A program made the position numbers and the translations under genes. Below, in pieces: positions 1 to 31,909 of a stretch of DNA of 31,909 nt (position 1 is the first letter of the stretch; each line of letters begins with the position of its first letter). Source of the DNA: a virus; IMG/VR virus record IMGVR_UViG_3300042691_014705, positions 1 through 31,909 of that record; one strand, given 5' to 3'. The notes beneath the pieces were generated by a model. The model did no database searches, was not told the DNA's origin, and worked only from the letters and a program-made list of their open reading frames with translations.

Positions 1-69
1 GTTCACGGCCAATGCGTCGAATGTAATCAGCATAAACACGGGAATTTGTTAGAATACGCGCCCAGGTTA
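1..69. repeat. terminal direct repeat, left copy
   Basis: Bases 1-69 are identical to bases 31841-31909. The ninG frame continues without a break when the ends are joined at this repeat. This is the overlap expected when a circular or circularly permuted molecule is assembled into a line. It could instead be a true short terminal redundancy, but 69 bp is short for that. Confidence 0.9.
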
Positions 70-210
70 AACGAGCGAATCGGTTTCGAGCGGGCCTCGA
101 AATTAATGATTCTCCGAAACGAACCTTTACGGCTGAGCCTTGAGGAGATTAAACAACTAACCGCACACTATAAAAAACGCGTGAACGAATGGAAAACGAG
201 GAGCGAATAA
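1..210 (+). CDS. ninG: NinG/Rap recombination protein, C-terminal part
   Basis: This is the 3' end of the gene that starts at 31514; the frame opens at base 1 and stops with TAA at 208-210. It encodes the end of the HNH-like zinc core (CVECNQHKHGN) and a C-terminal helix. Joined across the terminal repeat, the whole protein is 178 residues. The run VHGQCVECNQHKHGNL matches the conserved core of lambda NinG (Rap), a Holliday-junction/D-loop nuclease acting in phage recombination. It is split only because the circular genome was opened inside the gene. The stop overlaps the next small gene by 22 nt. Confidence 0.85.
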   Translation, partial: VHGQCVECNQHKHGNLLEYAPRLNERIGFERASKLMILRNEPLRLSLEEIKQLTAHYKKRVNEWKTRSE

Positions 211-350
211 AAGAATTAAAAAACGAACTTTTTACCCTAATGGCGCGGCGTTCATTACGCCCCGATATGAAGGAAAACGCCCGCCAATGGTCAATAATGG
301 CTGAGCTTTATATGCTCACAGGTGAGGAGCGTTGGAAAATGATTAGTTAA
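189..350 (+). CDS. small hypothetical protein, 53 aa
   Basis: ATG at 189, TAA at 348-350. The first 22 nt overlap the end of ninG, as is usual in this tightly packed strand. The product is charged and mostly helical by composition (begins MENEERIKELKNELF, ends ERWKMIS), with no membrane segment and no motif I recognise. It is supported by its position between ninG and the gene at 369 and by being the only open frame there. Its function is unknown; by context it belongs to the early/replication unit. Confidence 0.6.
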   Translation: MENEERIKELKNELFTLMARRSLRPDMKENARQWSIMAELYMLTGEERWKMIS

Positions 351-368
351 CCCTTAAATTTTAATATA

Positions 369-605
369 ATGAGTAATTTTGAGCAAAAAGACGGACAAGG
401 TTCCCTATTCAAAGACGAAAAAAAGGTTGGAAGCCAACCCGATTACCGAGGCTCGGTAAAAATCAAAGGCGAAACGTATAAACTCGCTGGCTGGGTGAAA
501 GAATCCAAAACGGGAAAAAAATTCCTGAGCCTAAAAATTGAGTCGATCGACCTCACTCCCAAAAAAGAAAGCAATGAGAGCACAGGCGGCGACCTCCCTT
601 TCTGA
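369..605 (+). CDS. DUF736-like small protein with SSB-like C-terminal tip
   Basis: A 78-residue protein. Residues 10-55 (GSLFKDEKK, PDYRGSVKIKGETYKLAGW, GKKFLSLKI) have the short-strand pattern of DUF736-like phage and plasmid proteins. The C-terminus is a flexible Ser/Asn/Gly-rich stretch ending GGDLPF. That end resembles the DDIPF tip with which bacterial SSB recruits RecQ, PriA and other partners, and no ordinary ssb gene is visible elsewhere. A role on single-stranded DNA or as an SSB mimic is inference. The ATG lies 18 nt after the previous stop in AT-rich sequence with no Shine-Dalgarno motif. Confidence 0.65.
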   Translation: MSNFEQKDGQGSLFKDEKKVGSQPDYRGSVKIKGETYKLAGWVKESKTGKKFLSLKIESIDLTPKKESNESTGGDLPF

Positions 606-744
606 GTTAATTGAGCAACTCGACGCGATAGTTAGGCAATATCCCGAAAAAAACGTTAATATAAGCGACGGCCTCAGGAACTATTTAAACGGGATTAAAC
701 AGGCCCGCCATTTGGCCGAAAACCTACTAAATCGGGAATTATGA
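574..744 (+). CDS. small helical hypothetical protein, 56 aa
   Basis: The open frame reaches back to an ATG at 538, but I prefer the ATG at 574 (MRAQAATSLSELIEQLD) because it shortens the overlap with the preceding gene to 32 nt and follows an A-rich AAAAAAGAAAG tract. The product is predicted all helical and ends in LNREL. The stop codon overlaps the next start as ATGA (741-744), which suggests translational coupling. I recognise no family. Confidence 0.55.
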   Translation: MRAQAATSLSELIEQLDAIVRQYPEKNVNISDGLRNYLNGIKQARHLAENLLNREL

Positions 745-938
745 AGCGGCAAATCTTAGCTGAAAGTTTTAAACTAATGGTCGAAATTCAAAAGCTCAGG
801 GCCGAGCGCCACCATTTGCTCGCTATGGAGTTCGATTATAAAACCTCTGAATTTCAAAAAGCCTATTCGAGGCTCAAAGTCGTAAACGAGCGATTATATG
901 AGCTAACAGGCCAATTTTGTTACAAACCCAGGCGCTAA
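741..938 (+). CDS. small basic helical protein, 65 aa
   Basis: The start overlaps the preceding stop (ATGA). The product is basic, probably two helices (ESFKLMVEIQKLRAERHHLL and a second around FQKAYSRLKVVNERLYEL), with a C-terminal FCYKPRR. I recognise no family. It is the last gene of the rightward unit: its TAA (936-938) overlaps the TAG of the convergent endolysin gene (935-937), so there is no room for an intergenic terminator. Confidence 0.6.
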   Translation: MKRQILAESFKLMVEIQKLRAERHHLLAMEFDYKTSEFQKAYSRLKVVNERLYELTGQFCYKPRR

Positions 939-1321
939 ATTTCAAAGTGTGGGAGGTCGCGGAATCTTTTCCAATCGCCTCCCCACTTTATTAAGCCGTT
1001 AAAATTGGCTTTAATAATGGCGGCAAATTTCGAGAATAATTCGGGCCGCCAATCTAACTCACCCTCAGAATTTTTAAACGCAATATCGAACGCCTGAGCG
1101 GGTTTTACGTTATGCTTTCCCCCCTCTTTAATGTATGTTACTATTTTACCGCCCGTTGTTCTCCCTTTGGCGAATAAAATTCGCTGCTCTTCATTACTGC
1201 GAAACGTGCACGTTAAAAAGGGTTGGGGCTCGGTTGGGTATAATTCCCGAAATTCATGAGCCGCCAGCGTGTAAGCTCTTTGGAGGCGGTAATCGCAGTC
1301 GGTTAGTTTTCGGCTCGCCAT
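935..1321 (-). CDS. endolysin, M15-family L,D/D,D-peptidase
   Basis: A 128-residue peptidase resembling VanY/Ply-type M15 enzymes (Peptidase_M15_4), which cut peptide cross-links in peptidoglycan at lysis. Visible zinc-site residues are His70 and Asp79 in KHNVKPAQAFDI, and the C-terminal His125 in LPHFE; WGGDW (113-117) is the usual strand before it. No signal peptide is present, so release should depend on the neighbouring holin. The length is normal for a single-domain enzyme without a cell-wall binding domain. Its 5' end overlaps the membrane-protein gene by 19 nt, and it is the last gene of the late unit. Confidence 0.88.
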   Translation of the reverse strand: MASRKLTDCDYRLQRAYTLAAHEFRELYPTEPQPFLTCTFRSNEEQRILFAKGRTTGGKIVTYIKEGGKHNVKPAQAFDIAFKNSEGELDWRPELFSKFAAIIKANFNGLIKWGGDWKRFRDLPHFEI

Positions 1322-1884
1322 TTTCTGATAGTTTCGTCCTTCATTCGAGAGCCCCGAGAGCTCCCCACGTAATAAGCAAAAATCGAGGTTCCAATAGATA
1401 GCACCGAGCCGAAAGTCATATCGGCCAAACGCTGATTATCCTCAGGAATAACGACAAAAATTAACGATAAAACGACCCCAATTAAAAGGCTGAGCCCAAT
1501 AATAACCACGGCGGCAAAAAGCCAGTCACGTTTTCCCGTGGCACTCAGAAAGGCCGCCTCCCTTTCGCGGGCGCTTTTCCTATCGTCAACCTCGGCGCGG
1601 TAAAAATCTAAATCGGTTTGCAAATCGAGCCGCGTCATTTCCAATTCAAAGTTTAAACGCAACTTTTCAAACTCGAGCGCCAGCGAGTTATGTTCATCGC
1701 TTTTATGTTTTTGCCCGTTGAGATAAGCCCCCACCGTCTCGAGGGCCTGAATTCCCGTAATATCGCCCGCAATTTCGAGAATATCGCCCGCGACGGGTTT
1801 TACCTTGTCTTTTATAAATACGCCGAATTTTGAGCCCTTAATACGCTCGCCAATCGGTTTTTTATTTGGGTTTTTCTTGCTCAC
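1303..1884 (-). CDS. two-TM lysis-associated membrane protein (holin candidate)
   Basis: A 193-residue protein with a basic N-terminus, a charged coiled-coil stretch (about 62-118), and two membrane segments (about 121-146 and 156-174), followed by a short basic tail containing GSSRGSR. It starts with GTG at 1884; that GTG overlaps the TGA of the upstream holin gene by 4 nt (GTGA), supporting coupled translation. Lying between a holin and an endolysin suggests a second holin or another lysis-accessory membrane protein. There is no lipobox or signal peptide, so a spanin is less likely. The exact role is inferred from context. Confidence 0.65.
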   Translation of the reverse strand: MSKKNPNKKPIGERIKGSKFGVFIKDKVKPVAGDILEIAGDITGIQALETVGAYLNGQKHKSDEHNSLALEFEKLRLNFELEMTRLDLQTDLDFYRAEVDDRKSAREREAAFLSATGKRDWLFAAVVIIGLSLLIGVVLSLIFVVIPEDNQRLADMTFGSVLSIGTSIFAYYVGSSRGSRMKDETIRKWRAEN

Positions 1885-2207
1885 TTTTTAGGCATGAAAA
1901 ACGAGAGGATACGGGTAAAAATACTTTTGTAATTAGTCATTACATAAATAAAAACCTTTTCACCCATCAGAGTAGCCATCGGAACGGCCCAGCTCGCCTC
2001 GGTAGTATAGCCGTTATTTTCGCAATAAACCGAGGTTAAATAACCCGAAAAAATGGATAAGCCAATAACGGCGATCCATTGCATAACCGTAATCGTTCTT
2101 TTCATGTAAATTTCGTAGCTAATTTTTCCCATGACGCCAATTAGAATACCGAAAACCCAGTTATTGAGGTCACTAAGAAAATGGGTTAAATAATTAAAAA
2201 AATTCAT
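1881..2207 (-). CDS. holin, LydA-like, three TM segments
   Basis: 108 residues with three hydrophobic segments (about 17-34, 42-61 and 71-90) and a basic C-terminal tail (FFMPKK). Size, topology and place just before the endolysin match LydA/holin superfamily III proteins, which form the inner-membrane hole that lets endolysin out. The start overlaps the stop of a 30-residue gene as ATGA, and the stop overlaps the GTG of the next gene. A short conserved signature decisive for the family is not visible to me, so the call rests on topology and neighbours. Confidence 0.7.
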   Translation of the reverse strand: MNFFNYLTHFLSDLNNWVFGILIGVMGKISYEIYMKRTITVMQWIAVIGLSIFSGYLTSVYCENNGYTTEASWAVPMATLMGEKVFIYVMTNYKSIFTRILSFFMPKK

Positions 2208-2296
2208 TTTTTCAGTTTAGTTTTAGATAGTAAAAGTTTTTCGTACTTCTTAAGCGCCTCAAGTTGGGCCGCTTTCTTTTCTCTTAACTTTTTCAT
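2204..2296 (-). CDS. 30-aa lysine-rich microprotein
   Basis: ATG at 2296-2294, TGA at 2206-2204; begins MKKLREKKAAQLEALKKYEK and ends SKTKLKK. Both ends are locked to neighbours by 4-nt ATGA overlaps: the connector gene stop overlaps its start, and its stop overlaps the holin start. This double coupling is the main evidence that it is translated. About a third of its residues are lysine and it should form a single amphipathic helix. It may serve as a ribosome relay to the holin or as a small lysis regulator; both are guesses. Confidence 0.6.
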   Translation of the reverse strand: MKKLREKKAAQLEALKKYEKLLLSKTKLKK

Positions 2297-2856
2297 GGTA
2301 TTTGACTAATTCTCCTATCGCCATAAGTACGGCTCGAGGCTGTATTTCCCGACGAAAAAATGTAAGTGTTAGAACCTTTTTGAATTCCTATCGGGCAACG
2401 TTGCGGCCAAACGTTATTCGAATACTCAGGAAATAGAGCCGAGTTAGCACACAAATAATCGACCATTAACGAGGTATAATGCTCGGCGTTTTGTTGCCAC
2501 TTGTTCAACTGATCCTTAAAAACCACGTCGGGCACGGGCTGAGAATCCTCAGAGGTTCGTTGAACCATTGTAGCGTTGTCGATTTTATATGTTAACGCTG
2601 GCGCCGCTTCGACCATTGCCCACCACAAAACCACGCGCCGCGCGTAATCGTCAACGAGGGTTAAATAATTTCCCGCCAGGGTATTATTTGCCACGTCGTT
2701 TTTAATCTTTTCGTAAAGGTTCGTTCCCAAATAAGGCGCGAGGAATTTATCCTGAGCCAAATAAATTGAGGGATAAAGTAAATTCGGGTCGACAGCCCCG
2801 TTAACGTTAGTATATTTTTTAATATATACGTCGCTTATTAAAAGTATTTCAGCCAT
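2293..2856 (-). CDS. head-tail connector candidate, DUF6712-like
   Basis: 187 residues, largely helical in the first 150 (MAEILLISDVYIKKYTNV, YPSIYLAQDKFLAPYLG, YARRVVLWWAMVEAAPAL), then a Gly/Ser-rich C-terminus. The pattern of an N-terminal 'YI' segment followed by a helix with FLAPYLG resembles DUF6712 proteins that sit beside portal genes in Bacteroidota phages and probably form the connector ring. It starts 3 nt after the portal stop, so the two should be co-translated. Assignment is from memory of the family and gene position. Confidence 0.6.
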   Translation of the reverse strand: MAEILLISDVYIKKYTNVNGAVDPNLLYPSIYLAQDKFLAPYLGTNLYEKIKNDVANNTLAGNYLTLVDDYARRVVLWWAMVEAAPALTYKIDNATMVQRTSEDSQPVPDVVFKDQLNKWQQNAEHYTSLMVDYLCANSALFPEYSNNVWPQRCPIGIQKGSNTYIFSSGNTASSRTYGDRRISQIP

Positions 2857-2859
2857 TTT

Positions 2860-4674
2860 TTACCTCCTATAATTTTTACCGTTTACGCCATAAATTGGGT
2901 TATCAGGGAGAAAGCCGTTAAAATCTTGATCCACGGGCAAAAGAGCGACCCGAATATCGTTCCGCACCGTATAGCCCATTTTTTCGGCTCTTTTAACCGC
3001 GATTTGTTGAGCATCATTAGCGAGCGGGTTAATTCCTTTGGCATTTATATAAACCTCTTTTTGCCAAAAGTGGTAACAGTTGCCGCCGCCTTTATAGAGC
3101 CAAATCGAGTAATAATCCGAACCGTATGGGCCCCAGCCTCGATTAACGGCTTTTTCCTCCATTGCCTCAATATCCTCTTTTCTGTACAGCTTATCGGCGC
3201 TAATCATTTTTTTACAAAATTCGCGCTCAGTTGCCGCGTTTCCTTTATATCGGTAGCGCGTCATAAAAGTAATTCCCGCGTAGTTTGTGGAATCTTGTTC
3301 GCTGGGCCTCATTGGCTGAGCGCTTCCCGTGCTCGCTAATTCGTGAGCCTCGATTTTAACGAGTTCCTCGTTTTCTTTATCGTCATTCATGTAATCGACC
3401 TCATAACTATCGATTAAAATATAACCCGAGGGCGGTTCGGTTCCGAGGGCTATCAGCTCCTCGGCGATTTCCGAACCCAACGCCTCGAGCTCGCTTGTTT
3501 CACGGGCGCAACAAACGGCCTTTTTTTTTTCAACCTCAAGAGCTTGAGTAATCGGAGCCGCTGGCGTCGGCTCAACCTTAACGGGCGGCGTTAACATTAG
3601 CGGCGAATTTGGAATTACCGTAATAGTTAGGTTAGGCATTTCGTAGCTCAATATCTCCTCAAGGCCCGAGGCTAGTTTTCTTTGAGCGGGTTCGACCACT
3701 TGGTTAGTGAAAATCTCAAGGCCGACCGCCATTTCATCTTTATTCGAACCAAAACCGCCCCCAACGTCACGAATTCCGAAAAGTAAAGGGGTAACCACGC
3801 GGTGAGCGACCATTATTAGGGACGTGCTCTCTTTACTTAAAAACTCGTATTGTTTGTCAGCATCCGAAAGGGGAAACGTTGTTATTTCAGGTTTCGGCGT
3901 ATCGCGCTCGTTGAAAGTCATTATAAACTTTCCCGCGTTTCGGGCGCCTGTTAACTCGCGTTCCCAATCCCTCTTCATGTCCCTTTGTTGCTCAGGGTCG
4001 GGCGCGCCTTGAAATAACGAAACTATCATTGAAGGGCTGAGCCCGTTCATAATATTATTCACGTGGTAAACGCTTATTTCCTTTGCCAGCTCAATCGAAT
4101 TTATTGCCGAGTAATAATCGGGGCGCGGGTAAATATTAGCGCCACAATAGGCGAACTTGTAAAAGATTTGGCGCGGCTCCTCGGCGTTATTCGTTGGATT
4201 GTAAACGGGCGAAAATTGAGGCTTGTTCTTTTTTTTGCGAGTATTCGCCCAATCATTGGAATGATAAACCCCAACTATCTCCTCCTCCTCACCTGTTACC
4301 GCTATTCGGCACTCCTCGAATGGCAAATGGCGAATTTTAGCAATTGAAAGGCGATCAACCGAATAAATTACCTCGATATAATAGCCCCCGAATTTTTTAT
4401 AATCATGAGCGCAACCGTAAAAAACATCGTAAGCACTCAAAGCCTCCAAACGGCCGTTATATTGCCCAGCCTCGAGGCGTTTGCCCGCGAACATATCTCC
4501 AATCGATACACAAAGGGAACCGTGAACGGCGCCCGTCGCGGCTAATTCTGAGATATATTGCGGAAATAAATTATCGACCCCGTAATTAACCCAGCCCGAA
4601 CGGTCGATTTTTTCGGCTGAGCTCCTAACCGTATAATCGGCGAGGGAAATTCGTTTAACGTTATGGGTTTCCAT
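2860..4674 (-). CDS. portal protein with C-terminal extension
   Basis: 604 residues. The first ~385 have portal character: an N-terminal segment with WVNYGVDNLFPQYI, a clip/wing region, and a long region (IMNGLSPSMIVSL, QQRDMKRDWERE, STSLIMVAHRVVTPLLFG) like that of Bacteroidota siphophage portals, which form the dodecameric DNA gateway. The last ~165 residues form a separate domain with RYRYKG, EREFCKKM and GGNCYHFWQ, joined by a Glu-rich linker. I have seen similar domains attached to head-maturation proteins in this phage group, but its role is unknown. The gene overlaps its upstream neighbour by 14 nt. Confidence 0.75.
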   Translation of the reverse strand: METHNVKRISLADYTVRSSAEKIDRSGWVNYGVDNLFPQYISELAATGAVHGSLCVSIGDMFAGKRLEAGQYNGRLEALSAYDVFYGCAHDYKKFGGYYIEVIYSVDRLSIAKIRHLPFEECRIAVTGEEEEIVGVYHSNDWANTRKKKNKPQFSPVYNPTNNAEEPRQIFYKFAYCGANIYPRPDYYSAINSIELAKEISVYHVNNIMNGLSPSMIVSLFQGAPDPEQQRDMKRDWERELTGARNAGKFIMTFNERDTPKPEITTFPLSDADKQYEFLSKESTSLIMVAHRVVTPLLFGIRDVGGGFGSNKDEMAVGLEIFTNQVVEPAQRKLASGLEEILSYEMPNLTITVIPNSPLMLTPPVKVEPTPAAPITQALEVEKKKAVCCARETSELEALGSEIAEELIALGTEPPSGYILIDSYEVDYMNDDKENEELVKIEAHELASTGSAQPMRPSEQDSTNYAGITFMTRYRYKGNAATEREFCKKMISADKLYRKEDIEAMEEKAVNRGWGPYGSDYYSIWLYKGGGNCYHFWQKEVYINAKGINPLANDAQQIAVKRAEKMGYTVRNDIRVALLPVDQDFNGFLPDNPIYGVNGKNYRR

Positions 4675-5056
4675 TGTAAATAATATCGTCGTTAATGGTT
4701 ATATTGGGAACATCGTAATAAATTGTCGAGCTCTTTAAATCGAGCCAACCGATTCGGCACAGGCCAACGATTGCCGCGTTAGTTGGGTTCAAATTTACGG
4801 CCGAATTTTGCCCGTAAATCTCATATCGATAACGCCCAGGAAGGGTCAAACCGACCGTTGTTACCGTTAATTGGGTTATCCTTTGGTTTTCGTTTACAAT
4901 AGTGGCAACTTGAGCCAACTCCTCGCCCGCCGTGCTATTCTCCTCATGAATTAAAATAAAGAGGTAATGAGTAAACGCAGTCGCGAAATATTGACGCGAT
5001 TCGTTCAAACTTAAATAGAGCGTTTGGGCCGCCTGATTTGTATTTAAATAAACCAT
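4661..5056 (-). CDS. virion protein candidate, 131 aa
   Basis: A 131-residue protein of mostly beta-strand and turn composition (TLYLSLNESRQYF, HYLFILIHEE, GLTLPGRYRYEIYGQ), ending in a Gly/Asn-rich tail. The pattern suggests an Ig-like or jelly-roll fold. It lies between the tail-tube candidate and the portal, and its end overlaps the portal start by 14 nt, so it probably belongs to the virion as a decoration, neck or minor structural protein. I do not recognise the family. A terminator-like hairpin just upstream may lower its expression relative to the capsid genes. Confidence 0.6.
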   Translation of the reverse strand: MVYLNTNQAAQTLYLSLNESRQYFATAFTHYLFILIHEENSTAGEELAQVATIVNENQRITQLTVTTVGLTLPGRYRYEIYGQNSAVNLNPTNAAIVGLCRIGWLDLKSSTIYYDVPNITINDDIIYNGNP

Positions 5057-5064
5057 ATTTTTAT

Positions 5065-5094
5065 AAAAAAGGGGCGAGTTTTAACGCCCGCCCC
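5065..5094 (-). terminator. intrinsic terminator candidate (leftward)
   Basis: Read on the minus strand, a 6-bp GC stem (GGGGCG/CGCCCC, plus-strand 5089-5094 and 5071-5076) is followed directly by six U residues (complement of 5065-5070). It lies between the genes at 5126-5668 and 4661-5056, where it could reduce read-through from the abundant capsid and tube messages into the portal and lysis genes. Confidence 0.6.
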
Positions 5095-5125
5095 CGTTTT
5101 TAATGTATAACCCCTTTTAACGATA

Positions 5126-5668
5126 TTAATAAGCTGGGTCGACCGTAATCGTTGCGAAATTATCGAACGGGTCGGCCGTGTAAGCCTCCAAAAAGTCGGG
5201 CTGAGCTGGCTCCTGAGCGTTAACGGTTATTTGGTAACCGTTTAAATCGCCCTTAGCCTTTCCACTCTGATAGCTTCCCGAGGTTAGAAAAGCCCCATCG
5301 GTACGGCCCACCATCAAGATCTGATCGTCATACAAGCGAACGAAAACAATCAGTTTCGCTTTACTCATATTTTCGAGTTCTTGTTTTTTAAAGTTGGAAA
5401 GTTTTCCCAAAGTTAGCTCGACGGTTTGATCGTAATACAACGTTCCGTTTTCGAGGTTAGCAGTTGGGACAACCGTCAGCGCGCCCGTGTTACGGTTCGG
5501 CTGATAGCGGAAAATGGTCGCGGTTGGCAACCCATCTACAAGGCCCGTCGCGGGGTCGGTTGTAACACCGCTTTGAAAATCTTCCCAATTACAAAAGAAA
5601 ATTTCCTTAACACCCCCAACGCCCTCATTACAATCTAGGAGAAACCCTTGAGTTAATAAACAAGGCAT
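5126..5668 (-). CDS. major tail tube protein candidate
   Basis: 180 residues, starting MPCLLTQGFLLDC. The ordering (short N-terminal CLLTQG...DCNEGVGGVKEIFF, a central strand-rich part with ENGTLYYDQTVELTLGKL, a helix KKQELENMSKAKLIVFVRL, and a GDLNGYQITV strand) resembles a family in Bacteroidota siphophages that I take to be the tail tube. It sits just after the major capsid gene and is bounded by hairpins on both sides, consistent with high expression. A decoration protein is the main alternative. Confidence 0.55.
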   Translation of the reverse strand: MPCLLTQGFLLDCNEGVGGVKEIFFCNWEDFQSGVTTDPATGLVDGLPTATIFRYQPNRNTGALTVVPTANLENGTLYYDQTVELTLGKLSNFKKQELENMSKAKLIVFVRLYDDQILMVGRTDGAFLTSGSYQSGKAKGDLNGYQITVNAQEPAQPDFLEAYTADPFDNFATITVDPAY

Positions 5669-5689
5669 ATTTTTAATTTTTTAAAGTTA

Positions 5690-5709
5690 GGGGGGGCTAT
5701 TAACCCCCC
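5690..5709. terminator. GC hairpin after the major capsid gene
   Basis: A 6-7 bp G/C stem (seven G at 5690-5696, six C at 5704-5709) with a 7-nt loop lies between the capsid gene and the next late gene. On the plus strand it is followed by T-rich sequence; on the minus strand, the direction of late transcription, the U tract is interrupted. It may therefore be a weak terminator or an mRNA-stabilising hairpin. Confidence 0.5.
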
Positions 5710-5719
5710 GTTTAATTTT

Positions 5720-6619
5720 TTAGAACCAAGTTCCGTAAGCCGCGATTTCGTTCCCGATACCGAATTGGCACCCAGCGAAAAACTTAGCTGAGAAACGAAC
5801 GTTATCCTCGGCAAATTGGCCCATGTCCACAACTTGAACCGAGTTCCAATCTGAAAGGACGTTAGTACCGAACCATAGGTTGGATTTCTGAGCCATAACG
5901 ATAGTATCGTCGGGCATTCCTGGGCATATTGCCAACTGATAACCTAAATAAGATTTAGGCATCTCAGGGCCGCCGTATGTGTACCAACCGTTGCCCGCCG
6001 CCGCGCTTGCTTGCATGAATGCCTCCCAAACGTTTTGAGCGATGTAAATAACAGGCTTTTCCATTGAGCGCTTAACCGCCGTTGGAAGGGTTGCAACCGT
6101 CGCCGCAATTTTAGAAATTACGTTTGTGCTATCGATAGCCACGGGAGTCGATACGAAAAGAACGCCCGAACCACCCGTATTCATCAAAGTAAGCAATCCG
6201 TTATACTCGCCAGTTGTGGCGTTTGCACCCGTCCACAAAATCTCCTCGTTTTTCGCCGCGATACCCTCGAGCATATTAGCGATAAGAGTTTCGGCCAAAG
6301 CTGGCTCAACCTCACCGCGTTGAAAATCGCCCGCCGCCCAGTCATTCAAGAAATTATTTTTACAAATGTTTCTCTGAACTTGGAACTTCTCGAGCGTTAG
6401 TGTACGTTCGGTAATTGTGATTTCGCCGAGCGCTGAAAAATCGCACGTCGGAGCCTCGAAAGTGATATCGTCAACGAGTTTCTTTACAACCGCGCGGTAA
6501 TCGATATTCTCTTTTACGGTTACGTGTTGCAAAGATTCGTTCGCAAGAAACGCCGCCTTAATGTACTCACCCGCGTATTTACCCGCGTAGGTGGTCGTTA
6601 AATTCATTGTAGTTGCCAT
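5720..6619 (-). CDS. major capsid protein, HK97 fold
   Basis: 299 residues, a normal length for a mature-size HK97-type capsid subunit. The pattern fits: N-terminal arm, a strand/E-loop-like region (TITERTLTLEKFQVQRNICK), spine helix (ALAETLIANMLEGIAAKNEEILWTG), A-domain with PVIYIAQNVWEAFMQA, and a C-terminal strand-rich section ending in ANYGTW-like sequence (IAAYGTWF). The gene order protease, scaffold, capsid supports it strongly. ATG at 6619; hairpin at 5690-5709 after the stop. A second in-frame ATG 4 codons later is less likely to be the start. Confidence 0.85.
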   Translation of the reverse strand: MATTMNLTTTYAGKYAGEYIKAAFLANESLQHVTVKENIDYRAVVKKLVDDITFEAPTCDFSALGEITITERTLTLEKFQVQRNICKNNFLNDWAAGDFQRGEVEPALAETLIANMLEGIAAKNEEILWTGANATTGEYNGLLTLMNTGGSGVLFVSTPVAIDSTNVISKIAATVATLPTAVKRSMEKPVIYIAQNVWEAFMQASAAAGNGWYTYGGPEMPKSYLGYQLAICPGMPDDTIVMAQKSNLWFGTNVLSDWNSVQVVDMGQFAEDNVRFSAKFFAGCQFGIGNEIAAYGTWF

Positions 6620-6628
6620 TGGCTTAAA

Positions 6629-7240
6629 TTATTTTTTTAAATTTTCTATATTCTTTTTGATACGTTCGCCGAGCGTCATTTGGTTAAAAGGCTTTTCGCT
6701 TTTTTCAGTTCCCAAAACGACGCGGGTTGTAGTTTTCTCTTTTACTGAGGCGATAGCGGGTTGCTTTTTTACCGCGGCCAATTCAGCCTTAACAGCGCTC
6801 AGGTTTTCGCCAGCCTTTGCGGCCTCACCCTTAACGCGAGAAAGCTCAGTTTCCAACGCGGTTTTTTCACCCTCAAGGGTTGAAACGCGCTCGCTCAGTT
6901 TATTAATTGCGCTTAGCAAATCGTCGGAACTCATTTCCTCCTCGAGCTCAGGAATACCCATTTCGGCGATTTGTGAAGCCTCGTTAACGTCGATAAATTC
7001 GCCGCTCTCGAGTTCGTAACGGCCCGCGGCCGCTGGGACTTTGTTACCCTCTTCGTCCTTAGTATAAACGTCGGAACCAATCGCGAAACTTTCGGCGCTT
7101 GTATAGATGGGCGTCCCATCTTGTAACCTGCCCTCGAGCTCTAACTGAACCTCTTCTAATTTTATACCGTGAACGCTAGGATCAATCCCAAACTTTGAAA
7201 AAATACCTTTCAAAGATTCTTTTAAATTGGTTTTAGACAT
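6629..7240 (-). CDS. capsid scaffold protein
   Basis: 203 acidic residues with a long predicted coiled coil (about 105-160: LLSAINKLSERVSTLEGEKT and on to VKAELAAVKK), followed by a disordered Lys/Thr-rich stretch and a short C-terminal helix (FNQMTLGERIKKNIENLKK). Scaffolds of HK97-type phages have this layout: an internal coiled coil and a C-terminal capsid-binding helix. It lies between the XkdF-type protease, which would degrade it, and the capsid gene, 9 nt from the latter. The family is inferred from architecture and position. Confidence 0.75.
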   Translation of the reverse strand: MSKTNLKESLKGIFSKFGIDPSVHGIKLEEVQLELEGRLQDGTPIYTSAESFAIGSDVYTKDEEGNKVPAAAGRYELESGEFIDVNEASQIAEMGIPELEEEMSSDDLLSAINKLSERVSTLEGEKTALETELSRVKGEAAKAGENLSAVKAELAAVKKQPAIASVKEKTTTRVVLGTEKSEKPFNQMTLGERIKKNIENLKK

Positions 7241-7343
7241 TGCGTTTTAAATTTGCCTATTTAACGGAAAGGCCCCTTTTTTTCCCTATTTTCGCCCCGT
7301 TATCGAGCTCGCTCGTTGTGTGATATAGTTTATTTGTTGAATG

Positions 7344-7373
7344 AAAAAGGGCCCCTCGTTTGGAGCCCTTTTT
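7344..7373 (-). terminator. intrinsic terminator between protease and scaffold genes
   Basis: A5GGGC...GCCCT5: GGGC (7349-7352) pairs with GCCC (7365-7368), extended inward by two further pairs around one mismatch and outward by A-U pairs. Each strand has a U run after the stem, so it can work in both directions. It stands in the 165-bp gap before the scaffold gene, the longest gap in the late unit. I see no clear TAnnTTTG promoter in that gap, so the hairpin may act as a partial terminator or RNA-processing signal. Confidence 0.6.
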
Positions 7374-7405
7374 ACACTTCACCCTTAAACACTAGTAAAA
7401 ACACA

Positions 7406-7996
7406 CTATTTACCAAACCCAGCAAACAGGCTCTCAATTTCCGCTATTGCCAAAGCCTCAGGGCTCAGGGCGCCCATTGTCAACCCGACGTGATCAAAGT
7501 AACCCTCAATAGAAAACCCTTTTACTTTTCCCTCTTTTACGCTCGCCCATATTTCGGGGTTATCTACTTTCGAACCAATTAACCACGTACCCACAGGGAC
7601 GTCGATTCCCAAATGAACGCTTTTATCATTCTCGCCCTCTTTATACCAACTCTCTACAACCGTAACCCCCTCAATGGGTTTCACGTGCTCAAACGTGTGA
7701 GCGTGTTGAAAGCCGTTTTTCATGAATGAGTGAGCACAGTTATAAATTGTCTCTTTATCGAAAACGATATAATACTCCTCGCCCGTTTCCCTGTCTACTC
7801 TTAAAATTGGTTTATCGGGAATCAAAGCGGGGCCGTATAACATACGCCTCTCGTTATCCAACGCCTCGAGTTTAACGGCTTGTTTTAATGCAACCCAGTT
7901 GCTCTCAATGGCGGGAAATTCAACTAGCGAAATCGCCTCAACCCCGAGATTACCGTCGGGCCCCACTACGCACTTAACTATTTTTTTCTTATCCAT
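7406..7996 (-). CDS. XkdF-like prohead protease
   Basis: 196 residues from the ATG at 7996 (MDKKKIVKCVVG); the frame is open to a GTG at 8023, but the ATG gives the natural start of this family. It matches Peptidase_S78_2 (XkdF): a head-maturation serine protease. Visible signatures are the His-containing segment HAHTFEHVKP (His100/His104), the strand VGTWLIGSKV, and the nucleophile region VKGFSIEGYF with Ser162. It should cleave the scaffold and capsid arms during prohead maturation. The next two genes are scaffold and capsid, the standard partners. Confidence 0.85.
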   Translation of the reverse strand: MDKKKIVKCVVGPDGNLGVEAISLVEFPAIESNWVALKQAVKLEALDNERRMLYGPALIPDKPILRVDRETGEEYYIVFDKETIYNCAHSFMKNGFQHAHTFEHVKPIEGVTVVESWYKEGENDKSVHLGIDVPVGTWLIGSKVDNPEIWASVKEGKVKGFSIEGYFDHVGLTMGALSPEALAIAEIESLFAGFGK

Positions 7997-8045
7997 TTTT
8001 TTTATATTTGTAACGAATTTCACAAATTCGATTCAGGTTTGGCAT

Positions 8046-8071
8046 AACCCCCCGAAACGTTGGGGGGTTTT
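8046..8071. terminator. bidirectional terminator-like hairpin after the tape-measure gene
   Basis: Six C (8048-8053), an 8-nt loop, six G (8062-8067), flanked by AA and TTTT. It lies in the short gap after the tape-measure stop at 8076. The U tract is better on the plus strand, but the stem could slow late leftward transcription or protect the upstream mRNA 3' end. Confidence 0.6.
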
Positions 8072-8075
8072 CCAT

Positions 8076-10373
8076 TTATAAACGGCTCAAATCCTGAACC
8101 CTTTCGCGAGCCTCCAAAGCGGTCGCCACGTCCGAGGCTAAAACATATGTTTGCCGCGGGGTTGTATTAATTTGCTGAGCCGCGTTCGCCAGCGGGTTAA
8201 ATTGAGGGACGGTTTGAGTATTGCCCGCCGAGGGCCCGCCTCCCGAACTACCTAAATTCGTATTATTACTCGAGGTGCTGGGCGGCGTTGAGCTTTCATA
8301 TTTCTGAGCCTTAATTTTCGCCACGTTAGCAAGTCCCGCCGCAACCGCCGCACCCGCCGCAATAAAGGCGCGCGCAATACTACTCGGGTCGCCAGGTGTA
8401 ACCTGAGAGGCATAAGCCGCCGTCGCGCTTGTATAAGTATTAACCGCGGTTTGAGCGATTTGTAATTTTTTGTTTCGTTCGAACGCCCGTTTTTTTCCCG
8501 CCTCGTCTTGACGCGAAAAGCCTTCATTTAAAGAAAGTAGCGTCGAAATTCCCGCTTGAGCCGTTTGGCTTATCGACTGGCTCGTTTTCATAAACGAATC
8601 GATTCGGTCTTGTTGCCTCTTTTCATCGTCGGCTTTTTCGGCGTCGCGGTATTCCTGATTAATTACCCTTAATTTCTCTTCTTGTTCACGAACTAACTCA
8701 GCCTCGAGCGTGGCGTTATCAGCGGCGAGTAAAAATTTAGCATCGTACTCCGCGACTAAATCGTCAATCGCTTTTTGTTTCTTTTGCTCATTGGCCGAAA
8801 GTTTGTTTAACTCGATTTGTTGCTCGAGGTTAAATAATTCGTTTTCTTTTTGAATTCGCGCCTCGTTTTCCTTTACGGCCTCGGCTTTTATCCTCTCAAG
8901 GTTGGCCGCGTCCGCGGTTTCCTGTGCGGCGATTTCCTGAGCGGTGTATTTATCGCGCACCGCTTGACGTGCTAAAAATTCGGCCTCCTCGAGTTGAGCC
9001 AAAAGCTCGGTATTTTTGCCCGCTTTTTCCTGTAAAGCGTTATATTTCAACTCGAGCTGGCGTAATTCGCGATCCTCTTCACTTAAACCCGCCTGAAAAC
9101 GGGCTTCCTGTGCCTCTAAAATAGCGGCGGTGACCTCGGTTTCGTTTTGTTTTATTTGCTCGCGTCGACGCTCAGCCGCGGCCCTTGCTTTTTCGGCCGC
9201 CTTTTCAGCATCGGCCGCCGCTTTGTTGGCCGCCTCCTCACGGGTTTTCGATACTTCCGAACCTTCCCGCTCCGCCTCTTTTATTAAAATCTCGGTATTT
9301 GCCTCAGTTGCTTTTTGGCGGGCATCGAGTTGCTCTTTTGTGAGTTGAACGCCTTTCTTTTCGAGGGCGTTTACATCGTTTATTAACTTATCATTTTCGG
9401 CGATTGCCTTGTCGCGAAATTCTTTATTAACCGCCTCGACATCCTGACCCGTTTTTTGAGCATTTGCCACGGCCAAACGGCGAGCGTTTTCGAGTTTTTT
9501 CTGATTACCCTCGAGACTACCGATAGCCGAATCAACCGCGTCAGCCGCCGCCACCGCCGTTAATCCAATCGCGTCGGTAAAACCTGTTATCGTATCTTTT
9601 ACCGCGCCAATTACGGAACCGATAACCTCGAAAGCCGTTCCAACGCCAGGGATAACGTTCGCCAGCTTATCGAAATTGGTTACTATTAAGGCGATAACCG
9701 AACCAATTAAAAAAATCGGGTTGGTTAAAAGAGCTTTACCAAGATTTAAAACCGATTTAGTAAAAGCCCCCGAGCCCTCAGTAGCGCCTGAAAAGTTGAG
9801 GCCTTTAACGTTTTTCGCTAGCCCGTTAATACTCTCAGCCGCGCCGCCAAAATCTAACGAACCGAGGCGGCTTTGCAAATTACGGAGGTTGTTTCCCGCA
9901 CTCTCAAAGGCTGGGCCCGCGTTAGCCCCAATCTCCTCATTAAAATCTTTTTGCGCGTCTTTAAGTTGCTCGAGCCTCGTTTTTAAGGCCTGATATTCGG
10001 CCGAGGTTTTCGGAAGCTGAGTAGTTTGAAGCTCATTCGTGAGCTCTTTTATTTGCTGGCGAAAGTTCTTAACGGGTTCGGTTGGCACGTTAGAACCGAG
10101 CTCGTTCAATTTCGCTTTTAATTCGTCGACGGACTGACTAACTACTTTCGAGGAGCCCCCTAGCTCGCGGTATTGCAAAGCTAATTCAGTCCATTCCTTA
10201 GAACTTGGATCGAGTGAGCTCAGTTGCTTTTTTAAATTACCGACTTGTTGGGCCCAACTTTGCGAGGCTTGGCCCGCCGTATTAATCGCGCCAGCTAAAT
10301 TATTGACGCTTTGAACGGCGCCCGAATCGTCGACCGTTAAAACTACTTGAGCTTTTAAACTTTCCTCAGCCAT
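8076..10373 (-). CDS. tail tape-measure protein
   Basis: 765 residues. N-terminal helical part (1-210), two hydrophobic segments (about 213-232, LLTNPIFLIGSVIALIV, and 246-258), a long Ala/Glu/Lys-rich coiled coil (about 280-620), an Ala-rich hydrophobic helix (about 670-690), and a Ser/Asn/Gly-rich low-complexity C-terminus. This is the classical layout of a siphophage tape measure, which fixes tail length and helps DNA entry. At the usual ~0.15 nm per residue it would set a tail of about 115 nm. Its start overlaps the preceding 60-residue gene by 8 nt. Unusually, the tail chaperone gene is ~8 kb upstream instead of adjacent. Confidence 0.9.
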   Translation of the reverse strand: MAEESLKAQVVLTVDDSGAVQSVNNLAGAINTAGQASQSWAQQVGNLKKQLSSLDPSSKEWTELALQYRELGGSSKVVSQSVDELKAKLNELGSNVPTEPVKNFRQQIKELTNELQTTQLPKTSAEYQALKTRLEQLKDAQKDFNEEIGANAGPAFESAGNNLRNLQSRLGSLDFGGAAESINGLAKNVKGLNFSGATEGSGAFTKSVLNLGKALLTNPIFLIGSVIALIVTNFDKLANVIPGVGTAFEVIGSVIGAVKDTITGFTDAIGLTAVAAADAVDSAIGSLEGNQKKLENARRLAVANAQKTGQDVEAVNKEFRDKAIAENDKLINDVNALEKKGVQLTKEQLDARQKATEANTEILIKEAEREGSEVSKTREEAANKAAADAEKAAEKARAAAERRREQIKQNETEVTAAILEAQEARFQAGLSEEDRELRQLELKYNALQEKAGKNTELLAQLEEAEFLARQAVRDKYTAQEIAAQETADAANLERIKAEAVKENEARIQKENELFNLEQQIELNKLSANEQKKQKAIDDLVAEYDAKFLLAADNATLEAELVREQEEKLRVINQEYRDAEKADDEKRQQDRIDSFMKTSQSISQTAQAGISTLLSLNEGFSRQDEAGKKRAFERNKKLQIAQTAVNTYTSATAAYASQVTPGDPSSIARAFIAAGAAVAAGLANVAKIKAQKYESSTPPSTSSNNTNLGSSGGGPSAGNTQTVPQFNPLANAAQQINTTPRQTYVLASDVATALEARERVQDLSRL

Positions 10374-10548
10374 TGAACCAATTAATTAAAAGGTAAATAA
10401 TGAAGCCCCACCAAAGGCCAAAGCTCCCCCACTTAAATAAACGGAAAGCCCAAAGCCTTTTACCTTTTAAAAGTTTGGAAGGCTGAGCGGTTTTAACGCC
10501 CAATCGTAACAGGCTCAAAACGGGTGAAATCGGGTTAACGTTTATCAT
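10366..10548 (-). CDS. small membrane-anchored protein before the tape measure
   Basis: 60 residues: a basic N-terminal half (VKTAQPSKLLKGKRL) and one hydrophobic C-terminal segment (FGLWWGFIIYLLINWF). It overlaps the large tail gene by 4 nt (ATGA at 10545-10548) and the tape-measure start by 8 nt, so it is almost certainly translated with them. A single-pass protein at this position might assist tail assembly at the membrane or be a minor virion component. I know no family for it. Confidence 0.6.
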   Translation of the reverse strand: MINVNPISPVLSLLRLGVKTAQPSKLLKGKRLWAFRLFKWGSFGLWWGFIIYLLINWFNG

Positions 10549-13500
10549 TTTCGGAATTGTATGTAATTAAGTGAGCACGCCGCCTGAATAGAGGTATAAG
10601 GGAAACCGCCGCCGCCGCTTACTAAGTTGAAACGGTGTAACCCCAAAGCGGGATTAATATTTATGGCAAAAGTTAACGAGGCAAAAGTATTTATTGAGTT
10701 TAAAACAGTAATCGCGCTGGCGCTTGCAACCCCCGCGAGCTTATCAATAAAAACATTGAAAACGGCCGTGTAATGCTCGTCGGTATTAACGTTATAAACG
10801 TTCAAATTTCCTATAATATTCCAAGCCGTGTCGTCGGGAATATCAACCCACTTGTTAGGTATCCCGTCGACATACATAAAAAGCCTATCGCCGACAACCG
10901 TTAGTGCATCCTTTCCGCTTATCATTACCACGCCCCATTGATTTGCGCCTTTTACGTTGGTTCGATCGTCGAGAACAAAGCCGCCCCCGAAATGAAGCCC
11001 CGCGTCATTTGCGACAACTGATTTGCCGAGCATTACCGCGCCGCGTTGGTTTGCATCGGCGAGCGTTAAATCGTCGCCAACTGCGAGCGTGTTAGGGTTG
11101 CCCTCAGGAACGCTTATTTTATTTCCTGAAATGACTACATTCATATTGCTACCGTCGTTCGTTATATTGGTTCCCTGAACGGTTGAGCGCGTTTGATTAA
11201 CAATACGGTCGGGCGCGGCGTTGAAACTTGTCGAGCTTGTAATTGGGCCGACTAAAACATCGGGCCAAACATTACCGCGGCAAACCTCGTTAACTGGATC
11301 CCACTCATAACCATAACGAACACAGCAAACCGCCGAGGCTGGCGCGGGGTCGCCGTTTTCATTTTCGAAACCGATAATACCGTCGGCGTCTACCGTGGTC
11401 GGCAATACATCGCAATCGAGCAAAGGTGTAACAACTTTCAATAATTTAACTTTCGTCGTTTCCCGCGTTCCGTATTTATAATCAGAAATTTCGAGAATTC
11501 GCCAGTACGCGTCCTTTATAAATATGAGCGCGCTAAAATCAACGGGCGTTATATCGCTTATTTCGAGCATAAAAAACGCCTCCATTATTCGAGCATCGGG
11601 CGAATAAATTTCGTTAAGGTAATCGCGCCAATAAAGATTAAACAGGGTAAAATAAGGGTTTGCGGTTATATTGTGCAAAGGAACCTCAGGCGCCCAGTTC
11701 AAATCAAAGTCCGCTATTGTTGGGCTCTCAACTGAATAATGGGAAAGTGTGAAAGCGTTAAAACTAATTGTATTGGCGCCGTCAACTAGTTCGGGAATGT
11801 TAATAGTATGAGATTGATATAAGCAACGCGGCCCAGGTGTAACAAATGAACCGTTCGCGTCGAGAAATTTCGGAATATGAGTAGAAGCCATGTTGAGCGC
11901 TGGCGTCGACTGAGTTACTAATTTAATATCCTGTTTTCCTGTTACGAATTCGCTCGCCTCAATACTCGGATTAACCGTGTAACCGTTAATCTTTAAATCC
12001 CCATAGGTTCGCCCCGCCTGTTGAAATAATTTAGAAGCCGCGTCCGCTCCCGTTGAATAAGAAAAATATAAATCGGCTTTTTGTTGCTCAATAGTGGAAT
12101 AAATAGTTACGTCTTTATTTAAATCTAGTTTATCAGTCCAGTCGTAACTCGGGCCGCTTCCAATATATTCGGAAATCGTTCGAAAAATTAAACGCTTTTC
12201 AATAGTTGGATGTTCGATAACTGCGAGGTTGAGCATTTTAACGACGTCCGTTATAAAATCGATTTGTTTCATATCGGGCGCGTTGGCCGAGAAATTCAAC
12301 TGAAAGCCGTCGAATGGGGTAACAACCTGATTTAACTTCCAACCCGTACCCCCGAAAACCGCGCTACCTTGTTCGATGCGAACGTTATTCGCAATTACAC
12401 CCGCGGGTTGAACGTATCGAAAGCGGAGTTTTATTTGATTATTAAAACTACCGATAACGCCCGTAATGTTTCCCGAGATATATTGAACTAAATCAGCCCC
12501 CGCGTTTGGGTTAATCGGTATCTCTGAAACCAACGTATTAACGCCAGTCGTTATATTGTCTACGTAAATTTGAAGCGTGCCGATAGCCAAAGAGTTAACA
12601 GCCGCGTTTCCTATATTGGTATAAGTAACCCAAAAGCTAAAAGAAAATTCGCCGTTAAAAGGGAGAGAATAAAACGAACCCGCCGTATTATATCGGCTTC
12701 CTGGGTCGGAGCTTTCAGTAGTGGGGGCGAGATAACTAAAAGAGTTTGGCCCTAGCGTTAAATCCGAATTTAACCAAGCGGAAAAATAATAAAGAGCCGT
12801 TAAATTCTGAGTGTAAATAATATTTCGAGAATTCAAATAAGGCATCCACCAAGCCGAAATCGTATCCATTACATCATCGGCCTCATAAGTCCAACCCGCC
12901 TCAGTTATTATTTTATTAAAAAGATAATCCCAACGCATGCACGGCGTAAAATCGCCCGCGTGAACTGGGTCGTTTAATGAGCGGCCTCCCGTATTATCCC
13001 AATTTTGACCGCGATCACAAAAAGCAAATAAATAACTGCTAGTTATATTGTCCAAATTCGCCGCGGTGAGAAATGGATTTAATGAACTTAAATCTAAATC
13101 GGCGAGTTTCTTTTGGTTAACGTCCCGCGCAAAATCGGAGGTATTACCATAAAACGTTATTTCGTAATCCGTTATTAAATCGCGCTGGGTAATTACCTTA
13201 TTGAGTTTAACATAACCGTTCACAATGGGTATCGAATCAACCCTAATCCTAGCGGGCAAACGATAATAAAAAAAGTTGTCTATTTTCGAAAAATTCGGGT
13301 TGCCTATCGCTTCAAATATCGCTTTATTATTGGCTGTATTCGGGACGCGAAATTGTCGAGTAAAGGGGCTTTGAATAGCGAACGAACCCAAATCAGAAAA
13401 CGCCCAATTTTGCGAAATCGATTCGTTTTCATATAAATCTAAAAAGAACTCTTTTAAACCCGATTCGAGAAAATAACCGCCCGCCGCCGCTGAGTAATCG

Positions 13501-13760
13501 TTGGCCCAAGTTCCCGAAAAATTCAAGCGTGTAAATCCTGGCGTCGGCGAATCCGCGACGATACTATTTAACGTTTTCGTGACGCTATTACCCGCACCGT
13601 TATAAATAGTTATCGAGGTTCCCACAAGGGCCGAAAGCCCCGAACTCGTGGTTACTATCATTCGCGCCAGCGCGCCGATAGCCATAAACGTCGGGTCATT
13701 ACTTTGGCTCGTAATAGGTACGGAGCCGAAATTTATTACTACTAATTGGGTTTCGTTCAT
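10545..13760 (-). CDS. large tail protein (baseplate/tail-tip candidate)
   Basis: 1071 residues, strand-rich and Asn/Ser/Thr-rich. The N-terminal ~250 residues contain TRQFRVPNTANNKAIFEAIG and LPARIRVDSIPIVNGYVKL, resembling the N-terminus of tail proteins encoded near the tape measure in Bacteroidota phages. The middle (about 350-800) is beta-sandwich-like. The last ~200 residues after a Cys-containing segment (CDVLPTT, AVCCVRYGYEWD) look like a separate, possibly receptor-facing domain. Between a tail protein and the tape measure, a hub/tip role is likely but not shown by any motif. It is the longest gene in the window. Confidence 0.65.
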   Translation of the reverse strand: MNETQLVVINFGSVPITSQSNDPTFMAIGALARMIVTTSSGLSALVGTSITIYNGAGNSVTKTLNSIVADSPTPGFTRLNFSGTWANDYSAAAGGYFLESGLKEFFLDLYENESISQNWAFSDLGSFAIQSPFTRQFRVPNTANNKAIFEAIGNPNFSKIDNFFYYRLPARIRVDSIPIVNGYVKLNKVITQRDLITDYEITFYGNTSDFARDVNQKKLADLDLSSLNPFLTAANLDNITSSYLFAFCDRGQNWDNTGGRSLNDPVHAGDFTPCMRWDYLFNKIITEAGWTYEADDVMDTISAWWMPYLNSRNIIYTQNLTALYYFSAWLNSDLTLGPNSFSYLAPTTESSDPGSRYNTAGSFYSLPFNGEFSFSFWVTYTNIGNAAVNSLAIGTLQIYVDNITTGVNTLVSEIPINPNAGADLVQYISGNITGVIGSFNNQIKLRFRYVQPAGVIANNVRIEQGSAVFGGTGWKLNQVVTPFDGFQLNFSANAPDMKQIDFITDVVKMLNLAVIEHPTIEKRLIFRTISEYIGSGPSYDWTDKLDLNKDVTIYSTIEQQKADLYFSYSTGADAASKLFQQAGRTYGDLKINGYTVNPSIEASEFVTGKQDIKLVTQSTPALNMASTHIPKFLDANGSFVTPGPRCLYQSHTINIPELVDGANTISFNAFTLSHYSVESPTIADFDLNWAPEVPLHNITANPYFTLFNLYWRDYLNEIYSPDARIMEAFFMLEISDITPVDFSALIFIKDAYWRILEISDYKYGTRETTKVKLLKVVTPLLDCDVLPTTVDADGIIGFENENGDPAPASAVCCVRYGYEWDPVNEVCRGNVWPDVLVGPITSSTSFNAAPDRIVNQTRSTVQGTNITNDGSNMNVVISGNKISVPEGNPNTLAVGDDLTLADANQRGAVMLGKSVVANDAGLHFGGGFVLDDRTNVKGANQWGVVMISGKDALTVVGDRLFMYVDGIPNKWVDIPDDTAWNIIGNLNVYNVNTDEHYTAVFNVFIDKLAGVASASAITVLNSINTFASLTFAININPALGLHRFNLVSGGGGFPYTSIQAACSLNYIQFRK

Positions 13761-13764
13761 AGTA

Positions 13765-15045
13765 TTAACTCCAATATTCCTGAGAATATCCGATTTTTAA
13801 AGTTAGGTTATAAAGGCGCCCCGTCCGCTCTTTGCGGGAAACGTAGTTATTTTCTTGAATGTTAACGGGCGTTTGAGTTCCGTCGGCGTTTACGATTTGA
13901 ACTTGGTTCGAAATAAGAAGGTTTTTCAAAAACTCGAACTCGCCCTCCTGTAACCAATCAGAGGTCACCGTTATAATCTTGTTAACTATATTCTGACGGT
14001 CAGTTTGCTGGCGCGAGCTCGTTAAATACTGATTCGGGAGAACTTGTTTCCATTGGCGGCGCTCCATATTATAACTATTCTCTGAGCGTTTTATAAAGTT
14101 GAAATAATCCCAACCGCCACGCGATCCAACCCAAGCCAATCGCACTACATCAAAGCGGCAATCTTCTAACCCGAATTTAACGGCGTTAAAAAATAAATAA
14201 GGGTATGAGCACGGCACGTCCGCCGCCGTTAAAATATCGAGCACGTAATAACTCCAATTCGGGTATAATAGAGGCTTGGGCAAACCGACGGTATTATCGT
14301 TTAAGTTTTCGGGGTAAATAGGTATTCCCTCAATTTCATTCCCTCCTAAATTTATAATCGTAGTAATTGGAACGGGGTTAAGAGCATCGTAAAACCTTAC
14401 GCGATATTTAGCCGCCACGTTTGCGGGGAGGTCGTTAGTTCCCGAAAGGTAAATTAAACCCCAATCAGTATTCCACGCGGGGATTTTTAGAGCTATACCA
14501 AACGAGGGGGCTATACTTGCTCTCAAGGGCCAACTATAAGTAGTTGAAATTCGGTCGCTCCATAAATACGAAAACGCATTATTAAGGGCAAATTTAACAA
14601 GGGAGCTTCCCGTATTAGCGTTGGGCTTATAACCGTTTGAGGGCTGATAATAGGCGTTAAAAACTTTACAAGCATCAACAGCCGAAACACCCGCGTTTTG
14701 AGTTAGTACGCCCGTAACTAACCACCACTCAGTAAAAACAAACGAATACTCCTCCCAGCCTGAGCCTATGGGTTCCGTATACGTGCCCGAGGTTGTACCC
14801 GAATGAATGTTATTAACCGCCTCACTATTCCGTAAATTAACTAGGGAAGCCAAATCAAAATATAATTTCGAATCGCCGAGAGCTGGCGAATAATAAAAGA
14901 AATAATTTTTTCCCGTCGAGGTTTCCGAAATGCTCACCCCGTATTTAAAACCACTTTGCCCCGCGTTCGTACTGCTTACAATAAAAAGTAACTTTTGCCC
15001 GCGAGGGGTCAAAGCATACGGAGAATCCTCAATAGTTAGCGCCAT
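13765..15045 (-). CDS. tail tip/distal tail-like protein
   Basis: 426 residues. The C-terminal third carries RLAWVGSRGGWDYFNFIKRS followed by a helix and a strand-rich end (EGEFEFLKNLLISNQVQIV). A GGWDYFNF segment preceding a short domain of this type is common in baseplate or tail-tip proteins of Bacteroidota siphophages. The N-terminal part is strand-rich. The gene is 3 nt from the tail-completion gene and 4 nt from the large tail gene, in the tail cluster. Function is inferred from family memory and neighbours. Confidence 0.65.
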   Translation of the reverse strand: MALTIEDSPYALTPRGQKLLFIVSSTNAGQSGFKYGVSISETSTGKNYFFYYSPALGDSKLYFDLASLVNLRNSEAVNNIHSGTTSGTYTEPIGSGWEEYSFVFTEWWLVTGVLTQNAGVSAVDACKVFNAYYQPSNGYKPNANTGSSLVKFALNNAFSYLWSDRISTTYSWPLRASIAPSFGIALKIPAWNTDWGLIYLSGTNDLPANVAAKYRVRFYDALNPVPITTIINLGGNEIEGIPIYPENLNDNTVGLPKPLLYPNWSYYVLDILTAADVPCSYPYLFFNAVKFGLEDCRFDVVRLAWVGSRGGWDYFNFIKRSENSYNMERRQWKQVLPNQYLTSSRQQTDRQNIVNKIITVTSDWLQEGEFEFLKNLLISNQVQIVNADGTQTPVNIQENNYVSRKERTGRLYNLTLKIGYSQEYWS

Positions 15046-15047
15046 TT

Positions 15048-15575
15048 TTATTTAATGTATTTATCAGCTTTTAACCTTAGTTGTTGAAATACCTCTTTTC
15101 GATACATAGTGCGAAAATCTTGGCCGCTTTTTCTAAATTCATCCTGAAAAGCGTCCCTCATATAAAAAATTCCAACTATGCCACGGCGCCCGATGCTTTT
15201 CGCCATTCGTGCCGCCTCCCAAAGTTTCGTTTTCTCATTATCAGAGTTAAATAAACTTTTGCGTTTCATCCATTCATAAATCGGCGAAACGGGCGGCCAA
15301 GTTTTCGGGTTGTTATCGGGGCGGCGTCCCTTCTCAATTACGTCGGCGTAATTGCGCGTCGCCACGTCATTAAACGGAACCCCGAACCATTGGAGAATAT
15401 TTGGCCCGCGTTTAAAATATCCCCACGTTAATTTACTGCTGAGGTTTCCCGTATCGATACGATTAACCGAGCGCCCTCGAATATTTCGTTTTTTCCTTAA
15501 ATTAGCCTGAGCCCGTTTAATTACTCGGGCCCCGAATTCATCGAGAATAGGTTTATAATTTTCTAGCTTTGCCAT
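15048..15575 (-). CDS. HK97 gp10-like tail completion protein
   Basis: 175 basic residues. Signature-like segments are an N-terminal helix (ILDEFGARVIKRAQANLRKK), DTGNLSSKLTW, the conserved YADVIEKGRRP turn, a second helix with WPPVSPIYEWMKRK, and a C-terminal helix. This is the usual pattern of HK97 gp10/neck-type proteins that join tail to connector. It shares one base with the next upstream small gene and lies 2 nt before the tail gene at 15045. Confidence 0.75.
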   Translation of the reverse strand: MAKLENYKPILDEFGARVIKRAQANLRKKRNIRGRSVNRIDTGNLSSKLTWGYFKRGPNILQWFGVPFNDVATRNYADVIEKGRRPDNNPKTWPPVSPIYEWMKRKSLFNSDNEKTKLWEAARMAKSIGRRGIVGIFYMRDAFQDEFRKSGQDFRTMYRKEVFQQLRLKADKYIK

Positions 15576-15835
15576 TATATCTCAGTTAGAAAAATAGTGT
15601 ATGCGGTTGAGGCGTTAGCGATTAAAAGCTCGGCGAACCGCTCGGCCTTTACTGGGTCAATGAGCGCCTCACTCACTCGGTTTCGGTTAGCCTGAGCCGC
15701 ATCGTCAACCGTGGGCCATGTCAATGAGCCATCAGGGTTTTCTGTTGGCTCGATATAATCCGAACCCATTTTAAAAACGATTACTTGACCGTTGTTATTC
15801 ACTATAAAATTATTTGCGTCAATTGTGTAACTCAT
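15575..15835 (-). CDS. small virion-cluster protein, 86 aa
   Basis: 86 residues: a strand-rich N-terminus (MSYTIDANNFIVNNNGQVIVF) followed by helical sequence (AAQANRNRVSEALIDPVKAER). It overlaps the fibre gene end by 4 nt and the gp10-like start by one base. Position between neck and fibre genes suggests a minor structural or assembly protein. I recognise no family. Confidence 0.6.
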   Translation of the reverse strand: MSYTIDANNFIVNNNGQVIVFKMGSDYIEPTENPDGSLTWPTVDDAAQANRNRVSEALIDPVKAERFAELLIANASTAYTIFLTEI

Positions 15836-18399
15836 ATCGTTAATAATACTTGGTTATTTAATATCGCCGCGCTCGTTCCGCTCGCGTTATTGACGAACTT
15901 CATTCCCATTTGATCGCCGACCGCAACACTAACCGAGTTCACTAAATTAGTAAATACGCCAGCCGCTGAGCCCGCCGCAATGGTTAGCGTTAACGCTTGG
16001 TCAATGCTATTTTTTCGCACCGTGCAAACGAGCGAACCCGTCGCGGGTTGGGCTGTGCTAATCATTACATACAAACGAGTTAACGTGCCGTTCGTTATCA
16101 TTGGCGTCCTTCGCACCGCGTCCGAGGCGTTATGGTTAGCCGAACCGCCAAACAGAGAACCGAATCGAGTAGCGCCAGCGGCCAACGTATCGCCATTGGC
16201 AAACTGATATAAAACCGAGGTTGAACTCGAGGTAATGCCTAGGTCGCTCACCATTTCGGCGGCCGTTCTCGCGGTGACTGTGTTATCGGCGTTAACCCTC
16301 AAGAAAGTCACGGCGCTCGGGTTGGCTAACGTGGCGAGGTTAGTTCCAACCGTGGTTAATCCAATCGCGTTTTGTTTTCCGTTGAACGTACTCCAATCAG
16401 CCGAACTCAACGCGCCCCGATTTGAAGCCGAGGCCGTTGGTAGGTTGAACGTGTGAACGCTTCCCGCTGAGCTAATCCCGAAATCGGTTCCCGCCGTACC
16501 CGTGGCGAAAGTTTGCGTCGAATCGGTTAGCCCGTTCAAAGAACTGAGCCCAATAGCATAGGTTGAATGCACCTCGCCTATTCGCCCGTCCTCAGTGTAA
16601 AGAGTAACTGTTTTTCCGTTTGTGTTTTGAATATCGAACTCAATAGCGACACGATCACTCGCGGCGGTTACGGTATTCGGAACCGAGAGGGCGAACGTGT
16701 AAAGGTCGATTACACTCCCGTTCGTTATTTGCTCAAGTGGTGAGGTTGCGATAGTTGTAAACGTCGTTCCGTTATAAACTTTCAGCACGGCGATAATTTC
16801 GGCGTTATTAGAACCCCCGCCCGTTTCGCTCAAGTATACATCGCACGTCCAAACGCCTGAGGGGATAATTAAATGGTTAGGCGAACCAACGTCCGTTATA
16901 AAGCTCGCAATTACGCCCGTGGTTGCCCGTGTAAAGTTAGCCGCGGGGCCTGTATTCGCCGCCGTGCCCAGCTCATAAAATGGCGAGCCTCCAATCGTAC
17001 CTTGAGAGATATTCCCGTTAAAATAGAATATTTGACCGCCACCGCCTCCCGTGCTCGGAAAGTTGGCGAGCGTGCCGTCGCCCCTTATATACTGCGAGGT
17101 TGTACCCGCACCCGTGACCGCCAAAGTTCCCGCCGTGGTAACAGGTGACCCCGAAACGTTGAAAGCCGTTGGCATCGTTAAACCTACCGAGGTGACCGAA
17201 CCCCCCGAGCTGGGCGTAACGGCCTCCCAATCGCCCGAGGTTGAGTTAAACGCTAAAACTTGACCGTTGGTAGGGGCTGGCGTGTTAACGTCGTTTAAAT
17301 CGTTTAAATCAGCGGGAATAAACGGAAGGTTAATCAGGTCGTTATAATCGCCTGAGGTTGCAACCGCCGCGAGAGTTGGTTTATTCAATATCTCAGCGAC
17401 CCCGCTAACCGCGTTCCAATCCGAATTAACTTGAGCGGCGGGAATAGTTGGAAGGTTGTTTAAATCATTATAATCATTCGAATAAGCAACCGCCCCGAGT
17501 TGGCCGTTATCGAATTGGTTAGTCAGCGCGTTAAATATTAGCGTGTCATTTTGAACGGGCCCGATAATATTAACGTCGCTTAAATCCCTGAGCTCGCTTG
17601 GAATAGTTGGGAAAGGTTGAAGGGCGCCCGTGCCGTCGATGTAATCGCCCGAGGTTCCCGCGCCAGTTATTGCCAACGTGCCCGCGCTCGTTATCGGCGA
17701 ACCTGAAACCGCAAAAGCGGAGGGAACCGTTAACGCCACGCTCGTAACCGTACCCCCACCACCACCGCCGCCGCCCGTGGAATTTATTGTTACGGTTCCG
17801 TTTCCATTATCGATAATGGTTACGTTGGTTCCCTGTTGGAGGTTGAGCAAACTTTGAAGGCCGTTGTTAACGCCGTTCGTTTGCAACGTGAGGCCGACGG
17901 GCGTACCCGTACCGCCTGAGCCTGAGCCTCCGATAGTAAAGTCGGCGGGAATATCGCACGCGCTCCAATCCCAAGGAACCGAGAGCGTCATTTGAAGATT
18001 AACCCCGACTAGCGTATGAGAAAACTCGTTTATAAAAACCTCGATATTGGCGCCCCCATCCAGCTCAACCGTTGGCCCGAAAACGGTTAGCCCGTTTTGA
18101 ACCTCGGCTAATAAATCCTCAGCCAGTTTAATGCAATCGGAAATACATTCCCTTTGATATTCGGCGGGCGTTTCCTTATCGCGTGGCAAATCGGCGAAAA
18201 TGATAACGAACGAATAAAGGCGGCTCCCCGCTCGAGGCTCAACCTCAACGGGTAGAACGTGCATCCACGGGAACTCAACGCCCTTATCAATATCGATGTT
18301 ACTTAAATCGCCGTGCGAAAAGCCCTTTATGAGAAAGTGAGCCGCGGCAAATGCTTTGAACCTCTCGATTAATACGTTATAACTAATTTGGGTTATCAT
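15832..18399 (-). CDS. tail-terminator-like domain fused to a fibre protein
   Basis: 855 residues in two parts. Residues 1-150 (LIERFKAFAAAHFLIKGFSHG, FPWMHVLPVEVEP, YSFVIIFADLPRDKETP) resemble a stand-alone tail-terminator/neck protein of Bacteroidota phages. After a Gly/Ser linker (158-170), residues 170-855 are fibre-like: a glycine run (209-216), two near-identical ~49-residue repeats (217-265 and 401-449), the prophage-fibre motif DYNDLxNLPxIP twice (309-320 and 351-362) and SDWNAVSG...ILNKPTL. The last ~300 residues are a strand-rich, probably receptor-facing domain. The fusion would place fibres at the neck or tail end. Its ATG overlaps the TGA of the frameshifted chaperone. Confidence 0.7.
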   Translation of the reverse strand: MITQISYNVLIERFKAFAAAHFLIKGFSHGDLSNIDIDKGVEFPWMHVLPVEVEPRAGSRLYSFVIIFADLPRDKETPAEYQRECISDCIKLAEDLLAEVQNGLTVFGPTVELDGGANIEVFINEFSHTLVGVNLQMTLSVPWDWSACDIPADFTIGGSGSGGTGTPVGLTLQTNGVNNGLQSLLNLQQGTNVTIIDNGNGTVTINSTGGGGGGGGTVTSVALTVPSAFAVSGSPITSAGTLAITGAGTSGDYIDGTGALQPFPTIPSELRDLSDVNIIGPVQNDTLIFNALTNQFDNGQLGAVAYSNDYNDLNNLPTIPAAQVNSDWNAVSGVAEILNKPTLAAVATSGDYNDLINLPFIPADLNDLNDVNTPAPTNGQVLAFNSTSGDWEAVTPSSGGSVTSVGLTMPTAFNVSGSPVTTAGTLAVTGAGTTSQYIRGDGTLANFPSTGGGGGQIFYFNGNISQGTIGGSPFYELGTAANTGPAANFTRATTGVIASFITDVGSPNHLIIPSGVWTCDVYLSETGGGSNNAEIIAVLKVYNGTTFTTIATSPLEQITNGSVIDLYTFALSVPNTVTAASDRVAIEFDIQNTNGKTVTLYTEDGRIGEVHSTYAIGLSSLNGLTDSTQTFATGTAGTDFGISSAGSVHTFNLPTASASNRGALSSADWSTFNGKQNAIGLTTVGTNLATLANPSAVTFLRVNADNTVTARTAAEMVSDLGITSSSTSVLYQFANGDTLAAGATRFGSLFGGSANHNASDAVRRTPMITNGTLTRLYVMISTAQPATGSLVCTVRKNSIDQALTLTIAAGSAAGVFTNLVNSVSVAVGDQMGMKFVNNASGTSAAILNNQVLLTI
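17053..17199 (-). repeat. fibre repeat, second copy
   Basis: Encodes residues 401-449 of the fibre protein (SVTSVGLTMPTAF...VSGSPVTTAGTLAVTGAG), about three-quarters identical to residues 217-265. A tandemly reused shaft module of this kind is common in phage fibres and can recombine. Confidence 0.7.
17605..17751 (-). repeat. fibre repeat, first copy
   Basis: Encodes residues 217-265 (TVTSVALTVPSAF...VSGSPITSAGTLAITGAG), the partner of the repeat at 17053-17199. It follows directly on the run of eight glycine codons. Confidence 0.7.
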
Positions 18400-19153
18400 T
18401 TTCGATAGCTTTGTTTTATTACTCGGGCTTGTTCGGCCTGAAAATCTCGCATATAACTGAGATGGGTAAAAATCGCCGTGGCTTCCATATCTAAAACGTT
18501 TTCATGCTTGGTTATATCAGTACCCGCCACGCTCTCGAGTACATGATACCAACCCCAACGCGCTAAGCCTGTGGGGGTATAATCTCCTTCATCTCCCTCG
18601 TCAACATCGCGTCCAAAGATTCCAACGAATTGTTCACTAATTCGGCGGCGATACTCGAAAAAAAAAGCAAGCCACCTTGTACTCGATCCATAGTTAACCC
18701 GTTAATCGCTTTCATATAATTTTTAACCTTACTCGAATCGTATTTAACGAGGTTGTAATAATCCCCCACTTGCTCGGTAATTGGCCTGTAAAGTATCGCC
18801 ATAAGCTGAGGGAGGTTCTTATAATCGGTTTGGCCGTTAGTTAGCCAAATGGATTTCGAGAGTTGGTCTAAATCGACGTGCTCGCGGAACGTCATGTTAT
18901 TAATATCGGGAATGAAGCCCAGTTTAACCCCCTGAATGGTTACGGTCGGCGAGTGCGTATCTTTGCCCGTAATGCAAGCCGTCTCGAATAAATCGACAAC
19001 GGTTTGAACCGTTTCGGCCTTGAGCCCCTCGCAATATTCGCGGGACTTGTTTACGGCTATCATTACCTTTTCAACATCGTCGCTCGAGGCGTGGTAATCG
19101 ACGAACCTCTTTAAAGTTATTTGCTCAGCGGAAACGGGAATGTAAAGTTTCAT
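18396..19153 (-). CDS. tail assembly chaperone, long form by -1 frameshift (G-T analogue)
   Basis: Translation from ATG 19153 to the nine-T tract, a -1 slip, then 87 further codons to TGA at 18398-18396, gives 252 residues. The extension has no start codon of its own before its conserved-looking part (FVGIFGRDV, TGLARWGWYHVLESVAGTDI, FTHLSYMRDFQAEQ), so a frameshift is the straightforward way to make it. Its stop overlaps the next ATG as ATGA. Lambda gpG/gpGT and many siphophages make a short and a long tail chaperone this way to load the tape measure. The WGWY...GD/TDI...LSY pattern resembles the distal chaperone part in other Bacteroidota phages. Confidence 0.7.
18563..19153 (-). CDS. tail assembly chaperone, short form (G analogue)
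   Basis: 196 residues read without frameshifting. Contains KLGFIPDINNMTFREHVDLD, LMAILYRPI and, near the slip site, GGLLFFSSIAAELVN. These match the layout of Bacteroidota phage chaperones as I remember them (FGFIPN...EYVDLD, LYRPI, FF..L). It overlaps the small-terminase candidate by 4 nt (ATGA). The codons CTT TTT TTT T at residues 163-166 form the slippery tract, so most ribosomes would end at the TAG at 18565-18563. The gene lies about 8 kb upstream of the tape measure, not beside it. Confidence 0.7.
   Translation of the reverse strand: MKLYIPVSAEQITLKRFVDYHASSDDVEKVMIAVNKSREYCEGLKAETVQTVVDLFETACITGKDTHSPTVTIQGVKLGFIPDINNMTFREHVDLDQLSKSIWLTNGQTDYKNLPQLMAILYRPITEQVGDYYNLVKYDSSKVKNYMKAINGLTMDRVQGGLLFFSSIAAELVNNSLESLDAMLTREMKEIIPPQA
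18658..18667 (-). promoter_or_regulatory. slippery site for -1 frameshift
   Basis: Minus strand C-T9-CGAG. In the zero frame it reads CTT TTT TTT TCG; after a -1 slip it reads TTT TTC GAG TAT and stays open to 18396. A run allowing both A- and P-site tRNAs(Phe) to re-pair is a classic slippage sequence. Confidence 0.7.
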
Positions 19154-19479
19154 AAATTCGAACTGATTGTTATTATTGGCTGATTGTCGGCGCCCGTTAA
19201 TTCCTGGCGTTCTACGTAACCGCGTTTTTTCCCTTTGGTTTTTAGCCTGAAAATGATGGCGGCTATTTCTCCATTTTCGACCGCCTCCATTAATTTAACC
19301 TCGGCGCGATCGGTTGCCTTTTCATCCTCAATTTGTAACTCAGCGGTTAGTTCGAACTGCTTAATGTATTTATCGGCCGTATGCCAATCGCAACCCAGGC
19401 GGCGAGCTATCTCGGATATATAACCGCCCGAGTTCTCGATAGCCTTTTTAATTTCGGACTTTTGGAAATTGTAAGCCAT
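19150..19479 (-). CDS. small terminase subunit candidate
   Basis: 109 residues. Residues 1-45 form a homeodomain-like HTH (GGYISEIARRLGCDWHTADKYI). They are followed by a helical, acidic middle and a basic segment ending in LKTKGKKRGYVERQEL. HTH plus 'KTKGKKRGY' is a pattern common in small terminase subunits, which bind pac/cos DNA. It heads the virion genes, as terS usually does, although the large subunit is on the other strand about 3 kb away. A transcriptional regulator is the main alternative. ATGA overlap with the chaperone gene. Confidence 0.65.
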   Translation of the reverse strand: MAYNFQKSEIKKAIENSGGYISEIARRLGCDWHTADKYIKQFELTAELQIEDEKATDRAEVKLMEAVENGEIAAIIFRLKTKGKKRGYVERQELTGADNQPIITISSNL

Positions 19480-19481
19480 TG

Positions 19482-19586
19482 TTACTTATTGTTTTTCATT
19501 TGTTTAATCGCGTCAATAATACCCCAAAATCCCGCAACTATACAACCGATAGCCAGCACGTAATAAAGAATTTCTGTTTTATCCAT
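19482..19586 (-). CDS. 34-aa single-TM protein
   Basis: ATG at 19586-19584, TAA at 19484-19482. After MDKTEILYY a hydrophobic helix (VLAIGCIVAGFWGII) is followed by a short basic tail (KQMKNNK), which predicts N-out/C-in topology. It fills part of the 174-bp gap before the small-terminase candidate and ends 2 nt before that gene's ATG. No family is recognised; small membrane proteins recur in this genome. Confidence 0.55.
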   Translation of the reverse strand: MDKTEILYYVLAIGCIVAGFWGIIDAIKQMKNNK

Positions 19587-19653
19587 TTTCAAAAGTTTAA
19601 AAAGTCGTTTTTCCTTATTTTATTGGTATTTCACCGACGGCGAAATCGCATTT

Positions 19654-19806
19654 TTAGTTTTCAATTTCGAGTTTTTCGGCTTGGTATTGGCACACCGCGA
19701 ACCGCTGAGCGGCGTCGGGATATTCCTTAATCATTACGGTTGATGCCATGCAACGCCCGATAAATTCGTGGCGTTCCTCTTTGGGTTCTCTTATTGGTAG
19801 GGGCAT
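19654..19806 (-). CDS. small protein with RCM...QRxAVC motif, 50 aa
   Basis: I start it at the ATG at 19806 (MPLPIREPKEERHEFIGRCM). The longer open frame begins at a TTG inside the preceding gene and lacks the family-like beginning. The motif HEFIGRCM...YPDAAQRFAVC occurs in many phage proteins, often at the front of head-maturation or portal-like proteins and sometimes as a free small protein as here. The cysteine pair might bind metal, and the biochemical role is unknown to me. Confidence 0.65.
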   Translation of the reverse strand: MPLPIREPKEERHEFIGRCMASTVMIKEYPDAAQRFAVCQYQAEKLEIEN

Positions 19807-19874
19807 TTTATTAAGTCTTTTATCTATTAACGGAATAACCGCCCATTTTTGCCCCGAAATGACGTTAAAACGCC

Positions 19875-20327
19875 TTATTCGAGGTTCGATGCCTCTCGTT
19901 TGATCCAATTAACGAGCTCGGCGCCCTTGCAAGTTTGACACTTCATACGGTGCCCCGTTATTTTATATACCCACTCATTCAGGGCCTTAACGGTTTCAAT
20001 GTTGATACGGCCGCCCTCGGGTAATGATGAAACGAACTCTCGTAGTAATTCGCTTTCCTCTTCGTTCAAACGATAGCGGCCCCATTTGTTAATCGGGCAA
20101 CGATACACGGCGAACCTAACTTTATTAGGCATTACACAACCGCAAAGCCTCGTTTTTCGGCGGTAATGGGTTATTTTATTATTTTCCTCAGCCTCGGCGA
20201 GCTCCTCGGGGGTTAGTTTTCGCCCGAAAATGAGGGTTCCGCAACTTTGCGTTGACGAAACGTAGTGTTTACAGCTCTGACAGGTCGCGAGGCGCTGGGC
20301 TCGAATGGTTTGGGGTACGGTGAACAT
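19875..20327 (-). CDS. zinc-binding protein, 150 aa
   Basis: Contains several cysteine pairs: CQSC (16-19) with C29, RLCGC in the middle with a further Cys in YRCPINKWG, and MKCQTC near the C-terminus. This indicates one or two zinc-ribbon sites plus a helical connecting region. It follows the sigma-like gene, overlapping it by 59 nt in another frame, and a regulatory or DNA/RNA-binding role is plausible. I associate similar proteins with the start of late operons in Bacteroidota phages but cannot name a function. Confidence 0.65.
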   Translation of the reverse strand: MFTVPQTIRAQRLATCQSCKHYVSSTQSCGTLIFGRKLTPEELAEAEENNKITHYRRKTRLCGCVMPNKVRFAVYRCPINKWGRYRLNEEESELLREFVSSLPEGGRINIETVKALNEWVYKITGHRMKCQTCKGAELVNWIKREASNLE

Positions 20328-20820
20328 TTTTTTTAATTCGTGTTAAGGCGTTTTCAACTAATTTATAAAGGGTTTTTATCGGGATGCCTGTTTTAGCGCT
20401 GGCGTCCTTATAACTAAAATCGGGAAGGGCGTAAAGCCTCAAAATGACGGCGTCCATTTGGGGCATGAGAGCTATATAGGCGTCTAAATATTCATTGTCA
20501 AGGCGGGAACCAAGCCACGGGGCCAACGGCTCCTCTAAATGTCGGGCGCTATGTTCGTCCCATAACCTCGAAAACTTGGTAAATTTTACATGATAGCGGC
20601 TCGAGCGGTCGATAGCCATTAAAAACAGCGATCGATTTACGTAATATTCGAGCGTTCCTTGAATAGCCAGGGCCTCGGCCTTTTCGCGTTGGTTTTCGAG
20701 TATCTTTAAAAGGGTTTCTGAAAGCAAATCGTCGCCCTTTACGGAATCGCACATAAGCCCTCGAGCGTGTGAGCGCCATTTAGGTAATAAACGAGCCGTT
20801 TCAGTTTCCAAAGTTTTCAC
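20269..20820 (-). CDS. sigma-70-like (ECF-type) transcription factor
   Basis: 183 residues from a GTG at 20820. The frame extends to a TTG at 20847, but that would start inside the divergent promoter; a TTG at 20811 is another option. Residues ~10-75 look like sigma region 2 (LPKWRSHARGLMCDSVKGDD, LLSETLLKILE, LEYYVNRSLFLMAIDR). Residues ~120-170 look like region 4 (YIALMPQMDAVILRLYAL, FSYKDASAKTGIPIKTLYKL, VENALTRIKKNV), the -35-binding HTH. First gene of the leftward unit, so it may direct host RNA polymerase to phage promoters or be a derived regulator. Region 3 is absent, as in ECF factors. Confidence 0.65.
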   Translation of the reverse strand: MKTLETETARLLPKWRSHARGLMCDSVKGDDLLSETLLKILENQREKAEALAIQGTLEYYVNRSLFLMAIDRSSRYHVKFTKFSRLWDEHSARHLEEPLAPWLGSRLDNEYLDAYIALMPQMDAVILRLYALPDFSYKDASAKTGIPIKTLYKLVENALTRIKKNVHRTPNHSSPAPRDLSEL

Positions 20821-20825
20821 CCCGT

Positions 20826-20856
20826 TTTGAATGTAGCAAAAATTCAACTATATTTG
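20826..20856 (+). promoter_or_regulatory. Bacteroidota-type promoter for the rightward unit
   Basis: TTTG (20826-20829), 19-nt spacer, TATATTTG (20849-20856). This matches the -33 TTTG / -7 TAnnTTTG consensus of Bacteroidota housekeeping promoters exactly. Transcription would start near 20862 and reach the small genes from 20910. Confidence 0.75.
20830..20854. promoter_or_regulatory. operator candidate inside the divergent promoter
   Basis: AATGTAG (20830-20836) and the imperfect inverted copy CTATATT (20848-20854) lie between and over the -33 and -7 boxes. The 13-mer AATGTAGCAAAAA recurs in the promoter at 23480. The position suits a repressor that controls both promoters. Confidence 0.45.
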
Positions 20857-20909
20857 CCGCACTAAATGTAACCACGGGGGCGGCGCCCTCACAAATAAAG
20901 TTTTAACCA

Positions 20910-21041
20910 ATGGAAATAAACGTAATAACGGGGTTAGTCTTAACCCATCTTAGCGCGGCCGTTTTAGGCTTTGCCTTGGGCCACTATCGCGGCTGGCTAT
21001 CAGAGTTCAAACGAAATGAAAAGGAGGGCGAAAATGAATAA
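20910..21041 (+). CDS. 43-aa single-TM protein
   Basis: ATG at 20910, TAA at 21039-21041. Residues 5-24 are hydrophobic (VITGLVLTHLSAAVLGFALG), followed by a charged tail (RGWLSEFKRNEKEGENE). It is the first gene after the main rightward promoter. The last codons hold an AAGGAGG Shine-Dalgarno sequence for the next gene, whose ATG (21034) overlaps it. Function unknown. Confidence 0.6.
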   Translation: MEINVITGLVLTHLSAAVLGFALGHYRGWLSEFKRNEKEGENE

Positions 21042-21210
21042 CGAAAACGAAAAACTCGCTCAGGCTTTTAGACTTGGGTGGGAAACCGCTACAAAATGCC
21101 TCCAGGATGTTTATAAAAAGGGCGTGGATCCTTTAGCCGAAATAATGGTTTTAGAATTACTAGAGAAAAATAAAAAAAAGCCTAAAAAATACAAAGGAGG
21201 TGAGCAATGA
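21034..21210 (+). CDS. small hypothetical protein ending GGEQ, 58 aa
   Basis: ATG at 21034, chosen because it follows AAGGAGG by 6 nt; the frame is open further upstream, but those starts lie inside the preceding gene. Acidic N-terminus, helix with AFRLGWETATKCLQDVY, and a lysine-rich tail (KNKKKPKKYKGGEQ). Its last codons encode the Shine-Dalgarno sequence of the next gene (GGA GGT GAG CAA TGA), giving an ATGA overlap. Function unknown. Confidence 0.65.
   Translation: MNNENEKLAQAFRLGWETATKCLQDVYKKGVDPLAEIMVLELLEKNKKKPKKYKGGEQ
21194..21210 (+). promoter_or_regulatory. strong Shine-Dalgarno cassette, copy 1
   Basis: AAGGAGGTGAGCAATGA: a near-perfect anti-16S match followed by an ATGA stop-start overlap. 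The identical 17 nt recurs at 21445-21461. Strong Shine-Dalgarno sites are unusual for Bacteroidota and for the rest of this genome. Confidence 0.75.
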
Positions 21211-21461
21211 GTAAAGAAACAGCGGTGCAATGGCTAATTGATAAACTTATGGATGATGGCGTTGGTATTCATAAAACGATTCGTGAACATGCATTAAACC
21301 TTGAAGAAAGACAAAAAAACGCTGAATGGCAAGAGGGCAGCACATGGGCATATAATAATATTAAGTGGTGTTTTCAAAATGGCTTTAAAGGAATTTCGAA
21401 AGAACAAATGGACGAATGGTATAAGCAATACATTTTAAGCAAAGAAGGAGGTGAGCAATGA
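21207..21461 (+). CDS. small hypothetical protein ending GGEQ, 84 aa
   Basis: 84 residues with two helical regions (AVQWLIDKLMDD and a C-terminal FKGISKEQMDEWYKQYI). The C-terminal pattern 'K.IS.EQ.D.WY..Y' is common in small phage proteins of Bacteroidota, function unknown. Codons are visibly richer in A and T than in the neighbours, which suggests separate acquisition. It is flanked on both sides by the same Shine-Dalgarno cassette and ends in the GGEQ that the cassette encodes. Confidence 0.65.
   Translation: MSKETAVQWLIDKLMDDGVGIHKTIREHALNLEERQKNAEWQEGSTWAYNNIKWCFQNGFKGISKEQMDEWYKQYILSKEGGEQ
21445..21461 (+). promoter_or_regulatory. strong Shine-Dalgarno cassette, copy 2
   Basis: Identical to 21194-21210. 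It serves the 41-residue membrane protein that starts at 21458 and ends the preceding gene. Confidence 0.75.
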
Positions 21462-21583
21462 ACGTCGAAATGTGGCAAAATATCGGGCTGGGTTTCGTAA
21501 TCTTTTACGGGTTCTTTTCGCTAGTGGCCTTCATATTAGTAATGAACTTTTTTTATAATCTACTCAAAAAACCAAAGCAATGA
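21458..21583 (+). CDS. 41-aa single-TM protein
   Basis: ATG at 21458, TGA at 21581-21583. One long hydrophobic segment (residues ~9-33, including GFVIFYGFFSLVAFILVM) and a short basic end (LLKKPKQ), predicting N-out/C-in topology. Preceded by the strong Shine-Dalgarno cassette and coupled by ATGA overlap to both neighbours. Function unknown; an early membrane-active or superinfection protein is possible but unsupported. Confidence 0.6.
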   Translation: MNVEMWQNIGLGFVIFYGFFSLVAFILVMNFFYNLLKKPKQ

Positions 21584-21945
21584 ACCAACCTCAAAGCCCA
21601 GTTAACGAGTTTCTCGATAAGATACGGAAAAAACTAAATTCTAACCCCCTGAGCCTTTCGGCAATGGCATACCGCGAGATTCTCAGCGAAGGCCCCGAAA
21701 TGGCGGCAAATGAGGCCGAACTAATTCGCCAAGCCTTTCTCGAGGGATACAAGCAAGCGTTTAACGATATAAAAGAGCACAATGAAACGAAAGGAAATGA
21801 GCCAACTATCGACGCCCGAACTCAGGGCGCTCAGGATAGAATGGCTATCAATACAACCCCAAAACAAAAGAGAGGCCGACCGCGTATCGATGAAACTGAG
21901 AAGGCTAAAAAAGGAAATGGAATTTCGAAAAATCCTAGTATATGA
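21580..21945 (+). CDS. hypothetical protein with AT-hook-like tail, 121 aa
   Basis: Residues 1-68 are helical (VNEFLDKIRKKLNSNPLS, LIRQAFLEGYKQAFNDIKE) and resemble the short gene at 21034. Residues 69-121 are low in order and carry KRGRPRIDE, an AT-hook core (RGRP) that binds the minor groove of AT-rich DNA. The last 164 nt overlap the frame at 21782-21964, so one of the two C-terminal readings may be fortuitous. ATGA coupling upstream supports the start. Confidence 0.6.
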   Translation: MNQPQSPVNEFLDKIRKKLNSNPLSLSAMAYREILSEGPEMAANEAELIRQAFLEGYKQAFNDIKEHNETKGNEPTIDARTQGAQDRMAINTTPKQKRGRPRIDETEKAKKGNGISKNPSI

Positions 21946-21964
21946 CGCCCGAAAAGCTCACTAA
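21782..21964 (+). CDS. small basic helical protein overlapping in the +1 frame, 60 aa
   Basis: MKRKEMSQLSTPELRALRIE and a second helix (READRVSMKLRRLKKEMEF). The amphipathic periodicity and 'STPELRALR' look protein-like, and it ends 23 nt inside the next gene, continuing the packing pattern. It lies inside the C-terminal half of the previous gene for 164 nt, which makes this an overlapping-frame candidate. Lower confidence for that reason. Confidence 0.45.
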   Translation: MKRKEMSQLSTPELRALRIEWLSIQPQNKREADRVSMKLRRLKKEMEFRKILVYDARKAH

Positions 21965-22127
21965 CATCGTAAACGAAACGTTTGGAACCCGTGGCGAGTT
22001 TGCCGTTAAAATGAAGGTTTCGAGGTGGACGGCCTACCGTTGGTTAGATAACCCCGAAAAAATGAGTTTAAAGGCCCTTAAAAAGCTCTCAAAGCTATCG
22101 GGCAAACCCTTAACCGAACTTGTTTAA
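21942..22127 (+). CDS. small HTH regulator candidate, 61 aa
   Basis: Helix-turn-helix of the Xre/Cro kind: FGTRGEFAVKMKVSRWTAYRWLDNP, where 'VSRWTAYRWL' is the recognition helix, followed by a helix MSLKALKKLSKL and a C-terminal strand-like LTELV. It is the only repressor-like protein seen, and its gene stands between the two promoters that share an AATGTAGCAAAAA element. Its stop (22125-22127) shares one base with the large-terminase ATG. Regulation of those promoters is inference. Confidence 0.65.
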   Translation: MTPEKLTNIVNETFGTRGEFAVKMKVSRWTAYRWLDNPEKMSLKALKKLSKLSGKPLTELV

Positions 22128-23422
22128 TGGTTGAATTTTTACCCAAGCAAATCGAATGCTTAAACGCCCTCGGGCTCGATAGTTCGGCCGAGGTTGTTTT
22201 ATTCGGGGGCGCCGCTGGCGGGGCGAAATCGTTCACGGGTTGCGCGTGGCAAATTCAACGCCGTTTAAAATACCCAGGAACGCGCGGGCTAATCGGCCGC
22301 TCGAAACTCGACACGCTGAAAAAAACCACGTTAAAAACGTTTTTCGAGGTTGCGGGCCTTTTCGGGTTGGTCGCCAATAAACATTATCAGTTTAACGCTC
22401 AATCGAACGTTATAACCTTTTACAATGGTTCCGAAATCATTCTAAAAGATTTGTTTTCGTACCCCTCAGACCCGTCGTTCGATTCGTTAGGGTCGCTCGA
22501 AATTACCGATAGTTTTTTAGATGAGTGCTCTCAGATAAGCAAAAAGGCGGTCGATATAGTTCGGAGCCGTATAAGATACAAGCTTACTCAGTACAATTTA
22601 ACCCCGAAAACGTTGCTCACTTGCAACCCCTCGAAAGGTTGGTTATACAATGAGATTTACGCCCCGTGGCGAGCTCAAAACCTCCCCTCGTTTATTCAGT
22701 TCATACCGTCGCGGGTTGCAGATAATCCCCATTTACCGCCCTCCTATGCTGAAACGCTGGCGCGGTTGCCTGAGGTTGATCGTAAAAGGCTATTGGAGGG
22801 CGATTGGGATTATGATGAAACCGCCGACGCCCTTTTCCTTACCGACGATGTTTTAAGAGCTTTTAGAGAGCCCCAAAATGAAGGGGAACTATTTATTACG
22901 GCCGACGTTGCCCGCTTGGGTAAAGATAGAACCGTTATCGCCCTTTGGCGCGGGCTTTCCCTCATTCATATAACCGAGCTCAGAAAAAAACGAATCGACG
23001 AAACGGCGGCAATTATAAGAGAATTAGCAAATTTTCATAAAGTCAAGTTATCCAATACAATCGCCGACGCCGACGGGCTCGGGGCGGGGCTCGTTGACGT
23101 GCTCAAGTGCCGAGAATTCAGGAACGGGGCGCGGGCCACTAAGCCCGAGAGGTTCGTTAACCTTAAAGCCGAATGCTTTTTTAAGCTGGCGGAATACATC
23201 GAACTCAATCGCGTTATTTTCCCTCAGGGGCACCGCGATACGATAGTAAAAGAGCTCGATTTAATACGCCGAAAGAACCCCGACGGGGACGGCAAACTAG
23301 CGGTAACAGGAAAAGAGGAGATACAACGAACCCACGGTATGAGCCCCGATTACGCCGACGCTATCGCGATGAGAATGTTTTTCGAGCTTTTTCCCAATTA
23401 TGGGCGCTATTCATACGCCTAA
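22127..23422 (+). CDS. terL: terminase large subunit
   Basis: 431 residues. Walker A is GGAAGGAKS (27-35); Walker B is at LEITDSFLDECSQIS; the coupling motif at LLTCNPSKGW; the nuclease domain has acidic clusters in FITADVARLGKDRTV, IADADGLGAG and SPDYADAIAM. It drives ATP-dependent DNA packaging and cuts concatemers. It is unusual that it sits on the early-gene strand, after a small HTH gene, while the small subunit candidate is on the opposite strand. A promoter for the replication genes follows its stop. Confidence 0.92.
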   Translation: MVEFLPKQIECLNALGLDSSAEVVLFGGAAGGAKSFTGCAWQIQRRLKYPGTRGLIGRSKLDTLKKTTLKTFFEVAGLFGLVANKHYQFNAQSNVITFYNGSEIILKDLFSYPSDPSFDSLGSLEITDSFLDECSQISKKAVDIVRSRIRYKLTQYNLTPKTLLTCNPSKGWLYNEIYAPWRAQNLPSFIQFIPSRVADNPHLPPSYAETLARLPEVDRKRLLEGDWDYDETADALFLTDDVLRAFREPQNEGELFITADVARLGKDRTVIALWRGLSLIHITELRKKRIDETAAIIRELANFHKVKLSNTIADADGLGAGLVDVLKCREFRNGARATKPERFVNLKAECFFKLAEYIELNRVIFPQGHRDTIVKELDLIRRKNPDGDGKLAVTGKEEIQRTHGMSPDYADAIAMRMFFELFPNYGRYSYA

Positions 23423-23479
23423 AAAATAGCTAACTTGTTGAGCCTCAATAACCGATTTGTTAAAATTTGTTAAATTTCC

Positions 23480-23508
23480 AATGTAGCAAAAAAACTACAT
23501 TACATTTG
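23480..23508 (+). promoter_or_regulatory. promoter with inverted-repeat operator
   Basis: TACATTTG (23501-23508) is a perfect -7 box; no TTTG lies at the ideal distance. A perfect inverted repeat, AATGTAG (23480-23486) and CTACATT (23495-23501), 8-nt spacer, abuts and touches the -7 box. It shares AATGTAGCAAAAA with the 20830 site. Upstream are two tandem TTTGTTAAA copies (23456-23475). Poor -33 plus operator suggests regulated use, driving the recombination/replication genes from 23532. Confidence 0.65.
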
Positions 23509-23531
23509 TCAAACATTTAAAAACACACACA

Positions 23532-23723
23532 ATGAACACAGTAACAATCGAAACAGAATGGAAGCGCCGAATGGATTTAGTGAACGATCCTAATTTCGTA
23601 AAACTTTGCGTTAAATACGCTCAAAAATTAGGAATTAGCGCCAGCGAATGGAATGCTAACCGCGGTTCACTTGTTCTTTATTTCGCTAATGAAATGTGCG
23701 CTATTGAAAATAAAAACCGATAA
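23532..23723 (+). CDS. small hypothetical protein, 63 aa
   Basis: MNTVTIETEWKRRMDLVNDP... then FVKLCVKYAQKLGISASEWN and a final helix with LYFANEMCAIEN. The pattern 'W..R...V.DP.FV..C..YA..LGIS..EWN' is familiar from Bacteroidota phages, where it is annotated as hypothetical. It is the first gene after the second rightward promoter and is followed by a terminator-like hairpin, so it may be expressed above its downstream neighbours. Confidence 0.7.
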   Translation: MNTVTIETEWKRRMDLVNDPNFVKLCVKYAQKLGISASEWNANRGSLVLYFANEMCAIENKNR

Positions 23724-23737
23724 TATCAACCTCAGGG

Positions 23738-23763
23738 GCGCGGCTGATCAACGCGCATTTTTT
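23738..23763 (+). terminator. intrinsic terminator or attenuator
   Basis: GCGCG (23738-23742), 9-nt loop, CGCGC (23752-23756), then ATTTTTT ending 23763. It lies between the first and second genes of the replication unit, so it would attenuate the genes that follow unless antitermination occurs. Confidence 0.65.
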
Positions 23764-23786
23764 AGAAACTTAAAACCCCTTTTAAT

Positions 23787-23981
23787 ATGTATCAAATTAT
23801 CATCACTCATCTTCAGGAACGAACCGCCCAGGTTATCCACTATCAAAAGCTCGACAAAGCCCTCCACGCCTTTAAAGAGATTTGTAACGATAAGGGTTAT
23901 AAATGGGAATGGAGCGACGATCTGCCAACCGCTGGCGGTAATGACTGCGAGTATAAAATCGAAATCAATTATTCACTATAA
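23787..23981 (+). CDS. small hypothetical protein, 64 aa
   Basis: Starts MYQIIITHLQERTAQVIHY, with an alternating strand-helix-strand pattern (KALHAFKEICNDKGYKWEW) and an acidic end. No family is recognised. The start is preceded by TAAAACCCCTTTTAAT, a leader that recurs before the genes at 23993 and 24402. Confidence 0.6.
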   Translation: MYQIIITHLQERTAQVIHYQKLDKALHAFKEICNDKGYKWEWSDDLPTAGGNDCEYKIEINYSL

Positions 23982-23992
23982 AACCCCCCGAA

Positions 23993-24289
23993 ATGATGAA
24001 AACCATAACGGTAAAACTCCAACGCCCCGCAACCGTGGACGTTATCGAATTCGAGCTCCCCCACTTCTCTAAAAAGGGCGCCACTTATTACGCCGTAATT
24101 AACCCGCTTGAGGCGATTGAGGTTAGCCCGTGGCCCCGAATCGACGCGCCAATGATCAACATACAAAGAAGCCCGAACCAAATCGAGGAGGCTTTTAGCT
24201 GGGATTCTGAAACCTCAACCCGCGAGGAATTTATGGCGGTTTATACGGCCGCGTTTGAAAGTATAACCACTAAAATCCTGAGCATATGA
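23993..24289 (+). CDS. hypothetical protein, 98 aa
   Basis: N-terminal strand-rich part (MMKTITVKLQRPATVDVIEF, ATYYAVINP) and a helical C-terminus (TREEFMAVYTAAFESITTKI). A second ATG at 23996 could be the start. ATGA overlap with the next small gene at 24286-24289. No family recognised; by position it belongs to the early replication/recombination unit. Confidence 0.6.
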   Translation: MMKTITVKLQRPATVDVIEFELPHFSKKGATYYAVINPLEAIEVSPWPRIDAPMINIQRSPNQIEEAFSWDSETSTREEFMAVYTAAFESITTKILSI

Positions 24290-24390
24290 AAACCGTCTCC
24301 AAATGGCTCCGCTGGCTCGCGTGGGGAATTGCTATTTACGCCCTCCTCAGATACTGCGAAGAGCTTAACACCTGTTTAATGAACTATTAA
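24286..24390 (+). CDS. 34-aa single-TM protein
   Basis: ATG overlaps the preceding TGA (24286-24289), and TAA is at 24388-24390. MKTVSKWLRWLAWGIAIYAL is a basic start followed by a hydrophobic helix, and the tail contains two Cys (YCEELNTC). Coupled translation and a coherent membrane segment support it. Function unknown. Confidence 0.55.
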   Translation: MKTVSKWLRWLAWGIAIYALLRYCEELNTCLMNY

Positions 24391-24401
24391 AACCCCTTAA
24401 A

Positions 24402-25067
24402 ATGTACCCCCTTAACCCCGAAACAATGGCGCAAATTCAGAAATTTACCCAGCGCCTCAACACCCAGCCCGACCCGCTCAGCGTCGAGCAAACGCCCGAC
24501 CGCAAAGCCTCGACGGTAGTTATCTCTCATATCGAAATGACGCTCGACGAATTGTTTTTCGGCCAATGGAAAACGGAAAATTTTAAATGGAGCCCCGTAG
24601 CTAATGAAATTCAAGGTTCCCTCGAGCTCGTGGTAATTCACCCCGTCACAGGTTACGAAATCCGCCGAACTGGCGCCGCCTCCATCGTTATAATGGTCGA
24701 TAGAGCACCCGAAAACCTTGCGGGCCAAGAACGTAACCAATGGGCGCTCAACCCATCGAATAAGAAACCCAACGCCCTCGATATGGCTTTTCCTAAATTA
24801 AAAAGTGAATGCCTCAAGAACGCCGCCCAATCTCTCGGGCCTATCTTTGGCCGTGACCTGAATCGTAAAAACAAGGACGTTTACAAACCTTTTAAGATAG
24901 CCAGCGCGGGCGAATTACCTGAGGCCCTTATCTCTCGGCTCGAGGTTGGTATTCTGAATGGCGATCCACAGGCGGCCGACGCTATTAAAGCCCTCGACGC
25001 TCATTTGAGCCCTGAGCAAAAAAATAATTTACAAACCCTTTTAACATCTAAAGAAAATGGAAATTAA
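24402..25067 (+). CDS. single-strand annealing protein candidate (Rad52/Sak-like)
   Basis: 221 residues. The central part (FKWSPVANEIQGSLELVVIH, TGYEIRRTGAASIVIM) followed by a helix (MAFPKLKSECLKNAAQSLGP, then IFGRDLNRKN) resembles the beta-sheet plus 'K.A..DA.K.A...LG..FGR.L' pattern of Rad52/Sak-type annealing proteins. The C-terminus is a helical tail. It lies directly before a YqaJ exonuclease (11-nt overlap); annealing protein plus exonuclease is the standard two-component phage recombination pair. The family is inferred from pattern and context. Confidence 0.65.
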   Translation: MYPLNPETMAQIQKFTQRLNTQPDPLSVEQTPDRKASTVVISHIEMTLDELFFGQWKTENFKWSPVANEIQGSLELVVIHPVTGYEIRRTGAASIVIMVDRAPENLAGQERNQWALNPSNKKPNALDMAFPKLKSECLKNAAQSLGPIFGRDLNRKNKDVYKPFKIASAGELPEALISRLEVGILNGDPQAADAIKALDAHLSPEQKNNLQTLLTSKENGN

Positions 25068-25764
25068 TCCTTACCTCGCCGAATATATGGCGACCGTTAA
25101 CCAACAAAGCGCCGCGTGGGATAAACTACGCCTCGGCCGTTTCACAGGCTCAGGAATTAGCGCCCTAATGACCGACCCGAAAACAAAGGCCGCAAAGGAA
25201 GCGGGCGAGCTTTCAGAAACCGCCAAAAAATACATTTATGAAAAAGTAATGGAGGAGGTCACGGGGCAAAGCGCCAACGAGGCCACGTCCCGCGCTATCG
25301 ACTGGGGGAATGAGTGGGAAGAGCACGCGTTAAAAGAACTTCAAAAGGCTATCAATTGCCCCGACGATCGCTTTGAATTTAAACCCGCGTTTAAACTGTT
25401 TAACGATTATTTCGGATGCAGTCCCGACGCGTTCGGCTGGCTTCCCGACTTTGAGCGCGTGGGAATCGAGATAAAATGCCCGTGGAATTCGGTTAACCAT
25501 TATTTACATTCTCAGGTGAAAACCGCCGAGGATTTGAAAAAAGTTAACCCCGACTATTATTGGCAAGTGCTCGGTAATATGCTCACGTTTAATTTACCCG
25601 CGTGGATATTCGCCAGCTACGACCCGCGCCAACCTGAAAGCCGCCGCCTTCATTACGTGGTAATTGAGGCCGAAATTGACGCCCTGAATGAGCTTTGCGA
25701 GCGTATGGATGCCGCGTATAAATTCAAAGAAACCATTAAAAACGCTTGGATAGATGGATTATAA
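25057..25764 (+). CDS. YqaJ/lambda-Exo-type recombination exonuclease
   Basis: 235 residues with the PD-(D/E)XK core: RFTGSGISALM near the N-terminus, IDWGNEWEEHAL (82-92), SPDAFG with Asp124, GIEIKCPW with Glu138 and Lys140, and YYWQVLGNML, the Gln-containing helix of YqaJ enzymes. It resects double-stranded ends 5' to 3' so that the annealing protein can load. It overlaps the annealing-protein gene (11 nt) and the helicase gene (11 nt), forming a tight unit. Confidence 0.88.
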   Translation: MEINPYLAEYMATVNQQSAAWDKLRLGRFTGSGISALMTDPKTKAAKEAGELSETAKKYIYEKVMEEVTGQSANEATSRAIDWGNEWEEHALKELQKAINCPDDRFEFKPAFKLFNDYFGCSPDAFGWLPDFERVGIEIKCPWNSVNHYLHSQVKTAEDLKKVNPDYYWQVLGNMLTFNLPAWIFASYDPRQPESRRLHYVVIEAEIDALNELCERMDAAYKFKETIKNAWIDGL

Positions 25765-27139
25765 AACCTTTCTTGAATCAAAGCGCCATAACTCTCTCGA
25801 TTATGGTATTGAATGCAATTACCTACCCGACGCGATGTTTGATTATCAAAAGCATATTAGCGAATATGCGATTAAAAAGGGACGTTGCGCGGTTTTCCTC
25901 GATACGGGGCTCGGTAAAACTATTATTGAGCTTTGCGTAGCTTCAAACTATGCCAGGCATACCAATAAACCCGTTTTAATTATTACTCCTTTGGCGGTTG
26001 CTTTTCAGTTTATCAAAGAGGCTAATAAATTCGGCATCGACGATATTAGTTACTCAAAAGATGGATCAGTAAAAACTAAAATAGTCGTTTGCAACTATGA
26101 GCGTATTGAAAAATTTGACCGCTCATTATTCGACTGCGTTATCCTCGACGAAAGTAGTATCCTCAAGAATTTCGACGGGGCTATTAAGCAGCAAATAACG
26201 AGCTTTCTCAAAAAAATTAAGTACCGTTTTCTTTTCACCGCGACCCCATCTCCAAACGATTATATTGAGCTGGGCACGAGTTCGGAAGCTCTTGGGTATA
26301 TGGGGTATATGGATATGTTGGGTAAATTTTTTAAAAACAATCAAAATAACGTAGCTAAACTTTCTCAAATATCTAAGGCACGTCAGGGAGAAGAGTTTTA
26401 TTTAAAACCTCATGCCGAAAGCGATTTTTGGGCGTGGGTGAAAAGTTGGAGTATATCTTGTAAAAAGCCCAGCGACCTCGGGTTTTCTGATGCTTTGCAT
26501 ATTTTACCCGAATTGCACGAAATCCAAACTATTATCAGAAATGTTAACCCGCTGGCGGTTAACGGTCAGATGAATATGTTCGCTTTGCCCGCTACGGGAT
26601 TTGCTGAAATTAAAGCCGAGGTTAGGGCCACAATTAACCAACGGTGCGAAATGGCAGTAGATAAAGCCGCCGTTAATGAATGCTCGGTTTACTGGGTTAA
26701 TCTTAATGACGAAGCCGCGCTAATTAGCCAAATGGATCCAACCGCTATCGAGGTTAGGGGAGCTATGGACATCGATAAAAAAGAGGAGATTTTATTAGCC
26801 TTTTCAAATGGCGAAATAAAAAAGCTGATAACGAAAACATCAATAACGGCGTTTGGTTTGAATTGGCAACATTGCAACCATACAACCTATTTCCCAACCT
26901 ATTCATATGAGCAGTATTACCAAGCTATTCGCCGATTTTGGCGATTTGGGCAAAAGCGAGAGGTAACGGTAGATCTAATTCTATCAGACGGCCAAATTAA
27001 AATAATGGAATCGCTAATGATTAAAAAAGATAAAGCCGTCCAAATGTTCGAAAAGCTCATTAAACAAACGAACTCCGATTTTTCAATTCAAAAAAAGGAC
27101 TTCAATAAATCTATAATTTTTCCAAACTTCATTAATTAA
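25754..27139 (+). CDS. SF2 (SNF2-like) helicase
   Basis: 461 residues. Motif I DTGLGKT (50-56), motif II LDESS (131-135), motif III TATP (162-165), and motif VI near QAIRRFWRFGQKR in the second RecA-like domain. An N-terminal Q-like segment (LPDAMFDYQKHI) precedes them. SNF2-related phage proteins of this size translocate on double-stranded DNA; this one is paired with a methyltransferase 4 nt downstream. Codons are more AT-rich than in the surrounding recombination genes, suggesting the pair moved together. Confidence 0.85.
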   Translation: MDYKTFLESKRHNSLDYGIECNYLPDAMFDYQKHISEYAIKKGRCAVFLDTGLGKTIIELCVASNYARHTNKPVLIITPLAVAFQFIKEANKFGIDDISYSKDGSVKTKIVVCNYERIEKFDRSLFDCVILDESSILKNFDGAIKQQITSFLKKIKYRFLFTATPSPNDYIELGTSSEALGYMGYMDMLGKFFKNNQNNVAKLSQISKARQGEEFYLKPHAESDFWAWVKSWSISCKKPSDLGFSDALHILPELHEIQTIIRNVNPLAVNGQMNMFALPATGFAEIKAEVRATINQRCEMAVDKAAVNECSVYWVNLNDEAALISQMDPTAIEVRGAMDIDKKEEILLAFSNGEIKKLITKTSITAFGLNWQHCNHTTYFPTYSYEQYYQAIRRFWRFGQKREVTVDLILSDGQIKIMESLMIKKDKAVQMFEKLIKQTNSDFSIQKKDFNKSIIFPNFIN

Positions 27140-27143
27140 ACAC

Positions 27144-28142
27144 ATGGTAAAAAATCAACAAGTAACCGAAGATTACGCTATTTACAATTCCGATTGCATG
27201 TATGTAATTGAATCAATGCCCGAGAATAGTATCGACCTTTCGATTTATTCTCCCCCGTTTGCTGGGCTTTACAATTACTCAAGTCACGAAAACGATTTTA
27301 GTAACTGCGAGAGTAAAGAGCAATTTTTAGAGCAGTACGAATTTTTAATTAAACAAATGGCGCGCGTCACTAAGCCAGGCCGAATTAACGCCGTACACGT
27401 TACCGACGTGCACACCCATACGGGGCGCCTTTGGGACTTTCCTGGCGAGGTAATCAAAATCCACGAAAAATACGGCTTTGAATATCATAACCGTATAACG
27501 ATTTGGAAAGAGCCTCTAAAAGTTCGAATGAGGACTATGGTTCAATCGCTCATGCACAAATTTATAGTTGAGGATGCAACCCGTTGTTTTACTGCGATGC
27601 CTGATTATGTTTTAATTTTTAAAAAACGCGGGGAAATCGAGAAACCCGTAACCCATCCAAACGGGCTCAATGATTTTGAATATTTTGGGGAAACGCCATT
27701 TTTAGAAGCTCACCGCGAAACGTACGGAAATTACGCCGACTTCAGAAAAAAATGGAAATCTTTTGAGGGCGATCACCGCGAAAATAAATTAAGTCATTTA
27801 ACGTGGCAACGATACGCCTCGAGCGTTTGGGACGACGTAAGAATTGATAACGTTTTACCCTTCAAAGATAGCCGCGAAGAGGATGACGAAAAGCACGTTC
27901 ACCCACTCCAATTAGATGTAATTGACCGCCTTGTTTATTTATATTCTAATCCTGGCGAAACCGTTTTAACGCCATTTATGGGCGTAGGGTCTGAGGTTTA
28001 TAGCCCCGTTTCAATGGGCCGCAAAGCGATCGGAATCGAGTTAAAAGAAAGCTATTTTAAACAAGCAACTCTAAATCTCGCAGAGGCTAAAAAACGCTTT
28101 AAAAATGTAGAAACCCTTAATTTATTTGATCATGCTCAATAA
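27144..28142 (+). CDS. DNA N4-cytosine/N6-adenine methyltransferase
   Basis: 332 residues. Catalytic motif SPPF (36-39) comes first, and the AdoMet motif (TPFMGVGS, then GRKAIGIEL) near the end: the order of beta-class enzymes. SPPY/F favours N4-cytosine methylation, though some N6-adenine enzymes have it. The middle carries an ~200-residue target-recognition part (HVTDVHTHTGR, RMRTMVQSLMHKF). No restriction endonuclease is seen nearby; a protective or regulatory role with the adjoining helicase is likely. The end overlaps the next gene by 11 nt. Confidence 0.85.
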   Translation: MVKNQQVTEDYAIYNSDCMYVIESMPENSIDLSIYSPPFAGLYNYSSHENDFSNCESKEQFLEQYEFLIKQMARVTKPGRINAVHVTDVHTHTGRLWDFPGEVIKIHEKYGFEYHNRITIWKEPLKVRMRTMVQSLMHKFIVEDATRCFTAMPDYVLIFKKRGEIEKPVTHPNGLNDFEYFGETPFLEAHRETYGNYADFRKKWKSFEGDHRENKLSHLTWQRYASSVWDDVRIDNVLPFKDSREEDDEKHVHPLQLDVIDRLVYLYSNPGETVLTPFMGVGSEVYSPVSMGRKAIGIELKESYFKQATLNLAEAKKRFKNVETLNLFDHAQ

Positions 28143-28455
28143 CTATTTAACCCGAGAGGTTTTCGAGCTTCTCAAATCCCAAACAACCGCCCGAGATAAT
28201 ATGCTCGAGTGCGTTCAACACGTCCATAACCTCGAAATGGCGGCTCTGAATATACCCCGCGAGGATTATTATAACGCCTTTTTCGGGGGCCGCCTGAGTT
28301 CGGTTAAAAGTATCGATCGAATTTGGCGAAAGATTCAGGAAGACGTTCCCGAGCTCAGGGGCTCAGAGTGGGAAGCCCGCCAGGTTCAAAGCGGTCGTAT
28401 AGATATCGAAGATTTAAGCTATTTAAAAAACCAATTAAATTTATTCAACCTTTAA
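28132..28455 (+). CDS. hypothetical protein, 107 aa
   Basis: I start at ATG 28132 (MLNNYLTREVF); the frame also contains a TTG two codons earlier. Helical; the central SVKSIDRIWRKIQEDVPELRG followed by WEARQ is a pattern I have seen in phage replication clusters, function unknown. Ends with a hydrophobic LNLFNL tail. It lies between the methyltransferase and a winged-helix protein. Confidence 0.65.
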   Translation: MLNNYLTREVFELLKSQTTARDNMLECVQHVHNLEMAALNIPREDYYNAFFGGRLSSVKSIDRIWRKIQEDVPELRGSEWEARQVQSGRIDIEDLSYLKNQLNLFNL

Positions 28456-28465
28456 AATTCACACT

Positions 28466-28939
28466 ATGAAAAAACGTTCTCCCTTTAATTACGTGGCTCG
28501 CATCGAGCGCGTTCAAAAATGGCTAACCGCCAATCCTGGGCTCCACGTTAACGAGATGCTCGACGAAATGAGCGACACCCCTCGAGGTACTCTGAGCTCC
28601 TTAATTTCGTTCATGACTAACGCGGGCCACTTAGTTAGGCATTCGAAAGGCTTTTATGCTTTGCCCGAAATCGTCGCCAGCCCTCGCTCGGTTGCTTACG
28701 ATATCAGAAAAAACAAAGAAACCCCGAATTTATTTAAGCGGGTGAAAGGGGGGGGAGTACTCCCCGAAATGCCCCGAAATGCCCCGAACGGACTCGATGC
28801 GAATAACCTGTTACAACCTGTTACAACTAACGAACAAATCTCGAAAAGCGTCCTAACCGAATTCAACCGAAATCAGGCAATAATGAGCGCCGTCGACGTG
28901 TTGAAAAGTTACGGCGTAAAAGTTACCCTCGAGTTTTAA
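28466..28939 (+). CDS. winged-helix DNA-binding protein, origin-binder candidate
   Basis: 157 residues. Residues ~8-66 form a winged helix (RIERVQKWLTANPGLHVNEM, TPRGTLSSLISFMTNAGHL, VRHSKGFYALPEI). A disordered linker (about 75-130) follows, then a C-terminal helix-strand end (NQAIMSAVDVLKSYGVKVTL). The linker-coding DNA holds a 14-bp palindrome and two sets of tandem 10-bp repeats. The layout (N-terminal winged helix, iterons inside its own gene, then helicase loader and helicase genes) resembles lambda O, which binds iterons in its own coding sequence. Transcriptional regulation is the alternative. Confidence 0.65.
   Translation: MKKRSPFNYVARIERVQKWLTANPGLHVNEMLDEMSDTPRGTLSSLISFMTNAGHLVRHSKGFYALPEIVASPRSVAYDIRKNKETPNLFKRVKGGGVLPEMPRNAPNGLDANNLLQPVTTNEQISKSVLTEFNRNQAIMSAVDVLKSYGVKVTLEF
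28752..28826. repeat. palindrome and tandem 10-bp repeats inside the winged-helix gene
   Basis: GGGGAGTACTCCCC (28752-28765, perfect 14-bp palindrome, preceded by four more G), then CCCCGAAATG at 28762-28771 and 28772-28781, and a degenerate third copy at 28782-28791. A second pair, CCTGTTACAA, lies at 28807-28816 and 28817-28826. The 10-bp period is not a multiple of three, so the DNA repeats do not repeat the protein. Confidence 0.7.
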
Positions 28940-28969
28940 AATGGGCTATTATTGCCCCGCGACTTCCTT

Positions 28970-29008
28970 ATGAAAAAATTAAATACAGACTACCGCCGTA
29001 ATGCTTAA
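28970..29008 (+). CDS. 12-aa leader peptide candidate
   Basis: ATG AAA AAA TTA ... TAA encodes MKKLNTDYRRNA. It starts 11 nt before a long hairpin, and its stop lies inside it, before the DUF6291 gene. Ribosomes on it would have to open the left arm of the hairpin. Translation is not otherwise supported. Confidence 0.3.
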   Translation: MKKLNTDYRRNA

Positions 29009-29053
29009 GCTCATTCGAGCGAGGGGTCGCCGTTGCGTGCGGTAGTCGTATTT
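28981..29053 (+). promoter_or_regulatory. extended hairpin RNA before the replication gene
   Basis: Left arm 28981-28996 pairs with right arm 29039-29053: 15 bp with one bulged A at 28987. Pairing can continue inward for seven more pairs, two of them G-U (28997-29003 with 29031-29037), leaving a loop that holds either GCTC-ATTC-GAGC (29009-29020) or GCGA-GGGG-TCGC (29019-29030). These two share bases, so they exclude each other. The stem ends 5 nt before the next ATG (29059), so it may control translation or serve as a structured ncRNA or a single-strand initiation site. Confidence 0.65.
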
Positions 29054-29058
29054 TTAAA

Positions 29059-29706
29059 ATGAAAAAATCTTTTATCCTTTACGTTGATTCGCTTAACGTA
29101 TTACTTGACCTCACCGAAGAGCAAGCTGGCGCGCTATTTATAGCGATTTATAACTATCATTTAAATGGCGTAATACCCGAAACATTTTGGCTCAAAATGG
29201 CAATGAACTCATTTATTAACCAATGGGAACGAGATTCAGAAAAATGGGCGAAAACCGTCGAAGCCCGAAAAGAAAGCGGCCGAAAAGGTGGGTTAAGCAA
29301 AGCCAAGCAAATGCTAGCAAATGCTAATTTAGCTAAGCAAGATTTAGCAAATGTAGCTGTTAATGTAAATGATAATGTAAATGAGAATGTAACAGAAAAG
29401 GTTACTAAAGAAAAAAAATCTATAAAAAAAGAATTTCAACCGCCAACCCTTGAGGAGGTAAAAAGTTGGTTCATCGAAAACGGTTCAACCGCTGAGGCGG
29501 GCGCTAAGGCTTGGCAATACTACACCGATGGAAATTGGAACGACTCAAAAGGCCAACCCGTTAAAAATTGGCGGCAAAAAATGAGGGGCGGCCGTTGGCT
29601 CGAGCCAAAACCAAACGCCAAACCTCAAGATGAACAATATCGCCAGCTCGATCGCGTGCTCGTTCCTGGCTCCGATATTCTTTACAAATACAACCCCCAC
29701 GGCTAA
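29059..29706 (+). CDS. DUF6291-like replication protein (initiator/helicase loader candidate)
   Basis: 215 residues. The N-terminal ~75 (MKKSFILYVDSLNVLLDLTE, EQAGALFIAIYNYHLNG, then KWAKTVEARKESGRKGG) match DUF6291, found in phage replication modules. A polar linker (about 80-130; LANANLAKQDLANVAV, NVNDNVNENV) is encoded by repeats. The C-terminal domain (PPTLEEVKSWFIENGS, KAWQYYTDGNW, GQPVKNWRQKMRGG) resembles the C-terminal part of DnaD-like helicase loaders. It lies directly before DnaB, which supports a loader or initiator role. Confidence 0.75.
   Translation: MKKSFILYVDSLNVLLDLTEEQAGALFIAIYNYHLNGVIPETFWLKMAMNSFINQWERDSEKWAKTVEARKESGRKGGLSKAKQMLANANLAKQDLANVAVNVNDNVNENVTEKVTKEKKSIKKEFQPPTLEEVKSWFIENGSTAEAGAKAWQYYTDGNWNDSKGQPVKNWRQKMRGGRWLEPKPNAKPQDEQYRQLDRVLVPGSDILYKYNPHG
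29307..29397. repeat. iteron-like repeat cluster inside the replication gene
   Basis: 10-bp units: GCAAATGCTA at 29307-29316 and 29317-29326, and GCAAATGTAG at 29347-29356, with two degenerate units between. 12-bp units beginning AATGTA lie at 29350, 29362, 29374 and 29386. An A/T-rich tract (29401-29437) follows. The arrangement resembles the lambda origin inside gene O; the coding of a low-complexity linker is the alternative explanation. Confidence 0.6.
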
Positions 29707-29720
29707 CCCCAAAAACACCA

Positions 29721-31055
29721 ATGTTATTACCGCCCAACGATACAGAACTCGAAAAAATAGCCCTAGGAGCTATTCTCCTCGATTTTAACGCACTCAAACG
29801 CGTCGAGGGTATCCTAACCTCAGAAAAGTTTTTCGACCCGCGTAATGGGCTCGTATTCGATGCAATTCAAAAACTGAAAACTGAAAACCTTCCAATTGAT
29901 ATTTTAACCGTTACTCAAACGCTTCGAAAATCTAAAACATTGAGCGCGGCGGGCGGGCCCCTTTACCTCTCAGAATTGACCACTCGAGTAAGCTCAACGG
30001 CTAACCTTGAAACGTGGGCGCTTCAATTAGTTGAAATGTATTTAAAAAGGGAGCTGGGTAAAATGGCGGCGCGGTTAGCTGAGGAGGCCCTATCGCCCGA
30101 AAACGACCCTTTCGATTTATACAACTCCTATTCGGTACAACTAACAGACCTCATAAAATCAAACCTGAAAGGCGAAACTTCGCATATTTCCAAAATAACC
30201 CCCGAAACCTCGCAAAGCATCGAAGACCGCGAGCGCCATGGGCTCTCAGGAATACCCACAGGAATAACAAACGTGGATCAAATACTCGGCGGACATCAAA
30301 AAGGGGATTTAATTTACATAGCGGCCCGCCCAGGAATGGGTAAAACCGCCCTCGCGTTAAGTGTTGCCCTTAATATGGCTCAAAGCGGTTACCCCGTGGC
30401 TTTCTTTTCGCTCGAAATGTCACGCGCTCAACTCGTTTTTCGTTTGGCTTCCATACTTTCAGGAATGAACGCCGAGAAATTGGCGAAATATACCCTCTCA
30501 AAAGAGGAGAAAATTACCTACTATCAAACCGTCGATAGGTTAAACGCCCTTCCGATTTACATCGACGACCGCCCAGGCCTTTCAATTCACGATTTAAAAA
30601 CCCGCGTTCGAACTTTGGCCGAGCGTTCAAACGTAAAAGCGGCGTTTATTGATTACGTGCAATTACTGAGCGCGGGTAATAAAAAGAATTTTGGGAGCCG
30701 TGAGCAGGAAATTAGCACAATATCGAGAGGGCTTAAATTGATAGCCAAAGAAAACGGCCTCCCCGTTATCGCCCTGAGCCAACTTAGCCGAGCGGTTGAG
30801 GCGCGCCAAGATAAACGGCCGCTCCTTTCCGACCTGAGAGATTCGGGAAGCCTCGAGCAGGACGCCGACGTTGTGGCATTTCTTTACCGCGCTGGCTATT
30901 ATGAAGCTAATTCTCCAATTAACACGGCCGAGTTTATAATCGCCAAACACCGCAACGGGCGAACGGGCATGCTGAGCGTGAATTTTACCCCCGAAACGAT
31001 GCACTATACCGACATTCAAAACAAAACAATAATTAATGAATCATGGGAACTTTAA
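29721..31055 (+). CDS. dnaB: replicative DNA helicase, DnaB family
   Basis: 444 residues. N-terminal helical domain (PPNDTELEKIALGAILLD, LPIDILTVTQTL, YLSELTTRV), then the RecA-like domain: Walker A ARPGMGKT (202-209), SLEMSRAQLVFRL, Walker B with AFIDYVQLL, SQLSRAVEAR, LSDLRDSGSLEQDADVVAFL, and KHRNGRTG. All main DnaB motifs are intact. It is the replicative fork helicase, probably loaded by the preceding gene product. It overlaps the next gene by 13 nt. Slightly short compared with host DnaB, as usual in phages. Confidence 0.93.
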   Translation: MLLPPNDTELEKIALGAILLDFNALKRVEGILTSEKFFDPRNGLVFDAIQKLKTENLPIDILTVTQTLRKSKTLSAAGGPLYLSELTTRVSSTANLETWALQLVEMYLKRELGKMAARLAEEALSPENDPFDLYNSYSVQLTDLIKSNLKGETSHISKITPETSQSIEDRERHGLSGIPTGITNVDQILGGHQKGDLIYIAARPGMGKTALALSVALNMAQSGYPVAFFSLEMSRAQLVFRLASILSGMNAEKLAKYTLSKEEKITYYQTVDRLNALPIYIDDRPGLSIHDLKTRVRTLAERSNVKAAFIDYVQLLSAGNKKNFGSREQEISTISRGLKLIAKENGLPVIALSQLSRAVEARQDKRPLLSDLRDSGSLEQDADVVAFLYRAGYYEANSPINTAEFIIAKHRNGRTGMLSVNFTPETMHYTDIQNKTIINESWEL

Positions 31056-31276
31056 AAAATCAAACCGCCCTTAGTTGGTTTTTAGAACAACAAACCCCAA
31101 TAACGCCCGAAATGCTTTTAAAAGCTCTCGAAATGGAACGCCAGCAAATCGCCGACGCTTTTGTTAAATCCGCTCAGGATTACGAAAAATCGAAAGATTA
31201 TGAGATTATTAGCCAAATAGAATATAAGGCCTTTAAATACATAAAAGAAACATTCGGAACTGATGAAAGTTTATAA
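31043..31276 (+). CDS. small hypothetical protein, 77 aa
   Basis: Helical (TALSWFLEQQTPITPEMLL, KALEMERQQIADAFVKSAQD), with a C-terminal YIKETFG segment common to small Bacteroidota phage proteins. Its start overlaps the dnaB end, and its stop overlaps the next start. Function unknown. Confidence 0.65.
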   Translation: MGTLKNQTALSWFLEQQTPITPEMLLKALEMERQQIADAFVKSAQDYEKSKDYEIISQIEYKAFKYIKETFGTDESL

Positions 31277-31511
31277 GAATCAAAAAGCGGGAAGTTATGA
31301 CGTACTAACCGAGAAAAACTTACTTTTTCACGTGGAAAAGTGGGGGACTCGATTTATAGGCGTCGTAAATAGCAGTTGGCAAGCGAACGGTAAATTATTA
31401 AAAAAAATACCGACCAACGTTTCAGCCAGCGTCGTTAACGAAATGGCGAAAAATGGGCGTAAATATGAATTTCTTTTAAAGTATTATGAAAATCTCAATA
31501 AAAGAAACTGA
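31263..31511 (+). CDS. small hypothetical protein, 82 aa
   Basis: MKVYKNQKAGSYDVLTEKN, strands around RFIGVVNSSW, then a helix and a C-terminal EFLLKYYENLNKRN. Overlaps the preceding gene by 14 nt and ends 2 nt before ninG. No family recognised; a DNA-processing accessory is possible from its neighbours only. Confidence 0.6.
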   Translation: MKVYKNQKAGSYDVLTEKNLLFHVEKWGTRFIGVVNSSWQANGKLLKKIPTNVSASVVNEMAKNGRKYEFLLKYYENLNKRN

Positions 31512-31513
31512 GG

Positions 31514-31909
31514 ATGAAACGTTGTAAAATTTGCAAAGCGCCCTTTACGCCGACTTATTCGAGCTTGCAAGCCACTTGCACGAAACCCCAATGTTTAATT
31601 GAATGGGGCCGAATGGCTGAGCGGAAAAAAGCGAAACGGGAAATTCGACAAATGAGAGAGAACGTTAAAAGCGTTAGCCAGTACCGCCGCGAGCTTCAAA
31701 AAGTGTTTAACGAATTCATTCGCCTGAGAGATAAAAACGAGCCTTGTATAAGTTGCGGCCGACCTTTGCCCGCGAAATATGACGCGGGGCATTTTTACAG
31801 CGTTGGCAGTTACCCGAATTTAAGATTTAATGAGGATAATGTTCACGGCCAATGCGTCGAATGTAATCAGCATAAACACGGGAATTTGTTAGAATACGCG
31901 CCCAGGTTA
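31514..31909 (+). CDS. ninG: NinG/Rap recombination protein, N-terminal part
   Basis: ATG at 31514; the frame runs off the window after 132 codons and continues at base 1 through the 69-bp repeat. Residues 4-27 form a Cys4 zinc knuckle (CKIC ... CTKPQC); a basic helix follows (ERKKAKREIRQMRENV), then FIRLRDKNEPCISCGRPL, AGHFYSVGSYPNLRFNEDN and CVECNQHK, all positions conserved in lambda NinG. It acts as a structure-specific nuclease in recombination, fitting its place with the annealing protein and exonuclease of this unit. Confidence 0.88.
   Translation, partial: MKRCKICKAPFTPTYSSLQATCTKPQCLIEWGRMAERKKAKREIRQMRENVKSVSQYRRELQKVFNEFIRLRDKNEPCISCGRPLPAKYDAGHFYSVGSYPNLRFNEDNVHGQCVECNQHKHGNLLEYAPRL
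31841..31909. repeat. terminal direct repeat, right copy
   Basis: Identical to bases 1-69; see the left copy. Removing one copy closes the circle at 31,840 bp with the ninG frame intact. Confidence 0.9.

Follow-up and report, generated by a model that had tools for sequence, protein, structure and literature searches.

Does a run of nine T's in one gene of a tailed phage (the slip gene) join two reading frames into a short and an extended protein, and, if it does, what slips on the run and what are the two products for? The gene lies in a 31.9-kb virus record, the whole of which was analyzed and is referred to here as the window; the record carries portal, head protease, tape measure candidate, terminase, helicase and sigma-factor-like genes. 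A sequence-only reading of this DNA had proposed a programmed −1 frameshift in a tail chaperone gene standing apart from the other tail genes.

Reading frames of the slip gene

Direct reading of the frames bore out the arrangement on which this proposal was built. The gene contains C-T9-CGAG, and a −1 slip on the run opens 87 further codons, ending in a TGA (18398-18396) that shares bases with the ATG of the next ORF (Table 1). As had also been claimed, the extension lacks a usable start: there is no ATG, GTG or TTG from the last upstream −1 stop to approximately codon 40 of the extension. The long form predicted from the joined frames has about 252 residues. The ATGA overlap is kept in 33 of the 34 complete close relatives, and it may pass ribosomes that terminate in the −1 frame on to the downstream gene.

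Table 1. Coordinates of the slip gene, its slip site and the genes discussed with it
Feature	Position in window	Strand	Remarks
Upstream HTH protein, 109 aa	19150..19479	(-)	Stop overlaps slip-gene start
0-frame ORF (short product), 196 aa	18563..19153	(-)	N-terminal 165 residues common to long product; AF2 pLDDT 83
T9 slip run, CTT TTT TTT TCG in frame 0	18658..18666	(-)	Heptamer T_TTT_TTT at 18659-18665
−1 frame extension, 87 codons + stop	18396..18659	(-)	Predicted C-terminal domain of long product (WGWYH...LSYMRD)
ATGA overlap of extension stop and next ORF start	18396..18399	(-)	Possible translational coupling
Next ORF, 855 aa	15832..18399	(-)	Conserved N-domain fused to tail-fibre-like sequence
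Tape measure candidate, 765 aa	8076..10373	(-)	phrog_1538, E 1.1e-13; downstream of slip gene

Conservation of the run in homologous loci

Homologous loci were collected with three queries, namely the 0-frame protein, its distant homologue from Nonlabens phage P12024L and the extension itself; the searches did not select for T9, because the peptides were back-translated degenerately. We obtained 144 distinct loci, which fall into 27 clusters at 80% DNA identity, the most divergent of them at about 25–28% protein identity. The run was T9, in the same register, in 142 of them (the window and two cultured phages counted). Of the remaining two, L078 has T10 in the same register, arisen by substitution, and L178 has T8, with the upstream frame stopping shortly past the run; this T8 is probably an error. 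The sequence-only reading had asked that relatives be compared for a conserved T-run and frame arrangement, and had named as refuting a resequencing with 8 or 10 T's or relatives with two independent genes; in the comparison the relatives share the nine T's, and two independent genes occur in none.

The length of the run is by itself weak evidence, and it is the conservation that gives T9 its significance. The nine-T pattern had three matches in the window (two sites, both strands) against approximately 12 expected from dinucleotide shuffles, and long A/T runs look avoided there. Besides the T9, A/T runs reach at least nine bases only once, in an A10 at 3521-3530, on the coding strand of the portal gene (2860-4674, minus strand), where it reads K-K-K and the ORF stays open. 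A G8 run at 28748-28755, inside the ORF 28466-28939, is a possible phase-variable tract.

A sequencing or assembly error in what is truly one ORF might be suspected, since homopolymers invite such errors, T8 occurs at one locus and phage 6H is apparently broken near the same place, but such an error is ruled out by the agreement on nine T's of 142 of the 144 loci, from many samples and including two isolate genomes, and the overlap of the window's family is moreover constrained in both frames.

The phage group is widespread, aquatic and tailed; its cultured relatives grow on Flavobacteriaceae, and known relatives infect Bacteroidetes. Bacterial genome contigs searched with the 0-frame profile gave no relative.

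Selection on the two frames

In 32 non-redundant close relatives, synonymous differences in the slip codons numbered 0/1428, compared with 44% upstream, and the Phe codons upstream of the run were TTT in 94 cases and TTC in 92. The diversity at 0-frame codon positions 1/2/3 was 0.25/0.19/0.49 upstream of the run, 0.18/0.22/0.25 in the overlap and 0.15/0.40/0.21 past the 0-frame stop; as the sequences share kinship, these synonymous and position-wise comparisons are given as counts, without formal probability. The diversity pattern is therefore that of 0-frame coding before the run, coding in both frames in the overlap, and −1 coding alone afterwards. A distant group (L174-L202) has its overlap under mainly −1 constraint, and the tail of the short form is therefore not always under selection. 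Taken together, sequence evolution indicates that the T9 run is under strong selection and that the two frames are expressed joined.

Homologues encoded by a single ORF

Among the structural matches of the 0-frame model was Flavobacterium phage 6H, at a low TM-score, and the relatives of this phage led to outgroups that carry both parts in one ORF. These proteins, of 259–301 aa, come from Duneviridae (laban6-1 gp17, 23T, Ingeline_5), Helgolandviridae (Leef_2) and a Microcystis phage; the phages laban6-1, Ingeline and Leef are described as siphophages (PMC7077304, PMC8776804). Like the slip gene they combine the N-domain and the extension, and they differ from it in having neither a frame break nor T9. 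A profile of the joined T9 family aligned with them colinearly on both sides of the junction and through it (hhalign probability 98.5, 235 columns). Against the outgroup C-termini the extension alone scored 33.7, and none of 20 controls with shuffled columns exceeded 19.1; the 0-frame tail, aligned to the same C-termini, gave no match. Since these single-ORF homologues are colinear, the extension and the upstream domain normally form one protein, and the joined product is real. LFF or LYF stands at the junction, without T9, in four of the five outgroup proteins; on these alignments the T9 family has its frame broken at this motif and bridged by the run. The homologue in phage 6H itself (L203, 10352-10927) ends at 191 aa, while that of its close relative 23T has 293 aa, and the two sequences diverge over some 50 bases at the junction.

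Genes 40/41 of Nonlabens phage P12024L and 38/39 of P12024S (phrog_32199, phrog_38404) share T9, its phase and the extension with the slip gene at about 28% identity, and are annotated as two hypothetical proteins; in the current annotation of the cultured relatives the extension is a gene by itself. That it is an independent small gene, started separately, would agree with the 55-aa ORF annotated in both phages from an ATG inside the extension. In P12024L, however, this ‘gene 41’ corresponds to the last part of the −1 extension, its start having been placed at an ATG within it; start codons of any kind occur in that stretch of the −1 frame in only 3 of 36 close relatives, and the −1 frame homology begins at T9, upstream of the annotated ATG. 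The missing starts and the single-ORF outgroups rule out an independent second gene, and a separate origin of translation for the extension is accordingly given very little credence.

Alternatively, the long form might be the functional protein, with slippage only mending an old frame break and the short form a by-product; the protein would then be a head-tail or tail component and not a chaperone. The outgroups encode only the long form, suggesting that the short one may be dispensable, the 0-frame tail is without constraint of its own in L174-L202, and the slip gene lies near connector-like genes. Within the window's own family, however, the overlap is constrained in both frames, and mere repair should have given way to an indel in some lineage, whereas no member of the T9 group has a fused ORF. 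We regard this explanation as less likely than not, though it keeps an appreciable probability.

Gene order and possible function

The slip gene had been described as isolated and about 8 kb from the tape measure gene. The distance was correct (18396 to 10373), but the intervening order is conserved and these genes all share one strand. The order is HTH, slip gene, terminator-like N-domain, gp10-like, 426 aa, 1071 aa, small ORF and tape measure; it is kept in close relatives and, in outline, in P12024L. The slip gene heads a tail operon, 6–8 kb before the tape measure gene. The slot just before the tape measure, which is the usual one for a chaperone, holds only a 60-aa ORF in the window (10366-10548); relatives conserve this ORF, PHROGs holds no match to it, and P12024L has a 47-aa gene in its place. 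The N-domain of the 855-aa ORF bears a weak resemblance to gene 42 of P12024L, which is a gene of its own (138 aa). Where the same phage has one protease gene of 349 aa (gene 01), the window has two ORFs of 205 and 203 aa (6629-8023), which match its N- and C-terminal parts.

The PHROGs search of the slip gene gave families of unknown function only, the 0-frame protein matching phrog_32199 (E 1.6e-13). Searches of Pfam, NCBIfam and PDB sequences gave no meaningful match, which sets the slip gene apart from lambda gpG/gpGT and the HK97 gp13-type. Foldseek found no significant match in PDB. The viral structural matches of the 0-frame model were uncharacterised proteins followed by the only named ones, two proteins called tail assembly chaperone, both weak (E 0.04 and 0.09), and the top of 324 PDB chains (VIA-align) was the HK97 tail assembly chaperone 2OB9, a weak match of slip-gene residues 1–61 (Z 3.3 over 53 residues). 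AF2 modelled the extension by itself poorly (pLDDT 62).

At the level of sequence, the slip gene shares with lambda gpG/gpGT and the HK97 gp13-type the encoding, by one gene of a long-tailed phage, of a short protein and a −1 extended form, with the slip near the 3′ end. It differs from lambda gpG/gpGT in its T9 homopolymer slip site and in its position, as it is not directly upstream of the tape measure gene and several genes lie between. In Ingeline, by comparison, the tape measure gene begins about 1 kb downstream of the homologue. The tail chaperone function put forward in the sequence-only reading is thus plausible from the weak fold matches, the operon position and the two-product logic, but it is unproven and the gene is not in the expected position; our best guess is that the product would be a tail assembly chaperone. 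No virion proteomics of relatives was seen in excerpts of PMC7077304 and PMC8776804.

RNA polymerase or ribosome

Of the proposed programmed −1 frameshift, one part has strong support from T9 conservation, codon statistics and the outgroups, namely the change of frame that yields a short and an extended protein; the ribosome is less sure as its agent, as an invariant T9 fits RNA-polymerase slippage at least equally. The locus has the marks of both processes: an X_XXY_YYZ heptamer in the 0-frame phase (U_UUU_UUU), and a conserved A/T homopolymer of nine or more at the frame junction. The latter is shared with the 9A/9T transcriptional slippage of Thermus dnaX and bacterial IS elements (PMC1088944, PMC5009743); unlike these, the slip gene belongs to a phage structural operon, and its slippage is a prediction.

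Ribosomal −1 frameshifting on U_UUU_UUU, as in lambda G/GT, would make T9 a heptamer plus bases fixed by flanking coding. The run is in the right phase for tandem slipping, tail chaperone genes are known to change frame by −1 ribosomal shifting, and some phage cases need no stimulators (PMC5009743). However, all nine T's persist though codon 1 varies between L, V and I and codon 4 between S, Y and W, and U_UUU_UUU shifts less readily than A_AAA_AAG in E. coli (PMC5009743). Furthermore, no downstream pseudoknot or hairpin stimulator and no Shine-Dalgarno-like element is conserved across lineages, G-rich wobble sites upstream of the run vary freely, and an Rfam scan of the window gave nothing. 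We regard ribosomal slipping as a realistic explanation that is rather less probable than even.

For these reasons, because runs of nine bases look avoided in the window, and because a large share of bacterial genomes shows such avoidance at nine bases, a length that slips efficiently in vivo (PMC1088944, PMC5009743), we modestly favour RNA polymerase over the ribosome. Dual coding could fix the outer T's (T1 and T9), which weakens the case for the polymerase and leaves it an inference. In the mostly open-access papers that treat both transcriptional slippage and tail assembly chaperones, the text covered reports no polymerase slippage in a tail chaperone gene.

In the mechanism that we propose, the majority of decoding would remain in frame 0 and give the 196-aa form. 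Part of the transcripts would carry an extra U, or part of the ribosomes would step back one base on U_UUU_UUU, and reading in the −1 frame would then yield the long form, with a conserved helical segment as its predicted C-terminal domain. As in lambda gpG/gpGT, the shared N-domain might bind the tape measure and the extension recruit tail tube subunits. To this account as a whole, i.e. two proteins made by programmed slippage at T9, with the polymerase as the likelier agent and a tail chaperone pair as the products, we give a probability of roughly 0.6.

Implications

The slip gene adds a large and cleanly conserved programmed frame change in phages far from the model systems, in a family without functional annotation, and its single-ORF relatives allow the direct question of what the split adds. 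That aquatic tailed phages set the ratio of short to long tail-assembly protein by RNA-polymerase slippage on an invariant T9, and not by ribosomal slipping, is a tentative proposal to which we give slightly less than an even chance. If it is the polymerase that slips, these phages would meter their tail-assembly ratio at transcription rather than at translation.
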